Shown here piece after piece: positions 1-64,000 of a stretch of DNA of 64,000 bases. The notes below the pieces were generated by a model, which searched no databases, was not told the origin of the DNA, and was given only the letters and a program-made list of their open reading frames with translations. Source of the DNA: Polaromonas sp. (GTDB lineage Bacteria; Pseudomonadota; Gammaproteobacteria; Burkholderiales; Burkholderiaceae_C); assembly GCF_016185115.1 (NCBI RefSeq), contig NZ_JACPOF010000008.1, positions 124,001-188,000 on the forward strand, in the 5' to 3' direction. The position numbers were made by a program, and so were the translations under genes. How positions within the stretch are numbered: the stretch's first letter is position 1; each line of letters opens with the position of its first letter.

Positions 1-1
1 C

Positions 2-1069
2 GCCCTGCCCCTTTTGTCGGCCCCAAAGGCCGTGGCCGTCAGTGCGGCGGTGATCGCTGCGCTGGTGGGTCTTAACTTCTGGCTGTATCTGAGTTTTGGA
101 CTTGTATTGCCGCTTGCCAGTGCGCTGGTGATGGCCATTACCGCATTTGCGCTCAATATGAGCTACGGTTACTTTGTCGAAAGCAAATCCAAACGTGAGC
201 TTGCCAACCTGTTCGGAACCTATGTGCCGCCCGAACTGGTTGATGAAATGGTGAAGGATCCCGACAGCTACAGCATGAAGGCCACGACGAAGGAGCTGAC
301 GGTGATGTTTTGCGACATGCGTGGATTTACCAAAATGTCCGAGAGCATGGAGCCGACGCAACTGCAGGCCCTGCTCAACAGTGTGTTCAGCAGGCTCACA
401 GACCTGATTCGCAGCAATCGTGGCACCATTGACAAATACATGGGTGATTGCGTGATGGCTTTTTGGGGTGCTCCGGTGGACACGCCAGACCATGCCAGCC
501 TGGCCGTCAAGACCTCTCTGGAGATGGCCAATGCCATTCGGCGGCTCAACGAAGAACACCGGATCAAGGGTTTACCCGAAATTGGTATCGGGATTGGGCT
601 GAATACTGGCACCATGTGCGTGGGCGACATGGGCTCTGACATACGCCGCAGTTACACCGTGATCGGAGATTCTGTAAATCTGGGTTCCCGCCTGGAAGGC
701 CTGTCAAAAACCTATGGTGTTGATATTGTGGTGAGCGAGTCCACGCGCAGGCTGGCCAATGATTTTGCCTGGCAGGAACTGGACAAGGTCAGGGTCAAGG
801 GAAAGGACAATGCAGTGGCCATTTTTTGGCCCCTGGCGCCTCTTGACGCGATTGACCAGGGCAAATCGGCAGAACTGAAAACGTGGTCTCAGGCACTCAA
901 GGCTTATCGCATGCAGGATTGGGACCAATGTGATGTGCAATTGCTGAACTTGCAGAGGTTGAATGCCAAAAAGTACCTTTACCAGTTGTATTCTGAGCGT
1001 GTAGCCTCCATGAGGCTGCTTCCGTTTGATCCAGAATGGGATGGCGCCACGAATTTCGAAACCAAATAA
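2..1069 (+). CDS. Class III adenylate cyclase, membrane-bound (5' end outside window)
   Basis: Predicted to make cAMP from ATP in the cytoplasm. The frame is open to the window edge, so the start lies upstream. A TTG at 14 is probably not the start. Two hydrophobic segments in the first ~50 visible residues are followed by a linker and a cyclase catalytic domain from about residue 90. The metal-binding aspartates are visible in FCDMRGFT and KYMGD. The lysine of KYMGD and the threonine of SYTVIGDSVN are the K/T substrate pair of class IIIb adenylate cyclases, arguing for ATP rather than GTP. The membrane-anchored layout with a C-terminal cyclase fits CHASE2-type sensor cyclases, but the sensor part is not visible. 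The next gene is a cAMP phosphodiesterase on the same strand, 24 bases downstream, so synthesis and breakdown are probably co-expressed. Confidence 0.9.
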   Translation, partial: ALPLLSAPKAVAVSAAVIAALVGLNFWLYLSFGLVLPLASALVMAITAFALNMSYGYFVESKSKRELANLFGTYVPPELVDEMVKDPDSYSMKATTKELTVMFCDMRGFTKMSESMEPTQLQALLNSVFSRLTDLIRSNRGTIDKYMGDCVMAFWGAPVDTPDHASLAVKTSLEMANAIRRLNEEHRIKGLPEIGIGIGLNTGTMCVGDMGSDIRRSYTVIGDSVNLGSRLEGLSKTYGVDIVVSESTRRLANDFAWQELDKVRVKGKDNAVAIFWPLAPLDAIDQGKSAELKTWSQALKAYRMQDWDQCDVQLLNLQRLNAKKYLYQLYSERVASMRLLPFDPEWDGATNFETK

Positions 1070-1093
1070 ACCTCACAAGGCAAGAACAAATCC

Positions 1094-1885
1094 ATGAAAG
1101 TACGGGTGTTGGGTTGCTCAGGGGCGATAGCCAAAGACTGCCGAACCACGTCTTTTCTGCTCGACCACGACCTCCTGGTGGATGCGGGCACGGGTGTCGG
1201 TGATCTGTCGCTTGAGGAAATGAGCAGCATTGACCATGTGTTGCTGACGCATTCACACCTTGACCATGTCGCGGCATTGCCCTTGATGGTGGATGCCATT
1301 GCCTCGCAGCGAACAACGCCAGTCAGGATCCACGCATTGCAGGGCACCATTGATGCATTGAAAGCGCACATTTTCAATGATGTCATCTGGCCTGATTTTT
1401 CGAAAATACCCACACCGGAAGCGCCGTTCGTCACCTTTCATCCGATAGAAATAGGCCAGACCCTTTTTCTGGCGGGCAAATACATTGAGGTCTTGCCTGC
1501 GGTGCATACTGTGCCGGCGGTTGGTTATGCTGTTGCTACGGCCAATGGCAGCTGGGTGTTTACCGGCGATACCGAACGCAACCCTGCGCTTTGGGCGCGT
1601 GTCAACCAGATGAACGTCGCCATGCTGGTCATAGAAACCGCCTTCAGCAACCGGGAGCGCAATCTGGCCGAGCGCAGCCTGCATTTATCGCCGCATGCGC
1701 TGGCCAGCGAGCTTGACTGCATAGACAGGGGGAAAAGTTATCCGATCTATATCACCCATACCAAGCCCGCCGAGACTGAACTGATCATGGCGGAAATTCA
1801 GCGGTTCGACCAGACCCAGCCATTTGGAGCCAATGTTTCGCATGACATCCGGTGGTTGAGGGCTGGGCAGGAGTTTGACCTATGA
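1094..1885 (+). CDS. cpdP: Class II 3',5'-cyclic-nucleotide phosphodiesterase (metallo-beta-lactamase fold)
   Basis: Predicted to hydrolyse cAMP to AMP. The 263-residue protein has the metallo-beta-lactamase zinc signature THSHLDH at about residue 53, which in this short N-terminal context is typical of class II cyclic-nucleotide phosphodiesterases. Further metal ligands are likely His in LPAVHTVP, Asp in VFTGDTERN and His in YITHTKP. The ATG at 1094 follows an AAGG ribosome site. The gene follows the adenylate cyclase and overlaps the GAF-PilB ATPase gene by the 4-base ATGA, which argues for translational coupling of the three. Family assignment is firm. Preference for cAMP over cGMP is inferred from the neighbouring cyclase. 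The symbol follows the class II family name and is tentative. Confidence 0.85.
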   Translation: MKVRVLGCSGAIAKDCRTTSFLLDHDLLVDAGTGVGDLSLEEMSSIDHVLLTHSHLDHVAALPLMVDAIASQRTTPVRIHALQGTIDALKAHIFNDVIWPDFSKIPTPEAPFVTFHPIEIGQTLFLAGKYIEVLPAVHTVPAVGYAVATANGSWVFTGDTERNPALWARVNQMNVAMLVIETAFSNRERNLAERSLHLSPHALASELDCIDRGKSYPIYITHTKPAETELIMAEIQRFDQTQPFGANVSHDIRWLRAGQEFDL

Positions 1886-4287
1886 GTGCCGTATTGCAGC
1901 GTGACCCGGAAAACGAGTTCTTTGACTCACAGATGTTGCCGCCGCAAGAGCGTGGCGTTACGTTCGAAGCGCTTTACTTCAGGCAACTGCAACTGGTCAC
2001 GAACCGCATTCATGAGACGGAAAACATTGACCAGATCATGCTGGAGGCCAGCCAGGACATCTGCAAGCTCTTCAATGCAGACCGCTTGACCCTGTATGCG
2101 ATCAACGAAGACAGAACTGCGATTGTCTCCAAGGTCAAGACCGGGCTGAACACCAGCCGTGACCTCAAGCTGCCCATCACGGCACAAAGCATCGCAGGGT
2201 ATGTGGCCATGTCCAGGCAGATGGTCAACATTGTTGATGTCTATGACGACATCGCGCTCAAGACAATCCATCCCAACCTGAGTTTCCTCCAGGAGGTGGA
2301 CAAGCGCTCCGGCTACCGCACAAAACAGATGCTGGTTGCCCCTGTCATGGATGGCGACACCCTCTATGGCGTACTGCAGGTGATCAACAATCGCAGCGAC
2401 CAGCCTTTCGGAAAGCTCGAAGAGGATGGCGCCAAGCAGCTATGCAAGACGCTGGGCATTGCAATTCGCCAGCGCATGCAAAAAAGCGAAGAGGGCCAAA
2501 GACGCAAGGCGACGAAATATGACGGCCTGGTCAATGAAGGTGTGCTGACCCAGGAGGAGCTCTCAAACTGTATACAGAAGGCGCGCGACGAGGCCCGTTC
2601 CGTAGAGCATTTGCTGATGGCCGATTTTCATATTCGTCCGGCGCAGATCGGACCATCGCTGGCCAGATTTTTTGGTGTTCCCTATGAGGCCTTTAATGCC
2701 GGACGAATTCGTTCAGAGATGCTGCATGGCCCCCTGAAGCGTGAGTTTATCGAGCAGCAGGGCTGGATACCGCTGGAAGAAACGCCTGATGGCCTGCTGA
2801 TCATGTGCGTGGACCCGGAGGCGGTCAGGGGTGCGCGGGTTGTTCCGCAGGTTTTCCCCAGGATAAGCAAATTCGCCTACCGCGTCACCACGCAGACGGA
2901 GTTTGAAGAAACCCTGGGCCAGCTGTTCGGCGCTGGCAATGACGGCGGCTCGATCGACCAGCTGCTGGCGGATATGGATGCGCCGCTGGACAACGACGCC
3001 ATCGATGATTCGTCCCTTGAATCTGCCGCTGCAGACAACGAACTCGTCAAATTCGTGAACAAGGTCATCATCGACGCCTACAACCAGAAGGTTTCGGACA
3101 TCCACATCGAGCCCATGCCCGGCAAGGCCAAGACCGGCATCCGCTTCCGGATTGATGGCACCCTGCAGCCCTACATTGAGGTCCCGGCCCAGTTCCGCCA
3201 GGCCATGGTTACCCGTTTGAAGATCATGTGCGATCTCGACATTTCCGAGAAACGCAAGCCGCAGGACGGCAAGATCAAATTCAAGAAATATGGTCCGCTC
3301 GACATCGAACTGCGCGTGGCAACCATTCCTTCGGCCGGTGGGGTTGAAGACGTTGTCATGCGTATTCTTGCTGCCGGCGAGCCCATCCCGCTGGAAAAGC
3401 TGGGCCTCACAGCGCACAACAAGGAACGGCTGGAGAAAACCGTCTCCAAACCCTATGGCCTGTTTTATGTTTGTGGCCCCACCGGTTCCGGCAAGACCAC
3501 CACGCTGCACTCCATCCTCAAGTTTTTAAACACGCCGGATACCAAAATCTGGACAGCTGAAGATCCGGTTGAAATCACGCAAAAGGGTCTTCGCCAGGTA
3601 CAGATCAACAAAAAGGCTGGAATTGACTTCGCGCTGGTGATGCGGGCTTTTCTGCGGGCCGATCCCGACATCATCATGGTCGGCGAGTCTCGTGACAAGG
3701 AAACAGTGTCAATGGGCGTGGAGGCGTCCCTGACCGGGCACATGGTGTTTTCAACGCTTCACACCAACTCGGCCCCGGAGTCCATCACCCGGCTTCTGGA
3801 CATGGGCATGGACCCATTCAATTTTGCAGATGCCTTGCTGGGCATTCTGGCCCAACGCCTGGCCAAGAAGTTGTGCGACTGCAAGGAATCCTACTTTCCC
3901 GAAGCAGAGGAAATCAAGACCTTTATCGCGGAGTATTCCGAAGAGCTGCGCCATACGCCGGCCTGGAAGGCCGATCACGCCGGCGAAGCCAAAAAGCTTT
4001 ATGAGTCATGGGTCAAGCTCTATGGGGAAGGCGGCAAACTCAAGATGTACAGGGCGGTTGGCTGCGATAAATGTGGAAAGACGGGCTACAAGGGCCGGAT
4101 TGGCCTGCATGAGCTGATGATTGCAGATGACGATGCCAAAAAATTGATTCAGGAGCGTGCCCGGGTCGCCGAGTTGTTCGCGGCAGCTGTGAACAGTGGC
4201 ATGCGCACCCTGAAGATGGACGGCATGGAAAAAGTCCTGATGGGCCTGACCGACCTGAAAATGGTGCGGTCGGTCTGTATTAAATAG
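1882..4287 (+). CDS. GAF domain-containing GspE/PulE/PilB-family assembly ATPase
   Basis: Predicted cytoplasmic ATPase powering type IV pilus or type II secretion-like assembly. The 801-residue protein is longer than ordinary PilB because residues ~30-200 form a GAF domain. A GspE N-terminal type domain follows (~210-350), then the secretion ATPase. Visible motifs are Walker A GPTGSGKTTT (~533), the Walker B region DPDIIMVGESRD (~594), the His box STLHTN (~624), and zinc cysteines CDC (~665) and CDKCGKTGYKG (~728). It overlaps the phosphodiesterase gene by 4 bases and precedes the pilin gene. A GAF domain can bind cyclic nucleotides, so with the two upstream genes a cAMP-gated pilus motor is plausible. 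That is inference. No pilC or pilD is present here, so whether this is the main pilus ATPase or a paralogue is open. Confidence 0.92.
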   Translation: MSAVLQRDPENEFFDSQMLPPQERGVTFEALYFRQLQLVTNRIHETENIDQIMLEASQDICKLFNADRLTLYAINEDRTAIVSKVKTGLNTSRDLKLPITAQSIAGYVAMSRQMVNIVDVYDDIALKTIHPNLSFLQEVDKRSGYRTKQMLVAPVMDGDTLYGVLQVINNRSDQPFGKLEEDGAKQLCKTLGIAIRQRMQKSEEGQRRKATKYDGLVNEGVLTQEELSNCIQKARDEARSVEHLLMADFHIRPAQIGPSLARFFGVPYEAFNAGRIRSEMLHGPLKREFIEQQGWIPLEETPDGLLIMCVDPEAVRGARVVPQVFPRISKFAYRVTTQTEFEETLGQLFGAGNDGGSIDQLLADMDAPLDNDAIDDSSLESAAADNELVKFVNKVIIDAYNQKVSDIHIEPMPGKAKTGIRFRIDGTLQPYIEVPAQFRQAMVTRLKIMCDLDISEKRKPQDGKIKFKKYGPLDIELRVATIPSAGGVEDVVMRILAAGEPIPLEKLGLTAHNKERLEKTVSKPYGLFYVCGPTGSGKTTTLHSILKFLNTPDTKIWTAEDPVEITQKGLRQVQINKKAGIDFALVMRAFLRADPDIIMVGESRDKETVSMGVEASLTGHMVFSTLHTNSAPESITRLLDMGMDPFNFADALLGILAQRLAKKLCDCKESYFPEAEEIKTFIAEYSEELRHTPAWKADHAGEAKKLYESWVKLYGEGGKLKMYRAVGCDKCGKTGYKGRIGLHELMIADDDAKKLIQERARVAELFAAAVNSGMRTLKMDGMEKVLMGLTDLKMVRSVCIK

Positions 4288-4407
4288 CCGGTAAAGCAAC
4301 AATGGGCGCAGGACAAAATTGTCACACCTGAGGCGGGAATGTGGCAAAAAAGTGAGGTTTTGTCAGGATGATCCGCCGTTTTTGGCTGTATCGGGAGGGG
4401 TAGGCGG

Positions 4408-4425
4408 CTGGCCTGAAAAATGCTT
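4408..4425 (+). promoter_or_regulatory. Predicted sigma-54 promoter of the pilin gene
   Basis: CTGGCCTGAAAAATGCTT carries the invariant GG (4410-4411) and GC (4422-4423) separated by exactly 10 bases, as required for RpoN -24/-12 promoters. It lies 38 bases upstream of the pilin ATG. Initiation would be expected near 4434-4436. Major pilin genes are classically RpoN/PilR-dependent, so position and pattern agree. The PilR binding site was not identified. Confidence 0.72.
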
Positions 4426-4462
4426 TGCTTGTCTGACCAGATTTTTAAACCAAGGAGTTTTT

Positions 4463-4909
4463 ATGAAACGTGCTATCCAAAAGGGTTTTACCCTGATCGA
4501 ACTGATGATTGTTGTTGCGATCATCGGTATCCTGGCTGCGGTAGCTCTGCCTGCCTATCAGGACTACACGACCCGTGCCAAGGTGTCTGAAGTTGTTCTG
4601 GCCGCGTCGTCTGCACGTACCGCCATTGCTGAATATGTTGCAGCCAGTGGTGCATTCCCCTCCAGCGCATCGGCTGCCAGCATTGCTACCCAGTCCTCCA
4701 AATATGTGGCCTCACTGGTTTACACAAACACAAGCGCCTCGGCTGGTGTTGTGACTGTGACCGCTCAGGGTGACAGCAGCATTACCGGCAAGACCGTTCA
4801 ACTCGCTGGCACCACGGGTCAAAATGGTGTGGTGATCTGGGTTTGCGGACCGGGTACTACCGGCACGCCAATGGACACCAAATATCTGCCAGCAAGCTGC
4901 CGCGGCTAA
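4463..4909 (+). CDS. pilA: Type IV pilin (PilA-type major pilin)
   Basis: Structural subunit of a type IV pilus. The ATG at 4463 has a strong AAGGAG site 5 bases upstream; longer in-frame extensions have no support. The 148-residue preprotein has a short charged leader MKRAIQKG, the prepilin peptidase site G-FTLIEL, the conserved Glu at mature position 5 and a hydrophobic N-terminal helix ([20 protein letters not shown]). The Ser/Thr/Ala-rich C-terminal half is typical of a pilin head. The two cysteines near the end (VCGPG and ASCRG) should form the D-loop disulfide. A sigma-54 promoter precedes it and a strong terminator follows, so it is probably its own transcription unit. The Ser/Thr-rich surface and the two oligosaccharide ligase-like genes downstream suggest that it is glycosylated. 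Confidence 0.95.
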
Positions 4910-4929
4910 GCTTTACTGCCCGATGATCA

Positions 4930-4957
4930 AAGCCCCTTCACAGGGGCTTTTTTTTTT
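4930..4957 (+). terminator. Rho-independent terminator of the pilin gene
   Basis: AAGCCCC and GGGGCTT (4930-4936 and 4943-4949) form a 7-bp stem with a 6-base loop, followed by a run of ten T ending at 4957. It stops two bases before the ATG at 4959, which shows that an earlier in-frame start at 4923, inside the hairpin, is not the real start of the next gene. Confidence 0.88.
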
Positions 4958-4958
4958 G

Positions 4959-6677
4959 ATGAAGAAATTTTCATATTCGTCCATTTCTCTGGCGCCCCTC
5001 TGGTGTTGGGGCGCAGCCCTGATGCTGTCTTTTTGCTGGCTTTTGCCCAACAACGCCAGGCCGTGGAGCGCTTTTCATTCTGATGCATGGTCCGCCTGTA
5101 TCCTGGCCCTGACCAGTCTGGCGATTTTCCTGCGGAGCAAGGGCGACGTCAGGATCCAGATTGCTCCGCTGGCCGTCCTGGCCGTGAGCATGTTTCCGCT
5201 GGCGCAATATGGCGCAGGGATACTGGCTTTTTCAGGCCAGGCATGGATTTCTTCCGCCTACCTTCTGGGGTTTGCGCTGGCCATGCTCACGGGCCAGCAA
5301 TGGCAGCGGTTCAGCCCTTTATGGATGGAGCGTGTGCTTTTTGGCGCGGTTCTTGGGGCTGGCAGCACCTCCGTTTTTCTCGCCATGCATCAGTGGCTTC
5401 GACTGGGGGACGCCGCAGGCCTGTTTGACATCTGGATTCTCTATTACCCGCCAGACAGGGGCCGACCCTACGCCAACCTGGGGCAGCCCAACCAGCTCGC
5501 AACGCTCCTGGTCTGGGCGTTGGTGGGGTGCGCGTGGGCCACTTACCGTCGCCACCTGCGGGTACTCGGCGGGGTAAGCCTTGCGGGGTTTTTGCTCATT
5601 GGTCTTGCCCTGACGCAATCCCGCAGCGGCATGGTCGGGTTGCTCATCCTGTTGTCTGCATGCTGCGCGTGGCGTGGCATGGTCAGGTCGCGTGTTTTTT
5701 TCTACTGCGTTTTCGGGTTGCTGCTCTGGTATGTTTTCCTGCTCTTGACGCTTCCGTACCTGGGCCGGATGCTGTTGCTCGATACCGAGATCAGTTTTGT
5801 TGAGCGCAGCACACGTGAAAGCCGACCCTATATGTGGCAGATGTTGCTCGATGCCGCAACACTGCACCCCTGGGCCGGCTATGGCTGGAACCAGGTGCTG
5901 CCCGCGCAGTTGGCGGTGGCCGAAACCTACACAAGGATGTCCGGCACTTACCTGGCCCAGTCCCATAACCTGTTTCTGGATTTTGTGATGTGGACCGGTT
6001 TCCCTGTGGGTCTTTTGCTGAGTGGCGCTGTGCTGGCCTGGTCATGGATGGTACTCAGGAGAACCAGGGAAGCCGCCCAGGTTTTCTATCTGGTATCGCT
6101 CGCGGTCATTGGGGCCCACGCCATGGTTGAACTTCCCGTGCACTACGCCTACTTTCTGCTGCCGGTCGGGCTGATGGCGGGGTCGCTGAATGCCAGCATG
6201 AATATTGCGCCCTGGGGCATGCTGAGCCGTCACGTTGTAGTTGGTTTCTGGCTGGCGGTGGCGACCCTTCTCGGATTGATCATCTACGACTATTTCCGCC
6301 TTGAGAGTGCCTACAACGACGTCAGGTTCAAGCAGGCCAATTTTGCCAAAGCGCAAGATCCCGAGATTCCGAAAACACTGATCCTGAATCATCTGGAATA
6401 TGCCATAGAACTCTATGCGTTGACGCCAGCAGCCGGGCTGCCACCGGATGTCGTGCAACGCGCAGTAGACACCACCAGGTTTCTGCCCAGTGCACATAAC
6501 ATCAGCAAACTGGTGGTGATACTCGCCCTGAATCAGCGGGCGGACGAGGCGCGTTTCTGGAAGGCCAAGTCACAATACATGATGAGCGCGGCAGACTATC
6601 AGGTCGTACAAAAAGACTGGAAGCGTGCTGTTCAGATGTTTCCGCAGATTTCGGCAACCATGGCGTTAAATAGTTAA
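4959..6677 (+). CDS. PglL/Wzy_C-family O-oligosaccharyltransferase or O-antigen ligase (first copy)
   Basis: Inner-membrane protein of 572 residues with about a dozen hydrophobic segments and a hydrophilic C-terminal tail of ~120 residues. The motifs GRPYANLGQPNQLAT (~170), LTQSRSG (~216) and the periplasmic SHNLFLDF segment (~330) are those of the Wzy_C superfamily, especially PglL/PilO-type O-oligosaccharyltransferases that move lipid-linked glycans onto Ser/Thr of pilins. The ATG at 4959 was chosen because the upstream in-frame start lies inside the pilin terminator. The only purine-rich site is the AGGGG of that hairpin, so initiation may be inefficient. Location just after the pilin gene supports pilin as substrate. 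An O-antigen ligase role cannot be excluded from sequence alone. Confidence 0.82.
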   Translation: MKKFSYSSISLAPLWCWGAALMLSFCWLLPNNARPWSAFHSDAWSACILALTSLAIFLRSKGDVRIQIAPLAVLAVSMFPLAQYGAGILAFSGQAWISSAYLLGFALAMLTGQQWQRFSPLWMERVLFGAVLGAGSTSVFLAMHQWLRLGDAAGLFDIWILYYPPDRGRPYANLGQPNQLATLLVWALVGCAWATYRRHLRVLGGVSLAGFLLIGLALTQSRSGMVGLLILLSACCAWRGMVRSRVFFYCVFGLLLWYVFLLLTLPYLGRMLLLDTEISFVERSTRESRPYMWQMLLDAATLHPWAGYGWNQVLPAQLAVAETYTRMSGTYLAQSHNLFLDFVMWTGFPVGLLLSGAVLAWSWMVLRRTREAAQVFYLVSLAVIGAHAMVELPVHYAYFLLPVGLMAGSLNASMNIAPWGMLSRHVVVGFWLAVATLLGLIIYDYFRLESAYNDVRFKQANFAKAQDPEIPKTLILNHLEYAIELYALTPAAGLPPDVVQRAVDTTRFLPSAHNISKLVVILALNQRADEARFWKAKSQYMMSAADYQVVQKDWKRAVQMFPQISATMALNS

Positions 6678-6699
6678 TCCCGGCCTGACGGCATTTTTC

Positions 6700-8340
6700 A
6701 TGGTGAAACACACCCCGACCAACCCGGATTCTCACGGGCATCCTGAACCCGCTACAGAACCGGTCGAAAAGAATCGGCACGAAACTGAAAACCGTGCGTC
6801 GCGCGCGCTCGTGCCGCTGGTCTGCGCTGCGCTGGTGATTTTTCCCTGGATCAACCCATTTGCGCCTGGCCCATCGCCAGCGGTCGTCCCGCTGCTGCTG
6901 TCTGCGCTGTGCGCTGCAATCCTGCTGGGAATGTCCGCCTGCTGGCCGGCCCTGTTCAAGGTCGAACGCCTGGTCTGGCCTGTCGCATCGGCATGGCTCT
7001 TTGCCGGGCTTGTCAGTTCCGTGCTGGGGTTGATTCAGTACTTTGGCGCTGCAGACGGCTTGTTGCCATGGGTGAACCAGTCCAGATATGGCGAGGCGTT
7101 TGCCAATCTGCGCCAGCGCAACCAGTTTGCCTCGCTGACAAATATCGCGATGATTGCGCTCGTCTGGTTTGGCGTCATGTTTTCACGCAGCAAGCATGTG
7201 CTGGATGCCCGCAGGACCAGAAACTACCAAATCCTGATGGTGATGGCGGCGGCCCTCCTGGCCTGCGGTAACGCCACCTCTGTTTCCCGCACCGGCATGA
7301 TCCAGCTGGGCCTGCTCTGCGGCCTCTGTGTTCTATGGGGGCAGTGGCGACATGCCAGCGTGCGCTGGATTCTTCTGGCCGCAGTCGTCGTTTATGCCGT
7401 GTCGGTTCTGGCATTGCCGCGGCTGGCAGGGTTCGACCTGTTGCAGTACAGCATGTCGGGGCGCCTGCGTGCTGGTGACCCGGTTTGTGCAAGCCGCCTG
7501 ACCCTGTGGTCCAACGTACTTCATCTCGTCGCCATGAAGCCCTGGCTGGGGTGGGGCTGGGGTGAGCTTGATTTTGCCCATTACACCGAGCTTTATCAGG
7601 GCCCGCGTTTTTGCGACATCCTGGACAACGCGCACAACTTCCCGCTGCATCTCGCCGTAGAGCGCGGGGTGCCGTTTGCATTGCTGGTGTGTGGTGCTTT
7701 TGCATTGTGGATATGGCGCAGGAAACCGTGGCTGGACACCGATCCGGCAAGGCAAATGGCCTGGAGTGTGCTCGCCATCCTGCTGTTTCACAGCATGCTG
7801 GAATATCCGCTCTGGTATGGGCCGTTCCAGATGGCGGTGGTGTTGTGCCTGCTCTTCGTTCGTAAACCGCTGGCTATCTCACAGGAGGGGCAACCGGGTC
7901 GGTCGTTCACTGGCGTTGCGGCACGCGCGGGATGTGCTGCGTTGTCTGTACTGTTATTGCTCGGTACCTTCTATGCCATGTGGGACTACAGGCGGGTCAG
8001 CCAGATCTACCTCGCGGCCGACATGCGCGACCCCGCCTACCGGACGGACACCCTGGAGAAAATCAGCGATTCCTGGCTGTTCAGTGACCAGGTGATGTTT
8101 GCGCGTCTGCTGGTCACGCCGCTGACCCAGGCCAATGCGGCCTGGACTTTCAGTACTGCACAGGCGCTGCTGCACTATTCACCGGAACCCAGGGTGGCTG
8201 AAAAACTTATTGAGAGTGCGGTCATGCTGGGAAGGGATGAAGAGGCGCAGGCCCACATGCTGCGTTACCGGGTGGCATTTCCCAAGGAATACGCGCTCTG
8301 GAAACCGCTCAAGGCGAACCAGGAGTTGCAGGCGCAATAA
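6700..8340 (+). CDS. PglL/Wzy_C-family O-oligosaccharyltransferase or O-antigen ligase (second copy)
   Basis: A 546-residue polytopic membrane protein of the same family as the preceding gene, 22 bases downstream. It shares the diagnostic blocks [13 protein letters not shown] (~130), SVSRTGM (~197), [15 protein letters not shown] (~308) and EYPLWYGP (~367). The N-terminus carries a ~35-residue hydrophilic extension before the first membrane segment. The tail differs from that of the first copy, so the pair is divergent rather than a recent duplication. It may be a second ligase with different glycan or acceptor specificity. No clear ribosome site is seen before the ATG at 6700. Its last 32 bases overlap the convergent moaC gene. 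Confidence 0.8.
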
Positions 8341-8809
8341 AGCTGCCCGACTTGCCACCGTGCTTTTCAAGCACCCGTATGTCCTGCATGACCATGCCCC
8401 TGTCGACAGCCTTGCACATGTCGTAAATCGTCAACAAGGCGACCTGTACGGCTGTCAGGGCTTCCATTTCGACCCCTGTGGGGCCGACTGTCTGGACGTT
8501 AGCCTCGCATACGATGCAGGCATTTGCCGTGTCTGTGGTGAAGCCGACATTGACGTGCGTGAGTGCCAGGGGGTGACAAAGCGGTACGAGTTCACTGGTT
8601 TTTTTGGCGGCCATGATGGCCGCGACCCGGGCAATACCCAGAACGTCGCCCTTTTTTGCCGTGCCCGCCATCACGATGGACAAGGTCTGCGGATTCATTA
8701 CGATACGGCCCTGTGCGACAGCCACGCGCCTGGTGTGGGCCTTGCCCCCAACGTCCACCATGTGGGCCTGGCCGTCGGCATTGAAATGGGTGAGTAGCGA
8801 GTCGGACAT
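8309..8809 (-). CDS. moaC: Cyclic pyranopterin monophosphate synthase MoaC
   Basis: Molybdenum cofactor biosynthesis: converts 3',8-cyclo-7,8-dihydro-GTP, the MoaA product, to cyclic pyranopterin monophosphate. The 166-residue protein is of normal family length. Visible family blocks are [16 protein letters not shown] near the start, [13 protein letters not shown] around residue 70, and [14 protein letters not shown] followed by [11 protein letters not shown] around residues 110-140. It converges on the second PglL-like gene with a 32-base overlap and is divergent from tfpZ. It has no obvious functional link to the pilus genes around it. No other Mo-cofactor genes are seen in the window. Confidence 0.96.
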
Positions 8810-8853
8810 GATTGAGTTACAGAACCTTTACAACCAACCCTCATCATAAGACC

Positions 8854-9630
8854 ATGGCCGACATCGCAAACTCATGGAAGATGCGCTTCAAAGCAGCCGG
8901 TGTTCACCTGTGCATCAGCATCGTTCTGGCAATTCTTGCCGCCCTGCTCGTATTTTTTGTGTGGTATCCCTATCCCTACCGTGAGATATCCGGTGGTCGT
9001 ACGCTTTTTCTCCTGATTGTTGCGGTTGACGTGATCATGGGCCCGTTGCTGACTTTTGCGGTCTTCAATACCCGCAAACCGCGCAGGGAGCTGGTGCGCG
9101 ACCTCTGTGTCATCGGCGTTCTGCAGCTTGCTGCGCTGGGCTACGGGCTCTGGACTGTGGCCGCTGCCAGACCCGTGCACCTTGTGTTTGAGATGGACCG
9201 CTTCCGGGTTGTGCACGCCATAGATGTACCGCCCGAGCTGCTTGAAAAAGCATCGCCCGGGTTGCGGTCCTTGCCCTTGATGGGCCCCACCTTGCTGTCT
9301 GTCCGGCCCTTCAGGGATGCGAAGGAAAGCATGGAAGCAACGCTGGCGGCATTGAATGGCGTGTCCATCGGATCCCGCCCGGAGCTCTGGCAGGACTATG
9401 AAAAAGCGCGCGCGCAAATTGTGTCCAGGGCCAAATCACTGGCCGAACTCAAGGCGCGCTTTCCTGCGCGCAGTGCAGAGATTGACGCTGCCCTGAAATC
9501 TTCCGGGTCCGGCCGTCCGGCTGCTGCTGTCGGCTACGTGCCCATGATGGGCCGCGACACGCTGTGGACTGTATTGCTGGACACCACAACGCTGGAGGTG
9601 ATTGCCTTTGTTCCGATTGATTCGTTCTAG
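8854..9630 (+). CDS. tfpZ: TfpX/TfpZ-family type IV pilin accessory protein
   Basis: Inner-membrane pilin accessory protein. In Pseudomonas, TfpX/TfpZ/TfpY-type proteins are encoded beside particular pilin alleles and modulate pilin assembly. The 258-residue protein has the family's N-terminal pattern: a hydrophobic segment, then VWYPYPYREISGG and a second segment with DVIMGPLLTFAVFN, then basic KPRRELVRDL, a third segment and a periplasmic domain with FEMDRFRVV. The ATG at 8854 was chosen over an upstream TTG at 8812; an ATG at 8881 is also possible. Separation from the pilin gene by the PglL-like genes and moaC is unusual. Its end overlaps the metalloprotease gene by 29 bases if that gene starts at TTG 9602. 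Confidence 0.8.
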   Translation: MADIANSWKMRFKAAGVHLCISIVLAILAALLVFFVWYPYPYREISGGRTLFLLIVAVDVIMGPLLTFAVFNTRKPRRELVRDLCVIGVLQLAALGYGLWTVAAARPVHLVFEMDRFRVVHAIDVPPELLEKASPGLRSLPLMGPTLLSVRPFRDAKESMEATLAALNGVSIGSRPELWQDYEKARAQIVSRAKSLAELKARFPARSAEIDAALKSSGSGRPAAAVGYVPMMGRDTLWTVLLDTTTLEVIAFVPIDSF

Positions 9631-11206
9631 GCCAGGCCTGCGCCGCAGCTCCGCCGCATTGCTTGCGGCCCTGCTGGCTGCAGGCTCAAATCCCCTTGCG
9701 TTGTCCCAGAACGCACCCGGCGTTTCGCGCAGCGGCTCACTGCCCACTTTGGGCGACAACCTTGAGCTGACCGCAGGTGCCGAGCGCCGTATAGGGGAGC
9801 GCATAGCCGCGAGCATTTACCGGGACCGTGACTATATCGATGACCCGGTGCTTGAAGAATATGTCCAGACCATCTGGCAGCCCCTGATCGCGGCAGCAAA
9901 GGCGCGGGGTGAACTCAGCATCGAACTGGACGAGCGCTTTGCCTGGGAGCTTTTTCTCCTGCGCGACCGCACCATCAATGCCTTCGCGTTGCCCGGTGGC
10001 TATTTCGGCCTCCATCTGGGCCTGATAGGGGCAGTGAGCAGCCGGGATGAGCTTGCCGCAGTCATGGGCCACGAACTGAGCCATGTCACGCAAAGGCATA
10101 TTTCCCGCCTCATGACCCAGCAGTCCCGGCAGACGCCGTGGATGATTGCCGCGATGATCATTGGGGCCCTCGCGGCCAGCAAGGGCTCGCAGGCGGGCGA
10201 GGCGGCCATGGTGGGCGGACAGGCGCTGGCTGCACAGTCACAGCTGAATTTTTCGCGCGACATGGAACGCGAGGCCGACCGGGTGGGTTTTGGTGTCATG
10301 ACCGATGCGGGCTTTGACAGCCGCGGCGTCAGCAGCATGTTTGAAAAACTGCAGCAGGCATCACGCATCAACGACAACGGCTCATTTCCATATTTGCGGT
10401 CCCACCCCTTGACCACCGAGCGGATTGCGGAGGCCCAGGCGCGCCTGCAACTCGCCCCGCCTGCGGCAGACAAGGCCGTGGGGGCAGCGCAGGACAGGTT
10501 TTTCCACGCCATGATGGCGGCCCGTGCGCGCGTGCTGGCCGATCCTGGCGTGGACGTTCTCCGCACCATGGTGGCGGAGGCTCAGCGCCAGCCGCCGCCT
10601 GTGCAGGCCGCAGCCCAGCCCTCGGCTGCTGATATCCGCAGTGCCGGGGTGTTCTATGCGGGGTCGCTTGCTGCGGCCAGGCTCCGGGACTTCCAGCTAG
10701 CCCGCTATTTTGCAGGGCGACTGGGAGCGCTGACGGCCAACACGCCTGCGGCTGGCAAGGTCGGTTTGCTCTTGCTTGAAGTGGACCAGATGGCAGGCGT
10801 TGTGTCGCCCTCGGCATCCGGTATCGACATCTCAAAGACGGCCTCGCGCGCAGACCTGCTGGTCCAGTCACGTTCGCTGCTGGCCGCAGGCCGCGCGAAA
10901 GAGGTGGGCGACAGGCTGCTGACATGGGTGACGGCCCATCCCAAAGATGCGCTGGCCTGGCAGACCCTCGCGGTTGCGTATGGCAACCAGGGCCAGAATG
11001 TGCGCGCGATTCGCGCTGATGCAGAAGCGCGGGCGGCGCAGCTTGACTACACGGCGGCGCTTGATCGCCTGAAGGCTGCCCAGATCATGATGCGCAGCAA
11101 CCCGGGCAGCGCCGACTTCATGGAGGGCTCCATCATCGATGCGCGGACCCGCCAGGTGGAGTCACTTGTTAAAGAGCAGGCGCTCCAGGACAAACTCGAT
11201 CGCTAG
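9602..11206 (+). CDS. M48-family zinc metalloprotease with TPR-like C-terminus (BepA/YfgC type)
   Basis: Predicted periplasmic protease/chaperone for outer-membrane protein quality control, such as LptD maturation or turnover. The 534-residue protein has an N-terminal signal-like region (SSAALLAALLAAGSN), then an M48 catalytic domain with the zinc motif HELSH (~156-160), the downstream ligand motif EREAD (~222) and the usual NAFALPGGYFGLHLG block before it. The Ala-rich C-terminal half resembles the BepA TPR region. The start is uncertain: TTG at 9602 lies inside the preceding gene. No ATG gives a better signal peptide. The last 45 bases overlap the convergent small membrane protein gene. Gene order suggests possible co-transcription with tfpZ, although the function is general envelope upkeep. 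Confidence 0.88.
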   Translation: MPLFRLIRSRPGLRRSSAALLAALLAAGSNPLALSQNAPGVSRSGSLPTLGDNLELTAGAERRIGERIAASIYRDRDYIDDPVLEEYVQTIWQPLIAAAKARGELSIELDERFAWELFLLRDRTINAFALPGGYFGLHLGLIGAVSSRDELAAVMGHELSHVTQRHISRLMTQQSRQTPWMIAAMIIGALAASKGSQAGEAAMVGGQALAAQSQLNFSRDMEREADRVGFGVMTDAGFDSRGVSSMFEKLQQASRINDNGSFPYLRSHPLTTERIAEAQARLQLAPPAADKAVGAAQDRFFHAMMAARARVLADPGVDVLRTMVAEAQRQPPPVQAAAQPSAADIRSAGVFYAGSLAAARLRDFQLARYFAGRLGALTANTPAAGKVGLLLLEVDQMAGVVSPSASGIDISKTASRADLLVQSRSLLAAGRAKEVGDRLLTWVTAHPKDALAWQTLAVAYGNQGQNVRAIRADAEARAAQLDYTAALDRLKAAQIMMRSNPGSADFMEGSIIDARTRQVESLVKEQALQDKLDR

Positions 11207-11515
11207 CTGCAGCACTGAATAGATCAGCGAACCGATCAGCGCCGCACCAAAACCCGTGACATTCAGTCCGCTCACCAGGCTGGCCGCAGCCCAGAACATC
11301 AGGGCGTTGATCACAAACAGGAAAAGGCCTACCGTGACCAGCGTGACAGGCAATGTCAGCAGGATCAGTATGGGGCGCACAACAGTGTTGAGCGCACCCA
11401 GCACCAGCGCAGCAATCAGCGCACCGGTGAAGCTGGTCACCACCACGCCTGAATAAAGATAAGCCACCAGCAGCAAGGCCGTGGCACTGAGCAGCCATTT
11501 GAGTATCAGTTTCAT
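11162..11515 (-). CDS. Phage holin family (PF04020-type) small membrane protein
   Basis: A 117-residue protein with four hydrophobic segments and almost no soluble part. The ATG at 11515 is chosen because translation upstream is hydrophilic, Cys-rich and repeat-derived. The pattern GALNTVVRPILILLTLPVTLVTVGLFLFV is abbreviated by its key parts: NTVVRP, LTLPVT and VINALMFW are characteristic of the PF04020 family of widely distributed membrane proteins. They are called holin-like by similarity only and have no proven lysis role. It converges with, and overlaps by 45 bases, the metalloprotease gene. There are no phage genes around it, so a prophage origin is not supported. Confidence 0.8.
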   Translation of the reverse strand: MKLILKWLLSATALLLVAYLYSGVVVTSFTGALIAALVLGALNTVVRPILILLTLPVTLVTVGLFLFVINALMFWAAASLVSGLNVTGFGAALIGSLIYSVLQLAIEFVLERLLFNK

Positions 11516-11587
11516 GGCTCGAAGAATATCACTCCCCGTGCGAAATTCAACGCTGAACCGCCTCGACACGCAACCACAGCCCCCAAG

Positions 11588-11658
11588 CGAAGCGAGGCTT
11601 TCGCAAGCGCCCCAAGAGCGGCAGCTCATATCTCCAACGAAGCGAGGTCTTCGCAAGC
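11588..11658. repeat. Two 21-base direct repeats with internal hairpins
   Basis: CGAAGCGAGGCTTTCGCAAGC (11588-11608) recurs at 11638-11658 with two changes. Each copy can fold as CGAAG...CTTCG or near it. They lie just upstream of the holin-like gene start and directly precede an R1 palindromic element. Confidence 0.7.
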
Positions 11659-11766
11659 AGGGTCCGCGGAACCGGCTTCGCCGGGCCGCAGGAGCAGCGC
11701 CCCCTCGGGGGCAGAGAGCTACACGCAGTGAGCGAACGTGGGGGCTGTTTATCTACCGTGGGGGCT
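11659..11766. repeat. R1 palindromic repeat element (intergenic copy a)
   Basis: Contains the R1 blocks GGTCCGCGGAACCGGCTT, CGCCGGGCCGCAGGAGCAGCG, CCCCCTCGGGGGCAG and AGCGAACGTGGGGGC, followed by a second short CCGTGGGGGCT at 11756-11766. The nested inverted repeats (AACCGGC/GCCGGGCC and CCCCC/GGGGG) suggest a folded single strand. The same family recurs at 14203, 14330, 20518, 23080, 55284 and 57097. It ends exactly at the stop codon of the downstream minus-strand gene. Confidence 0.8.
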
Positions 11767-12216
11767 TTAATCTATCGCCACCAGCAGCCCAGCCCCCGCC
11801 AGAGCGGTGACATAACCGAGCGCGCCCTTGCTTTCCTGCACCTGCGTCTGTGTGACGGGCTGCATGTCCTGGCCGAATTTTGGCCGACGCGCATCCAGCA
11901 CGCGTGCCACGCCATATTCCTTCATCAGCGATTCGGTCTGGGCGCACAGCGTGGTCTGGGCGAGTTTGGTAATCACCGTGTCGCCATTCTGTTCGAGCAG
12001 CGGCAGCAGGCGGGCGAATGTTTTTTCTGCCCACTTGCCGCGCCAGCTTTCGCGTGCGCTGTTGGTGACCCACTTGCTCGCGCGGTGGGTTACGCGCGGC
12101 GCGCAGCCCACCACAATCCAGCGTGCGGGATTGCGGCTCACGCCGTCCGTGTGCATGGGCTGCAGCATTTGCAGTGCATAGGATGCGTCGTCGACGTAAA
12201 CGATGATGTTGTCCAT
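11767..12216 (-). CDS. Hypothetical protein with possible UspA-like fold and hydrophobic C-terminus
   Basis: A 149-residue protein that I do not recognise with confidence. The start is well supported: AAGGAG lies seven bases before the ATG at 12216. The N-terminus MDNIIVYVDDASYALQML resembles the first strand and phosphate-loop region of universal stress proteins, but the length, missing later Usp motifs and Trp/Arg-rich middle (ASKWVTNSARESWRGKW) argue against a standard Usp. The last ~15 residues (ALAGAGLLVAID) are hydrophobic and may be a short membrane anchor. It lies downstream of the TerC gene on the same strand, 52 bases away, so it may be co-transcribed with it. Confidence 0.6.
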   Translation of the reverse strand: MDNIIVYVDDASYALQMLQPMHTDGVSRNPARWIVVGCAPRVTHRASKWVTNSARESWRGKWAEKTFARLLPLLEQNGDTVITKLAQTTLCAQTESLMKEYGVARVLDARRPKFGQDMQPVTQTQVQESKGALGYVTALAGAGLLVAID

Positions 12217-12268
12217 AAAGTACTCCTTGGTTGTCGTGGTTGTGAAGGCTTACGGTTGCTCGAAAAAA

Positions 12269-12994
12269 TCAGTCGGTGACCAGCTCGTTGCGATGGGGCT
12301 GCGATTTTCGGGTGGCCCACCAGCCGCCGCCCAGCACGCCGGCGACGGCCAGGGCGTAGGTCGCCCATTCGGCGATGGTGTGCATGGTGGCAGCGGAAGG
12401 CAGTGTGTTGGGGCCGCCATAGACGGGGTCCAGCAGCTGCTCGCTGACAATCATTTTTGCGGCGGTGAACGCCAGCACGGCCGCGCCTATGTTGATGATC
12501 ATGGGGAAGCGCTCGACCAGCTTGAGCACCATGGTGCTGCCGAAGACGACGATGGGCACGCTCACCAGCAGGCCGATGATGACCAGGTCAAACGAGCCGT
12601 GTGCCGCGCCTGCGACGCCCAGCACGTTGTCAATGCCCATGAGCGCATCGGCAACGACGATGGTCTTCATCGCGCCCCAGAAGGTGCTGGCAATTGGCCC
12701 TTGGTGTTCGTCATGGCCCTGGTCGGCCAGAAGTTTGTAGGCGATCCAGAGCAGGCCCAGCCCGCCGACCAGCATCAGCCCGGGTATCTTGAGCAGCCAG
12801 ACCACGCCGACGGTCATGGCAGAGCGAACAACAATCGCGCCCACGGTGCCCCAGGCAATGGCCTTTTTCTGCAGGTGCGGGGGCAGGTTGCGGGCGGCCA
12901 GCGCGATGACGATGGCATTGTCGCCAGCCAGCACAAGGTCGATGAGGATGATGGCCAGCAGGGCCGACCACCACGGGGTTGAAAACAGTTCCAT
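12269..12994 (-). CDS. TerC-family integral membrane protein
   Basis: A 241-residue membrane protein with about seven hydrophobic segments. TerC-family members are linked to metal handling, including manganese export or metalation of exported enzymes, and to tellurite resistance in some cases. The family signature is visible as DLVLAGDNAIVIALA near the N-terminus and DALMGIDNVLGVAGA in the middle, each with the conserved Asp and Asn in the membrane. The ATG at 12994 is preferred over 13021 because GGAG sits six bases upstream of it. No manganese (yybP-ykoY) riboswitch could be recognised upstream. Confidence 0.9.
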   Translation of the reverse strand: MELFSTPWWSALLAIILIDLVLAGDNAIVIALAARNLPPHLQKKAIAWGTVGAIVVRSAMTVGVVWLLKIPGLMLVGGLGLLWIAYKLLADQGHDEHQGPIASTFWGAMKTIVVADALMGIDNVLGVAGAAHGSFDLVIIGLLVSVPIVVFGSTMVLKLVERFPMIINIGAAVLAFTAAKMIVSEQLLDPVYGGPNTLPSAATMHTIAEWATYALAVAGVLGGGWWATRKSQPHRNELVTD

Positions 12995-13456
12995 CACGCA
13001 CTCCATATCAAGTTTCGACATGGACGCCCGTCAACGTAAACAGGCGCCCGATTCGTTCGAAGCCTGTGCGGATCCGATGAGGTAAGGGTGTGCGGAAATG
13101 AAGATTGCCGCTGACGCCTCGATCAAACCTGCCCAGGTTTCAATCGAAGGTCTGGCTCGACATGCAGTGTCGCTGCATGCCCAACAAGCCGGAAGTGCGA
13201 ACTTCGTAATGACGACTTGTTGTAGCTATCTTGCTGCTGTGTCTGTTATTAAAAGTAGTTCAGCAAGACGAGGGAGTTACTCCCCTTCGTAGGCTCTATT
13301 GGAACTGATCCGGCGATTTTTTGCAAATGAGGCTTTTCCCTGAGCCCGCGTAGGAGGGCTTCCCAGCCCTGAAACAACGCGTCGGCAGGTGCCTGATAAT
13401 GGCTTGTCTGCCGCCATCCGGTGTGCACGAATTTCCCCCGATTCCCAAATTTCCCC
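12995..13456. other. Intergenic region, 462 bases, without a supported gene
   Basis: Lies between the divergent TerC and DUF3717/DUF1289 genes and so should hold promoters for both, though no clear -35/-10 pair was found. A hairpin CATGCAG-TGTCG-CTGCATG is present at 13161-13179. Short open frames here lack ribosome sites and recognisable sequence. Confidence 0.5.
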
Positions 13457-13894
13457 ATGGCCGGCATCCACATCACAGACATAGAAGCTGCCATCAACTA
13501 CTGGCGCGAGAAAAAACCGTCGCCCGACGGCATCACGCTGGCGCCAGAGTTGCGCGCGCTGGCCGAGGTCTATGCGCTCATGGTTTTTTACCATGAGGAT
13601 GTGGCGTCTGAAAGAGGCTTTCCGCCCAAGGCCATGGCCGCCTGGCAGGCCTGGTACGACACCACTGCCGACACGCCCTGCATCGCCATCTGCTCGACCA
13701 GCCAGGGCGATGAAGTCTGCAAGGGCTGCGGCCGCACCTTTGAAGAAGTCCAGCACTGGCCCGAGATGTCCGCGCCGCAAAAACGCGAAACCTGGCGGCG
13801 CATCACGCTGGACGGCACCTCCTGGCGCTTTGGCCGGTATTCGGACCGCGCGCTAGAGAAGACTGAAAAACCCGAAGAAGAACAAGGCAGCTGA
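13457..13894 (+). CDS. DUF3717 + DUF1289 cysteine-motif protein
   Basis: A 145-residue protein of unknown function that appears to join two short domains. Residues ~5-60 (ITDIEAAINYWREKKPS) look like DUF3717. Residues ~75-115 are DUF1289, with the metal-type pattern CIAIC then VCKGCGR followed by the typical HWPEMSAPQKRETWRRI. The four cysteines in CxxxC-x7-CxxC spacing suggest a bound metal. The ATG at 13457 is chosen because the DUF3717 similarity begins just after it; a GTG at 13421 is an alternative. Neither has a strong ribosome site. It is followed after 3 bases by another cysteine-motif protein, so the pair is probably co-transcribed. Confidence 0.75.
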   Translation: MAGIHITDIEAAINYWREKKPSPDGITLAPELRALAEVYALMVFYHEDVASERGFPPKAMAAWQAWYDTTADTPCIAICSTSQGDEVCKGCGRTFEEVQHWPEMSAPQKRETWRRITLDGTSWRFGRYSDRALEKTEKPEEEQGS

Positions 13895-13897
13895 TTC

Positions 13898-14203
13898 ATG
13901 CTGCGCCTGGCCCGTGCCCCCAACATCGCGATTGCCGCGCTGTGGGCCGATGCCCTGCAGCAGGCCGGGTTTTCAGCCAGCGTGCAGCGCTACTACCTGG
14001 GCGGCCTGGCGGGAGAGTTGCCGCCCGACCAGTGCTTCCCGGAAGTCTGGCTGACCCACGACCACGAAAAGCCCGCCGCCGAGAAAATGCTGGACCAGCT
14101 GCAAAACATGCCGCAGCGGCGGTGGGTGTGCACGGCGTGTGGCGAGATGGTGGAGGGCGGCTTCGAACAATGCTGGGCCTGCGGCGCGGACATGCCTGAC
14201 TAG
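13898..14203 (+). CDS. DUF2007-like protein with C-terminal zinc ribbon
   Basis: A 101-residue protein. The N-terminal ~65 residues (LRLARAPNIAIAALWADALQ, then a Pro/Glu-containing WLTHDHEKPAAEKML) fit the DUF2007 putative signal-transducing family. The C-terminus is a zinc ribbon with CTAC at ~79 and CWAC at ~93, in the CxxC...CxxC pattern. It starts 3 bases after the DUF1289 gene. Its stop codon TAG (14201-14203) abuts the R1 repeat. The function is unknown. Confidence 0.75.
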   Translation: MLRLARAPNIAIAALWADALQQAGFSASVQRYYLGGLAGELPPDQCFPEVWLTHDHEKPAAEKMLDQLQNMPQRRWVCTACGEMVEGGFEQCWACGADMPD

Positions 14204-14297
14204 CCCCCACGGTCGCGCACTTCGTGTCACTCCCTGCCCCCCGAGGGGGCCGCTGCTCCTGCGGCCCGGCAAAGCCGGTTCCGCGGACCCTGCTTGC
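14203..14297. repeat. R1 palindromic repeat element (intergenic copy b)
   Basis: R1 in the orientation opposite to copy a: GCCCCCACGGTCGCGCACTT, CTGCCCCCCGAGGGGGCCGC, GCGGCCCGGCAAAGCCGGTT and CCGCGGACCCTGCTTGC. It begins in the stop codon of the DUF2007 gene. Arms such as CCCCC/GGGGG and GGCCCGGC/GCCGG would form stable hairpins and could terminate transcription from the left. Confidence 0.85.
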
Positions 14298-14329
14298 CTG
14301 AAGAGTTGGGATGCATCAGCCAGGGGCGC

Positions 14330-14412
14330 CGTGGGGCTGGCTCCGCCAGACCACCAGCACCGCCCCCTTTCAAAGGGGGGAACGGGCTACACGAAGTGAG
14401 CCCGGACGGGGG
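14330..14412. repeat. R1-related element with CCCCCTTT/AAAGGGGG hairpin
   Basis: A variant of the R1 family that shares GTGGGGCTGG, the block CTACACGAAGTGAGC and the GACGGGGG end. It holds a near-perfect hairpin CCCCCTTT-C-AAAGGGGG at 14363-14379. It ends exactly at the purB stop codon, so together with copy b it fills most of this convergent intergenic space and may act as a two-way terminator. Confidence 0.7.
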
Positions 14413-15816
<1,404 letters not shown>

Positions 15817-15948
15817 TCAATTGTAGGCCGGTGGCCTGTCATTGCCGCGCCGCAGCAGTCCGGCGGTTTGACTCGATAGAATGCTTCATAAGCTGCGATT
15901 TACCGGCACATTCCTGCCTTTGCCAGATTCCACGATTCCAGAACAAAC

Positions 15949-16563
15949 ATGAAACTTATCGGTTCAAACACCAGCCCCTACGTGCGAAAAGTACGCGTTG
16001 TGATGGCCGAAAAAAAGCTCGACTACCAGTTTGTGGAAGAAGACGTCTGGGCAGCAGGCACCAACATCGCTCAATCCAACCCGCTCGGCAAGGTGCCCTG
16101 CCTGGTCATGGAAGGCGGCGAAGCTGTTTTTGATTCGCGTGTCATCGTCGAATACCTGGACACCCTTTCCCCCGTGGGAAAGCTCATTCCGGCCCAGGGC
16201 CGGGAGCGCGCCGAAGTCAAGACCTGGGAGGCCCTGGCCGACGGCCTGATGGACGCCGCCATCCTCGCCCGGCTGGAGGCCACCTGGTCAGGCCGCACTG
16301 ACGCCCAGCGCAGCCAGGCCTGGATAGACCGCCAGATGGCCAAAATCGAAGGCGTGCTCAAAGCCATGAGCGTGGGCCTGGCCGACAAGCCTTTTTGCAG
16401 CGGCATCCACTTCAGCCTGTCTGACGTGGCCGTTGGTTGCGCCCTGGGCTACCTTGACCTGCGTTTTGCCCAGATCAACTGGCGCGGCGGTTACCCCAAT
16501 CTGGCAAAGCTGCAGGAAAAGCTGACGCAGCGCGCGAGCTTTGTAGATACCTTTCCGGGTTAA
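15949..16563 (+). CDS. Glutathione S-transferase family protein (YibF-like)
   Basis: Cytosolic glutathione transferase of 204 residues. The N-terminal thioredoxin-like domain has the glutathione-site serine region GSNTSPYVRKVRV at ~5-17, the cis-proline motif LGKVPCLV (~46) and the substrate-binding DSRVIVEYLD (~62). The all-helical C-terminal domain includes FSLSDVAVGCALGYLD with the conserved N-capping Asp. The short length and CDxG-free active site are like E. coli YibF, whose substrate is unsettled. It lies on its own, convergent with an SDR gene across an R2 repeat. Confidence 0.9.
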   Translation: MKLIGSNTSPYVRKVRVVMAEKKLDYQFVEEDVWAAGTNIAQSNPLGKVPCLVMEGGEAVFDSRVIVEYLDTLSPVGKLIPAQGRERAEVKTWEALADGLMDAAILARLEATWSGRTDAQRSQAWIDRQMAKIEGVLKAMSVGLADKPFCSGIHFSLSDVAVGCALGYLDLRFAQINWRGGYPNLAKLQEKLTQRASFVDTFPG

Positions 16564-16592
16564 ATCACTGGCCCGACGACCAGTTGGGCTGA

Positions 16593-16615
16593 TTTTTAAC
16601 GTAGACGTTAAAAAA
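16593..16615. terminator. Palindrome able to act as a two-way terminator (start of R2 copy a)
   Basis: TTTTTAACGT-AG-ACGTTAAAAA is a 10-bp perfect inverted repeat with T runs on both strands, 30 bases after the glutathione transferase stop. It lies between convergent genes, where termination in both directions would be useful. It is AT-rich, so terminator strength is uncertain. Confidence 0.5.
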
Positions 16616-16765
16616 TCGCCAAAAGTTAATATGGAACTTAACTTTTTGGTCTGTTAGCCGGGCCAAGGCTTCAAAAACAGCCCAAAAAGGCCATTTCCAG
16701 GTGCCAAATCGGGCTTCAGGCCAATAGATACGCACGTGAGCAGCTATCAAAATGATAGTAAATTC
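16599..16765. repeat. R2 intergenic repeat (copy a)
   Basis: Shares several blocks in the same order with 47281-47455: GTNNACGTTAAAAAAT, a 26-base stem-loop (16621-16646, AAAAGTTAA...TTAACTTTT), a tract with CAAAAA/CCAAAAA words, and a conserved end AAATCGG..CT..AGGCCAATA, then CGTGAGCAGCTA and a short AT palindrome (CTATCAAAATGATAG, 16744-16758). Both copies sit between convergent gene ends. The stem-loop is inverted relative to the other copy. Confidence 0.8.
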
Positions 16766-16771
16766 AGCGCT

Positions 16772-17542
16772 TCAAAGCCCGGTAAATTTGCGGATGACCG
16801 GAAAGTACAGCCTTGCAGGCAGCAGCGCCAGCGCCTTCATCCACAGCGTGAAGCGTTTGGGAAAGTGAATCTCGAATGAACCCGCAGCCCAGCCCTTGAG
16901 GATCTCCTGCGCGGCCACTTCTGGGGTGATGAGGGCCGGCATGGTGAACTTGTTCTGGGCGGTCAGCGGCGTCTCAACAAAACCCGGGCAGATCAGGCTG
17001 ACGCCGACATGGCTGTCCTGCAGGTCGACATACAGGGTTTCAGCCAGGTTGATGAGCGCAGCCTTCGTCGGCCCGTAGGCCAGGCTTTTGGGCAGGCCGC
17101 GGTAACCGGCCACGCTGCTGATCAGGCTGATGTGTCCCGACTGGCGTTTTGCAAAATACGGCAGCACGGCGTCGAGCACGTACAGCGCGCCTACGTAGTT
17201 GACCTGCTGGTGCATCAGCATCTCGCTCAGGTCAAATTCTGTGGCGCGCATTTCCTTGTAGTAACCGGCGCAATACAGCACCAGGTCCAGCGGGCCGGCG
17301 TCCAGCACGGTTTGCGCGGCTGCCTTGGCGGCGGCTGCGTCTCCCGCATCGAAAGCCAGGGCAAGGGTGCCCGGGTGTTCAGCCGCAAAGCCGTCAAGCG
17401 CCTGCTGGTTGCGTGCCGAGACGATCACCTTTGCGCCTGCCGCGTGCAGCGCGTGTGCGGTCGCGCGGCCTATGCCGGTGGACGCGCCGACCAGCCACAC
17501 GGTCTTGCCGTGCCAACTGGTGATGGGTGGGTTCAATGACAT
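16772..17542 (-). CDS. Short-chain dehydrogenase/reductase
   Basis: NAD(P)-dependent oxidoreductase of 256 residues and the last gene of the FAD oxidase - cfa operon. It has the SDR cofactor motif GASTGIG (~18), the NNAG-position variant YCAGYY (~90), catalytic Ser in LISSVAGYRG and YxxxK in YGPTKAAL (~155). PG motif CPGFVETPLT follows. The C-terminal extension (LWMKALALLPARLYFPVIRKFTG) is hydrophobic and basic, as in membrane-associated lipid SDRs; only the motif positions are certain. It starts 12 bases after the DUF3833 gene. Homologues of this SDR recur in cfa/DUF1365/DUF3833 clusters, which suggests a role in processing the modified lipid. The actual substrate is unknown. Confidence 0.88.
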   Translation of the reverse strand: MSLNPPITSWHGKTVWLVGASTGIGRATAHALHAAGAKVIVSARNQQALDGFAAEHPGTLALAFDAGDAAAAKAAAQTVLDAGPLDLVLYCAGYYKEMRATEFDLSEMLMHQQVNYVGALYVLDAVLPYFAKRQSGHISLISSVAGYRGLPKSLAYGPTKAALINLAETLYVDLQDSHVGVSLICPGFVETPLTAQNKFTMPALITPEVAAQEILKGWAAGSFEIHFPKRFTLWMKALALLPARLYFPVIRKFTGL

Positions 17543-17554
17543 CTGCGGCGACCG

Positions 17555-18103
17555 TCAGCGTTTGACGAAGGACAGCGTGACCTCGCCCAGCTTGATGCCG
17601 AACTTGCTCATCTCTGCGCGGTTCAGCATGACCTTGTCGCTCATCAGGTACATCCAGTCGTCGAACTGCACTTCAACAGTTTTGCCATCGACGGGAAGCA
17701 TCAATGTGTAGCTCCAGCGGAAGGTGTTGCCCGCTTCTTCGCCCAGCGCCTGGCCGATCACGTCAGAGGCGGTGCCCACGTATTTGCCGTCGGGCATGCG
17801 CTTGAGCGTCCACACGCGGCGCTCTTTGGTGCCATCGGAATTGGTGAAATCCTCATCCAGAGTTCCCGTATCACCAACCCAGCTGCACTTCATGACCACT
17901 GTGAAGCGTTTGAGCACCTTGCCAGAGCGGTTGGTGAACACGCCATAGGCATCGACGGTGCCGTTGAAATACTGGCGCATGTCGAGCACCGGCTTTTCGG
18001 CAGCGTAATCGGCCAGCTGCGGCGCTGCGCAACCGCCCAGAAAAAAGCCCGTGGCCAAAAGCAGGCCGAGGGCCGCACGTTTGATGGTGATGAGGGGTTT
18101 CAT
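17555..18103 (-). CDS. DUF3833 family lipoprotein
   Basis: A 182-residue predicted lipoprotein. The signal peptide ends in the lipobox FFLGGC (Cys ~25). The rest is a soluble beta-rich domain with DMRQYFNGTVDAYGVFTNRSGK and VQFDDWMYLMSDKVMLNRAEM blocks typical of DUF3833. The family function is not established, but members commonly accompany cyclopropane synthase, DUF1365 and FAD oxidase genes. It overlaps the MFS gene by 4 bases (ATGA) and is followed by the SDR 12 bases later, so it is a firm member of this operon. Confidence 0.85.
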   Translation of the reverse strand: MKPLITIKRAALGLLLATGFFLGGCAAPQLADYAAEKPVLDMRQYFNGTVDAYGVFTNRSGKVLKRFTVVMKCSWVGDTGTLDEDFTNSDGTKERRVWTLKRMPDGKYVGTASDVIGQALGEEAGNTFRWSYTLMLPVDGKTVEVQFDDWMYLMSDKVMLNRAEMSKFGIKLGEVTLSFVKR

Positions 18104-19392
18104 GCGGCAACGCTTTCAGGTTTTCGGATGATGAAGAAATAAAGCCCGGCAGCAGCGCACAGCTTGAGCACACAGGGCAGCACGCAATAGGCGATCACCA
18201 GCGCGCGCAGCGCCTCTGGTGCGCGAATGCCCGGTGCATAGCCGAACAATGCCAGCAGGGGCAGTGCCAGCCCGGCGGCCATTGCCAGGTTGAGTTTGGT
18301 GGCGAAGTTCCACCAGCCGAAGTAAGCGCCTTCAGCTTTGCCCGAATCGCCATTGGCCTGTATCACGCCCGCCAGCAGCGCACCCGGCAGCGCCAGGTCT
18401 GTGCCCAGCGCAATGCCCGAGAGCGCGCAGATCAGCAAAAAGGCGCCGGTCTGGCCTGCGCCGATTTGTGTGGCCCAGCTGAAAACAGCCATGGCCAGAA
18501 ACATGCCGCAATGCCAGCTGGCAGCCAGGCCCAGTCTTTTGACAATTGCCAGCCACATCGGGATGGAGAGCGCCGCTGCGAGGAAGTAGCTGCCCAGAAA
18601 GAGCGGCTCCATGCTGGCCGGGGCCTGCAACCGGTCCTGGATGAAAAACAGCACCAGCGTGGCCGGCACCGCACTGGCAATGCCGTTGAACATGAAAACT
18701 GCGAGCAGGCGACGAAAGCTGGCGTGCTTGAAGGGTCGCCAGATGGCACCGGGCTGTATCGTGTGTTGACCTGCCCCGGCCACGGGGCGAACCGCGCGCG
18801 ACCAGGCCAGCCAGCCGGCGATCAGTGCCACCATAAACAACACAGTGGTCGCAGGCAAACCCAACGCTACCGGCGTGACGGAGGCCAGCACAACGCCTAT
18901 CAGGCCCAGCCCTTCGCGCCAGGCGACGATGCGGCTGCGCTGTGCCTCATTGCCGCCCAGCATCGCGCCCCAGGACTGGTGCGACACGCTGAGCGCGCTG
19001 TAGGCCGCGTAGGTGACCATGAGCATCACGCTGGCCCAGATGATGAGCGCACCTGGCGCACGCACGGGCGGAAAAAACAGCAGCGCAAAACCGATCGCCA
19101 GCACCAGCGCCGCAATGGCGCCCAGTGCCAGTACCGATTTCGCCGAGCGTGCAAACAGCCGGTCGCTGAGGCGGCCCAGCAGCGGGTCTATGAAGGCGTC
19201 AAACAGGCGCGCGCCCAGCAGGATGGCGCCCAGTGTGGCCAGCGGCACGCCGAACTCGCGCGCATAGTGGTTGGGCAAAATGACGTAAAGCGGCAGCGCC
19301 ACAAAAGCCAGCGGCAAGCCCAGCAGGCCGTAAGCCAGGCCATTGCGGGCCGTGAAAGCGCGGCCTTCAGGGCCGTCGCTGTCTGTGCTCAC
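18100..19392 (-). CDS. MFS transporter, MelB/GPH-like (MFS_2)
   Basis: A 430-residue inner-membrane transporter with about 12 hydrophobic segments. The block GARLFDAFIDPLLGRLSDR (~60) is the typical MFS_2 loop 2-3 motif of the glycoside-pentoside-hexuronide:cation superfamily, which also includes lipid transporters such as MFSD2A and LplT-like proteins. Location between the chalcone isomerase-like and DUF3833 genes, with 4-base overlaps to both, makes a lipid or lipid-precursor substrate more likely than a sugar, but that is inference. Confidence 0.88.
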   Translation of the reverse strand: MSTDSDGPEGRAFTARNGLAYGLLGLPLAFVALPLYVILPNHYAREFGVPLATLGAILLGARLFDAFIDPLLGRLSDRLFARSAKSVLALGAIAALVLAIGFALLFFPPVRAPGALIIWASVMLMVTYAAYSALSVSHQSWGAMLGGNEAQRSRIVAWREGLGLIGVVLASVTPVALGLPATTVLFMVALIAGWLAWSRAVRPVAGAGQHTIQPGAIWRPFKHASFRRLLAVFMFNGIASAVPATLVLFFIQDRLQAPASMEPLFLGSYFLAAALSIPMWLAIVKRLGLAASWHCGMFLAMAVFSWATQIGAGQTGAFLLICALSGIALGTDLALPGALLAGVIQANGDSGKAEGAYFGWWNFATKLNLAMAAGLALPLLALFGYAPGIRAPEALRALVIAYCVLPCVLKLCAAAGLYFFIIRKPESVAA

Positions 19393-19985
19393 GCCGCGCC
19401 GGCCAGCAGGGCGCTGCGCAGTTTGGGCTGGGATGTTTGGGGCGACAGCCAGATACCAAAGAACAGGCGTGCGAACTCGACATCACGGATCTCGCCCGTC
19501 GATTTGCCATTGACCAGGTAGGCCGCACCCACACCCGGTTTGTTGATGCCGGTCACGCGGTCGCCCTTTTTGAAGTCAGGGTAGACGCGCATCATCCCGG
19601 CGATCCAGGTTTTGGCCTGGGCTTCGCTGATGGTGGCGGAGCGGCGCATTTCGGCAATCGATCGTTCGGCCACGTCAATGGCGTCGAAGTCGCGCAGGTA
19701 GGCCAGTTCCAGCGCAAAGGGCTGGCTGGCTATGTTGTCTTTTTTGAAGCCAGGCTGGGCCCAGAGGCGCGCGTCATAGACCTGAAAGCCCCAGTAAGTC
19801 AGGCGCTGCTTGCCGATGAGCCGATAGTTGGACAGCAGATCATTGAGCTCGGCACGCATGTCGTCCGGCCCCATGACGGGTGCGGCTGCGCCCTCAGGGG
19901 TCTCCGCCGTCTGCGCAAGGAGGGATGGCGCTGCACATGCCGTTGCGGCTATGGCCAGTGCCCGTGAAAATGTGCGGCGCTTCAT
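19389..19985 (-). CDS. Chalcone isomerase-like (CHI) family periplasmic protein
   Basis: A 198-residue exported protein with a basic signal peptide MKRRTFSRALAIAATACAAPSLLAQT. The mature part matches the bacterial chalcone_3 type: GKQRLTYWGFQVYDARLW (~58), a region with LAYLRDFDAIDVAERSI and the end FFGIWLSPQTSQPKLR. Plant chalcone isomerase chemistry is not expected; these folds are thought to bind fatty acids. It lies 12 bases after cfa and overlaps the MFS gene by 4 bases. Fatty-acid binding would fit the operon's lipid theme. Confidence 0.82.
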   Translation of the reverse strand: MKRRTFSRALAIAATACAAPSLLAQTAETPEGAAAPVMGPDDMRAELNDLLSNYRLIGKQRLTYWGFQVYDARLWAQPGFKKDNIASQPFALELAYLRDFDAIDVAERSIAEMRRSATISEAQAKTWIAGMMRVYPDFKKGDRVTGINKPGVGAAYLVNGKSTGEIRDVEFARLFFGIWLSPQTSQPKLRSALLAGAA

Positions 19986-19997
19986 TGAAATGCCGGA

Positions 19998-21326
19998 TCA
20001 GAGCTTGCGCAGGGTGTATTGCACGACGTCGGTGTTGGCTTCCATGAAAGCCGCTTCACAGTAGCCGAGGTAGAACTCCCAGATGCGCATGAAGCGTTTG
20101 TCGAAACCGAGTTGCAGGATGCGCGACTCCTGCGCCATGAAGTCTTCGCGCCAGAGCTGCAGGGTGCGGGCGTAGTCCTGGCCGAAGGCAAACTCGTCGA
20201 CCACCTCAAAACCGGCAGCTTTGGCCTGTGCGCGGAACTCGCGCGGGCAGGGCAGGCAGCCGCCGGGAAAGATGTACTGCTGGATAAAGTCTGTCGAGGC
20301 GATGTAACGGTCAAACAGCTCGTCGGCGATGACGATGCTCTGTATGCAAGCATGGCCGCCGGGCTTGAGCAGGCGGGCGACGGTGGCGAAATATTCGGGC
20401 CAGTATTCACGGCCCACGGCCTCGACCATTTCGATGGAGCAGATGGCGTCGAAAGGTTCGTCGGCCGTCGTTTTGCCGATGTCACGGTAGTCCTGCAATC
20501 TGAGATCATAAGTTGCAGCCCCCACGCTCCACACTGCGTGTGGTTCGCTGCCCCCCGAGGGGGCCGTGCCTTGCTTGGGGCGGCCCGGCGCGGCGGCGGC
20601 TTCAGCCACACCTGCACGCGCCATACGCTTTTGCGCCCATGCGAGCTGCTCGGTGCTCAGGGTCACGCCGACGATAGATGCGTCAAATTCTGTCGTCGCT
20701 TTTTCAGCCAGTGCACCCCAGCCGCAGCCGATCTCCAGCACGCGATCACCGGGCTTGACCTGGGCCATGCGCAGCGCGCGCCGCACCTTGGCGTGCTGGG
20801 CTTCCTTCATTGAGGTTTCCGGCGTTTCAAAAATGGCCGACGAGTAATTCATCGTGCCGTCCAGCCACAGCTCGTAAAACGCATTGCCGAGGTCGTAGTG
20901 CGCGTGGATGTTTTTCTGGCTGTTGGCCTTGGTGTTGCGGTTCAGCAGGTGCTTGACGCGGTAGGCGAAGCGGCCCAGCCAGGTGCCGTAGAACACGTCC
21001 TCGACTTCCTTGCGGTTGACGATGAAGACGCGCAGCAGCTCGGTCAGGTGCGGTGTGGTCCAGTCGCCGGCGATGAAACTTTCGGCAAAGCCGATGTCGC
21101 CCGAACGCAGTGCCGCGCCGCATACATTCCAGTTGAGGAGGTGCAGGCTGGCCATGGGCGCTTCGCCATTGCCGAAACGCTGCACGGACCCGTCAGGCAG
21201 CTTGACGGTGAGTGTGCCGTGTTTCAGGCGCAGCAGCATCCTGAGCGCGGCGCGTGCCGCAGATGGCGCATCAACAGGCACCGCGAGGCCTGAGGCGGTG
21301 GGGGAGGATGTGTTGAGTGTGTTCAT
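19998..21326 (-). CDS. cfa: Cyclopropane-fatty-acyl-phospholipid synthase family methyltransferase with in-frame R1 repeat
   Basis: SAM-dependent enzyme that adds a methylene or methyl group to unsaturated acyl chains of membrane phospholipids. The 442-residue protein has the N-terminal cofactor-like domain (~30-130), the substrate block HYDLGNAFYELWLD (~143), SAM motif I VLEIGCGWGALA (~196) and the C-terminal catalytic region (FPGGCLP, AFGQDYARTL). Residues ~245-270 (APGRPKQGTAPSGGS and onward) have no counterpart in E. coli Cfa, where the strand continues directly from the helix to LLQDYRDL. This segment is translated R1 repeat, in the surface loop before LQDYRD. All catalytic blocks are intact, so the gene is probably functional. 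It is the third gene of the operon, overlapping DUF1365 by 4 bases. Confidence 0.93.
   Translation of the reverse strand: MNTLNTSSPTASGLAVPVDAPSAARAALRMLLRLKHGTLTVKLPDGSVQRFGNGEAPMASLHLLNWNVCGAALRSGDIGFAESFIAGDWTTPHLTELLRVFIVNRKEVEDVFYGTWLGRFAYRVKHLLNRNTKANSQKNIHAHYDLGNAFYELWLDGTMNYSSAIFETPETSMKEAQHAKVRRALRMAQVKPGDRVLEIGCGWGALAEKATTEFDASIVGVTLSTEQLAWAQKRMARAGVAEAAAAPGRPKQGTAPSGGSEPHAVWSVGAATYDLRLQDYRDIGKTTADEPFDAICSIEMVEAVGREYWPEYFATVARLLKPGGHACIQSIVIADELFDRYIASTDFIQQYIFPGGCLPCPREFRAQAKAAGFEVVDEFAFGQDYARTLQLWREDFMAQESRILQLGFDKRFMRIWEFYLGYCEAAFMEANTDVVQYTLRKL
20518..20593. repeat. R1 element inside the cfa coding sequence (copy c)
   Basis: On the plus strand it reads GCCCCCACGCTCC, GTGTGGTTCGCTGCCCCCCG, AGGGGGCCGTGCCTTGCTTG and GGGCGGCCCGGCGCGGC, the same core as copies at 23080 and 55284. 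It is translated as residues ~245-270 of the synthase with no stop and no frameshift of the host gene. Confidence 0.88.
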
Positions 21327-22081
21327 CGCGTCACGAATATTTCAGGTGGCTGGGGTTTGCGGATAAAGGGCACATGCTTGCGCCATAACCTGAAGGCCTG
21401 CCAGTGAATGCGGGCAATCAGGCCGAAGGTCATGGCCGGGTAGCGCCACAGCGCCTTGCGCATGCTGGCCGGTGTGAGGGGCTCCAGCGTGCCGCTGACG
21501 CTGGTTTCCAGCAGCGGGCCGGCGCTATCGTCGTAGTCGATGCGGGCCACTGTTTTTTCAACGCCGTCATGCGCGCTGCGCATGAAGCGGAAGCGGTAGC
21601 CGCCTTCAAGTGTGCAGAAGGGCGAGACGTGAAACACCTTGTCTGCAGTGAGCTCCTGGCCGTAGCGGGGTTCATCCAGCAGGTAGCAGTGGCGTTCGCC
21701 AAAGGTGTTGTTGACCTCAACCACGATGGCGCGGAGCTGGCCCTCCGTGGTGTGGCAGTACCAGAAGCTCACGGGCTTGAAGGTGTAGCCGAAGACGCGC
21801 GGGTAGGTGTGCAGCCAGATCTCGCCTTTGGCGTCTTCAACGCCTTCGCGCAATAGCAACTCGTCTATCCAGCTGACGGCGTTGTTCCGGCCGTCGCCGT
21901 GGTCTTTGTCGAAAAAGCTCAGCAGGCCACGCCGGTTGTGGGCGAGTCCGCCGCTGCCCTGCAGCTGCATGGCGCGCATGGGCAGCATCAGGAAGTAGGT
22001 GGGGTAGGCGAAGGCGTTTCCGGCAGGTTTCAGCCGCTTGTGGCGCACTTGCCCAAAACCGATCATCGGTGTCAGGGTCAT
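21323..22081 (-). CDS. DUF1365 domain-containing protein
   Basis: A 252-residue protein of the DUF1365 family, of unproven function and nearly always found between an FAD-dependent oxidase and a cyclopropane synthase-like gene. Family blocks are GQVRHKRLKPAGNAFAYPTY at the start, LHTYPRVFGYTFKPVSFWYC (~95) and VVEVNNTFGERHCYLL (~122). The KPVSFW motif suggests a compact enzyme-like core. It overlaps its neighbours by 4 bases on both sides, so it is strictly co-translated. A partner role in unsaturated-lipid modification is inferred from conserved context. Confidence 0.9.
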   Translation of the reverse strand: MTLTPMIGFGQVRHKRLKPAGNAFAYPTYFLMLPMRAMQLQGSGGLAHNRRGLLSFFDKDHGDGRNNAVSWIDELLLREGVEDAKGEIWLHTYPRVFGYTFKPVSFWYCHTTEGQLRAIVVEVNNTFGERHCYLLDEPRYGQELTADKVFHVSPFCTLEGGYRFRFMRSAHDGVEKTVARIDYDDSAGPLLETSVSGTLEPLTPASMRKALWRYPAMTFGLIARIHWQAFRLWRKHVPFIRKPQPPEIFVTR

Positions 22082-23490
22082 GCCTGAGCCCCGGTGTCGA
22101 GCAGCAACTGACGGGCCACCTGCAGGCCCGACTTGAGTCCGTCTTCGTGAAAGCCGTAACCCGTCCAGGCACCGCAGAAATACGTGTTCTGCTTCCCCTG
22201 CAGCTGCGGCAAATCGGCCTGCGCGCGGATGGCGGCAAGGTCAAAAACCGGATGTGCGTAATCAAATTCACCCATGATGTGATTACGCTCAATCTCGCGC
22301 ACTGGATTCAGCGACACCACCACCGGCTGTGTAAACGGCAGCGGTTGCAGCATGTTCAGCAGATAGTGAAGGCACACTTGTGCGGACTCACGGTCTGTGT
22401 GCTGCGCACGTTCATAGTTCCATGCGGCCCACGCGAGTTTCTTTTTGGGCAGCACGGAGGTGTCTGTGTGCAGCACCGCCCGGTTGGGCTGGTAGCGGAT
22501 GGCGCCCAGCACCTGCCGCTCGGCCTCCGTGGCGTCGCGCAGAAGCTCAAGCGACTGGTCGGAATGGGTGGCGAGCACCACCTTGTCAAAACGCTCGGCG
22601 CGGCCGTCGGTGATGATGCGCACGCCTCCTTGGCTGTCTCCGTCGCGCTCGATCAGCTCGACGGGTGTGTTCAGGCGCTTGTCGGGTATGCCGGCAATGA
22701 TTTTTTCAACATAGTTGCGCGCGCCGCCAGTCACCGTCCACCACTGCGGGCGGTTGGCCACCTGTATCAGGCCGTGGTTGTAACAAAAGCGGATCATGGT
22801 GGCGACCGGGAACGCCAGCATCTGGTCGGTCGGGCAGGACCAGATGCAACCCATCATGGGCAAAAAGTACCAGTCACGGAATTCATCCGAGAATTTCCTG
22901 ACCTTCAAAAAGTCGCCCAGTGGCTGCATCATCTCAGCCTCTGCGTTGGCGGCAGCAATGGCGGTTGTGATGCGGTTGAAACGCATGATGTCACGCAGCA
23001 TGCGCAGGAACTTCCAGTTCACGAGATTGCCGCGCTGGGCAAAGACGCTATTGAGACTCGAACCACTCCATTCAAGATTGCCCCCACGCTCGTCACTCCG
23101 TGTACGTCGCTGCCCCCCGGGGGGGCCGTGCCTTGCTTGGGGCGGCCCGGCGCTGCGGCTGCTGTCGAAGGCGTTCGGCACCTGCACGGAAAACGACATG
23201 TCGGACTTCGCAGTCTCGACGCCGAGTTCCGCAAAGAGGTTGATCAGGTTGGGATAGGTGCGCTCGTTGAAAACGAGAAAACCGGTGTCCACGCCATGTT
23301 TGACCGGCCCCTGCGCGGTGGGCAGGGTGAGGTCTACGGTGTGGGTGTGGCCACCGAAATAATCGTCTGCTTCGAACAGCGTGATTTCGGCCAAGCCTTT
23401 GAGTGTGTGCGCCACGGCCAGCCCGGAAATACCGGAACCAACGATGGCAATGCTGGGCAGGCGCCTGTGGGAAGGGGGCTGGCTGCTCAT
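22078..23490 (-). CDS. FAD-dependent amine oxidase-like protein with in-frame R1 repeat
   Basis: First gene of the seven-gene minus-strand lipid operon. The 470-residue flavoprotein has the dinucleotide motif IVGSGISGLAVAH (~16), followed by the acidic end of the second strand and FGGHTHTV. The C-terminal FAD motif is GAWTGYGFHEDGLKSG (~445). Residues ~112-138 (SAGPPQARHGPPGGQRRTR and onward) are R1 repeat translated in frame, between SFSVQV and LEWSGSSLNSVF, segments that are close together in relatives. Relatives accompany DUF1365 and cfa genes and are annotated as amine oxidases, but the substrate is probably lipid. The start ATG at 23490 directly precedes the conserved fold. Confidence 0.9.
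   Translation of the reverse strand: MSSQPPSHRRLPSIAIVGSGISGLAVAHTLKGLAEITLFEADDYFGGHTHTVDLTLPTAQGPVKHGVDTGFLVFNERTYPNLINLFAELGVETAKSDMSFSVQVPNAFDSSRSAGPPQARHGPPGGQRRTRSDERGGNLEWSGSSLNSVFAQRGNLVNWKFLRMLRDIMRFNRITTAIAAANAEAEMMQPLGDFLKVRKFSDEFRDWYFLPMMGCIWSCPTDQMLAFPVATMIRFCYNHGLIQVANRPQWWTVTGGARNYVEKIIAGIPDKRLNTPVELIERDGDSQGGVRIITDGRAERFDKVVLATHSDQSLELLRDATEAERQVLGAIRYQPNRAVLHTDTSVLPKKKLAWAAWNYERAQHTDRESAQVCLHYLLNMLQPLPFTQPVVVSLNPVREIERNHIMGEFDYAHPVFDLAAIRAQADLPQLQGKQNTYFCGAWTGYGFHEDGLKSGLQVARQLLLDTGAQA
23080..23153. repeat. R1 element inside the FAD oxidase coding sequence (copy d)
   Basis: Plus-strand reading GCCCCCACGCTCGTCACTCC, GTACGTCGCTGCCCCCCGGG, GGGGCCGTGCCTTGCTTGGG and GCGGCCCGGCG, nearly the same as copy c. 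It is read in a different frame from copy c (GPPGGQ here, APSGGS there), so the shared DNA, not a shared peptide, is what moved. Confidence 0.88.
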
Positions 23491-23886
23491 GGTCAGCCAG
23501 CCGAATATAAAAATGCTGCGAAGCGCCCCGGCGCGAACGAGGGAGGGAGGGAGGAGGAGGAGAAGCGCCCCGGGATTGCATTCGGACCAGAGTCCAAAAG
23601 GCTTCGCAACAATGAAACTGTTTTCTTGCCAATGCTCAATGCATGAACCAATGTAATTCCATTGCGTATTGGCCTGTGTAGGAGTACGCCGCCGCTTTTG
23701 GAGTTCCCGGTTTTTACGAAAACTGCAAGGTAAAGTTTTGTTAATAGCGGCAAGGGCGACTCATTTCAGCGGTTGAGCGAAGTGCGGCCGTTTCAATGCC
23801 CGCGCTCCGTGAATGCCGAAATGATAAACCCGAAAATACCGTTCAGTCAAATAGTGACCAACCGGTATTTTCTTCGCTGCCAGATT
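23491..23886. other. Intergenic region, 396 bases; purine tract flanked by 12-base direct repeats
   Basis: No supported gene. GAAGCGCCCCGG occurs at 23520-23531 and again at 23562-23573, flanking a purine-rich tract with three GGG runs (23541-23560). On the minus strand, the upstream region of the FAD oxidase operon should contain its promoter; a TATATT-like word near 23504-23509 is the only candidate seen. Confidence 0.5.
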
Positions 23887-24513
23887 TCAGCGAACGGCCA
23901 GCTGTTTTTCAACTTCCCGCACAAAGCTGCCGCTTTTCGGGTCGGCCATGGAGTTGAAACTGACGACGCTCTGGCCATCGCGGGCAATCACGTATTTGTA
24001 GAAGTTCCACCTGGGCGAGGTGCCGGTTTTGGCTGCCAGCTGCTTGAACAGCGGATTGGCGTCCTTGCCGGTCACACTGGTTTTGGCAAACATGGGAAAT
24101 TTCACGCCGAATGTGTTTTCGCAGAAATCGGCGATTTCCTTGTTGCTGCCGGTTTCCTGGGAAAAGTCGTTGGACGGAAAGCCCAGCACGACTAGGCCCT
24201 TGTCCCTGTATTTGGCGTACAGCGCTTCCAGACCTTCGTACTGTGAGGTAAATCCGCAAAAGCTGGCGGTGTTGACGACGACCACCACCTTGCCGCTGTA
24301 CTGGCACAGCGACTGCGGTTTTTCATCCTGCAGTCGAAGGAAGTTCTGTTGCAGCAGGCCCTGGCACGCGGTGCTGGCGCCAGCGGCAGTTGCGGCATTT
24401 GTCGGCCTGTTATTTGCGGCTGCCGGGGAGGGCTTCAGGTCTGCAGCACCCGACACCAGGGTAAAGGACAGGCTGGCCAGCAAGGCAAGCTGTTTGAGGG
24501 GCGTGACAGGCAT
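23887..24513 (-). CDS. Exported glutathione peroxidase family protein
   Basis: Thiol peroxidase reducing H2O2 or lipid hydroperoxides. The 208-residue protein from ATG 24513 has a hydrophobic signal-like N-terminus (LKQLALLASLSFTLVSGAA), unlike cytosolic GPx (~160 residues), and a ~45-residue Ala/Thr/Asn linker. The catalytic domain has the peroxidatic Cys in NTASFCGFTSQYEGL (Cys ~86), FPSNDF with the conserved Asn, and the Trp motif WNFYKY. It is a Cys rather than selenocysteine enzyme. An upstream ATG at 24555 would put charged residues before the signal and is less likely. It is divergent from the diiron enzyme gene. A periplasmic lipid-peroxide role would fit the unsaturated-lipid genes nearby, but this is inference. 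Confidence 0.88.
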   Translation of the reverse strand: MPVTPLKQLALLASLSFTLVSGAADLKPSPAAANNRPTNAATAAGASTACQGLLQQNFLRLQDEKPQSLCQYSGKVVVVVNTASFCGFTSQYEGLEALYAKYRDKGLVVLGFPSNDFSQETGSNKEIADFCENTFGVKFPMFAKTSVTGKDANPLFKQLAAKTGTSPRWNFYKYVIARDGQSVVSFNSMADPKSGSFVREVEKQLAVR

Positions 24514-24661
24514 GTTGGGCTCGCTTTCGTGTACGGCGGTTTGCGTGGGCATCACAGCTTACAACCTGTGGGGAATACGCGCAGGTCGGGCTCTTGGATT
24601 CACCCTTATACGGAGGTTTGTAAGGCAAACGCCTGAAACCCCACCCGCTAAAGCGGCCTAA

Positions 24662-24770
24662 ATGACGAATTGTCATATTAACCGCCTAAAATCTGGCCAG
24701 TACCCAGATGCGAAAAGATCGCATCCGAGGCAGATCATGCTGCGTATTACCGTATCACCATGACGCGTCA
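24662..24770 (+). promoter_or_regulatory. Candidate promoter/operator region of the diiron enzyme gene
   Basis: Contains ATGACGAATTGTCAT (24662-24676), a TAAAAT -10-like box at 24687-24692, a hairpin GATGCG-AAAAGAT-CGCATC (24707-24725) and a perfect palindrome TGACGCGTCA (24761-24770). Two inverted repeats share TGAC/GTCA half-sites with different spacers. They flank the likely start of transcription, as repressor sites often do. No regulator gene is adjacent. Confidence 0.35.
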
Positions 24771-24791
24771 CGGAAACGCCAAGGAGTTCAC

Positions 24792-25661
24792 ATGCTTTAC
24801 CCTGAATTGTTCAAACAGCTCGAGTCTGTCCGCTGGGACATGGACAAGGACATCCCGTGGGAAAAGTTCGATGCATCAAAGTTGTCGGACGAGCAGGCAC
24901 AGACCATCAAGATGAATGCCATCACCGAGTGGTCGGCCTTGCCGGCCACAGAGATGTTCCTGCGTGACAACAAGGATGACAGCGATTTTTCGGCCTTCAT
25001 GTCGATCTGGTTTTTTGAAGAGCAGAAACACTCGCTGGTGCTGATGGAATACCTCAAGCGTTTCCGGCCCGACCTTGCGCCGACTGAAAAAGAACTGCAT
25101 GAAGTGCGCTTCGAGTTTGAACCCGCGCCTGCGCTTGAAACCCTGATGCTGCATTTTTGCGGCGAGATCAGGCTGAACCACTGGTACCGCCGCGCCAGCG
25201 AGTGGCACACCGAGCCTGTCATCAAGCAGATTTACACCCAGCTGAGCCAGGATGAGGCCCGCCATGGCGGTGCCTACCTGCGGTACATGAAGCGCGCCAT
25301 CAACAATTTCGGCAACGACGCACGTGCGGCATTCACCAAGGTGGGCGTGTTGATGGCCAGCGCACGGCGCACCGCGCAGGCGCTGCACCCCACCAATCTG
25401 CATGTCAACAAAAGCCTCTTTCCGCGCGACACCATACAGTCGCGCCTGCCCAACCCCGAGTGGCTGGAGCACTGGCTGGATACCCAGATCAAGTTCGACG
25501 CAGTCTGGGAAGGCAAGGTAGTCGAGCGCATTCTGCACAACATGAGCCTGCTCATGAACCAGAGTTTCAAGACGGTGCAGGAGCTCAATCGCTACCGCAA
25601 GGAAATCGGCCGCGAAATTACGGCGGTCATTGCCGCAGACGCCAAGCCGCAGGCGGTGTGA
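24792..25661 (+). CDS. Ferritin-like diiron protein, acyl-ACP desaturase-like
   Basis: A 289-residue soluble protein. The ATG at 24792 has a strong AAGGAG ribosome site. Two diiron motifs are visible: EEQKH (Glu77/His80) and DEARH (Glu155/His158), about 75 residues apart as in ferritin-like four-helix bundles of the acyl-ACP desaturase and ribonucleotide reductase R2 superfamily. The Trp-rich segments EWSALPATEMFLRDN and SIWFFEEQKHS fit type-2 desaturase-like proteins. It could introduce a double bond or oxygen into an acyl chain. Its stop overlaps the GTG start of the heptose adenylyltransferase gene. A convergent KAS-ACP-reductase set follows. Substrate unknown. Confidence 0.8.
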   Translation: MLYPELFKQLESVRWDMDKDIPWEKFDASKLSDEQAQTIKMNAITEWSALPATEMFLRDNKDDSDFSAFMSIWFFEEQKHSLVLMEYLKRFRPDLAPTEKELHEVRFEFEPAPALETLMLHFCGEIRLNHWYRRASEWHTEPVIKQIYTQLSQDEARHGGAYLRYMKRAINNFGNDARAAFTKVGVLMASARRTAQALHPTNLHVNKSLFPRDTIQSRLPNPEWLEHWLDTQIKFDAVWEGKVVERILHNMSLLMNQSFKTVQELNRYRKEIGREITAVIAADAKPQAV

Positions 25662-26143
25662 GCCCTCCCGCTTTCCTGGACAAGATGGTGGCGCGTGAGG
25701 ATGCGCCTGCGCGCGTGGCCAGCCTGACCAGGCCGGTTGTTTTTACCAACGGTGTTTTTGATGTGCTTCACAAGGGCCACGCCACCTATCTCGCCCAGGC
25801 GCGTGCCTTGGGCGGCAGCCTGGTGGTGGCCATCAATACCGATTCATCTGCTCGCCGGCTTGGCAAGGGGCCCGACAGGCCATTGAACAATGAACTCGAC
25901 CGCGCCGCATTGATGGCAGCGCTGGAGTCAGTGAGCCTGGTGACCTGGTTTGATGACGACACCCCGGCCGGGCTGATTGCGGAACTCAGGCCCGATGTGC
26001 TGGTCAAGGGCGGTGACTACGACATGAGCAAGCTGGCGGAAGCCAGGATTGTCGAGTCGTACGGCGGTCGGGCTGTTGTCATACCGTTTGTCGACGGTTA
26101 TTCGACGACTGCACTGGTGAAAAAAATCCGTAGCGCTGGCTGA
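25658..26143 (+). CDS. rfaE2: D-glycero-beta-D-manno-heptose 1-phosphate adenylyltransferase
   Basis: LPS inner-core precursor enzyme: activates heptose 1-phosphate with ATP to ADP-heptose. The 161-residue protein corresponds to the C-terminal domain of E. coli HldE, encoded here as a stand-alone gene. The nucleotidyltransferase motif HKGH lies in TNGVFDVLHKGHATYL, and the later blocks VLVKGGDY and VVIPFVDGYSTTALVKKI are typical. The GTG at 25658 overlaps the upstream TGA stop (GTGA), which suggests translational coupling to the diiron enzyme. An ATG at 25685 is an alternative start. The partner kinase is not in this window. Confidence 0.93.
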   Translation: MSPPAFLDKMVAREDAPARVASLTRPVVFTNGVFDVLHKGHATYLAQARALGGSLVVAINTDSSARRLGKGPDRPLNNELDRAALMAALESVSLVTWFDDDTPAGLIAELRPDVLVKGGDYDMSKLAEARIVESYGGRAVVIPFVDGYSTTALVKKIRSAG

Positions 26144-26176
26144 GCGTTGCCGGGGATGGCGGTCAGGCCGGCAGTC

Positions 26177-27424
26177 TCAGACGGCCCTGGCGATCAACAC
26201 CGAGTTTGAGCCGCCGAAAGCAAAAGAATTGGACATCACCGCGCGCACATGGCTGGCGCTGCGCGCCTGAAGTGCAATGTAGTCAAGATCACAACGCGGA
26301 TCAGGTGTTTCAAGAAACGCTGTAGGCGGCAGTTGCCCGGCGCGCAAGGCCATGATGCTGGCCATGAACTCCATGGCGCCTGCAGCGCCCATGGAGTGGC
26401 CGTGCACGGCTTTGGTGGAACTGATGGGCAAGCTGGCAGCAGCTTCGCCAAACGCCAGCTTGATGGCGCTGGTCTCAACCACATCGCCCACCTCGGTCGC
26501 CGTGCCATGTGCGTTCAGGTAGCCAATATCGGTTGTCTTGAGTCCGGCATCCTGCAGGGCGAGAGTCATGGCGCCTGCCTGCCCCTGTGCATCCGGCTGC
26601 GTCAGGTGGTGTGCATCCGTGGTCGATGCGTAGCCTGCCAGCTCCGCCAGTATGTTCGCGCCGCGTTTGACGGCCGTCTCCCAGTCTTCCAGAACCAGCA
26701 TGGCCGCACCTTCGGAGAGCACCAGGCCAGAGCGGTCGGCGGAGAAAGGCCTGCACGAGGCCGCCGCACCGTCTGCGTGGGGCTTTGCGAGCGTGTGCAT
26801 GGCCTGCCAGGCCTTGATGGTGCCGCGGTTTAACAGTGCCTCGGCCCCGCCCACAAGCATGGCGTCGGAATAGCCGTGACGGATCTGGCGGAATGCATCG
26901 CCGATAGCCGTGGCTGAAGAGGCGCAGGCGTTTGATACCGTGCTGTTCGGGCCTTTCAGGCCGAATTCCATGGCAAGGTGTGCCGATGTCGCGTTGTTCA
27001 TCGCCAGCACCACCGTCATCGGGCGCAGCCGCGCGACCTTTTGTTCAAGCAGTGAGGTGTAGGCCGCATCAAGAGAGCCGGCACCGCCGCTGCCTGTGCC
27101 CAGTGAAACGCCGAACCGCCCGGGGGCATAAACGCCCAGGGCTGAAGCCCCCAGCCCGGCCTGTTGCATGGCCTCCCGTGCGGCAACCAGCGCGAGCTGG
27201 CTGACCCTGTCCATGGTCAGGAGCTTTGCTTTTGAAAAATGCGTTTCAGGAGTGAAATCAATGTCGCCGGCCAGGACGCTTTCCGTGCCGGTGGGGAACG
27301 AAACGTCCATGGCCCGTATGCCGGACTTCGCCTGAAGCAGGGCTTCAAAGAAAGTGTCGCTGGTGTTACCTGTCGGGGAAACAACCCCCATTCCGGTAAT
27401 GGCGACGCGGCGTGTGACTGTCAT
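26177..27424 (-). CDS. Beta-ketoacyl-ACP synthase (FabF-like)
   Basis: Condensing enzyme extending an acyl chain on ACP with malonyl-ACP. The 415-residue protein keeps the Cys-His-His triad: Cys in VSNACASSA (~167), His in NAHGTATEVGD (~304) and His in KAVHGHSMGAAG (~342). It lies after a dedicated ACP gene and a reductase gene, away from any standard fab cluster, so it is probably a secondary synthase for a specialised lipid rather than housekeeping FabF. The long spacing motif MTVTRRVAITGMGVVSPTG at the start is normal. It converges with rfaE2. Confidence 0.92.
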   Translation of the reverse strand: MTVTRRVAITGMGVVSPTGNTSDTFFEALLQAKSGIRAMDVSFPTGTESVLAGDIDFTPETHFSKAKLLTMDRVSQLALVAAREAMQQAGLGASALGVYAPGRFGVSLGTGSGGAGSLDAAYTSLLEQKVARLRPMTVVLAMNNATSAHLAMEFGLKGPNSTVSNACASSATAIGDAFRQIRHGYSDAMLVGGAEALLNRGTIKAWQAMHTLAKPHADGAAASCRPFSADRSGLVLSEGAAMLVLEDWETAVKRGANILAELAGYASTTDAHHLTQPDAQGQAGAMTLALQDAGLKTTDIGYLNAHGTATEVGDVVETSAIKLAFGEAAASLPISSTKAVHGHSMGAAGAMEFMASIMALRAGQLPPTAFLETPDPRCDLDYIALQARSASHVRAVMSNSFAFGGSNSVLIARAV

Positions 27425-27445
27425 GTGATCCCGCGCGGGCGGCGT

Positions 27446-27706
27446 TCAGGCGGCAGGGCTGCCTGTATTGCCTGGCAGCTTGCCGTCCGGCATGAGTGGT
27501 TCGATCATCTGGACCATTTCATCCAGCGTGCGTGGAGGGTTGGCCTGATCCGGGATCTGGATGCCGAACTTGTCTTCAATCTGAAACAGGAATTCAATCA
27601 CCGCCAGGGAATCGAGGCCCAGGCTCTCAAGCGTAGCGTCCGGCACCAGCCGTTCTTCTGCAATACCAAACGTTTCCGCAAAAAGATTAATCAGATCAGA
27701 ATTCAT
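27446..27706 (-). CDS. Acyl carrier protein
   Basis: An 86-residue ACP. The phosphopantetheine site is Ser33 in LGLDSLAVIEF. The ATG at 27706 is used, since the codon before it is TTG. The C-terminus (PDGKLPGNTGSPAA) is extended compared with fatty-acid synthesis AcpP, and the helix-2 sequence differs from the canonical DSLDTVELVM form, so this is a specialised carrier. It lies 21 bases before the KAS gene and 147 bases after the reductase gene, in the same direction. Confidence 0.92.
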   Translation of the reverse strand: MNSDLINLFAETFGIAEERLVPDATLESLGLDSLAVIEFLFQIEDKFGIQIPDQANPPRTLDEMVQMIEPLMPDGKLPGNTGSPAA

Positions 27707-27853
27707 CAAACAAAACCCAAGCGGTGCACAAGCACCATAGCATCACGAGAATAGCCTCATAGCTTAACATTTCTTTACATGGAGACAGCCTGTGGAAACC
27801 CCTTGCCCCGGTTCACCCGCAAGGCCTTTTGGACTCCCGCAGAAGACGGGCTT

Positions 27854-28900
27854 TCAGGGTGTGTACATCTGCTTGACCGCATCGGACAGGCTGAAGGTGC
27901 CCAACATTTCGCCCAGATAGCTGATGGGAGCCGGCGCATCGGCCCGTGTTCCAATTTCTTCGTGCAAACGGGCATTGCTGAACACCGCGTCTGCAGTCAA
28001 AAAGGGCAGGTAGGGCTGCAGGGATGCAAACATCCACCTCTGGCGTGCAAATTTCGGTGTCGGTACAAAGTCACGGCCACGCATCACCAGTTTTTTGATG
28101 CCGGGCATGGTCAATATCAATTCGTCAGCCAGAGCCTGAAACGTCATGGACGCCTCGCCTGTTGAGACGTGATAGCAATCGTAGGACAGGTTTTCCCTGA
28201 GCAGCATCTCGGCGAACGCACTGGCGATGAAGTCAACAGGCGCAAAATCCAGCTTTGCCAGCGGGTCAAGCGGCACCTCGCCAAGCTCTGCCATGACCGG
28301 GATGGACCACAACATGTTGCGCGCGAGTTTGGCATCGTCAATGCCGCGGGACAGTACGATGCCCGGACGCAAGGTTACAAAGGGCACCCCGGTCGCACGC
28401 AGCAGTGTCTCTGCATCGCGTTTGGAGCGTATGTAATCGTTGGCATAACCCGCAAAAGGCATGTCTTCGGTGATAACCCCCCTCGGCTCGGTGGTCACTG
28501 CGGCAGTGCCGACAAAAAAGCCACGCTGCGAGGGTTTGAGCCTTTTCAGGATACCGGCAAAGTTGCTGGCGGCCCTGATGTTGATGGGGTAAACGCCTGC
28601 ATCGGGCTTGAAGGACGTACTGGCCGCGGAGTGAAGGACAACGTGGGCTGAATCAATGACTTCCTGGCTGAGGCCGAAGCCCTCAGCCTCAATATCGCCC
28701 GCTTCTGCCGAAACAAGGGATGCAAATTCAGGCTTCCAGAGCACGCTTTTCTGCAAACGCTCCAGCAGGCGTGCGTTTGCGCCCGCCCGGTCTGGTGCAC
28801 GGACAACCGCGGTGCTGGCCACGCCGCGCGCGGCAAGCAGGAGCATCAACTCGCCGCCGATCAGGCCTGTTGCGCCTGAAAGCAGTACGCGTTTTTGCAT
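27854..28900 (-). CDS. NAD(P)-dependent reductase of the thioester-reductase/fatty acyl reductase type (extended SDR)
   Basis: A 348-residue extended SDR. The N-terminus has the nucleotide motif LLSGATGLIGGELMLLLAARG. The block NIRAASNFAGIL and the active-site YIRSKRDAE (YxxxK) match NAD_binding_4 proteins, a group that includes thioester reductase domains and fatty acyl-CoA reductases. Residues RPGIVLSRGIDD and PLAKLDFAPVDFIA are further typical parts. With an ACP and KAS next door, reductive release of an ACP-bound acyl chain as aldehyde or alcohol is a plausible role. A simple epimerase or dehydratase role is the alternative. A TATAAT box lies upstream. Confidence 0.8.
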   Translation of the reverse strand: MQKRVLLSGATGLIGGELMLLLAARGVASTAVVRAPDRAGANARLLERLQKSVLWKPEFASLVSAEAGDIEAEGFGLSQEVIDSAHVVLHSAASTSFKPDAGVYPINIRAASNFAGILKRLKPSQRGFFVGTAAVTTEPRGVITEDMPFAGYANDYIRSKRDAETLLRATGVPFVTLRPGIVLSRGIDDAKLARNMLWSIPVMAELGEVPLDPLAKLDFAPVDFIASAFAEMLLRENLSYDCYHVSTGEASMTFQALADELILTMPGIKKLVMRGRDFVPTPKFARQRWMFASLQPYLPFLTADAVFSNARLHEEIGTRADAPAPISYLGEMLGTFSLSDAVKQMYTP

Positions 28901-28927
28901 GAAATCACTCTAGAAAATAGGAATCCG

Positions 28928-28957
28928 ATTATAAGAGCGCCAGTTTTACGGATCAGG
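28928..28957 (-). promoter_or_regulatory. Candidate promoter of the reductase-ACP-KAS genes
   Basis: On the minus strand a perfect TATAAT (28928-28933) lies 27 bases upstream of the reductase ATG, with a weak -35-like TGATCC 17 bases further up that overlaps the stop codon of the RND gene. It suggests the reductase-ACP-KAS set can be transcribed apart from the efflux operon. Confidence 0.42.
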
Positions 28958-31900
28958 CCTCCACAGCGGTTTCCTCGGGCAGCTTTGTGACCTGGCCGTG
29001 AGGGGCTTTGCGCCAGATGTGCCGCCCGAGCCAGTGTTCAAGGTCATCAATGATGGTGAATACGGCCGGCACCACCAGCAGGCTGAGCAGCGTGGAAGTG
29101 ATCAGCCCGCCAATCACGGCGATTGCCATCGGCGAGCGAAAGCTCGGGTCTGCCCCCCAGCCCAGGGCCAGCGGCATCATGCCCGCGCCCATGGCGATGG
29201 TGGTCATGATGATGGGCCTTGAACGCTTGTGGCATGCATCTACCAGTGCATCAAAGCGCCCCATGCCGTCTTGCCGAGCCAGGATGGCGTAATCGACCAG
29301 CAGGATGGAGTTCTTGGTCACTATGCCCATCAGCATGATGAGGCCGATCATGGAGGGCATGGAAAGCGCCTTGCCTGTCAGCAGCAAGGCTACAAAAGCA
29401 CCACCTATGGACAGCGGCAACGCCGCGAGAATCGTGACCGGCTGCATGAAGTCCTTGAACAGCAGCACCAGCACGCCATAGATGCACAACACGCCGATCA
29501 GCATGGCGATGCCGAAGCTCGCAAACAAGGCCTGCATTTCCTGCGCGTCGCCCAGTTCGGCAATTTTCACGGCGGGTGGCAGGCTTTGCATGGATGGCAA
29601 GGCGCGCGCTTCTGCATTGACTTCGCCGAGCGTCCTGCCGCCGAGTTCGACGCTCAGGGTGACGTTGCGGCTGCGGTTAAGGCGGTCGATTTGCGCCGGC
29701 CCCGACTCCATGGTCACGCTGGCCACATTGCCCAGCATGACGGGGCCGTTCTTGCCCGGAACCGTGAGCCGCTCTATGGCCGCCAGGTCGGCTCGCACGG
29801 CATCAGGCAGCTTGACGCGAATGGGCACCTGCCGTTCGGACAGGTTCAGTTTGGTCAGGCTGGTGTCGTAGTCGCCAGCAGTGGCCACACGCACGGTTTC
29901 ACCAATGCTCGACGCCGTTACACCGAGATCTGCTGCGCGCGCGAAGTCGGGCCGCACGATGATCTCGGGTCTGACCAAGGCGGCGCTGGAGCTGACATTG
30001 CCTATACCCTGAAGCGTGCGCAACTCGCGCTCGACCTTCTGGGCGGATTCCGACAGAGCGATCGGGTCAGCACTTCGCAGTACAAGCTGCATCTTCACGC
30101 CGGTGTCTGGTGGGCCGACGGTGAAACGTGCGCCGGCGATGGCGTCGAGTTTCTGGCGTATCTGGTTCTCAATCCCGGGCAGGGATTCAGACCTGTCGTT
30201 ACGGTGTACCGTGGTCAGCGTCAGAACCGCGCGGCGCGCTTCTGCGGCAGCACCGGGGGCAAACTCGTCACCACTCGAACCACCGCCTATGGAGCTGAAA
30301 ACACCCGTGATGCCTTTGACCTGCATGACGGCCTGTCGCGCCTGCTCGGCGGTGCGGGCGGTTTCAGCCAGCGTGCTGCCGGGCGGCAGTTCCATGTTGA
30401 TCTGTGTCTGCGCGCGGTCGGCGGGCGGTACAAACCCGGTAGGCAGAAAGAAGACCAGCCCAATGGAAGCGAAGAAGAACACGGTGGCAGCGACCATGGT
30501 GAATATGCGGTGGTTCAGGCACCATTTCATGGTGACCATGTAACGCTGCATCAGCCAGCCATCGACTTCTTCCCGGTGTGTGGTCGGCCTGAGTATGTAG
30601 GCCGCCATCATGGGCGTCAGCAGCCGCGCAACCACCAGCGACGCAAGAATGGCCAGCACGGCTGTCCAGCCAAACTGCTTGAAGAAGAGCCCGGGTATGC
30701 CGCCCATGAACGCGGTCGGCAAAAACACTGCCACCAGTGCAAAGGTTGTCGCAATCACGGCCATGCCGATTTCGTCCGCTGCTTCCATCGCCGCCTGCAT
30801 GGGTGTCTTGCCCATGCGCAGGTGGCGGGATATGTTTTCAATCTCCACGATGGCATCGTCTACCAGTACACCGACAACCAGCGCCAGCGACAGCAGCGTC
30901 ACCGTGTTGAGCGTGTAACCGAAATATTTCAGGCCAAGAAAGGTCGGTATGACGGAAAGCGGCAGCGCGGCGGCGGCGACCAGCGTCGCACGCCAGTCGC
31001 GCAGAAACCACCAGACCACCAGCACCGCCAGCAGCGCGCCTTCATAAAGCAGCTCCATGGAGCCCTCGAAGTTTTCCTGCACCGGCTGGGCGTTGTCTAT
31101 GACCTGCCTGAGTGTGATGTTCGGATTGGCGGCCTGCAATTCGGCAACGGCCGTGCGCGCGCCGCGGGCAACATCAATCTCGCTGGCGCCTTTGGTGCGG
31201 AAGATTTCAAAACCCACGACCTTCTGTCCGTCCTGGGTGGCAAGCGACCTGGGTTCTGCCACGGTATCCAGGACGGTGGCAACCTGGTCGAGCCTGATGT
31301 GCCTTCCATCGGCCAGGGGAAGTTCCAGGGTCGCAAGTTCTGATGCGGTCTTGACCGTGGCAATCGTGCGCACGGACTGCTCGGCACCACTGACATCGCC
31401 CCGCCCGCCAGGGGCCTCCTGCTGTACCAGGCGCAACTGGCGCGAGATGTCGAGAGCGCTCACATTCAGCGCGGCCATCTTTGCGGCATCCAGCTCTATG
31501 CGAACTTCCCGCGTGACGCCGCCCATGCGCTTGATGGCACCCACTCCGGGAACAGCCAGCAGGCGCTTGGTCACGGCGTTGTCAACAAACCAGCTCAGGT
31601 CCTGGTCATCGATGAGGCTTTTGCGGCCGTCTTTTGCCGGTGCGGGCGCGGCCACAAACGTCAGCACCACACGTCCTGCTGTTGAAGCTTTTGTGACCGA
31701 TGGATCGCGCAGGGCGATGGGCAGGTCGGCGCGAACCCGCGCGACCGCATCACGCACATCGTTCACCGCATCCGACAGTGATTTTTCAAGGATGAATTCC
31801 ACCGTGATGCTGACGTGTCCATCCAGTACGCTGGTGTAGATGTTCTTGATGCCCTGCAGGGTGGCGATGGAGTCTTCAAGCTTGCGCGCAACTTCGGTTT

Positions 31901-32078
31901 CGAGCTGCGCGGGTGCCGCGCCCTCAAGCGTCGCGCTGACCGTGACGATGGGCAACTCGATGTCCGGGAAATCCTGCACCGCGCTGGCTTTGTAGGCGAG
32001 CAGGCCTGCCAGGGTCATCAGCACAAACAGCATGATGGCCGGGATAGGGTTCTTGATGGAGAGCGACGAGAAGTTCAT
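28953..32078 (-). CDS. RND-family efflux permease (AcrB/MexF type)
   Basis: Proton-driven inner-membrane drug exporter and the pump of a tripartite system. The 1041-residue protein is of normal HAE1 length, with an N-terminal membrane helix, two large periplasmic loops and two sets of membrane helices. The proton-relay Asp pair is in VVGVLVDDAIVEIENI (~405). The C-terminal half repeats the pattern with LMGIVTKNSILLVDYAI (~930). It is the last gene of an OMF-MFP-RND operon, 208 bases after the MFP start frame ends and only 12 bases after the MFP stop. The Met-rich metal-exporter signature was not seen, so organic substrates are more likely. Confidence 0.95.
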   Translation of the reverse strand: MNFSSLSIKNPIPAIMLFVLMTLAGLLAYKASAVQDFPDIELPIVTVSATLEGAAPAQLETEVARKLEDSIATLQGIKNIYTSVLDGHVSITVEFILEKSLSDAVNDVRDAVARVRADLPIALRDPSVTKASTAGRVVLTFVAAPAPAKDGRKSLIDDQDLSWFVDNAVTKRLLAVPGVGAIKRMGGVTREVRIELDAAKMAALNVSALDISRQLRLVQQEAPGGRGDVSGAEQSVRTIATVKTASELATLELPLADGRHIRLDQVATVLDTVAEPRSLATQDGQKVVGFEIFRTKGASEIDVARGARTAVAELQAANPNITLRQVIDNAQPVQENFEGSMELLYEGALLAVLVVWWFLRDWRATLVAAAALPLSVIPTFLGLKYFGYTLNTVTLLSLALVVGVLVDDAIVEIENISRHLRMGKTPMQAAMEAADEIGMAVIATTFALVAVFLPTAFMGGIPGLFFKQFGWTAVLAILASLVVARLLTPMMAAYILRPTTHREEVDGWLMQRYMVTMKWCLNHRIFTMVAATVFFFASIGLVFFLPTGFVPPADRAQTQINMELPPGSTLAETARTAEQARQAVMQVKGITGVFSSIGGGSSGDEFAPGAAAEARRAVLTLTTVHRNDRSESLPGIENQIRQKLDAIAGARFTVGPPDTGVKMQLVLRSADPIALSESAQKVERELRTLQGIGNVSSSAALVRPEIIVRPDFARAADLGVTASSIGETVRVATAGDYDTSLTKLNLSERQVPIRVKLPDAVRADLAAIERLTVPGKNGPVMLGNVASVTMESGPAQIDRLNRSRNVTLSVELGGRTLGEVNAEARALPSMQSLPPAVKIAELGDAQEMQALFASFGIAMLIGVLCIYGVLVLLFKDFMQPVTILAALPLSIGGAFVALLLTGKALSMPSMIGLIMLMGIVTKNSILLVDYAILARQDGMGRFDALVDACHKRSRPIIMTTIAMGAGMMPLALGWGADPSFRSPMAIAVIGGLITSTLLSLLVVPAVFTIIDDLEHWLGRHIWRKAPHGQVTKLPEETAVEA

Positions 32079-32090
32079 GGCTGCTTCTTT

Positions 32091-33287
32091 TTATTTTGCA
32101 GTTGCCTGCGCCGCCACCTTGCTGACCAGATCACCGTCGTTCAGAAAGCCAGCGCCGCTGGCGACCAGTTCTGCGTCGGGCTTGATACCGGAGCTGACCT
32201 CAACCCGGTCGCCCAGCCTTCGTCCGGTCTGCACCTTCACCTGGCTGACATGGCTGTCCGGTCCAAGCACAAACACATAGCTGAAACCGTCGCGGATCAC
32301 GACGGATTGCTGTGGAATCGTCAGTGCGCTGGACGTACCCAGGTCAAACTCGCCGTTCGCAAACATGCCTGCAGTCACCGGTGCCGTGATCTGGGTAACG
32401 GCCGCAGTATCGCCCGCCTTGCTGCCCGCTGGCAGGCTCAGCTTGCCGGTGTTGCTGGGCAGGTCAACATAAACCAGCGCAGCGCGGGTTTGCGGGTCAA
32501 CGGTGGGTGCAATCATGCGCACCTTGCCCTTGAGCTCCACGCCGTTGGCGGCAACCACCGTTGCGGCGGTACCGACGGGCAGGCGCCCGAGTTCACTGGA
32601 GGTCACCTCTGCGCGCCACTCAAGGCGGCCACCGCGGATCATGCGAAACAGTTCGGTGCCTGCGCCGACAACGGCCCCCACTGTTGCCGTGCGCGCAGAA
32701 ATGACACCGTTGTCCGGCGCCAGGAGCTGCGTCTGTTTGAGTTTGACCTGCTGCACCGCCAGCACGGCCCTGGCCGCCTCAAGCCGCGCTTTGGCCGTCT
32801 TCTCTGCAGTCATGTACTGGTTGATCTGCTGCTCGCTCAGTGCGCCGCTCGCTTGTAGTGTGCGGGCCTTCTCTGCGTTGCCGGCCGCATCGACGGCGCT
32901 GGCCTCGGCTTCGGCCAGGCTGGCCCGGCTCTGGGCCACTTCGGCCTGAACTGACTCCAGTGCAAAAACGGCCAGCACCTGGCCTGCCCGCACCTTGTCG
33001 CCCACATTCGCCCGCACTTCGGTCAGCCGCAAGCCATTCACTTCGCTGCCGATGATGGCCTCCTGCCAGGCCGTGATGCTTCCGTTGGCGGCGAGCTTGA
33101 TGGGCAGGCTGAGTTTGCCGGGTTGCACGGTGGTGACCGTCAGTGCAGGCTTGGGAGAACTTTTTTTCTTGTCCGCCGCGCCGGACCTGGAGGAGAACAG
33201 GGCCACAGCGCCTACGACCAGCACCGCCATGACCACGATGGCGATGACGACGGGCTTGCTCTTGAAATTGAAATCGGGTTTTTTCAT
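32091..33287 (-). CDS. RND efflux membrane fusion (periplasmic adaptor) protein
   Basis: A 398-residue adaptor that links the RND pump to the outer-membrane channel. The ATG at 33287 is chosen over upstream in-frame codons because it gives a normal N-terminus: a basic MKKPDFNFKSKP followed by a membrane helix VVIAIVVMAVLVVGAVALF. There is no lipobox. The lipoyl/hairpin part (GSEVNGLRLTEVRANVGDKV) and the coiled-coil region with alternating Ala/Glu residues (~100-185) are typical, as is the later beta-barrel block TVGAVVGAGTELFRMI. It lies 16 bases after the OMF stop and 12 bases before the RND gene. Confidence 0.93.
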   Translation of the reverse strand: MKKPDFNFKSKPVVIAIVVMAVLVVGAVALFSSRSGAADKKKSSPKPALTVTTVQPGKLSLPIKLAANGSITAWQEAIIGSEVNGLRLTEVRANVGDKVRAGQVLAVFALESVQAEVAQSRASLAEAEASAVDAAGNAEKARTLQASGALSEQQINQYMTAEKTAKARLEAARAVLAVQQVKLKQTQLLAPDNGVISARTATVGAVVGAGTELFRMIRGGRLEWRAEVTSSELGRLPVGTAATVVAANGVELKGKVRMIAPTVDPQTRAALVYVDLPSNTGKLSLPAGSKAGDTAAVTQITAPVTAGMFANGEFDLGTSSALTIPQQSVVIRDGFSYVFVLGPDSHVSQVKVQTGRRLGDRVEVSSGIKPDAELVASGAGFLNDGDLVSKVAAQATAK

Positions 33288-33303
33288 GGCTTGCGTTTCT
33301 TGA

Positions 33304-34839
33304 TCAGTTCCATGCCGGCAGGGCAGATTCGGGGATTTCAAACACCATGGGGTTGGCATGCGGCGCAGAGATGGTCCAGCCGCCGCCCAGCGCGCGATAG
33401 AGCGCTATCCAGGCACTTCGGCGCTCCTTGTCCAGGTTGACTACAGCACTTTGCGCAGACAGCAGGGTGCGGCGGGATTCTTCCAGTTCCACCAGGCTGG
33501 CAAGGCCGGCTTTGTATCGGGCCTCCGTACCGGCAAAGGATGCACGGTAGCCCTCTGCAGCCACGACGGTATCGGCGCTCCTGTCCGCAGTGCTCTGCAG
33601 GTTGACAAGCGCCTCTTCAACCTCTCGTACGGCCTGCCTCACCGCTCCGCGATATTTGCCCGCTGCTTCTTCGTACCTGGCTTTGGCGGCTTCGAGGTTG
33701 GCCTCGCTGGCACCCCCGTCGAACAGCGGAACAGTCAGGGCCAGCGGACCTATGGACCATGTATCGTAGGTCTGGGTGAAGGTTCGTGACTTTGCGTGGT
33801 TGGTTGCGATGGAACCCGCCAGGCTGAGCCTTGGGTAACGCTGGGCGCGCGCGCTTCCAACTTCAAAGCTTGCGGCGCTCAGATCTCTTGCGGCTTTGAA
33901 TACATCCGGTCTCTGCCCCAGGACTTCTGCGGGAACACTGGATATTTCCGGGATGGGTTGCTGCGGCAGGTCGGCAGAGGATTGCGCCAGTTTTTGACGC
34001 AACCGGGGTTCCGTGATCGCTGTCAATGCCACCAGTGCCTTGACGTCTATATCGCACAGCGCGCGCTGCTGCGTCAGCCGGCTGTTGCTTTCAGCGGCGC
34101 TGGCACGCGCCAGTGCAGCGGTGGCGGGCGCTTCAAATCCGGCTTTTGCGACCATCGCCGTCAGCCGCGCTGTGTCTGTGCGTGACTGCGTGTCCGCGGT
34201 GGCGACAGCCAACAGCTTTTCACAGGCCCTGCGGCTGTAGTACTGGTTGGCAACTTCGGCTGCAACCGATACACGGGCGTCGTGCCAGAGGGCTTCCGCG
34301 CCCTGGAAGCGTTCCTTGTCCGCAGCCAGGCTGGCGCGATTCTGGCCGAACAAATCGAGCTCCCAACTGGTTTGCAGGCCGACCTGTGCGACGTTGGCAG
34401 GCGGCAGTATCGTGCGGTTGATCGGTCCCGACTGGCTGCGACTGATGTTGGCAGTGGCGTCCAGACTGGGCAGCAGGCTGGCTTCCGATGAGACACGGGT
34501 GGCTTGCGCCTGCTCTATGTTGGAGCGCGCCGTGATGACCGAAGGGCTGACGTTCTGGGCCGCTTCAATCAGCTCGACCAGCAAGGGATCATTTTGCTGC
34601 CGCCACCATTGCGACAGGCTGGTCAGGCTGCCGTTGTGCGGCAGGCTTGACGTGGCGCTGCTGGTGGCGCTGGCGGAAGGCAGGGTCGCGTACCACTGGG
34701 GAGGTGCGTTAATGGGGAGGGTTGCTGGTGGTGCAGTGGCGGCGCAGCCGCCAAGAACAAGCAGCAATATGAAAAATGCGGTACGGCCCGCCGGCAACGC
34801 GCCCCGGCCGCCGGGGCCATGATGGTGAAATCTTCTCAT
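33304..34839 (-). CDS. Outer-membrane factor lipoprotein, NodT/TolC family
   Basis: The outer-membrane channel of the efflux system and first gene of its operon. The 511-residue protein has a signal peptide ending in lipobox VLGGCAA (Cys ~32), so it is lipidated, then the duplicated TolC/NodT repeat with LEAAKARYEEAAGKYRGAVR and the conserved DLFGQNRASL and VPLFDGG blocks. It begins with a basic, His-rich MRRFHHHGPGGRG. A 160-base gap to the glnE stop upstream (34840-34999) should hold the operon promoter, though none was clear. No TetR- or MarR-type regulator lies next to the operon, which is unusual for such systems. Confidence 0.93.
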   Translation of the reverse strand: MRRFHHHGPGGRGALPAGRTAFFILLLVLGGCAATAPPATLPINAPPQWYATLPSASATSSATSSLPHNGSLTSLSQWWRQQNDPLLVELIEAAQNVSPSVITARSNIEQAQATRVSSEASLLPSLDATANISRSQSGPINRTILPPANVAQVGLQTSWELDLFGQNRASLAADKERFQGAEALWHDARVSVAAEVANQYYSRRACEKLLAVATADTQSRTDTARLTAMVAKAGFEAPATAALARASAAESNSRLTQQRALCDIDVKALVALTAITEPRLRQKLAQSSADLPQQPIPEISSVPAEVLGQRPDVFKAARDLSAASFEVGSARAQRYPRLSLAGSIATNHAKSRTFTQTYDTWSIGPLALTVPLFDGGASEANLEAAKARYEEAAGKYRGAVRQAVREVEEALVNLQSTADRSADTVVAAEGYRASFAGTEARYKAGLASLVELEESRRTLLSAQSAVVNLDKERRSAWIALYRALGGGWTISAPHANPMVFEIPESALPAWN

Positions 34840-34999
34840 GCGCTGGTTCCTGCTCGCTCCCGAGGGGTTTTGGCCGGCGGGCCGGATCGCGGCCCTCCCG
34901 CAGGATGGCGGCAGATACGGGCGATCGTGAGGCTTATTGCCGTGATGCGCACGATTAAATCAGATGGCTGGCGGCCATCCGGTTTAACCATGCCATTTG

Positions 35000-37795
35000 T
35001 CAGTCTTTAAAGACGGCCAGCCAAAGTTGCCGTATGGCCGAACGCTCGCCATCCAGGACACCTGGCTCAACCTGCGTTGGCTCTTCGTTGAGACGTGCGC
35101 GGTGCTGTATGCGCCTGAGTTCACGATACGCGTCAGCCGCTTTCCGGCCCACACCTGCTGGCAGCAGGCGGGCATCCTCCGCACGCTGCAGCAAGGCGAT
35201 GTTGCCGACATTTGGCACCAGTTCGGGATGCCCTCCAGAGTAGGACAGCACCAGAAACTGGACAGCAAATTCGGCATCAACCATGCCGCCTTCACTGTGT
35301 TTGACATCGAATTTGCCACCCCTGACCGGATGGGCTGCACGCACCTTGCTGCGCATGGTGACGATCTCATCGCGCAGCAGGACGGCATCGCGGGGTGCCG
35401 TGATCACGCTTTCCCTGACCTTTTCGAACCTTGCACGAAGTGCTTCCGAGCCCAGCACAAAGCGCGCCCTTGTCATGGCCTGGTGTTCCCATGTCCAGGC
35501 TGTGTTGCTGCCGCGCCCTTGCTGGTACCGGGTGTAGGCATCAAAGCTGGTGACCAGCAGGCCTGAGTTCCCGTTGGGCCTGAGCGCGGTGTCAATCTCG
35601 AAAAGATCGCCTTCGGCCGTCTTGATCGTGAGCCAGTTGATGAGCTTGCGCACGAAGGCCGCGTAAATCTCGGGCGCCTGCTCATGCTCGTCTTCGTAGA
35701 CAAAAACAATGTCGAGGTCGCTGCCGTAGCCGAGTTCCTTGCCGCCGAGTTTTCCGTAGGCAATGATGGCAAATTGCGGAACCTCGCGGTGGCGGTTCTT
35801 CAGGCGCTGCCAGCACCAGTCAGTGGTGATGGCCAGAATCACCTCGGCCAGTGCACTCAGGTCGTCGGCAACCTGCTCGACAGTCAGTACGCCTTCCACA
35901 TCCCTGGCCAGCGTGCGGAAGACTTCGGCATGGTGCGCGCGCCTGAGCAGATTGAGGCAGGTTTCTTCGTCGTCTTCGCCGGTGCGCTTGAGGGAGGCGA
36001 GGCGGGCCTGCAGTTCGCCGGCAAAACCGGTGGCATTAAAACGCTCGCGAAGCAACTCTTCACTGGCCAGTTCATCAATCACACCGGGGTGCTGCAGCAG
36101 GTAACGTGCTGGCCATTTTGCGGCGCCCAGGAGGCGCAGCAGCCGCTCATGCACTGCAGGCCGCTCAAGCAGCAGTGCCAGGTAGCTTTCGCGCCTGAGC
36201 AGGGGCTCCATCCAGTCCATGATGCGCAGGGCGGCATCTTCGGTGACCGTACCTGCCGCCAGCCACTGTGCCGTGCGCTGCACCAGTTGTGTCAGGCGTG
36301 CGCGTGAGTCATCGCGCAGGGCCAGCACTTTGGGATGCTGCCGCCACTGCGCCAGCCGTGCACGGAACCGGGTGGGCCACTGCTCCGACAGGTTGTCCAG
36401 AAGCTCATCGAGGAGGGGGGGCGCTGTGGCCGAGCCCTTGACGCAGCCCTTGCACTCCTTTTTACCGCCCAGCAGCTTGTCGAATTCTCCGGCGACCAGT
36501 TCGCGGTGGGCGTCGAGTTCGCTGAGGAAGGGGCAGCAACTGGCATAGCCCATGGTCTGCGCTATCCACGCCAGATCATCGTCATTGGTAGGCAGCACGT
36601 GTGTCTGCTGGTCGTCGAGGTACTGGATACGGTGCTCGACATGGCGCAAAAACACATAGGCACGTTCAAGGGCTTCGGCCGTTTCCTGCGGCATCAGCCC
36701 GGCCTTCGCAAGGCGATGCAACGCATCCACAGTCGGGCGGGTACGAAGTTCGGGGAACTGGCCGCCGCGCACCACTTGCAGCAGTTGCACGGTGAACTCG
36801 ATCTCGCGGATGCCACCGCGGGAAATCTTGACGTCATTGGCGCGTTCCGGGTGGCCGGCGCAGCGTTTGGCGGCATGTTCGCGGATCTGGCGATGCAGGA
36901 TGCGCAGGGCGTCAAAGACGTTGTAGTCGAGGTAGCGCCTGAAAACGAAGGGCAGTATGAGGCCGCGCAAGGCCTGGGCCGAGCCGCTTTTGATGCAGGC
37001 CAGCGGCGCGACCACACGGCTCTTGAGCCAGGCAAAACGTTCCCATTCGCGGCCTTGCGCCTGGAAATACTCTTCCAGCGCATTGAATGAAATCGCTGCC
37101 GGCCCCGAGTTGCCGTTGGGCCTGAGGGCCAGGTCGACCCGGAACACAAAGCCGTGCTCCGTGGTCTCGCCGATCAGCCCGTACATCGCCCTGACCTGTT
37201 GCGAGAAAAATTCGTGGTTTGAAATACGGCCGCGTCCATCGGCCCTGCCAGCGGTTTCACCGTCGCTGTCGTAAACGTAGATGAGGTCTATGTCGCTTGA
37301 GACATTGAGCTCGCGTGCCCCCAGTTTGCCCATGCCGACGACCCAGAGCTGGGCGCAGGCTGAGTCTGCCGCGGCGCCGGCCCTGTCTTTATCTGTATTG
37401 GCCAGGGGCTGGCCATGAAGTTCATCCAGCACCCTGCGCGATTCAGTCGCGGCGACATCAAGGGCCAGCTCTGCAAGTTCCGTCATGGCCCGCGTCACCA
37501 TGGTCAGGGTGACGCGATCAGCCGTACCGCGGCCACAGTCGATGACGACCAGCCTTTCCATGACCAGCTGCCTCACGATCCTCAGGGCGGCCCCGGTTTC
37601 AAGGCCGTCGGCCAGCAGGGCCTGTAGCGCCTTTTCCATCGAAGCGCGCACCGGTTCGCCTGGAGGCAGCAGGCCCATCCGGGTGTCGTAGCGTCGCCTG
37701 ATGCGCTGCACAAATCGCGAATAAGCTGCCAGATCGGCGTCAGGCTGCACGTGGACAATGGCGCTGGATGGGGTGTCTTGACCAGTGGGCATCAC
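35000..37795 (-). CDS. glnE: Bifunctional glutamine synthetase adenylyltransferase/deadenylase
   Basis: Nitrogen control enzyme that adenylylates (inactivates) and deadenylylates glutamine synthetase in response to PII and glutamine. The 931-residue protein has the duplicated nucleotidyltransferase domains: LGARELNVSSDIDLIYVYD (N-terminal half, ~170) and LGGKELGYGSDLDIVFVYE (C-terminal half, ~690), each with the catalytic Asp-x-Asp, and repeats of the ALRPNGNSG block. A central insertion with two cysteines (KKECKGCVKG, ~440) is not obvious in E. coli GlnE. It is divergent from yhdP with only ~60 bases between, so the two genes' promoters must overlap closely. Confidence 0.97.
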   Translation of the reverse strand: MMPTGQDTPSSAIVHVQPDADLAAYSRFVQRIRRRYDTRMGLLPPGEPVRASMEKALQALLADGLETGAALRIVRQLVMERLVVIDCGRGTADRVTLTMVTRAMTELAELALDVAATESRRVLDELHGQPLANTDKDRAGAAADSACAQLWVVGMGKLGARELNVSSDIDLIYVYDSDGETAGRADGRGRISNHEFFSQQVRAMYGLIGETTEHGFVFRVDLALRPNGNSGPAAISFNALEEYFQAQGREWERFAWLKSRVVAPLACIKSGSAQALRGLILPFVFRRYLDYNVFDALRILHRQIREHAAKRCAGHPERANDVKISRGGIREIEFTVQLLQVVRGGQFPELRTRPTVDALHRLAKAGLMPQETAEALERAYVFLRHVEHRIQYLDDQQTHVLPTNDDDLAWIAQTMGYASCCPFLSELDAHRELVAGEFDKLLGGKKECKGCVKGSATAPPLLDELLDNLSEQWPTRFRARLAQWRQHPKVLALRDDSRARLTQLVQRTAQWLAAGTVTEDAALRIMDWMEPLLRRESYLALLLERPAVHERLLRLLGAAKWPARYLLQHPGVIDELASEELLRERFNATGFAGELQARLASLKRTGEDDEETCLNLLRRAHHAEVFRTLARDVEGVLTVEQVADDLSALAEVILAITTDWCWQRLKNRHREVPQFAIIAYGKLGGKELGYGSDLDIVFVYEDEHEQAPEIYAAFVRKLINWLTIKTAEGDLFEIDTALRPNGNSGLLVTSFDAYTRYQQGRGSNTAWTWEHQAMTRARFVLGSEALRARFEKVRESVITAPRDAVLLRDEIVTMRSKVRAAHPVRGGKFDVKHSEGGMVDAEFAVQFLVLSYSGGHPELVPNVGNIALLQRAEDARLLPAGVGRKAADAYRELRRIQHRARLNEEPTQVEPGVLDGERSAIRQLWLAVFKD

Positions 37796-37857
37796 ACTAC
37801 TTCACAAAACTTCACCGCGCCTGACCGGCCAGGGTGGCGCCGGGGGTCATAATTCTG

Positions 37858-40800
37858 ATGCCCATGACCGAGACGAAAGCCGCATCGCCAACCCCAGCGC
37901 CGCACCCCGCCTTGCGGCGAATGCGGTGGCTGGCTATGTCGGCCCGCGTTCTGGTCTGGTTCATCCTGGCAGTCTGGTTGCTTTTCACTGCAAGCTGGGG
38001 CTTGCTGCACGGCTGGATTGTGCCGCGAATCGGGGAGTTCCGCCCAAGGCTGGAAATGGAGGCGACAAAAGCGCTCGGTGTGCCCGTGCGTATTGGCCAG
38101 ATTACCGCACGCTCCGAAGGGCTGATTCCCTCTTTTGAGTTGCGCGACGTGGTGCTGCTCGACCCGCAGGGGCGGGAGGCATTGCGCCTGCCCCGACTGC
38201 TCGCAGCCCTGTCGCCGACCTCTTTGTGGGGCAAGGGCTTCGAGCAATTGCATATCGACCAGCCTGAACTGGATATCCGCCGCACGGCCGACGGCAAAAT
38301 TTATGTCGGCGGACTGGACGTGTCGCAGAACAGGGCTGATAACCACGAGGCCGTGGACTGGATCTTTTCGCAGCGCGAACTGTCCATCAAGGGCGGCACC
38401 ATACGCTGGACCGACGAGTTGCGCCGCGCACCGACCCTTGCGCTTGGGCAGGTCGATGGCGTTTTGCGCAACAGCCGCCGCGGCCACAACATGCGTGTGG
38501 ACGCCACGCCGCCGCCGCAATGGGGTGAACGCTTCAGTGTGCGCGGGCTTTTCAGGCAGCCGCTGCTGTCCCGCAATCCGGGCGACTGGAGTGAATGGTC
38601 GGGGCAATTGTTTGCGGAATTCGGCCGGATCGATGTCTCGCGGGTCAAGGAATACGTCAGCCTTGAGGCCGTGGGCATGGACCTGAAGACCGGTAATGGC
38701 AGCCTGCGCGCCTGGGCTGATATTGAGCGGGGGCAGATCACGGGCGGTACGTTTGACGTGGCGCTGGCTGACGTGGATGTGCGCCTGGGTAAAACCCTTC
38801 AGCCGCTGGCAATTGAGTCCGTGAACGGGCGATTTGGCGGCCGGCAGATTGCAGACGGTTTTGATTTCAATACCGAGGGACTGCGCTTCAATACCCGGGA
38901 CGGGCTGAAGTGGCCGGGTGGAAACCTTGCAGTGGTTTATACCGACGCACAGGGGAAAACCGGACAAAGGGGCGAGTTGAAGGCTGATCGCCTTGATCTT
39001 GCCACGGTGGCGCAGATCGCGGCGCGTCTGCCGCTGGGCACCGCCACCCACTCACTCCTGTCTTCCTACGCGCCCAAAGGGCTCGTGGAGGCGATTGACG
39101 CACGCTGGCAAGTGCCGCGTGAGGGTCCTTTGAGCTATGCGGCCAGGGGGCGGGTCACTGGCCTTGAGCTTTCGGCCGTGCCCTCGGCGCTTCCGTCGAC
39201 TGCCTCGCATCCGCACGCCGGCCGGCCTGGTGTCAGCGGCGCAGCTGTGGATTTTGACGTGACACAGGATGGCGGCAAGGCCGCTGTGAGCATCGCGCGC
39301 GGCTTTATCGACGTACCCGGTATTTTTGAAGACCCCCGCATCACCCTCAACAGCCTGTCCATGGACGCCCAGTGGAAGACCGCAGGCGCAAAAATCGAAA
39401 CACAGCTGCGCAACATCAAGTTCTCGGGCGATGATGCCGAGGGCGTTGCGCAACTGGGCTGGCAGTCGGGGGAGGCGGGTTCCCTGGGGGTGATAGACCT
39501 GCAGGGCAGCCTGGCCCGCGGCAACGGCGCACGGGTACACCGCTACCTGCCGCTGGTCCTGCCCGACAGGGTGCGCCACTATGTGCGCGATGCCGTGGTG
39601 CACGGTGATGTCAGCGACGTGAAGTTCAGGGTCAGGGGCCCGGTCGACGAGATCCCCTTCTCCAACCCCGCACGCGGTGAATTCAAGGTCACGGCCAAGG
39701 TCAAAAACGGTACGTTTGTCTATGTTCCCGCGTCCGCGCAGGGCAGGGATGCGCAAACCTGGCCTGGCCTGGGCGATGTCCAGGGGGAACTGGTATTCAA
39801 CCGCGCCTCGCTTGAAGTCAATAACGCGACAGCCAGGGTGGCGGCTTTCAATGGCCTGCAACTGGTCAGGGCCGATGCGCGAATTCCCGATCTGATGCGC
39901 GCTGCGACAGTAGAACTCAACGCCAGCATCAAGGGCCCGCTCACCGATGCACTGGGGTTCGTCAATGCATCGCCCCTGGCCATGATGACGGACCAGGTGC
40001 TGGCCAAGGCTGTGGGCAGCGGTGCGGCCAGCTACGGTCTGCGCCTGAACATTCCCCTGAACGAGGTCGAAAAAACGAAGGTACAGGGCACGGTTTCCCT
40101 GCCCGGCAACGATGTGCAGTTCACGCCGGCCTCACCCATGTTGTCGCGGCTCAGGGGCGTTGTGGCCTTCAGCGAAAAGGGGTTCAACGTCCCGGTCGCG
40201 CAGGCCAGGCTGCTGGGCGGGGATGTCCGTTTTGACGGTGCGGCGCGAGCTGCGGGCGCAGGTGAGGCCAGCGTGGTTTTCAGGGCCCAGGGCAATCTGA
40301 CGGCCGAGGGTTTACGGCAGGCCAAAGACATGGGCCTTGTATCACGCCTGGCGCAGCACGCCACAGGCGGCGCGGCCTACACGGCGACGATAGGTTTCCG
40401 GCGCGGTGTGCCGGAGGTCATGGTGACCAGCAACCTGCAGGGCCTGGCCGTCAATCTGCCGGCACCTTTCGCCAAACCGGCCGAGACCATCCTGCCACTG
40501 CGTTTTGAAAACGCGCTGTTGCGGGAATCCCTGCTGCCGGGGCAAAAGCCGCAGGACCAGCTTTCGCTGTCGATAGGGCGGCTTGCCTCGATTGCGTATG
40601 TTCGCGACGTCAGCGGTACGGAGACGCGCGTGATCCGGGGCAGCGTCGGCGTCGGGCTCGAGCCCGGCGAGGCCGTGCAGGTGCCTGAAAGCGGTGTGGC
40701 CGCCAATATCAACCTGGCCAGGGCCGATATCGATGCGTGGGAAAAAGTGCTCGCCGAACCCGCTGCGCTGGCTGCTCCTTCCGCCGGTGCGGCGGTTGCC

Positions 40801-41985
40801 GGACGCGGGTTTTCTTCAGGTGCTGCATTGGCTTACCTGCCCAACCAGCTGGCGATTCGCGCCAGAGAGCTGGTGGTGGACGGGCGCAAGCTGAACGACG
40901 TGGTGGTTGGCGCTTTTCGCGAGGGCCTGAACTGGCGCGCCAATGTCTCTGCCGTTGAACTCAATGGTTACGTCGAGTTCCGCCAGCCGGGCGGTCAGGG
41001 CGCGGGCCGCCTGTATGCAAGGCTGTCACGGCTCAGCCTCGGACAGGGCAATGCGACCGATGTCGAGAACCTGCTGGAGGAGCAACCTGCCAGCATTCCC
41101 GCACTCGACATCGTGGTTGAAGACCTTGAACTGCGCGGCAAGAAACTGGGCCGCATCGAGATCGAGGCAGTCAACCGTGGTGCGTCGGTGATTGCGCGGG
41201 ATGGCGGTGTACGGGAGTGGCGGCTGAACAAGTTCAATGTCATCCTGCCTGAGGCCGTGCTCACTGCAACAGGCAACTGGGTGGCTGTCAATGCGCAGGC
41301 CCCGGGCACAGGTCCTGTTGCGCAGCGGGCGGCAAGAGTTGCGGCGGAGAGGCGCCGCACGGTGATGAACTTCAAGCTGGACATCTCCGATTCTGGCGAG
41401 CTGCTCAAGCGCTTTGGCATGGCCGACGTGGTCAGGCGCGGCAAAGGCAGGATGGAAGGCCAGGTCGCATGGATGGGCTCGCCGCTCAGCCTTGATTACC
41501 CCAGCATGAACGGCCAGTTCAATGTCAACATCGAGTCGGGCCAGTTTCTCAAGGCTGACCCTGGCATCGCCAAGCTGCTCGGTGTGCTCAGCCTGCAGTC
41601 ACTTCCGCGCCGCCTGACGCTGGATTTCCGCGATGTGTTTTCGGAAGGCTTTGCATTTGACTTTGTGCGCGGCGACGTCAACATAGCCCAGGGTGTGGCG
41701 GCCACCAACAACCTGCAGATGAAGGGCGTGAATGCCGCAGTGCTGATGGAGGGCAGTGCCGATATCGCGAAGGAAACGCAGGACATCAAGGTCGTCGTGG
41801 TGCCTGAAATCAACGCGGGTACGGCCTCCCTCATCGCCACCGTCATCAACCCGGCGATAGGTCTGGGCAGTTTTCTTGCGCAGTATTTCCTGCGGCGTCC
41901 GCTCATACAGGCCACCACGCAGGAGTTCCATATCGACGGCAGCTGGGCCGACCCGAAAATCACAAAAGTGGAGCGCAAGCCGTGA
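37858..41985 (+). CDS. YhdP/TIGR02099-family AsmA-like envelope protein
   Basis: A very large (1375-residue) inner-membrane protein with one N-terminal membrane helix (~25-50) and a long periplasmic part, of the AsmA-like YhdP family. E. coli YhdP helps move phospholipids between the membranes as a bridge-like protein. Visible blocks are IDQPELDIRRTADGKIYVGG (~140), the C-terminal DUF3971/AsmA region with LLGVLSLQSLPRRLTLDFRD and the final VINPAIGLGSFLAQYFLRRP. The start is uncertain among GTG 37834, ATG 37858 and ATG 37864. It overlaps the nitrilase gene by 4 bases, an order common in betaproteobacteria. Confidence 0.9.
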   Translation: MPMTETKAASPTPAPHPALRRMRWLAMSARVLVWFILAVWLLFTASWGLLHGWIVPRIGEFRPRLEMEATKALGVPVRIGQITARSEGLIPSFELRDVVLLDPQGREALRLPRLLAALSPTSLWGKGFEQLHIDQPELDIRRTADGKIYVGGLDVSQNRADNHEAVDWIFSQRELSIKGGTIRWTDELRRAPTLALGQVDGVLRNSRRGHNMRVDATPPPQWGERFSVRGLFRQPLLSRNPGDWSEWSGQLFAEFGRIDVSRVKEYVSLEAVGMDLKTGNGSLRAWADIERGQITGGTFDVALADVDVRLGKTLQPLAIESVNGRFGGRQIADGFDFNTEGLRFNTRDGLKWPGGNLAVVYTDAQGKTGQRGELKADRLDLATVAQIAARLPLGTATHSLLSSYAPKGLVEAIDARWQVPREGPLSYAARGRVTGLELSAVPSALPSTASHPHAGRPGVSGAAVDFDVTQDGGKAAVSIARGFIDVPGIFEDPRITLNSLSMDAQWKTAGAKIETQLRNIKFSGDDAEGVAQLGWQSGEAGSLGVIDLQGSLARGNGARVHRYLPLVLPDRVRHYVRDAVVHGDVSDVKFRVRGPVDEIPFSNPARGEFKVTAKVKNGTFVYVPASAQGRDAQTWPGLGDVQGELVFNRASLEVNNATARVAAFNGLQLVRADARIPDLMRAATVELNASIKGPLTDALGFVNASPLAMMTDQVLAKAVGSGAASYGLRLNIPLNEVEKTKVQGTVSLPGNDVQFTPASPMLSRLRGVVAFSEKGFNVPVAQARLLGGDVRFDGAARAAGAGEASVVFRAQGNLTAEGLRQAKDMGLVSRLAQHATGGAAYTATIGFRRGVPEVMVTSNLQGLAVNLPAPFAKPAETILPLRFENALLRESLLPGQKPQDQLSLSIGRLASIAYVRDVSGTETRVIRGSVGVGLEPGEAVQVPESGVAANINLARADIDAWEKVLAEPAALAAPSAGAAVAGRGFSSGAALAYLPNQLAIRARELVVDGRKLNDVVVGAFREGLNWRANVSAVELNGYVEFRQPGGQGAGRLYARLSRLSLGQGNATDVENLLEEQPASIPALDIVVEDLELRGKKLGRIEIEAVNRGASVIARDGGVREWRLNKFNVILPEAVLTATGNWVAVNAQAPGTGPVAQRAARVAAERRRTVMNFKLDISDSGELLKRFGMADVVRRGKGRMEGQVAWMGSPLSLDYPSMNGQFNVNIESGQFLKADPGIAKLLGVLSLQSLPRRLTLDFRDVFSEGFAFDFVRGDVNIAQGVAATNNLQMKGVNAAVLMEGSADIAKETQDIKVVVVPEINAGTASLIATVINPAIGLGSFLAQYFLRRPLIQATTQEFHIDGSWADPKITKVERKP

Positions 41986-42788
41986 AAGTTGCTTCTATCC
42001 AGATGGTGTCTTCGGCCGATGTAAAGACCAATCTTGCGGCAGCCCGGCAATTGCTTGAAGAAGCGGCAGCCCAGGGCGCAGAGCTCGCTGTGCTGCCCGA
42101 ATATTTCTGGCTGCTGGGCTTCAGGGACACCGACAAGTTGCCCTTTGCCGAGGAGCCCGGCGCGGGCCTGATGCAGGACTTTCTGGCTGCTTGTGCGAAA
42201 GACCTCAAGCTGTGGATCGCTGGCGGCACATTGCCTCTGGCCACAGGCAACCCTGAGCGAGTCACCAACACCACACTGGTTTACAGGCCGTCCGGCGAGG
42301 TCGCTGCGCGTTACGACAAGATCCATCTTTTCCGCTTCAATAACGGGCGTGAAAGTTACGACGAGTCGCGCGTGCTGGATGCCGGCCGTGAGCCCGTGGC
42401 GTTTGATTTGCCATCCATGGACGGCCACACCTACCGCGTGGGCCTGAGCATTTGTTATGACCTGCGTTTCCCCGAGCTTTACCGCGCGCTGAGGGCCGAC
42501 CTGCTGCTGGTACCCAGCGCCTTCACCTTCACGACCGGACAGGCGCACTGGGAGGTTTTGCTGCGCGCCAGGGCCATAGAAAACCTGGCTTACGTGCTGG
42601 CCGCAGCGCAGGGCGGAACGCATGAAAACGGGCGCCGCACCTGGGGCCACAGCATGGTGGTGAGTCCGTGGGGCGATGTTCTTGCCCGGCGTGAGGAAGG
42701 CGCCGGTGTCGTGATGGCAGATGTGAACAGGGCCGACATGGATGCAGACCGCACGCGCCTGCCAGCCATGGGCCACAGGGTGCTGTGA
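41982..42788 (+). CDS. Carbon-nitrogen hydrolase (nitrilase superfamily, Nit1-like)
   Basis: A 268-residue amidase-type enzyme. The catalytic Glu-Lys-Cys triad is visible: Glu40 (AVLPEYFWL), Lys113 (RYDKIHLF) and Cys158 (LSICYDLRFPE). This arrangement and GGTHENGRRTWGHSMVVSPWG are like bacterial and eukaryotic Nit1, which removes deaminated glutathione as a metabolite-repair enzyme. That is the best guess here. It starts at GTG 41982, overlapping the yhdP stop, and its own stop overlaps the GTG of the histidine kinase gene, so the three are translationally coupled. Confidence 0.92.
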   Translation: MKVASIQMVSSADVKTNLAAARQLLEEAAAQGAELAVLPEYFWLLGFRDTDKLPFAEEPGAGLMQDFLAACAKDLKLWIAGGTLPLATGNPERVTNTTLVYRPSGEVAARYDKIHLFRFNNGRESYDESRVLDAGREPVAFDLPSMDGHTYRVGLSICYDLRFPELYRALRADLLLVPSAFTFTTGQAHWEVLLRARAIENLAYVLAAAQGGTHENGRRTWGHSMVVSPWGDVLARREEGAGVVMADVNRADMDADRTRLPAMGHRVL

Positions 42789-44923
42789 AGTCTGCGTCGC
42801 CGTTTTTCAGGCGGCTGATCGCCCTCAAGTGGATCAGCCGGCAGGCGGGCTTCCGGCGCTGGGTGCTGTGGATTCTGCTTCTGGCCCTGGTGGTGGGCAT
42901 GCTGGGCACGCTGGTGTGGCTTTCGGGCCGTTATGAGGCCAGCCAGATTCAACAGCGGCTGGAACGCGATGCCGCAGAGGCTGTGACCGACATCCGTACC
43001 GGTTTCACCCGCAATATCCAGAGCATGCAGGCCCTTCAATCCTCCGAACCCGGCACCGCGACCTGGCGTGTGATGGCCAACGATCTGCTGCGCGAGAACC
43101 GCGAGATCATGCGCATCGAATGGCGCGACGAAGACCTCGGCATGACGGCCTTTGCCGACACACCCTACCGCGCTCCGGTGTTTGAGCGCCTGGGGCGTGG
43201 CAGCACGCAGTCCGATGTCACCCTGGCCTGCAGCACGTCAAAAAGGTTGAGCGGCGCGGCGTATTCCGCCAGTTATTTCATGCCGCAATCCGATGGGCTG
43301 GGCTTTGAAATGCTGGACATGTGCATGCCCATCATGGTCGCAGGCAGGCTTGAGGGCTATGCGGTGGCCACCTATTCGCTGCAGGACGTGCTGGCGGAAC
43401 TGGTCAACAAGCAGCTCGCCCGCAGCGAGAGCCTGGCGTTCACAGAGGCTGACGGCACCCGGCTGGCCTTGCACGGCACCACCTCGCGCGGCAGCCGTGT
43501 CTTCATCGCCCAGCAACTGCTGGACCTGCCCGGCAACACGCTGGTGCTGCGCCTTGAAAGCCGGCGCGGCACACCGGATTACTTTCCCAATGTGTTGACG
43601 GCGCTGGTGACAGCGATGTCCGTGGCGCTGATGGCGGTTCTGTTCTTGCTGGCGCGTGACATGCGCCGCCGCCTGAAAGTCGAGCACGATCTCGGCGAGG
43701 CGCTGGCCTTTCGCAAGGCGATGGAGGATTCCGTGCTGACGGGCCTGCGCGCGCGCGACCTCTCGGGCCGCATCACCTATGTCAACCCGGCGTTCTGCCA
43801 GATGGTGGGCATAGAGGCCAAAGACCTGCTGCACCAGAGCTTTCCCTCACCCTACTGGCCGCCCGAGCTGGCCGAGACCTATCTGCAGCGGCAGGCCATC
43901 AGGCTGGCCGGCAACAACCTGCCGCGCGAAGGCCATGAGTCGGTCTTCATACGGCCTGACGGCACGCGCTTTCCGGTGCTCATCATGGAGGCGCCGCTCA
44001 TCAACGCCGTCGGCAAGCACACCGGCTGGATGAGCGCGATTCTTGATGTCAGTGAGCAGCGCCGCGTCGAAGAGGTTTCGCGCGCCAGCCAGGAGCGCCT
44101 GCAGGCCACGGCCAGGCTGGCCATGATGGGCGAGATGGCGTCGCTGCTCAGCCATGAACTCAACCAGCCGCTGGCCGCGATTTCAAGTTACGCCACGGGC
44201 TCGCTCAACCTGCTCAAGGACCAGTCCAGCCATGAGCTTGCGGCCCAGAGTCATGGCCGCAAACCGGGTGAAGCCGCGCAGCTTGCCGAGCCTGCGAATG
44301 AGCTGTCCAGTGACCTGCAGGTCGCCATGAACCGCATCGCCGAGCAGGCCGAACGCGCGGGCAAGGTCATCAAGAGCGTGCATGACTTCGTGCGCCGCCG
44401 CGACCAGGCGCGCGAAGCCGTGCAGCCGCGCGCCCTGCTTGACGCCGTGATGCCGCTGGTCAGCCTGCAGGCGCGCAAACTTTCGGTCAATGTGGTGATT
44501 GACGTTGATCCTTCGTGTGGCCCAGTGCTGTGCGACCGCACCATGGTCGAGCAGGTGCTGCTCAACCTGTCGCGCAACGGCATGCAGGCCATGGCCGATT
44601 CACCTTCTGCGGGCAGGCATGCCGCAGACCGCGTGCTCACGCTCAGGGTCAGGCCGGCCGCATTCAATGAGCGCAGCCGCTGGGTGGAGTTTGCGGTCAT
44701 TGACCAGGGTGAGGGCATCTCGCCCGACGTCGCCACGCAGCTGTTCACCCCATTTTTCACCACCAAGGTCGAGGGCATGGGCCTGGGCCTCTCGCTTTGC
44801 CGTACAGTCATCGAGCAGCACGGCGGCTTCCTGGGCTTTGAGCCCGGCCAGCCGCGCGGTACGATTTTTACTTTCACCCTGCCTGAAGCCGCACCTGCGG
44901 CCAGGCAAGGCCTTAGTGCCTGA
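42785..44923 (+). CDS. Membrane-bound PAS sensor histidine kinase
   Basis: A 712-residue sensor kinase of a two-component pair. An N-terminal membrane helix (~25-45) and a second one (~275-295) enclose a periplasmic sensor of ~230 residues. A PAS domain follows (~315-430), then the phosphoacceptor box SLLSHELNQPLAAISSYA (His ~457). The ATPase has N box NLSRNGMQAM, DQGEGIS and GMGLGLSLC. A hydrophilic insertion SSHELAAQSHGRKPGEAAQ lies after the H box. It starts at GTG 42785 overlapping the nitrilase stop. The response regulator begins 19 bases downstream. No ligand can be named. The pairing is like FixL/FixJ or TtrS-type systems. Confidence 0.92.
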   Translation: MKSASPFFRRLIALKWISRQAGFRRWVLWILLLALVVGMLGTLVWLSGRYEASQIQQRLERDAAEAVTDIRTGFTRNIQSMQALQSSEPGTATWRVMANDLLRENREIMRIEWRDEDLGMTAFADTPYRAPVFERLGRGSTQSDVTLACSTSKRLSGAAYSASYFMPQSDGLGFEMLDMCMPIMVAGRLEGYAVATYSLQDVLAELVNKQLARSESLAFTEADGTRLALHGTTSRGSRVFIAQQLLDLPGNTLVLRLESRRGTPDYFPNVLTALVTAMSVALMAVLFLLARDMRRRLKVEHDLGEALAFRKAMEDSVLTGLRARDLSGRITYVNPAFCQMVGIEAKDLLHQSFPSPYWPPELAETYLQRQAIRLAGNNLPREGHESVFIRPDGTRFPVLIMEAPLINAVGKHTGWMSAILDVSEQRRVEEVSRASQERLQATARLAMMGEMASLLSHELNQPLAAISSYATGSLNLLKDQSSHELAAQSHGRKPGEAAQLAEPANELSSDLQVAMNRIAEQAERAGKVIKSVHDFVRRRDQAREAVQPRALLDAVMPLVSLQARKLSVNVVIDVDPSCGPVLCDRTMVEQVLLNLSRNGMQAMADSPSAGRHAADRVLTLRVRPAAFNERSRWVEFAVIDQGEGISPDVATQLFTPFFTTKVEGMGLGLSLCRTVIEQHGGFLGFEPGQPRGTIFTFTLPEAAPAARQGLSA

Positions 44924-44942
44924 CCAGCCCCGGGAGACGACC

Positions 44943-45575
44943 ATGGAGCCTGTAAAAAATGCCACGGTGTACATCGTCGATGACGACGCCGGCGTGCGTG
45001 ACGCCCTGGCCTGGCTGCTGCGCTCACGCCGCCTGCACAGCGAGGCGTTTGACAGCGGTGAGGCCTTTGATACGCACATCAGCGGCAGCTTTGCGGTGAC
45101 GTCGCCGGCCTGTGTGCTGCTGGATGTGCGCATGTCGGGCCTCAGCGGCCTGGCCATGTTTGAAAAGCTGATTGCCTACGGCCTGCAGCCCACGCTGCCG
45201 GTGATTTTTTTGACAGGCCATGCCGATGTGCCGACGGCGGTGGCTGCCGTCAAGCGCGGCGCTTTTGATTTTTGCGAAAAGCCTTTTTCAGACAACGCGC
45301 TGGTTGACCGCATCGAGCAGGCACTGCAGCACTCTGCTGCTGCGCTGGCAGAACACAGCGAATCCAGCAGCCTGCAGGCGCGGCTGGACGGCCTGACCGA
45401 GCGTGAGCGTGATGTGATGAAGCTTGTGGTGGGCGGCCTGCCCAACAAGCTGGTGGCCGATCAACTGGATATCAGCGTGCGGACGGTGGAAGTGCACCGC
45501 GCCCGTGTGTTCGACAAGATGGGCGTCAAATCGGCGGTCGAACTGGCCAATCTGATGCGTACCATTCAACCCTGA
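44943..45575 (+). CDS. FixJ/NarL-family response regulator
   Basis: A 210-residue DNA-binding response regulator and partner of the upstream kinase. The receiver domain (~8-125) has the acidic pocket VDDD (12-15), phosphoacceptor Asp61 in CVLLDVRMSG, the Thr switch VIFLTGHADV and Lys in CEKPFS. The LuxR-type helix-turn-helix occupies ~145-205 (LTERERDVMKLVVGGLPNK, DISVRTVEVHRARVF). GGGAG lies upstream of the ATG at 44943. The stop overlaps the end of a small convergent ORF by ten bases. Target genes are unknown. Confidence 0.95.
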   Translation: MEPVKNATVYIVDDDAGVRDALAWLLRSRRLHSEAFDSGEAFDTHISGSFAVTSPACVLLDVRMSGLSGLAMFEKLIAYGLQPTLPVIFLTGHADVPTAVAAVKRGAFDFCEKPFSDNALVDRIEQALQHSAAALAEHSESSSLQARLDGLTERERDVMKLVVGGLPNKLVADQLDISVRTVEVHRARVFDKMGVKSAVELANLMRTIQP

Positions 45576-45712
45576 TTGTTTTTGTCTTCACCGGGTTTGT
45601 CGTCCTCACCGGTTTTCAGTTCACCATTCTTGCGGCCAGAGAACATCGTCCACCACACAATGAACACCAGCAGAACCAGTGCTCCCAGGGCTTCAAGCAA
45701 GAGCAGGGCCAT
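45566..45712 (-). CDS. Predicted 48-residue single-pass membrane protein
   Basis: The minus strand from ATG at 45712 encodes 48 residues: a hydrophobic stretch (LLLLEALGALVLLVFIVWWT) starting at residue 3, a basic SGRKNGELK just after it, and an acidic/basic hydrophilic tail rich in Asp, Glu, Lys and Asn. The order helix-basic cluster-hydrophilic tail is what a real N-out/C-in small membrane protein looks like and is unlikely by chance. It lies antisense: its end overlaps the response regulator's stop, and its start lies across the first 53 bases of mltA if that begins at 45660. No strong ribosome site precedes it. The function is unknown; it is not an unrecognised part of mltA. Confidence 0.5.
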   Translation of the reverse strand: MALLLLEALGALVLLVFIVWWTMFSGRKNGELKTGEDDKPGEDKNNQG

Positions 45713-46859
45713 CACACGCTTTCAGGAAGTTGCAAAAACAGCCGCCATTATCGCGACCAGCTTTCTGCTGTGGTCATGCGCTTCCGGCCCTGGCCCGGTG
45801 TTTGTGCCTTCAGGCCCGGTAACAACAACGACCCGGCCGGGCGATGACGGATCGCTGCCGCCTTCCATCACGCAAGCCAAAAGCCGCTGGGTGCCTGTGC
45901 GCTGGTCTGATCTGCCCGGCTTTGATGACGACAAACTGTTCGAGGCCTGGAACGCCTGGCTGAAAAGCTGCGAGCGCCCCGGAGCCACCTTCGCCCCCCT
46001 GTGCGGCGAGGTCAGGCGCCTGAGCATCGCCTCGGCGGAAGAGCAGCGTGCGTGGATGACCAGCCGCCTGCGGCCCTACCGCGTCGAGTCGCTGAATGGC
46101 CCGGTGGGCGGCCAGCTCACCAGCTACTACGAGCCGCTGCTCAAGGCCAGCCGCCAGCAGGGCCCTGGCTACGACGTGCCCCTGTATCGCACACCTGCCG
46201 GCCTTGGCAGCCGCAAGCCCTGGTACTCCCGGCAGGAGATTGACACCCTGCCCGAAGCGCGCGCCGCATTGCGCGGCCGCGAGATCGCCTGGCTGGCCGA
46301 CCCGGTCGATGCCATGTCGCTGCACATCCAGGGCTCGGGCCGTTTGAGCGTGCTTGAACCCGACGGTTCGCAGCGCGTGGTGCGCGTGGCATTTGCAGGC
46401 ACCAACGACCAGCCCTTTCGCAGCCCCACGCAATGGCTGACCGAGCGCGGCGTGCGCATTGGCGCGCCATGGACCGAATCGACCAAGGCCTGGGCTGCGC
46501 AAAACCCGCAAAGCGTGCAGACCATGCTCTGGACCAACCCGCGTTACGTCTTCTTCCGCGAAGAGCCGCTGAGCGAGCTCGATGCCGCTTTCGGTCCGCG
46601 CGGCGCCCAGGGCGTGGCGCTCACGCCCGGCCGCTCGATTGCGGTCGACCCCGGCAGCATTCCCTACGGCACACCGGTATGGCTGGCCTCGCGCGGCAGC
46701 GTGGTCAGCCTGCAGAGGCTGGTCTTTGCGCAGGACACCGGCAGCGCCATCGTCGGTGCGGTGAGGGCCGACTACTTTGCCGGCACGGGACCCGAGGCAG
46801 GCGAGTTCGCTTCACGCATGAACCAGCCGCTGCAACTCTGGGTGCTGTGGCCGCGATAG
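45660..46859 (+). CDS. mltA: MltA-type membrane-bound lytic murein transglycosylase
   Basis: Outer-membrane lipoprotein that cleaves peptidoglycan glycan strands to give 1,6-anhydromuramyl ends. The 399-residue protein has a lipobox LLWSCAS (Cys ~40) after a hydrophobic stretch, preceded by an unusually long hydrophilic N-terminus (MNTSRTSAPRASSKSRAITR). The MltA domain is visible as GPVGGQLTSYYEPLLKASR (~145) with the catalytic region IQGSGRLSV (~225), and the 3D domain as AVDPGSIPYGTPVW with the C-terminal FAQDTGSAIVGAVRADYFAG, carrying the catalytic Asp. The ATG at 45660 is the only in-frame ATG before the signal; no ribosome site is obvious. Confidence 0.92.
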   Translation: MNTSRTSAPRASSKSRAITRFQEVAKTAAIIATSFLLWSCASGPGPVFVPSGPVTTTTRPGDDGSLPPSITQAKSRWVPVRWSDLPGFDDDKLFEAWNAWLKSCERPGATFAPLCGEVRRLSIASAEEQRAWMTSRLRPYRVESLNGPVGGQLTSYYEPLLKASRQQGPGYDVPLYRTPAGLGSRKPWYSRQEIDTLPEARAALRGREIAWLADPVDAMSLHIQGSGRLSVLEPDGSQRVVRVAFAGTNDQPFRSPTQWLTERGVRIGAPWTESTKAWAAQNPQSVQTMLWTNPRYVFFREEPLSELDAAFGPRGAQGVALTPGRSIAVDPGSIPYGTPVWLASRGSVVSLQRLVFAQDTGSAIVGAVRADYFAGTGPEAGEFASRMNQPLQLWVLWPR

Positions 46860-46887
46860 GGACAGCTTTTACTTTTCCGGAACGTCC

Positions 46888-47211
46888 ATGAACCCAGCCA
46901 CTGCCCGAATCGCCGCCGTGTTGTCCGCCAGCCTGCTCACCGCCTGCGCAGGCCCGGGCAACCAGCCCGAAGCGCCGTTTTATCGCTGTGAAGCCGGCGT
47001 CGACTTTCGCGCGCGCTTTATCGACAACAGCGTGGGGCTCAATGGCTCGCGCGTCAACGACGTGCTGTACCGCGACGCCGGCGGCACGGGCGATCAGGCC
47101 TTCTACAGCAACCCCCGCATGAAAGCCGAATTCGGCCTCGGCCCCACAGGCCGCGAAGCCATCCTGCGTTACCTGCTGGTGCCGCTGGTGGTGCGTTGTG
47201 TGCGGGAGTGA
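46888..47211 (+). CDS. Small lipoprotein, possibly a lysozyme-inhibitor (MliC)-like domain
   Basis: A 107-residue predicted lipoprotein: a signal peptide with lipobox LLTACAG (Cys ~20) and a mature domain of ~85 residues. The mature start FYRCEAGVDFRARFIDNSVGL resembles, in pattern only, the MliC family (aromatic-x-Cys-x2-Gly followed by an alternating strand), and a second cysteine near the end (VVRCVRE) could pair with the first as in MliC. Position just 28 bases after mltA would suit a protein guarding peptidoglycan against lysozyme. This is a weak assignment; otherwise it is a hypothetical lipoprotein. Confidence 0.7.
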   Translation: MNPATARIAAVLSASLLTACAGPGNQPEAPFYRCEAGVDFRARFIDNSVGLNGSRVNDVLYRDAGGTGDQAFYSNPRMKAEFGLGPTGREAILRYLLVPLVVRCVRE

Positions 47212-47280
47212 GCCAGCCTGTGGTGGCCGGTTACCGGCCAGACGTCTGGATTGAAACTTGACGTGAACATTAAAAAATTA

Positions 47281-47455
47281 GCGTGTACGTTAAAAAATAT
47301 CGAAAAGTTTAGTTCCATATTAACTTTTCAGGATTTGAGCTTGTTTTCAGTCTGCCCAGAGCACAAAAATGACCAAAAATGGGTTATTTTCAAGCCTTAA
47401 ATCGGCTGTAGGCCAATAAAGACGAGCGTGAGCAGCTACTTAATTAATAGCAAAA
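47281..47455. repeat. R2 intergenic repeat (copy b)
   Basis: The second copy of the repeat at 16599-16765, in the same orientation and again between convergent gene ends. It has GCGTGTACGTTAAAAAATAT, the 26-base stem-loop 47303-47328, then AAATCGGCTGTAGGCCAATA and GAGCGTGAGCAGCTA, and a final TTAATTAA-type AT palindrome near 47440. Copy b's stem-loop is the reverse complement of copy a's with one mismatch. Confidence 0.8.
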
Positions 47456-47478
47456 TTGCTCTAAGCCGCCAGGCAAAA

Positions 47479-47964
47479 TCACTTCAGGCGCGCTGACAGG
47501 TGCGCCAGCGGCAGCGCGCTGCTGGCCTTGACCTCGCCCAGCGAGAAGCTGGTGTGTATGTCTTTCACATTCGGCATGTTGATCAGCCGATGCAGCGCAA
47601 ACTTGCTGAAGGCTTCGAGGTCTTCGGCCATCACCTGCAGCTCGAACGTGCCGTTGCCGCTGATGTAATGGCAGGAGACGATCTCGGGCAGCTTCTTGAT
47701 TGCGTCCTCCAGCTGGCGCGTGGCGTCGCCAGTGGTGCGCTCGGTGTCCAGCCGCACAAAGGCCAGAACGCCCAGGCCTATCTTGTGGCGGTTGATTTCG
47801 GCCCGGTAGCCGGTGATGTAGCCGGCTTCTTCCAGCGCGCGCACCCGCCGCCAGCACGGCGCCGCCGACAGGCCGACGCGTGAGGCCAGCTCGGCATTGG
47901 TGAGCCGCGCGTCGGTCTGCAGGTTTTGCAGGATGGCGATGTCAAACTTGTCCAGTGTTTCCAT
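47479..47964 (-). CDS. Lrp/AsnC-family transcriptional regulator
   Basis: A 161-residue regulator of the feast/famine family. The N-terminal helix-turn-helix is in DKFDIAILQNLQTDARLTN and ELASRVGLSAAPCWRRVRALEE; the C-terminal RAM ligand-binding domain includes VRLDTER, ISGNGTFELQVMAEDL and the end VKDIHTSFSLGEVKASSALP. It is divergently transcribed from the indolepyruvate oxidoreductase gene and its leader ORF. Lrp-type regulators commonly control a divergent amino-acid catabolic gene in response to the amino acid, so control of this enzyme by an aromatic amino acid is the natural inference. Confidence 0.93.
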   Translation of the reverse strand: METLDKFDIAILQNLQTDARLTNAELASRVGLSAAPCWRRVRALEEAGYITGYRAEINRHKIGLGVLAFVRLDTERTTGDATRQLEDAIKKLPEIVSCHYISGNGTFELQVMAEDLEAFSKFALHRLINMPNVKDIHTSFSLGEVKASSALPLAHLSARLK

Positions 47965-48134
47965 AAATGACTATTAAACGAAAGAATCTTGCGCATGATA
48001 GCCAAATCGGGGCAAAGAACGCAATGACTTATCTGCTCATTCTGCATACACTTTGCGCTAGAGATTCACGATTTTTGGCCTCTGGAAATCAGTGAAACCG
48101 CCCCACCCCCGCACGTCCGACCCGGAGACAAACG

Positions 48135-48293
48135 ATGAACGCGCCGCTACCTGAACACATTCGCAAGGCCCTCGAGATGGTCATGCTGGACGAAAAGTCG
48201 CGAAGCGGCTTTTACCAAAGGTACAAGTATTCAGGCGGCGCGGCCGACTGTGTATTTGGCGTCGAGCATGTCAAAACGAAAGCTGCAGCATGA
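48135..48293 (+). CDS. 52-codon upstream ORF copying the oxidoreductase N-terminus
   Basis: ATG at 48135 follows a good GGAGA site at 48124-48128. The first 21 residues (MNAPLPEHIRKALEMVMLDE plus Lys) match the first 21 of the downstream enzyme at 18 positions. Nine of the 18 shared residues use a different synonymous codon, so protein sequence rather than DNA has been kept. The remaining 31 residues are unrelated to the enzyme and include a run of aromatic residues FYQRYKY. Its TGA overlaps the enzyme's ATG in ATGA, so translation is likely coupled. It may be a regulatory leader peptide, or a remnant of a tandem or paralogous copy. Confidence 0.7.
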   Translation: MNAPLPEHIRKALEMVMLDEKSRSGFYQRYKYSGGAADCVFGVEHVKTKAAA

Positions 48294-51200
48294 ACGCCCC
48301 ACTGCCGGAACACATCCGCAAGGCTTTAGAGACAGTCACGCTCGACGACAAATACAGCCTCAACTATGGCCACGCCTTCATGAGCGGTGTCCAGGCGCTG
48401 GTCAAGCTGCCCATGCTGCAGCAGCTGCGCGACAAACAGCAGGGCAAGAACACGGCGGGTTTTATTTCCGGTTACCGCGGCTCACCGCTTGGCAACTACG
48501 ACCAGGCGCTGTGGAAAGCCGCCAAATACCTGAAGGCGCAAAACATCGTCTTTCAGCCCGGCGTCAATGAAGAGCTGGCTGCCACCGCCGTCTGGGGCAC
48601 CCAGCAACTGGGCTTTGCACCGCCCGGCACCAACAAGTTTGATGGCGTCTTCGGCATCTGGTACGGCAAGGGCCCGGGTGTTGACCGCACATCCGACGTC
48701 TTCAAGCACGCCAACATGGCTGGCACCACGCCCTGGGGCGGCGCGATTGCGATTGCCGGTGACGACCACATCTCCAAAAGCTCGACCGCCGCGCACCAGA
48801 GCGACCACATCTTCAAGGCCTGCGGCCTGCCGGTTTTCTTTCCCGCCACGGTGCAGGAAATTCTCGACCTCGGCCTGCACGCGATAGCGCTGAGCCGTTA
48901 CGCCGGTGTCTGGGCAGGTGTCAAAACCATCCAGGAAATCGTCGAGTCATCGGCCAGCGCCATGATCGACCCCGAGCGTGTGCAGATCAAGATCCCGACC
49001 GATTTTGAAATGCCGCCAGGCGGCGTGCACATCCGCTGGCCCGATGCGCCGCTGGACCAGGAAAAACGCCTCTTCGACTACAAGTGGTACGCCGCGCTGG
49101 CATACATACGCGCCAACCGCCTGAACTACAACGCGATAGAAGGCCCGAATGACAGATTCGGCATCATCGCCAGCGGCAAGGCCTACAACGACACCCGCCA
49201 GGCCCTCATGGATCTTGGCCTGGACGACGCGACCTGCCGCCAGCTGGGCATACGCCTGCACAAGGTGGGCGTGGTCTGGCCGCTGGAGGCACAACTCACG
49301 CGCGAGTTCGCCACCGGCCTGCAGGAAATCCTGGTGGTCGAAGAAAAACGCCAAGTCATTGAATATCAGCTGAAAGAAGAGCTCTACAACTGGCGGGCCG
49401 ACGTGCGGCCCAACATCGTCGGCAAGTTTGATGACTCCGGCGACCACCAGGGTGGCGAGTGGAGCATGCCCAACCCGTCGGCCAATACGCTGCTGCGCGC
49501 CAATGCCGATCTGTCGCCGGCCCTGATTGCCAAGGCGCTGGCCGCGCGCGTGAAAAAGCTCAAGCTTGACGGCGACATGCTGGCGCGCATTGATGCACGC
49601 CTGGCCGTGATCGAGGCCAAGGAGAGGTCGCTGACCACGGTGGTCGTCGACAGTGAACGCACGCCCTGGTTCTGTTCGGGCTGCCCGCACAACACCTCGA
49701 CCAAGGTGCCCGAAGGCTCACGCGCGATGGCCGGCATAGGCTGCCACTACATGGCGCTGTGGATGGACCGCAGCACGCTGGGCTTCACGCAGATGGGCGG
49801 CGAGGGCGTGCCATGGGTTGGCCAGCAGCCCTTCACGACCGACAAGCACATGTTCACCAACCTCGGTGACGGCACCTACTTCCACAGCGGGCTGCTGGCG
49901 ATACGCCAGAGCATTGCGGCGGGTGTGAACATCACCTACAAAATCCTCTACAACGACGCGGTCGCCATGACGGGCGGGCAGCAGGTTGGCGAGCGGCCCG
50001 AAGGACACTCGGTGGTGCAGATATCGCACTCGGTGAAAGCTGAGGGCGCCAAAAAGATCGTTGTGGTCACCGACGAGCCTGAAAAGTACGACGGGGTGAA
50101 ACTCGCCGACGGGGTGACGGTGCACCACCGCGATGAACTCGATGCGATACAGCGCGAGTTCCGCGAGATCGAAGGCACCACCATCATTATTTACGACCAG
50201 ACCTGTGCGACGGAGAAGCGCCGCCGGCGCAAGCGCGGCACCATGGTCGATCCGGCCGCGCGTGTCGTCATCAACGAGCTGGTGTGCGAGGGTTGCGGCG
50301 ACTGCAGCGTGCAGTCCAACTGCATGAGCGTCGAACCTCTGGAGACCGAATTCGGCCGCAAGCGCCAGATCAACCAGAGCACCTGCAACAAGGACTTCTC
50401 GTGTGTGAAGGGCTTTTGCCCGAGCTTCGTCACGGTCGAAGGCGGCCAGCTCAAGAAGAAGTCGAAGACCGACAAAAAATTCAACCCGTTCGAAGGCGGT
50501 GAGATTCCAGAACCCGTGCTTCCCGTACTGGGCGCCGATCACCCGCTGTGGGGCATCGTCGTGGCCGGCGTGGGCGGCACTGGTGTGATCACCATAGGCC
50601 AGCTGCTGGGCATGGCTGCGCACATTGAAGGCAAGGGCATCATCACGCAGGATGCGGCGGGCCTGGCGCAAAAGGGCGGCAGCACCTGGAGCCATGTGCT
50701 CATCAGCGATCGGCCCGACGGCATCTGTACCACGCGTGTCGGCACGGCCAGCGCCGACCTCATCATCGGCTGCGACCCCATAGTCACCGCCAACAAGGAA
50801 ACCATGGCCCGCATGCGCGAGGGCCGCACGCATGTGGCGCTGAATTCGCACAGCGCACCGACAGCGTCATTCGTGCACAACGGCGGTTGGGTCAACCCCG
50901 GCAGCGCCTGCCAGGCCGAGATCAGCAAGGCCGTGGGCGCGGGTGGTGTGGGCGCGTTTGATGCCGACACAGCTGCAACCAAACTGATGGGCGACAGCAT
51001 TTATGCCAACCCCATGCTGCTGGGCTACGCCTGGCAAAAGGGCTGGATTCCTCTCGGGCTGGAAGCGCTGAGCCGTGCGATAGAACTCAACGCCGTGGCC
51101 ATCGAGCAAAACAAGATGGCTTTTGCCTGGGGCCGCCGTGCCGCGCATGACCTGGCTTCGGTTGAGCGCCTCTATGCATCCGCACAGGTCATTGCCATGC

Positions 51201-51868
51201 CGGCTGCACGCCAGGGGCTGGACGAACTGGTGGCGAAGCGTGTGGAATTTTTGACGGCGTATCAGGACGCTGCCTACGCACAGGCCTATGAACAATTCGT
51301 GCGGCGTGTAGAGCAGGCTGAAGCGCCGCTGGGCAAAAAACTGCTGGCGCAAAATGTTGCGAAGTACCTGTTCAAGCTGATGGCGTACAAGGACGAGTAC
51401 GAGGTTGCGCGCCTGCACACCGACCCCACCTTCCTGAACAAGGTCAATGCCATGTTTGAGGGTGACTTCAAACTGAATTACCACCTCGCACCGCCCATCA
51501 TCGCGAAGCAGAACGACAAGGGTGAATTGCAGAAGCAGAAGTTCGGCCCGTGGATGCTGACCGGGTTCAGGGTGCTGGCAAAACTCAAGGGGTTGCGCGG
51601 CACGGCTTTCGATATCTTCGGCAGGACCGAAGAACGCAAGACCGAACGCGCGCTGATTGAAGAGTACAAGACCAGCATCGAGAGCCTGCTGCCGGCGCTC
51701 AGTGAAGCCAACCATGCGACGGCGCTGGAGATTGCGCGCATCCCCGAACTTATCAAGGGTTATGGCCATGTGAAGGCGCGCAACCTGAAGACTGCGCGCC
51801 TGCAGTGGGCGGGCCTGATGCACGACTTCCGCAACGGCGGGGCCGCTGCGGAAAAGCTGGCGGCCTAG
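48290..51868 (+). CDS. Fused indolepyruvate ferredoxin oxidoreductase (IorA-IorB type)
   Basis: Oxidative decarboxylation of aryl-2-oxo acids, such as indole-, phenyl- or hydroxyphenylpyruvate, to acyl-CoA with electrons passed to ferredoxin. The 1192-residue protein joins the alpha and beta parts. The start has GFISGYRGSPLGNYDQAL (~62), typical of the oxidoreductase alpha domain. TPP-binding residues lie around the GIGCHYMALWMDRST region (~480). A ferredoxin-type cluster is in ELVCEGCGDCSVQSNC and CNKDFSCVKGFC (~665-705), and the beta domain begins with GVGGTGVITIGQLLG (~760). The function fits catabolism of aromatic amino acids via transamination. Its own start at 48290 has a weak ribosome site and depends on the upstream ORF. 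It overlaps the convergent dprA gene by 4 bases. Confidence 0.93.
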   Translation: MNAPLPEHIRKALETVTLDDKYSLNYGHAFMSGVQALVKLPMLQQLRDKQQGKNTAGFISGYRGSPLGNYDQALWKAAKYLKAQNIVFQPGVNEELAATAVWGTQQLGFAPPGTNKFDGVFGIWYGKGPGVDRTSDVFKHANMAGTTPWGGAIAIAGDDHISKSSTAAHQSDHIFKACGLPVFFPATVQEILDLGLHAIALSRYAGVWAGVKTIQEIVESSASAMIDPERVQIKIPTDFEMPPGGVHIRWPDAPLDQEKRLFDYKWYAALAYIRANRLNYNAIEGPNDRFGIIASGKAYNDTRQALMDLGLDDATCRQLGIRLHKVGVVWPLEAQLTREFATGLQEILVVEEKRQVIEYQLKEELYNWRADVRPNIVGKFDDSGDHQGGEWSMPNPSANTLLRANADLSPALIAKALAARVKKLKLDGDMLARIDARLAVIEAKERSLTTVVVDSERTPWFCSGCPHNTSTKVPEGSRAMAGIGCHYMALWMDRSTLGFTQMGGEGVPWVGQQPFTTDKHMFTNLGDGTYFHSGLLAIRQSIAAGVNITYKILYNDAVAMTGGQQVGERPEGHSVVQISHSVKAEGAKKIVVVTDEPEKYDGVKLADGVTVHHRDELDAIQREFREIEGTTIIIYDQTCATEKRRRRKRGTMVDPAARVVINELVCEGCGDCSVQSNCMSVEPLETEFGRKRQINQSTCNKDFSCVKGFCPSFVTVEGGQLKKKSKTDKKFNPFEGGEIPEPVLPVLGADHPLWGIVVAGVGGTGVITIGQLLGMAAHIEGKGIITQDAAGLAQKGGSTWSHVLISDRPDGICTTRVGTASADLIIGCDPIVTANKETMARMREGRTHVALNSHSAPTASFVHNGGWVNPGSACQAEISKAVGAGGVGAFDADTAATKLMGDSIYANPMLLGYAWQKGWIPLGLEALSRAIELNAVAIEQNKMAFAWGRRAAHDLASVERLYASAQVIAMPAARQGLDELVAKRVEFLTAYQDAAYAQAYEQFVRRVEQAEAPLGKKLLAQNVAKYLFKLMAYKDEYEVARLHTDPTFLNKVNAMFEGDFKLNYHLAPPIIAKQNDKGELQKQKFGPWMLTGFRVLAKLKGLRGTAFDIFGRTEERKTERALIEEYKTSIESLLPALSEANHATALEIARIPELIKGYGHVKARNLKTARLQWAGLMHDFRNGGAAAEKLAA

Positions 51869-52992
51869 GCCCTGGTCATCCGCTGGAACAGGCCGCCGGG
51901 AAGGCGTGTCAACACGCCGTCGAGTTCAAGCTCCAGCAGTTTTGCCTGCAGTTCGGGTGTCGGCAAACCGGTGCGGGCCTGCAGCGCGTCCAGGCTGACC
52001 ACGTCGAAACCCAGGGCGGACATAAAGCCTTGATCGGCAGGTGTGGCTTCGCTGGCTTCATCGTCTTCATCCGTGTCGCCTTCAATCTGGCGCGTCACGG
52101 GCAACTGAAGTTCTTCCAGCACGTCTTCCGCGTTTTCGACCAGCTTGGCGCCCTGCTTGATCAGCCAGTGGCAGCCGCGCGATTGCGGCGAATGGATGGA
52201 GCCGGGAATCGCAAACACCTCCTTGCCCTGCTCGGTCGCCATGCGTGCCGTGATCAGCGAGCCCGACTTGAGCGCGGCCTCGATGACCAGCGTGCCCTGC
52301 GACAGGCCGGAGATGATGCGGTTGCGTTTGGGAAAGTTGGCGCTGAGGGGTGGCGTGCCCAAAGGGAACTCGCTGATGATCATGCCCTGTGCTGCAATGC
52401 GGTGGGCCAGGTCGAGGTGCTTTTTCGGGTAGACGCGGTCAAGGCCGGTGCCGACGACGGCGATGGTGGTACCGCCGCCCAGCAGTGCGCCGTCATGCGC
52501 TGCGCCATCCACGCCCATGGCCAGGCCCGACACCACACACATGCCAGAAGCGCCGAATGAACGGGCAAATTGACGTGCGTTGATTTCGCCCTGCGGTGTG
52601 GGGTTGCGGCTGCCGACGATGGCGATGCGTAGCCCGGCTGCAGCCGCGGCCGATGGCATGGTCAGCCTACCCATCATGTAAAGCACGATCGGTGGGTCTG
52701 CAATGTTCAGCAGGCTGGCCGGGTAGGCCGCATCGCCCAGCGTGACCACCTTCCGGTCACCGGCCGCAGCCAGCCAGTCAAGTGTGGTCTGCAGCAGTTC
52801 CATCAGTGCTGGTGGCTCGTCGAGCAGGGCGCGCTCAAGCCTGTCGCTGCCAAGCTGCTTCAGTGTGGCCGGGCTCTGTTCAAAGAAGGCCTGGGCCGAG
52901 CCAAAGGTGGCCAGCAATTTGCGCGAACCCTCGTTGCCGACGCCCGGGGACAGGGTCAGGCGCAGCCAGGCCCTCAGTTCATCACGGTCCAA
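51865..52992 (-). CDS. dprA: DNA-processing protein DprA
   Basis: Natural transformation protein that binds incoming single-stranded DNA and loads RecA. The 375-residue protein has an N-terminal SAM-like region, the Rossmann-like DprA core with IAIVGSRNPTPQGEINA (~122), VVSGLAMGVDGAAH (~155), the block SANFPKRNRIISGLSQ (~220) and IPGSIHSPQSRGCHWLI, and a C-terminal winged-helix (ALQARTGLPTPELQAKLLEL). An acidic spacer (GDTDEDDEASEA) lies before it. It is convergent with the oxidoreductase gene and precedes the LysM-def-fmt set divergently, an order common in proteobacteria. Confidence 0.95.
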   Translation of the reverse strand: MDRDELRAWLRLTLSPGVGNEGSRKLLATFGSAQAFFEQSPATLKQLGSDRLERALLDEPPALMELLQTTLDWLAAAGDRKVVTLGDAAYPASLLNIADPPIVLYMMGRLTMPSAAAAAGLRIAIVGSRNPTPQGEINARQFARSFGASGMCVVSGLAMGVDGAAHDGALLGGGTTIAVVGTGLDRVYPKKHLDLAHRIAAQGMIISEFPLGTPPLSANFPKRNRIISGLSQGTLVIEAALKSGSLITARMATEQGKEVFAIPGSIHSPQSRGCHWLIKQGAKLVENAEDVLEELQLPVTRQIEGDTDEDDEASEATPADQGFMSALGFDVVSLDALQARTGLPTPELQAKLLELELDGVLTRLPGGLFQRMTRA

Positions 52993-53004
52993 AAGAGGAA
53001 CAGG

Positions 53005-54252
53005 TTAATTGGGGTTGGCAAAGCGGTCGCCCACCTTCACACCATCGGTGATCTGGAGCACGAGCGCGTAAGAGAGGTTCTCGAAGGTGCGAAACACCAT
53101 CAACAGGCCGTTGCGTTCGTTGGGCAATTTGATGGTGGTGCGGGACGAGTCTGTCTTGTCCTGCAGAATCTGGCCGTCCTTGAGGATGGCCATGACATGG
53201 CCGTTTTCAAGGCCGTCTTTGGTGCCACGATTCACTGCCACCACCTGATTCGCAGCGGCAAGAGTTGCATTGCCGCGCCCATAGATCGAAACAATTTGCC
53301 CGGCTATTGGCACAGGCGGTGCATGCGGTACATAGTTCTGGGACACGCGCGGTGGTTCGGGGACCAGGCGGTCGCCGATGCGCATTTCTTCCTTGGCGAC
53401 GACGATGTCAATGGTTGCAGGCACGATCTCGGAGCTGATCTTTCCGTCCCTGGCTACAGCCTGCTGTGTGCCTTCGCCACGCACCAGCTCTGCCTTGCCG
53501 ACAAACTGGGCTTCGTAACCCAGAACGACCCCTGTGGTCGGGTCCTTCAGCGGCGTGGCGTTGCGGAACACCCGGAACTGGAAAGGCGCGTCGCGTGCAT
53601 CGCTCAGGGGTTTGCCCACCGTGCCATTGACGGACTGGCCACGCGCATAGGCGCGGTCACCACGGCTTAGCAGGACGCGGCCCTCCTGGGTGGCGACGAT
53701 GCGCGGAGAGAGCAGGAACTCGGCCTCGTCCACAATCAGCGGCTCAGCGAGGAATGCCTCAATTGAATTGCGCGCGAGTGTCGGGATGGCCGCGTCGGCG
53801 AGCGATGAATAACGCGTCTGCGGCGAGACGCGTACCGTGTCTGTCGGGGGGCTGTCGTTCGAGATGGCCTGCCGCGTGCGCAGTACGGCACGACCATTGG
53901 CCTTGTCGAGATAGAGCTGCTGGCCCGGGTAGATGCGGTGCGGGTTGCGGATGTCCTGCAGGTTCATGCCCCACAGTTCGGGCCATCGCCAGGGGCTTTT
54001 CAGGAACATGCCGGAAATCGCCCAGAGGGTGTCGCCTGACTTGACGACATAGCTGTCTGGTGCGTTGGGCGCGAGATCTTCCAGCGGAATACCGGTCTGG
54101 GCAACCTGGCTGGCGGTGGCTTTCTGGTCAGGGGTGACGGGGAAATTCTGCGCACGGACGGCAAAAGTGGCGCCTGACAGGCCGAGCGCCATTGAAATAG
54201 CGCTCAACCGAACCCATGTTCGACCAGATATACGACCGGAAATAATGTGCAT
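53005..54252 (-). CDS. LysM-domain protein
   Basis: A 415-residue exported protein. The N-terminus has a signal peptide (VRLSAISMALGLSGATFAVRAQ), then a LysM peptidoglycan-binding domain around residues 66-115 (SYVVKSGDTLWAISGMFL with PYRIYPGQQLYL-like end) and a large C-terminal domain that ends in a conserved strand-rich region. Proteins of this type are found beside def and fmt in many beta- and gammaproteobacteria, but their function is not settled. The SD GGAGGGG lies 8 bases before the ATG and can be paired in a stem GGCCCC...GGGGCC (54259-54303), so initiation may be regulated. It lies 13 bases upstream of dprA on the same strand, so the two are probably co-transcribed. Confidence 0.88.
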   Translation of the reverse strand: MHIISGRISGRTWVRLSAISMALGLSGATFAVRAQNFPVTPDQKATASQVAQTGIPLEDLAPNAPDSYVVKSGDTLWAISGMFLKSPWRWPELWGMNLQDIRNPHRIYPGQQLYLDKANGRAVLRTRQAISNDSPPTDTVRVSPQTRYSSLADAAIPTLARNSIEAFLAEPLIVDEAEFLLSPRIVATQEGRVLLSRGDRAYARGQSVNGTVGKPLSDARDAPFQFRVFRNATPLKDPTTGVVLGYEAQFVGKAELVRGEGTQQAVARDGKISSEIVPATIDIVVAKEEMRIGDRLVPEPPRVSQNYVPHAPPVPIAGQIVSIYGRGNATLAAANQVVAVNRGTKDGLENGHVMAILKDGQILQDKTDSSRTTIKLPNERNGLLMVFRTFENLSYALVLQITDGVKVGDRFANPN

Positions 54253-54438
54253 CTTGAAGGCCCCTCCGGGCTTGCGTGGCCGGGTTCCCTTGGGGGTGGG
54301 GCCATGTTTTATCTTGATAAATCACTAGCGATTTTGTACCTAAGCCCTTGATTAGGCAACGAAAATGCTGCCGCACAAGCCCTTGCATCCTCAAAAGGGA
54401 TGAAAATTTGCGAAAATAGCGACATCTGATCGCCGCCC

Positions 54439-54951
54439 ATGACCATACTTCCCATCCTCCGTTACCCCGACCCCCGTCTGCACACCGTGGCAAAGCCTGT
54501 TGCCGGCGTTGACGCGCGCATCAAAACCCTGGTTGATGACATGCTGCAGACCATGTATGACGCCGAGGGTATAGGTCTGGCTGCCACCCAGGTCAATGTG
54601 CATGAGCGCCTGCTGGTGATTGACGTGAGCGAGGGCCGCGACAAACCACTGGTGCTCATCAACCCCGAGGTTGTATGGGCCAGCGCGGAGAAGAAGATCA
54701 ACGAGGAGGGTTGCCTGTCCGTGCCCGGTATCTACGACGGCGTGGAACGCGCCATCGAAGTCAGGGTACAGGCGCTGGATGTGGACGGCAGGCTGCAGAC
54801 GCATGAGGCTGATGGCCTGCTGGCGGTCTGTATCCAGCATGAGATGGACCACTTGCTGGGCAAGGTGTTTGTTGAATACCTCTCGCCGCTCAAGCGCAAC
54901 CGGATCAAGACCAAGATGATCAAACAGCAGAAGAGCGATCAGGCGTCCTGA
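54439..54951 (+). CDS. def: Peptide deformylase
   Basis: Removes the N-formyl group from nascent proteins. The 170-residue protein has all three deformylase motifs: [10 protein letters not shown] (~43), EEGCLSVPG (~90, metal-ligand Cys) and [10 protein letters not shown] (~132, metal His and catalytic Glu). It is transcribed divergently from the LysM gene and is directly followed by fmt, whose ATG shares one base with the def stop codon (TGATG). The ATG at 54439 begins [14 protein letters not shown], a standard deformylase N-terminus. Confidence 0.98.
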
Positions 54952-56018
54952 TGAAGGTTGTTTTTGCGGGCACGCCCGAGTTTGCCCGCGTGGCGCTGCA
55001 GCGTTTGCATGCAGCAGGCTTTGAGATTCCACTTGTATTGACCCAGCCCGACCGGCCCGCCGGCCGCGGCATGAAGCTGCAGGCCTCAAGCGTCAAGCAG
55101 TGGGCGGTCGAAAAGGACATCAACGTGGCCCAGCCGCGCAGCCTCAGGCTTGACGGCAAATACCCGGATGATGCAGCCGCCGCGCGCAATGCGATTGAAG
55201 CTGCAAACGCAGATGTCATGGTGGTCGCGGCTTATGGGCTGATCCTGCCGCAATGGGTGCTTGACTTGATGGAGGGCCGCAGCGACGGGCCGCCCCTAGC
55301 AAGGCAAGCCCCCTTGGGGGGCAGCGCAGTACGCGAAGCGACAAGCGTGGGGGCCGGCAGATTTGGTTGCTTGAACATACATGCATCGCTGCTGCCCCGC
55401 TGGCGCGGTGCGGCACCCATCCATCGCGCGATTGAAGCGGGCGACCAGGAAACCGGCGTCACCATCATGCAGATGGATGCAGGGCTGGATACGGGGGACA
55501 TGCTGTTAACTGAGAAGCTGCGCATCGCGGCTGACGACTCTACTGAATCGCTGCATGACAGGCTCGCTGAACTGGGCGGCCGCATGGTGGTTGAGGCGCT
55601 TGAAATGGCGGCGTGCGGTGGCCTGCGGCCTGTGAAGCAGCCTCAGGACGGCATCACCTACGCCCACAAGATTGAAAAACATGAGGCGGCGATTGACTGG
55701 TCGCACGATGCTGCAACGATAGAACGCCGCATTCGCGCGTTCACGCCTTTTCCGGGCGTTTTCGGGCAGATGGGCCATGAGGCCATCAAGTTCCGTGAGG
55801 CGGTGGTGCTGGATGGCGCGGCGCCGCAGGGAGCGGTCGCCGGGCAGGTGCTTGCTGCAAATGAAACCGGGATCGACATTGCAACGGCAAACGGGGTGCT
55901 TCGTGTGACGCGCCTGCAGAAAGCGGGCGGCAAGGCATTGCAGGTTGCTGATTTCCTGCGCGGGTTTGCGATTCATCCGGGCGCCATCTTCACGCGGCAA
56001 GAATCATTGAAACCGTGA
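54951..56018 (+). CDS. fmt: Methionyl-tRNA formyltransferase with in-frame R1 repeat
   Basis: Formylates initiator Met-tRNA, an early translation step acting together with def. The 355-residue protein is ~40 longer than the E. coli enzyme (315). The formyltransferase fold is intact: [23 protein letters not shown], the active-site loop [17 protein letters not shown] and [16 protein letters not shown] (catalytic Asn, His, Asp). The extra ~26 residues (~111-136, [20 protein letters not shown] and onward) sit between the helix after LILP and the strand leading to the catalytic Asn-Ile-His. They are the R1 repeat, translated in frame. The C-terminal tRNA-binding domain is present. It overlaps def (TGATG) and azlC. 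The gene is surely expressed because initiation depends on it. Confidence 0.97.
55284..55355. repeat. R1 element inside the fmt coding sequence (copy e)
   Basis: Reads GACGGGCCGCCCCTAGCAAG, GCAAGCCCCCTTGGGGGGCA, GCGCAGTACGCGAAGCGACA and AGCGTGGGGGCCGG, sharing the R1 core in gene-sense orientation with copies c and d. Relative to them it lacks one base between the AAGG and CCCC blocks, which switches the reading frame inside the element but keeps the host gene in frame. Confidence 0.88.
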
Positions 56019-56761
56019 TGTCCGCCGGAGAGTCCATTACAAAACACCCGGAGTTTCGCCGCGGTTTCATGGACAGTGCGGCCGTGTCGCCAGGCATTGC
56101 CGCCTGGGCACTGATGACAGGTGTGGCCATGGTCAAGTCCGGCATGAGTGTTTTTGAAGCGTCCCTGATGGGGGTCTTTGTGTTTGCGGGCAGCTCGCAA
56201 CTGGCGGCGATCCCGCTTATCACGGCGGGTGCGCCCATGTGGGTGATCCTGGCGACGGCTTTTTGCGTGAATCTGCGCTTCATGGTCTTCAGCGCGCACC
56301 TTCGGCCGTATGTGATGCATCTCCCGCTTTGGCGCCGGATGCTCAGGGGCTATTTCACAGGTGACCTCAGCTATGTGCTGTTTACAACGCGCTTTCCACA
56401 TCCCTCGGAAAATGCGGCCGGCCGCCGCGCGGAGGATGCGTACTGGGCCGGCAATGCGACCATGAACTGGACATCATGGGCCGGCATGAGCCTGGTCGGT
56501 GTGGCTCTGGCCAATTACGTCCCGCCTTCATGGGGCCTGGGTTTTGCCGGCATCCTCGCGCTGGTGGGGATACTCTGTTCGCTGGCCACCACGCGTTTGC
56601 GTACTGTCTCTGCAGGTGTCGCGGGCGCTGCAGCTGTGGCGGCATTTGCCCTGCCGCTCAAACTCAATATTCTGGTGGCGATTGCAGCCGCAGTGGCGAT
56701 TTGCCTCCTGCTTGAAAAGCCCAAGGGAATGCCACCGGCGCAAGTGCAGGAAACGCCATGA
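56018..56761 (+). CDS. azlC: AzlC-family branched-chain amino acid exporter, large subunit
   Basis: Inner-membrane exporter subunit for branched-chain amino acids; the small AzlD partner follows. The 247-residue protein has about six hydrophobic segments, with the AzlC-type blocks RRGFMDSAAVSPGIAAWALM at the start, FAGSSQLAAIPLI (~70) and AFCVNLRFMVFSAHLRPY (~90). The ATG at 56018 overlaps the fmt stop; a GTG at 56015 is an alternative. azlCD sits between fmt and pgk and appears to be an insert in that region, but the strong overlap with fmt suggests established co-transcription. AzlD overlaps its stop (ATGA). Confidence 0.93.
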   Translation: MSAGESITKHPEFRRGFMDSAAVSPGIAAWALMTGVAMVKSGMSVFEASLMGVFVFAGSSQLAAIPLITAGAPMWVILATAFCVNLRFMVFSAHLRPYVMHLPLWRRMLRGYFTGDLSYVLFTTRFPHPSENAAGRRAEDAYWAGNATMNWTSWAGMSLVGVALANYVPPSWGLGFAGILALVGILCSLATTRLRTVSAGVAGAAAVAAFALPLKLNILVAIAAAVAICLLLEKPKGMPPAQVQETP

Positions 56762-57093
56762 ACGGGACCGACTTGTGGACCGTCGCCATCATCGCAGGCA
56801 TGACCTGCGTGACGGTGATCACACGCTCTTTCTTCTTTATCTCAAGCAAACCCTGGAAATTGCCGGGCTGGGCGCAGCGCGGCCTGCATTACGCACCGAT
56901 TGCCGCCCTGTCGGCAGTGATCATTCCCGAGGTTGTGATGACGCAGGGCCACCTTATCAGCACCTGGCGTGATGCGAGGCTTTTCGGTCTGGCGGCGGGC
57001 ATCGCCTGGTTTTACTGGCGCAAGGGGGTGCTGGGCACCATTGTGGCGGGCATGGCCGTCTATTTGCCGCTCCACATGGGCCTCGGTTGGTGA
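56758..57093 (+). CDS. azlD: AzlD-family branched-chain amino acid exporter, small subunit
   Basis: A 111-residue membrane protein with three to four hydrophobic segments. The family block VTVITRSFFFI and the later ALSAVIIPEVVM are typical of AzlD. It starts in the ATGA overlap with azlC, which is common for the two-component exporter. It is the last gene of the def-fmt-azlCD unit before a nested repeat region. Function with azlC is firm by family; substrates beyond branched-chain amino acids are unknown. Confidence 0.92.
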   Translation: MNGTDLWTVAIIAGMTCVTVITRSFFFISSKPWKLPGWAQRGLHYAPIAALSAVIIPEVVMTQGHLISTWRDARLFGLAAGIAWFYWRKGVLGTIVAGMAVYLPLHMGLGW

Positions 57094-57096
57094 TAT

Positions 57097-57280
57097 GGCC
57101 CCCACGCTGGTTATTGGGGTCAGACGCCAATTTCGCTGCGGTGCTAGCACCGCACCCCCTGGGATCCAGGCCAGAGGCCTGGCGAATTTGGACTCTGACC
57201 CCAAAAACCAGAGCTGCCCCCCGAGGGGGCCGCTGCGCCTGCGGCCTGGCAAAGCCAGTTCCGCGGCCCCTGCTTGCTAA
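57097..57280. repeat. R1 element (copy f) interrupted by a second palindromic element
   Basis: R1 left end GGCCCCCACGCTGG at ~57097 and R1 right part CTGCCCCCCGAGGGGGCCGC, GCGGCCTGGCAAAGCCAGTT and CCGCGGCCCCTGCTTGC (57214-57277) are separated by an unrelated insert at ~57111-57208. The insert has imperfect inverted ends, TTGGGGTCAGACGCCAATTT versus AAATTGGACTCTGACCCCAA-type, a perfect palindrome GCGGTGCTAGCACCGC (57138-57153) and a hairpin CCAGGCC-AGA-GGCCTGG (57166-57182). It looks like a REP-type element moved into an older R1 copy. Confidence 0.75.
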
Positions 57281-57292
57281 GAGTCGCAGTGC

Positions 57293-57353
57293 TTGCCGGT
57301 CGGCAGAGGCGACCTACAATTTAAGGCTTTGGGCGCTGTGGTCCCAAAGCCTT
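57293..57353 (+). promoter_or_regulatory. Candidate pgk promoter overlapping a strong hairpin
   Basis: TTGCCG (57293-57298) and TACAAT (57315-57320), 16 bases apart, make a good sigma-70 promoter. It is directly followed by AAGGCTTTGGG...CCCAAAGCCTT (57323-57333 and 57343-57353) and TTTTTATTTT, a terminator-like hairpin 20 bases before the pgk ATG. It may end upstream transcription, or act as an attenuator. Confidence 0.5.
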
Positions 57354-57372
57354 TTTATTTTGTGAGCTGTCC

Positions 57373-58566
57373 ATGAACTTCATCCGTTTTTCTGATTTGT
57401 GCGCCCGTGGCCAGGTGGCCGGCAAGCGTGTTTTTATCCGTGCTGACCTGAACGTGCCGCAGGATGATGCGGGCAAGATCACCGAAGACACGCGTATTCG
57501 TGCCTCCATCCCCTGCATACAGATGGCGCTGGATGCCGGCGCGGCCGTGATGGTGACCTCGCACCTGGGCCGTCCGACTGAGGGCGAGTTCAAGCATGAA
57601 GACTCACTCGCGCCGGTGGCCAGGCGCCTGTCTGAACTCATGGGCCGTGATGTGCCTTTGAAGAGTGGCTGGGTCGATGGCGTTGAGGTGAAGGCCGGTG
57701 ACGTCGTCCTGCTTGAGAACTGCCGCCTCAACAAGGGCGAGAAGAAGAACGACGAGGCGCTGGCCCGCAAGCTGGCCGCGCTTTGCGATATTTTTGTGCA
57801 CGATGCATTTGGTACATCGCATCGTGCAGAGGCTTCGACTTACGGCATTGCCCAGTACGCCAAAGTCGCCAGTGCCGGCCCCTTGCTTGCTGCAGAGATG
57901 GACGCCATCTCCAAGGCCCTGACGGCCCCGCGCCGCCCACTCGTGGCCATCGTTGCGGGCAGCAAGGTATCGACCAAACTCACCATCCTCAAGTCACTGG
58001 CCAGCAATGTGGACCAGCTCATCGTCGGCGGCGGCATTGCCAACACCTTCATGCTGGCGGCCGGCCTGAAGATTGGCAAGAGCCTGGCTGAGGCCGACCT
58101 GCTGCCTGAAGCCAAAGCCGTGATCGAGGCCATGAAAGCCCGCGGTGCGGCCGTGCCCATTCCGACCGACGTGGTCACCGCCAAAACATTTGCAGCCGAC
58201 GCACCTGCAACCATCAAGGCCGCAACCGACGTGGCAGACGATGACCTGATCCTGGATATCGGTCCGGACACCACTGCGCTGCTCGCAGCCCAGCTCAAGG
58301 CGGCAGGCACGATTGTGTGGAACGGCCCGGTCGGGGTGTTTGAATTTGATGCCTTTTCAAAAGGCACCGAAGGCATTGCGCGCGCCATCGCGGAAAGCAG
58401 TGCCTTCTCGATTGCCGGTGGTGGCGATACGCTGGCCGCGATTGCCAAATACGGCATTGAAGAGCAGGTCGGGTATATCTCGACCGGTGGCGGTGCTTTC
58501 CTGGAAGTGCTGGAAGGCAAAACCCTTCCCGCGTTTGAAATTCTGCAAAAACGCGCAGCGGGCTGA
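57373..58566 (+). CDS. pgk: Phosphoglycerate kinase
   Basis: Glycolysis and gluconeogenesis enzyme, phosphoryl transfer between 1,3-bisphosphoglycerate and ADP. The 397-residue protein is of normal length with the substrate blocks [14 protein letters not shown] (~22) and [12 protein letters not shown] (~55), the nucleotide region [13 protein letters not shown] (~195) and GPDTTALLA...[13 protein letters not shown] (~300-325). The C-terminal GGGDTLAAI and [14 protein letters not shown] are intact. It begins the glycolytic gene region with pyk and fba downstream on the same strand, a Burkholderiales-like order with hemerythrin and a desaturase placed between. Confidence 0.98.
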
Positions 58567-58629
58567 CCTGCATCAAGGCGCTGCAAGCCGCGGGCGCCTA
58601 CCCTCCAGCATCAACTCTGGAGAATGCTC

Positions 58630-59109
58630 ATGGCAACCCTTGAATGGTCCGACGCCCTGTCGCTGGATCTGCCCATCATGGACGACACGCACCGCGAGTT
58701 CGTCGAACTGCTGGCAACTGCGCAGCGCGCGCCTGATGAAACGCTTCTGGCGTCTTGGCAGGAGTTGCTGGACCACACCACCGGACACTTTGGACAGGAG
58801 GACCGCTGGATGCTGGCAACCCGTTTTTCTTCTGTCAACTGCCACAGCATGCAGCACAGGGTGGTGCTTGAGGTCATGCGGGAGGGAGCTGCCCTGGCCG
58901 CGTCAGGTAACCCCGCCGCGCTGCGCGAGATGGCCAGTGAGCTGGCCTTGTGGTTTCCCCAGCATGCCCAGAGCATGGATGCAGCGCTGGCATTGCACCT
59001 GCGCCGTGAGGGCTATGACCCGGCTACGGGTGTTGTGTCCAGTCCTTCAGGCCATTCAGAAGCAGACCATCAACTGATCACAGGCTGCGGCGGCCAGATG
59101 TGCGCCTGA
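58630..59109 (+). CDS. Bacteriohemerythrin-like O2/NO-binding protein
   Basis: A 159-residue protein with a full hemerythrin diiron site: His21 (DDTHREF), His53 and Glu57 (TGHFGQEDRW), His72 and His76 (CHSMQH), His112 and Asp117 (PQHAQSMDAA). All seven ligands are in the standard spacing (HxxxE, HxxxH, HxxxxD). ATG 58630 is chosen because CTGGAG lies 7 bases upstream; an ATG at 58624 is too close to it. A C-terminal ~25 residues with two cysteines (CGGQMC) is not part of the fold. It could store or sense oxygen. It lies after pgk and convergently with the membrane desaturase, an oxygen-using enzyme. Confidence 0.9.
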   Translation: MATLEWSDALSLDLPIMDDTHREFVELLATAQRAPDETLLASWQELLDHTTGHFGQEDRWMLATRFSSVNCHSMQHRVVLEVMREGAALAASGNPAALREMASELALWFPQHAQSMDAALALHLRREGYDPATGVVSSPSGHSEADHQLITGCGGQMCA

Positions 59110-59185
59110 TCGCCAGTCTGCGAAGTGCTTCAGGCCCCCTGAGGGGCTGGTTATGCCGCTTGCGGCACATCATTGATTGTTTGGG

Positions 59186-60298
59186 TCAACCATGCACGGC
59201 TGCCGGCTTGCTGGTGGCATTACCTGAAAAGTCTGTCCAGCAATGTCGTGAAAAGTCATACAGCTTGCAGGCTCGCGCCGTGCGGAAATACCAGGCCGCA
59301 GAAAATGGCTGGATCACAATGCGGCCGGGCAGCAACTCTTCCAGCCTGGCCTGCGCGTCCTTGAGCCTGTAAAGCGGGATGCTCATGTCCAGGTGGTGCG
59401 CGGTGTGCTCCATGATGTGGTGCAGCAAGGCCCCGGCCTTCAAGGGAAATGTCAGGTGCACCGTGGTTGTGACAAAGGGCTGGGCGCGTTGCCAGGCAGT
59501 TCGCTCGTTGTGCCACGACACCCTGACATGGGTGTGATGCCCATAGATGACGAACCCCATCAGGTTGAACCAGACAAACAGCGGCACCACAAAGCCCGCG
59601 AGCACCGTCAACACCATGGACTGCTGCATGGCGTGGGCGGCCATTGCGAGTGCGCCCAGCCACAGGCCGGCAAACGCCGTGACCATCAGGCAGTCACGCG
59701 TGAAGATATGGCTTTGCCTGTTTCCAAGGTCGCTTCTGGACGGAAACATCATTTTTTTCCACCACATTTCGACAAAGTAGTAGGCACCCGGACCCCAGCC
59801 GCTGCGGTACAGCCGTTGCAGCAGCCGGCCTGTGGGCGACAGTGCGCGGAACTCGTCCAGCGTGAGGGGCGCCCATACAAAATCAACGCCCTTGAGATTT
59901 GTGAAGCCATGGTGCACGGTGTTGTGCCCAAGGTCCCAGAGGCTGTACGCTGTCAGCGAGGGGAGAAAAGCGATCCGGCCCAGCCACCGGTTGAGCTTTC
60001 GGTGGCTGGTCAGGCTTTGGTGGCAGGCATCATGGCCGATGATGAAGAGGCGGCCAATCACCAGGCCCGCTACGGCGCCGCAGAGGATCCTGGCCCACCA
60101 TGCATCGAGCAGTACCGTTGCACACAGCAAAAGTGTCAGCAGGGCGTAGTCCGTGCAGAGCAGGATGACTGCCCTGGCTGTGGAGCGGCCCGACAGGGGC
60201 AGCAGCCATTCGCGCATGGTCTTGCGGGACGGCATTGGCTGACTGGTGGCCAGGGGCGATGGAGGCAGTGATGGCGATGGAATGTTCGAAGGACGCAT
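59186..60298 (-). CDS. Membrane fatty acid desaturase
   Basis: Inner-membrane desaturase that introduces a double bond in acyl chains, using O2. The 370-residue protein has the three His boxes of the family: HDACH (~89), HNTVHH (~125) and EHTAHH (~322), with four or so membrane segments. ATG 60298 is used as start; the N-terminus (MRPSNIPSPSLPPSPLATS) is Ser/Pro-rich and uncertain, and ATG 60235 (MPSRKTM) is an alternative. It is convergent with the hemerythrin gene. A hairpin GGCCCCCTGAGGGGCT near 59132-59147, in the gap between them, may terminate transcription. It may act on the same lipid pool as the cfa operon. Confidence 0.92.
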   Translation of the reverse strand: MRPSNIPSPSLPPSPLATSQPMPSRKTMREWLLPLSGRSTARAVILLCTDYALLTLLLCATVLLDAWWARILCGAVAGLVIGRLFIIGHDACHQSLTSHRKLNRWLGRIAFLPSLTAYSLWDLGHNTVHHGFTNLKGVDFVWAPLTLDEFRALSPTGRLLQRLYRSGWGPGAYYFVEMWWKKMMFPSRSDLGNRQSHIFTRDCLMVTAFAGLWLGALAMAAHAMQQSMVLTVLAGFVVPLFVWFNLMGFVIYGHHTHVRVSWHNERTAWQRAQPFVTTTVHLTFPLKAGALLHHIMEHTAHHLDMSIPLYRLKDAQARLEELLPGRIVIQPFSAAWYFRTARACKLYDFSRHCWTDFSGNATSKPAAVHG

Positions 60299-60598
60299 GT
60301 GATAAATGATTGCCCGGGCATGGCCTGTCGCCCGGTGAGCGACAGGCCCGGGATGTACTTGTGAAGCCCCGGGGGGTAATGGCAAATCCGGATTGATCGT
60401 ACGCAGCTGGCTTGATGCGGGCACTGATGAGGATCAAACTGTGTGCAAATAGCGGTTTCTCCAGCACTGGCCTGGTCGCGTGTCACGTGCCTTTATCCGC
60501 CGCGGCCCGGGTTTCTCGCCCGGTGACGTACCGCTTGTGTAACCATGCAGTGGTATGCATGTGAAAATCAGAAACCAAATTACAACGGAGACAAGTTC

Positions 60599-62032
60599 AT
60601 GCCACGTCGCGCTACCAAGATTGTTGCTACCCTAGGTCCTGCTTCCAGCGACCCGGCGCTGCTTGAAAAAATGATACGCGCGGGTGTCAACGTGGTGCGC
60701 CTCAACTTCAGCCACGGCAAGGCTGAAGACCACATCAAGCTGGCTGCCGTTGTGCGTGAAGCATCGCAGCGCGCCGGGCGCGAGGTCGCCATCATGGCCG
60801 ACCTGCAGGGCCCGAAAATCCGCGTGGGCAAGTTTGCCGAAGGCAAGGTGCAACTGGTGCCGGGCGAGAAGTTCGTGCTGGACGAGTCCCGAACCGAACC
60901 AGGCGACATCAAGGGCGTGGGGCTGGATTACAAAGAGTTGCCACGTGATGTGAAGGCCGGCGATGTGCTGCTTCTCAATGACGGCCTGATCGTGTTGACG
61001 GTTGATGCCGTGCTGGGCGAAGAGGTGATCACCACCGTCAAGCTGGGTGGTGAGCTGTCCAACAACAAGGGCATCAACAAGCAGGGCGGCGGGCTGACCG
61101 CACCGGCCCTGACGGCCAAGGACATGGACGACATCCGCACGGCCATGAGCTTCCAGGCCGACTATGTGGCGGTGAGCTTCCCCAAAAACGCAACCGACAT
61201 GGAGATGGCACGCCAGCTGTGCAATGTGGCGGCCGCGCAATTCAAGCACAGGCCCGGCCTGATTGCCAAGATAGAGCGCGCCGAAGCGGTCCCCAACCTG
61301 GAAGAAATCCTGCGCGTCAGCGACGGCATCATGGTGGCGCGTGGCGACCTGGCGGTGGAGGTCGGCAATGCGGCGGTGCCGGCCCTGCAAAAACGCATGA
61401 TCAAGATGGCGCGCGCCCAGGACAAGGTGGTCATCACGGCGACGCAGATGATGGAAAGCATGATCCTGAATCCGGTACCCACGCGTGCCGAGGTCAGCGA
61501 TGTGGCCAATGCGGTGCTGGACGGCACCGATGCCGTGATGCTGAGCGCTGAAACGGCAGCCGGCAAATTTCCGCTGGAAACCATCATTGAAATGGCCAAT
61601 ATCTGCGTGGAAGCCGAGAAGGCCGAATACAAGGAGATCGACTCCGACTTCACGGGCAAACACTTTGCCCGCATTGACCAGTCGATTGCCATGGGCGCGC
61701 TGTTCACCGCCAGCCACCTGGGCGCCAAAGCCATCGTCGCCCTCACGGACAGCGGCTCGACCGCCTTGTGGATGAGCCGCCATGACATTCACGTGCCCAT
61801 TTACGCACTGACACCCCGGCTGAGCACCCAGCGCAAGATGGCGCTGTACCGCAATGTTCGCCCCCTGCTGATGGATACGAGCGTTGACCGCGATACGGCC
61901 CTGGAGCAGGCCGAAGGGCACCTGCTGAGCCGCGAAATCGTGCAGAGCGGTGACGTGTACGCCATCACCTGCGGGGAGCCCATGGGTGCGCCGGGTGGGA
62001 CCAACATGCTGAAAATCTGTCGGGTGGCCTGA
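60599..62032 (+). CDS. pyk: Pyruvate kinase
   Basis: Glycolysis: phosphoenolpyruvate plus ADP to pyruvate plus ATP. The 477-residue protein starts at ATG 60599 with CGGAGAC upstream; an earlier in-frame ATG at 60545 gives a non-homologous N-terminus. Active-site blocks are RLNFSHG (~34), MADLQGPKIRVGKF (~65), the catalytic-Lys region VAVSFPKNATDMEMA, the signature IAKIERAEAVPNLEEIL (~220) and GIMVARGDLAVEVG, then VITATQMMESM. The C-terminal domain (LTDSGSTALWMSR) suggests the effector-regulated type. Between this and the desaturase start there is an intergenic region of ~300 bases with no supported gene and a hairpin CCGGGTTTCTCGCCCGG near 60507. Confidence 0.97.
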   Translation: MPRRATKIVATLGPASSDPALLEKMIRAGVNVVRLNFSHGKAEDHIKLAAVVREASQRAGREVAIMADLQGPKIRVGKFAEGKVQLVPGEKFVLDESRTEPGDIKGVGLDYKELPRDVKAGDVLLLNDGLIVLTVDAVLGEEVITTVKLGGELSNNKGINKQGGGLTAPALTAKDMDDIRTAMSFQADYVAVSFPKNATDMEMARQLCNVAAAQFKHRPGLIAKIERAEAVPNLEEILRVSDGIMVARGDLAVEVGNAAVPALQKRMIKMARAQDKVVITATQMMESMILNPVPTRAEVSDVANAVLDGTDAVMLSAETAAGKFPLETIIEMANICVEAEKAEYKEIDSDFTGKHFARIDQSIAMGALFTASHLGAKAIVALTDSGSTALWMSRHDIHVPIYALTPRLSTQRKMALYRNVRPLLMDTSVDRDTALEQAEGHLLSREIVQSGDVYAITCGEPMGAPGGTNMLKICRVA

Positions 62033-62145
62033 TCCAGCCCAAACCTTCAGGGGCCTTTGAGGCGCTTTGAGCGCAGGCTATCCGACAGCCTTTTCCGGCA
62101 TCGGCTGAATCCAGTGCAGCTTTAAACACGTATTCAATACACGTC

Positions 62146-63015
62146 ATGAACCTGCTGAATTCAAAATTGCCCAGACGCTCCCTTCTCGCCATGTTGCCTG
62201 GGCTGCTCACGGCCTGCTCTGCGGTTGACCTGCTCAATGCCACGGTGGCGGTTGACACCTATGAGCGCGATGAGGGTCTTGCCTATGGCCCCGACCCACG
62301 GCAGAAACTCGACGTTTACCGCCCCCGTGCGCCTGTGGCCAATGCGCCCATGGTGGTGTTTTTTTATGGTGGAAGCTGGTCATCGGGCGACCGCAGCGAT
62401 TACCGTTTTGTCGGCGAGGCACTGGCATCCCGCGGCATCGTCACGGTGGTGGCAGATTACCGGCTCAGCCCTGAGTTTCTCTACCCGGTGTTTATCCTCG
62501 ACAGCGCCCTGGCCACAAGCTGGGCTTTCAGGCATGCACCGGATTACGGCGTCAGCCGCTCCCGCATTTTTGTCATGGGGCACAGCGCCGGCGCGTATAA
62601 CGCGGCCATGCTGGCGCTGGACAAACGCTGGCTGGAGGCTTTTGGCCTGTTTCCCACCCGGCTGGCCGGCTGGATAGGGCTTGCCGGGCCCTATGATTTT
62701 CTGCCGATTGGCGACAAAAAGACCCAGGTGGCCTTCCGCTGGCCTGATACCCCGCAGGACAGCCAGCCCCTGTTCCACGTATCAAAAGCTTCCCCGCCCG
62801 CCTTGCTGCTCGCCCCAGCGAAGGATTCGGTGGTAGACCCCGTCCGCAGCACTGTCAGCATGGCCCGCAAACTGAAAGCCGCCGGTGTACCTGTCGAGTC
62901 CGAGCTTTACGACAGTGTGGGACATGTCACGCTGGTAGCCTCCATGGCATCAGTGCTCAGGGGCCGTGCGCCCGTGCTTGATCGTATTGCCGGTTTCGTC
63001 AATACCCCTCGCTGA
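62146..63015 (+). CDS. Exported alpha/beta-hydrolase lipoprotein (esterase)
   Basis: A 289-residue hydrolase, probably lipid-anchored. The signal peptide ends in lipobox LLTACSA (Cys ~24). The alpha/beta-hydrolase domain has an oxyanion block FFYGGSWSSGDRSDY (~72), the nucleophile elbow MGHSAGAYNA (Ser ~143), the acidic residue in APAKDSVVDP and His in YDSVGHVTL. It is similar to carboxylesterase/feruloyl-esterase-like proteins (BD-FAE). Location between pyk and fba has no obvious link to glycolysis. The substrate is unknown. Confidence 0.88.
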   Translation: MNLLNSKLPRRSLLAMLPGLLTACSAVDLLNATVAVDTYERDEGLAYGPDPRQKLDVYRPRAPVANAPMVVFFYGGSWSSGDRSDYRFVGEALASRGIVTVVADYRLSPEFLYPVFILDSALATSWAFRHAPDYGVSRSRIFVMGHSAGAYNAAMLALDKRWLEAFGLFPTRLAGWIGLAGPYDFLPIGDKKTQVAFRWPDTPQDSQPLFHVSKASPPALLLAPAKDSVVDPVRSTVSMARKLKAAGVPVESELYDSVGHVTLVASMASVLRGRAPVLDRIAGFVNTPR

Positions 63016-63164
63016 GCCCGGCGTTCTGCGGCCCCGTGACGGGCGGCAGTTAGAATTGGGGTCCCGGTTACCTTGCGGTTACGGACTCCCGGAACAGCCC
63101 AGGCTGTGAGGATCCGCCGCCGGAACCCATCTCTTTCACGGCTTAACTTTCTGGGAATCTGATC

Positions 63165-64000
63165 ATGGCACTCGTATCGATGCGCGAGCTGCTGGACCAT
63201 GCTGCAGTCAATGGCTACGGCATTCCGGCTTTTAACGTCAACAACCTCGAACAGGTGCAGGCCGTCATGGAAGCGGCGAAGGAAACCGGCGCACCGGTCA
63301 TCCTGCAAGCCAGCGCCGGCGCCCGCAAATATGCCGGTGAGCCTTTCATCAAGCACCTGATCGAAGCCGCCATCGAGGCCTATCCCAACATCCCGCTGGT
63401 CATGCACCAGGATCACGGCCAGAACCCCGATGTCTGCCAGGGCGCCATCAACTTGGGTTTCTCCTCCGTCATGATGGACGGTTCGCTGGAAGCCGACGGC
63501 AAGACCATCGCCAGCTATGAATACAACGTTGAAGTGACCAAAAAGGTCTCGCAGCTGGCGCACCGCTACGGCGTCACCGTCGAAGGCGAACTCGGCTGCC
63601 TCGGCTCCCTTGAAACCATGAAGGGCGACAAGGAAGACGGCCACGGCACCGACGCCACCATGACGCGCGAACAGCTGCTGACCGACCCCGAGCAGGCGGC
63701 AGACTTCGTCAAGCAGACGCAGATCGACGCCTTGGCCATCGCCATCGGCACCAGCCACGGCGCCTACAAGTTCAGCCGCAAGCCTACTGGCGACATCCTG
63801 GCGATTGACCGCATCAAGGAAATCCACAAGCGCATTCCAAGTACCCACCTGGTGATGCACGGTTCGTCTTCAGTTCCCCAGGAAATGCTGGCCATCATTC
63901 GCCAGTATGGCGGCAACATGAAGGAAACCTACGGCGTGCCGGTCGAGGAAATCCAGGAAGCCATCAAGCACGGCGTGCGCAAGATCAACATCGACACCGA
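63165..64000 (+). CDS. fba: Class II fructose-1,6-bisphosphate aldolase (3' end outside window)
   Basis: Glycolysis/gluconeogenesis enzyme cleaving fructose 1,6-bisphosphate with a zinc ion. About 278 residues are visible and the frame runs off the window end without a stop. The start is ATG 63165 ([20 protein letters not shown]). Zinc and substrate blocks are [11 protein letters not shown] (~78), [10 protein letters not shown] (~140), the [16 protein letters not shown] segment (~190) and the MHGSSSVP active-site loop (~235). The HQDHGQNP signature and length point to the class IIB (~350-residue) type. A hairpin-rich 5' region of ~150 bases precedes it, with a TAGAAT box near 63051, which may be its promoter. 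Confidence 0.97.

What the first reader, a model, noticed from the sequence alone, without database searches (positions are those of the whole stretch)
48135..48293. Upstream ORF that duplicates the N-terminus of the enzyme it precedes, with translational coupling
Seen: 18 of 21 residues identical to the start of the indolepyruvate oxidoreductase, nine of those with different synonymous codons, a good ribosome site, an unrelated 31-residue tail containing FYQRYKY, and an ATGA overlap with the enzyme start, whose own ribosome site is weak. Inference A: a leader peptide whose aromatic-rich segment senses Phe/Tyr charging and controls the aromatic 2-oxo-acid enzyme. Inference B: a remnant of a lost paralogous copy that still provides translation initiation.
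Basis: partly seen in the sequence, partly recalled or inferred. Interest (0 to 1): 0.8.

Follow-up and report, generated by a model that had tools for sequence, protein, structure and literature searches.

The report
Duplicated-start leader before an oxidoreductase gene
The short reading frame is the enzyme gene's original start, separated from the gene by an inserted, folded RNA segment and a second copy of that start, so the enzyme is probably made by ribosomes handed on from the short frame; the arrangement recurs in related bacteria and looks like a little-seen way to control a gene.

Summary
In 14 of 14 aligned relatives without the short ORF, the same 5'UTR and GGAGAC ribosome site lead straight into the enzyme. 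Here that original start opens a 52-codon leader: after codon ~20 comes a ~90-nt insert, then a second copy of the gene's first ~62 nt, which starts the enzyme. I found the unit in 24 distinct loci (26 units; two loci have two in tandem), each before the start of the same gene. The leader stop lies within -4..+1 nt of the next start in 25 of 26 units, +17 in one. The insert shows a conserved sense-strand RNA fold. One arm complements enzyme codons 17-22, which lose synonymous variation only where the unit is present. Aromatic codons are not conserved, so amino-acid sensing is unsupported; a paralogue remnant is wrong, but "still provides initiation" is probably right. Best reading: a translational-coupling leader born by start duplication and lost by recombination between its repeats. 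Folding does not show that leader translation opens the enzyme start, and in this genome that start is not buried. Function is inferred; nothing was measured.

The parts
48124..48127 (+). Ribosome site (GGAG) of the ancestral 5'UTR, now serving the short ORF
   Evidence: 14 of 14 aligned same-genus loci without the unit (of 25 fetched) have GGAGAC directly before the enzyme ATG
48135..48197 (+). Copy 1: original first 21 codons of the enzyme gene, now the start of the leader ORF
   Evidence: pN/pS 0.22 over 26 units
48135..48293 (+). Leader ORF, 52 codons; stop overlaps the enzyme start as ATGA
   Evidence: overlap or near-overlap kept in relatives
48185..48200 (+). A1: arm in copy 1, possible partner of A2; on average weaker and more variable than A3
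48194..48212 (+). Hairpin I of the insert
   Evidence: 98.6% of cells paired, 6 of 8 pairs with two-sided changes
48224..48258 (+). Hairpin II of the insert
   Evidence: helices 3 and 4 (83.0% and 96.1% paired)
48252..48267 (+). A2: strongly conserved arm GTATTTGGCGTCGAGC, inverse complement of A3 with one mismatch
48290..51868 (+). Indolepyruvate ferredoxin oxidoreductase family protein, 1192 aa, starting at copy 2 of the gene start
   Evidence: NCBIfam NF009588, 1851 bits over residues 1-1189
48340..48355 (+). A3: enzyme codons 17-22 (GCTCGACGACAAATAC), nucleotide-constrained in loci with the unit
47479..47964 (-). Divergent Lrp/AsnC-type regulator gene (context, not part of the unit)

Best explanation
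A cis-acting translational-coupling leader made by duplication of the gene's own start. SHOWN by sequence: a ~155-nt unit (first ~62 nt of the enzyme gene plus a ~90-nt structured insert) lies between the ancestral ribosome site and the enzyme; the leader frame is open and ends within -4..+1 nt of the next start in 25 of 26 units (+17 in one); the insert folds as sense-strand RNA; arm A2 in the leader is complementary to enzyme codons 17-22 (A3), and both are conserved at nucleotide level. INFERRED: ribosomes initiate at the ancestral site (copy 1), translate the ~50-residue leader, whose residues after codon ~21 hardly matter, pass through the insert fold and A2, stop at the overlap and reinitiate on the enzyme. 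Enzyme output is thus set by leader translation, with direct initiation limited: in most relatives because the enzyme start is costly to open, in this genome because it lacks a Shine-Dalgarno. The ~62-nt direct repeats let recombination homogenise the copies, add units (two in two loci) or delete the unit.
For: Same 5'UTR leads directly into the enzyme in 14 of 14 aligned same-genus loci without the unit; filled/empty pair in Variovorax, L108 vs L045, 97% identical over 150 nt upstream. Leader stop: ATGA/GTGA 17, TGATG 6, TGA ending 1 nt before the start 2, +17 in one, of 26 units. RNA fold: 92.0% of cells paired vs 86.8 shuffled; 14 of 30 pairs with two-sided changes vs 5.1, 0/500 shuffles; sliding partners drops pairing to 32-37%. 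Sense-strand sign: 39 G-T vs 3 A-C cells. Codons 17-22 have the lowest synonymous diversity of 343 six-codon windows in 21 positive loci (0.048, vs 0.397 in 40 negative) and the largest difference of all windows; exact A3 in 18 of 21 positive vs 13 of 43 negative. A2:A3 duplex stronger than A2:A1 in 20 of 23, mean -18.6 vs -13.9 kcal/mol. Opening cost of the enzyme start 13.2 vs 6.5 kcal/mol in negative loci (7.1 at the leader start), equal context, n=23 and 43. Overlapping stop/start pairs and pairing of the downstream initiation region with the upstream ORF are established bases of coupling (PMC6728339, abstract and passages seen).
Against: No expression data. In this genome the numbers run the other way: the enzyme start costs 6.7 and the leader start 13.2 kcal/mol to open; the enzyme start is the costlier one in 20 of 23 loci, not in the window, L099 or L107. 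Melting A2 lowers the enzyme cost only from 13.0 to 12.1 on average, and clearing the leader through A2 only to 12.4, so the folds do not show that leader translation opens the start; the burial comes mainly from the 15 nt before it. In the window's fold A2 prefers A1 (0.57) to A3 (0.01) while the leader is whole; A2-A3 is also at most 0.10 in L106, L113 and L117. A2-A3 shows two wobble pairs in 23 loci, stricter than an RNA helix needs, and one change that looks compensatory (L109); a DNA-level role is not excluded. With wobble allowed, negative loci's A3 pairs the consensus A2 nearly as well (14.3 vs 14.9 of 16). The phylogenetic pair test for A3 has a median p of 0.06. Most relatives with the unit have a good Shine-Dalgarno at the enzyme, so direct initiation may occur.
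Confidence: 0.5

Rival explanations
1. Functionally near-neutral relic: a rearrangement inserted a palindromic segment and duplicated the start; coupling merely keeps the enzyme expressed, and the fold persists through hairpin-templated mutation and gene conversion, with precise loss by recombination over time.
For: Patchy: 5 of 87 genomes of the genus by protein search and 5 of 399 of the family draw by RNA model, own genome included in both; 11 state changes on the enzyme tree, at least 8 forced. Copies tend to be alike within genomes (own identity 0.843 vs 0.766 between, 0/5000 permutations). In 3 of 12 listed pairs the gene without the unit reads copy 1 then copy 2 with one switch, as deletion between the repeats would leave. 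Folding does not show an opening effect of the leader.
Against: Template correction should be strand-symmetric, yet G-T far exceeds A-C cells. It does not explain the loss of synonymous variation at codons 17-22 where the unit is present or the kept stop/start overlap.
Confidence: 0.22
2. A2 and A3 are a pair of inverted DNA sites flanking the enzyme start, bound by a protein (for example the divergent Lrp/AsnC regulator) or used by a recombinase, and the leader is secondary.
For: A2 and A3 are conserved at near-exact letters with almost no wobble; a divergent Lrp/AsnC gene lies alongside.
Against: An exact 15-nt pattern of the site occurs at no other place in 9 positive genomes except one match inside a dehydrogenase-like coding sequence, so no regulon is seen. 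The pair keeps a mismatch in most loci. The rest of the insert shows sense-strand RNA constraint. No inverted allele was seen in the 24 loci.
Confidence: 0.13
3. Amino-acid-sensing leader peptide: stalling at Phe/Tyr codons controls the enzyme.
For: The window's tail has FYQRYKY, and enzymes of this family are known for aromatic 2-oxo acids (recalled).
Against: Aromatic residues are not conserved; tail pN/pS 0.76; no sense-strand terminator-like site in 47900-48500.
Confidence: 0.03

Closest known systems
Translationally coupled overlapping gene pairs (ATGA/TGATG; termination-reinitiation or upstream-translation-dependent initiation; PMC6728339, abstract and passages seen)
   Same: Stop/start overlap; a segment of the upstream ORF complementary to the start of the downstream gene; an established ribosome site upstream
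   Different: The upstream ORF is not an independent gene but a duplicate of the downstream gene's own start, and it hosts a conserved multi-hairpin RNA
Long-range RNA pairing over an initiation region, as in E. coli gnd and the IF3-L35-L20 operon (seen only as reference titles in PMC6728339; rest recalled)
   Same: A coding segment pairs with sequence around a start
   Different: Here both arms derive from one gene segment, direct in the enzyme and inverted in the leader
Leader-peptide attenuators (trp, phe, erm type; recalled)
   Same: Short ORF with hairpins before the gene
   Different: No conserved control codons, no sense-strand terminator-like site found in the window region; leader stop at the gene start
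Tandem inversion duplications (search listing only; otherwise recalled)
   Same: Direct copy, inverted segment (A2), direct copy: could be the birth event
   Different: Retained with compensatory changes across genera

Membership tests
Translationally coupled gene pair | Upstream stop overlaps or nearly abuts the downstream start | tested here: met
   25 of 26 units within -4..+1 nt, one at +17
Translationally coupled gene pair | Downstream start poorly usable without upstream translation | tested here: inconclusive
   Predicted opening cost 13.2 vs 6.5 kcal/mol in loci without the unit, but 6.7 in the window, and clearing the leader lowers the mean only to 12.4 from 13.0; the window's enzyme lacks a Shine-Dalgarno (-0.1), most relatives do not
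Translationally coupled gene pair | Downstream expression depends on upstream translation | not testable with these tools
   needs reporters or ribosome profiling
Amino-acid attenuator leader | Conserved run of control codons | tested here: not met
   1-5 aromatic residues in tails of 29-39; FYQRYKY only in the window of 26 units
Amino-acid attenuator leader | Intrinsic terminator on the sense strand | tested here: not met
   none on + in 47900-48500, two on the other strand; only the window was scanned
Remnant of a paralogous gene | Homology beyond the start region, or a second gene copy | tested here: not met
   one enzyme gene found in the genome, 96% complete; the leader has no Pfam or NCBIfam match
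Dispersed repeat / mobile element | Several copies per genome or other sites | tested here: not met
   One match at E <= 2.5e-30 in each of the 9 positive genomes, next best 0.0064; the two best weak matches were read and look like ordinary sequence unrelated to the unit; one unit (L108) had no match in plasmids or phages
Known Rfam family | Match at gathering score | tested here: not met
   window 47900-48500: one match at E 2.3, far below its gathering score, on the other strand in the enzyme; none in 5 of the positive loci

The most novel reading that the evidence does not exclude
A start-relay cassette: an RNA element that displaces a gene from its ribosome site, carries a copy of the gene's own start, and makes enzyme output depend on translating the displaced start, with a switch in which arm A2 pairs either with copy 1 (A1) or with the gene (A3). 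Because it is bounded by its own direct repeats it can be multiplied or cleanly lost, a heritable dial on one enzyme across a bacterial order.
Probability: 0.22. Interest if true: 0.75.

Novelty: new variant of a known kind. Interest (0 to 1): 0.6.

Why it matters
It shows a leader ORF arising from the gene it precedes: partial duplication of a start turns the original start into a short upstream ORF. If the coupling is real, it is a simple route by which bacteria invent translational control, and close pairs with and without the unit (for example L108 and L045) are natural alleles to test it. It also warns that an upstream ORF matching an N-terminus need not be a pseudogene or a sensor peptide. 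No description of it turned up in the literature searches made (an open-access library only, listings read).

Tried and rejected
Amino-acid attenuation, paralogue remnant, dispersed repeat, known Rfam RNA, operator regulon. DNA cruciform or pure template correction as sole cause: disfavoured by 39 G-T against 3 A-C cells (helices 2 and 4 alone: 10 against 1). Programmed bypassing from copy 1 to copy 2: considered, not tested, not needed, since the enzyme copy keeps its own start and mostly its own Shine-Dalgarno next to the leader stop. Recurrent birth in each lineage: judged unlikely because hairpins I and II are shared; I made no search for their source in the gene. The idea that A2 melting opens the enzyme start was tested and is not borne out by the folds. 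The two best weak model matches, L080 and L081, were read; the other weak matches were not. The order-level draw gave only the own genome, 1 of 399. One search holds one row (L007) on the wrong strand and is not used.

Full report
What was checked. The 52-codon ORF at 48135-48293 exists as described: 18 of 21 residues match the enzyme's start, nine with other codons, a 31-residue tail, and an ATGA overlap. The enzyme at 48290 is an indolepyruvate ferredoxin oxidoreductase family protein matched over residues 1-1189 (NF009588), with no second copy found in the genome. A divergent Lrp/AsnC-type gene lies upstream.

What it is. In 14 of 14 aligned same-genus loci without the ORF (of 25 fetched), the same upstream region and GGAGAC site lead directly to the enzyme ATG. 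So the short ORF sits at the ancestral start, and the enzyme starts from a second copy of the first ~62 nt that follows a ~90-nt insert. A close filled/empty pair in Variovorax (L108 with, L045 without the unit) is 97% identical over 150 nt upstream, and the gap is one unit long.

Where it occurs. Protein searches found tail-bearing homologues in 4 other genomes of the genus (87 searched, own included) and in 4 of other genera (399 searched, own included; its list of matches was cut, but the RNA model gave the same set on that draw). A DNA pattern search of named genomes gave 21 loci, by record title: Polaromonas 3, Comamonas 3, Acidovorax 2, Paracidovorax 2, Variovorax 2, Rhodoferax 2, Rubrivivax, Roseateles and Giesbergeria 1 each, three MAGs called Burkholderiales bacterium, and one MAG titled Bordetella parapertussis. 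The pattern required A2 and the gene's first codons, so divergent units would be missed. The three Polaromonas records equal same-genus hits in contig length, so the window's genus is probably Polaromonas. After dropping six duplicates, 24 distinct loci remain. The RNA model, built from nine of these, finds one strong match in each of the nine genomes and nothing else below E 0.006; it matches 5 of 399 family genomes and 1 of 399 in the order draw, the own. L104 and L111 carry two tandem units.

Translation signs. In 17 of 26 units the leader stop overlaps the next start as ATGA/GTGA, in 6 as TGATG, in 2 it ends 1 nt before it, and in one it lies 17 nt inside. Unit lengths vary (149-163 nt) yet the relation holds. 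The units are related, so these are not 26 independent cases. The other two forward frames of the tail are also often open. Copy 1 has pN/pS 0.22, the tail 0.76: the peptide after codon ~21 matters little. Copy 1 is on average closer to its own enzyme copy than to others' (0.843 vs 0.766; 0 of 5000 permutations), but the own copy ranks first in only 10 of 24 loci and 11th in the window, so homogenisation is uneven; the low pN/pS of copy 1 may partly reflect the enzyme's constraint.

RNA signs. On 26 aligned inserts a four-helix fold, which I drew from single-sequence folds, an alignment fold and the alignment itself, pairs 92.0% of cells, with two-sided changes at 14 of 30 pairs (5.1 in shuffles; 0 of 500). 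Single folds beat their shuffles by z of 4 in two of nine loci and by under 2 in five of nine. Related sequences can exceed column shuffles without structure, as the tool warns; the slid control (32-37% paired) and the strand sign (39 G-T vs 3 A-C cells; 10 vs 1 in helices 2 and 4) point the same way. Part of the G-T excess in helices 1 and 3 could come from their nearly invariant 3' arm.

The long-range arm. A2 (48252-48267) is the inverse complement, with one mismatch, of enzyme codons 17-22 (A3, 48340-48355). In 21 loci with the unit these codons are the least variable synonymous stretch of 343 windows (0.048) and differ most from 40 loci without it (0.397), while codons 2-16 vary about as much in both sets. 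The search pattern did not require A3. Exact A3: 18 of 21 vs 13 of 43; on independent tree pairs 5.8 agree and 0.2 disagree, median p 0.06. Negative loci were those returned as best matches, not a random draw. A2:A3 is the stronger duplex in 20 of 23 and has mean pairing 0.76 in whole-leader folds, but 0.10 or less in four of 23, the window (0.01) included; there A2:A1 prevails (0.57) until the leader before A2 is removed.

Mechanism. Over 23 loci the enzyme start is costly to open (13.2 vs 6.5 kcal/mol in 43 loci without the unit) although its Shine-Dalgarno is on average stronger than that of the leader (-9.6 vs -6.6). In the window the reverse holds: enzyme start 6.7, leader start 13.2, and almost no Shine-Dalgarno at the enzyme. 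The high cost stems mainly from the 15 nt before the start (8.9 with a generic spacer; 12.8 with the stretch further upstream shuffled), not from A2 (12.1 with A2 melted, 12.4 with the leader cleared, against 13.0). So the folds favour delivery of terminating ribosomes at the overlap over opening of a closed site. I hold coupling of the enzyme to leader translation as most likely, with A2-A3 as a conserved accessory whose part is open. The low tolerance for wobble in A2-A3 (two in 23) remains unexplained.

History. The enzyme tree needs 11 changes of state (8 forced); insert and enzyme distances correlate (Mantel r 0.50, n=21, 0 of 10000), so the unit is probably old and partly vertical. In 3 of 12 listed pairs the gene without the unit reads as copy 1 on the 5' side and copy 2 on the 3' side with one switch, as deletion between the repeats would leave; the other nine are mixed or uniform. 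Loss by recombination is my preferred cause of the patchiness; gain by transfer is not excluded.

Novelty. Overlapping coupled genes with paired initiation regions are known (PMC6728339, abstract and passages seen). I found no account of a leader ORF made from the gene's own duplicated start with a conserved RNA fold, nor an Rfam family.

Noticed in passing
L007, L109, L113, L117, window 48177-48289: The inserts of the five same-genus loci form one clade (99/97), yet the enzyme tree splits this genus over two well-supported clades (L113 absent there), which hints that enzyme body and leader have been reshuffled.
   Followed up: partly
L104 (start codons at 6947, 7102, 7257 on the gene strand) and L111 (568, 720, 872): Two tandem leader units before one enzyme; in L111 the second copy of the start reads the same as the enzyme's over its first codons, as recent unequal recombination would give.
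   Followed up: partly
window 48252-48267 with 48340-48355: A2 and A3 show almost no wobble pairs and keep a mismatch in most loci; neither a plain RNA helix nor template correction explains both.
   Followed up: partly
L114: A 6.9-kb MAG contig titled Bordetella parapertussis carries a unit closest to that of an unnamed Burkholderiales MAG (L107); the title may be a binning or naming error.
   Followed up: no
L112: In this MAG locus the enzyme frame behind the unit stops at codon 70, a real break or an assembly error.
   Followed up: no
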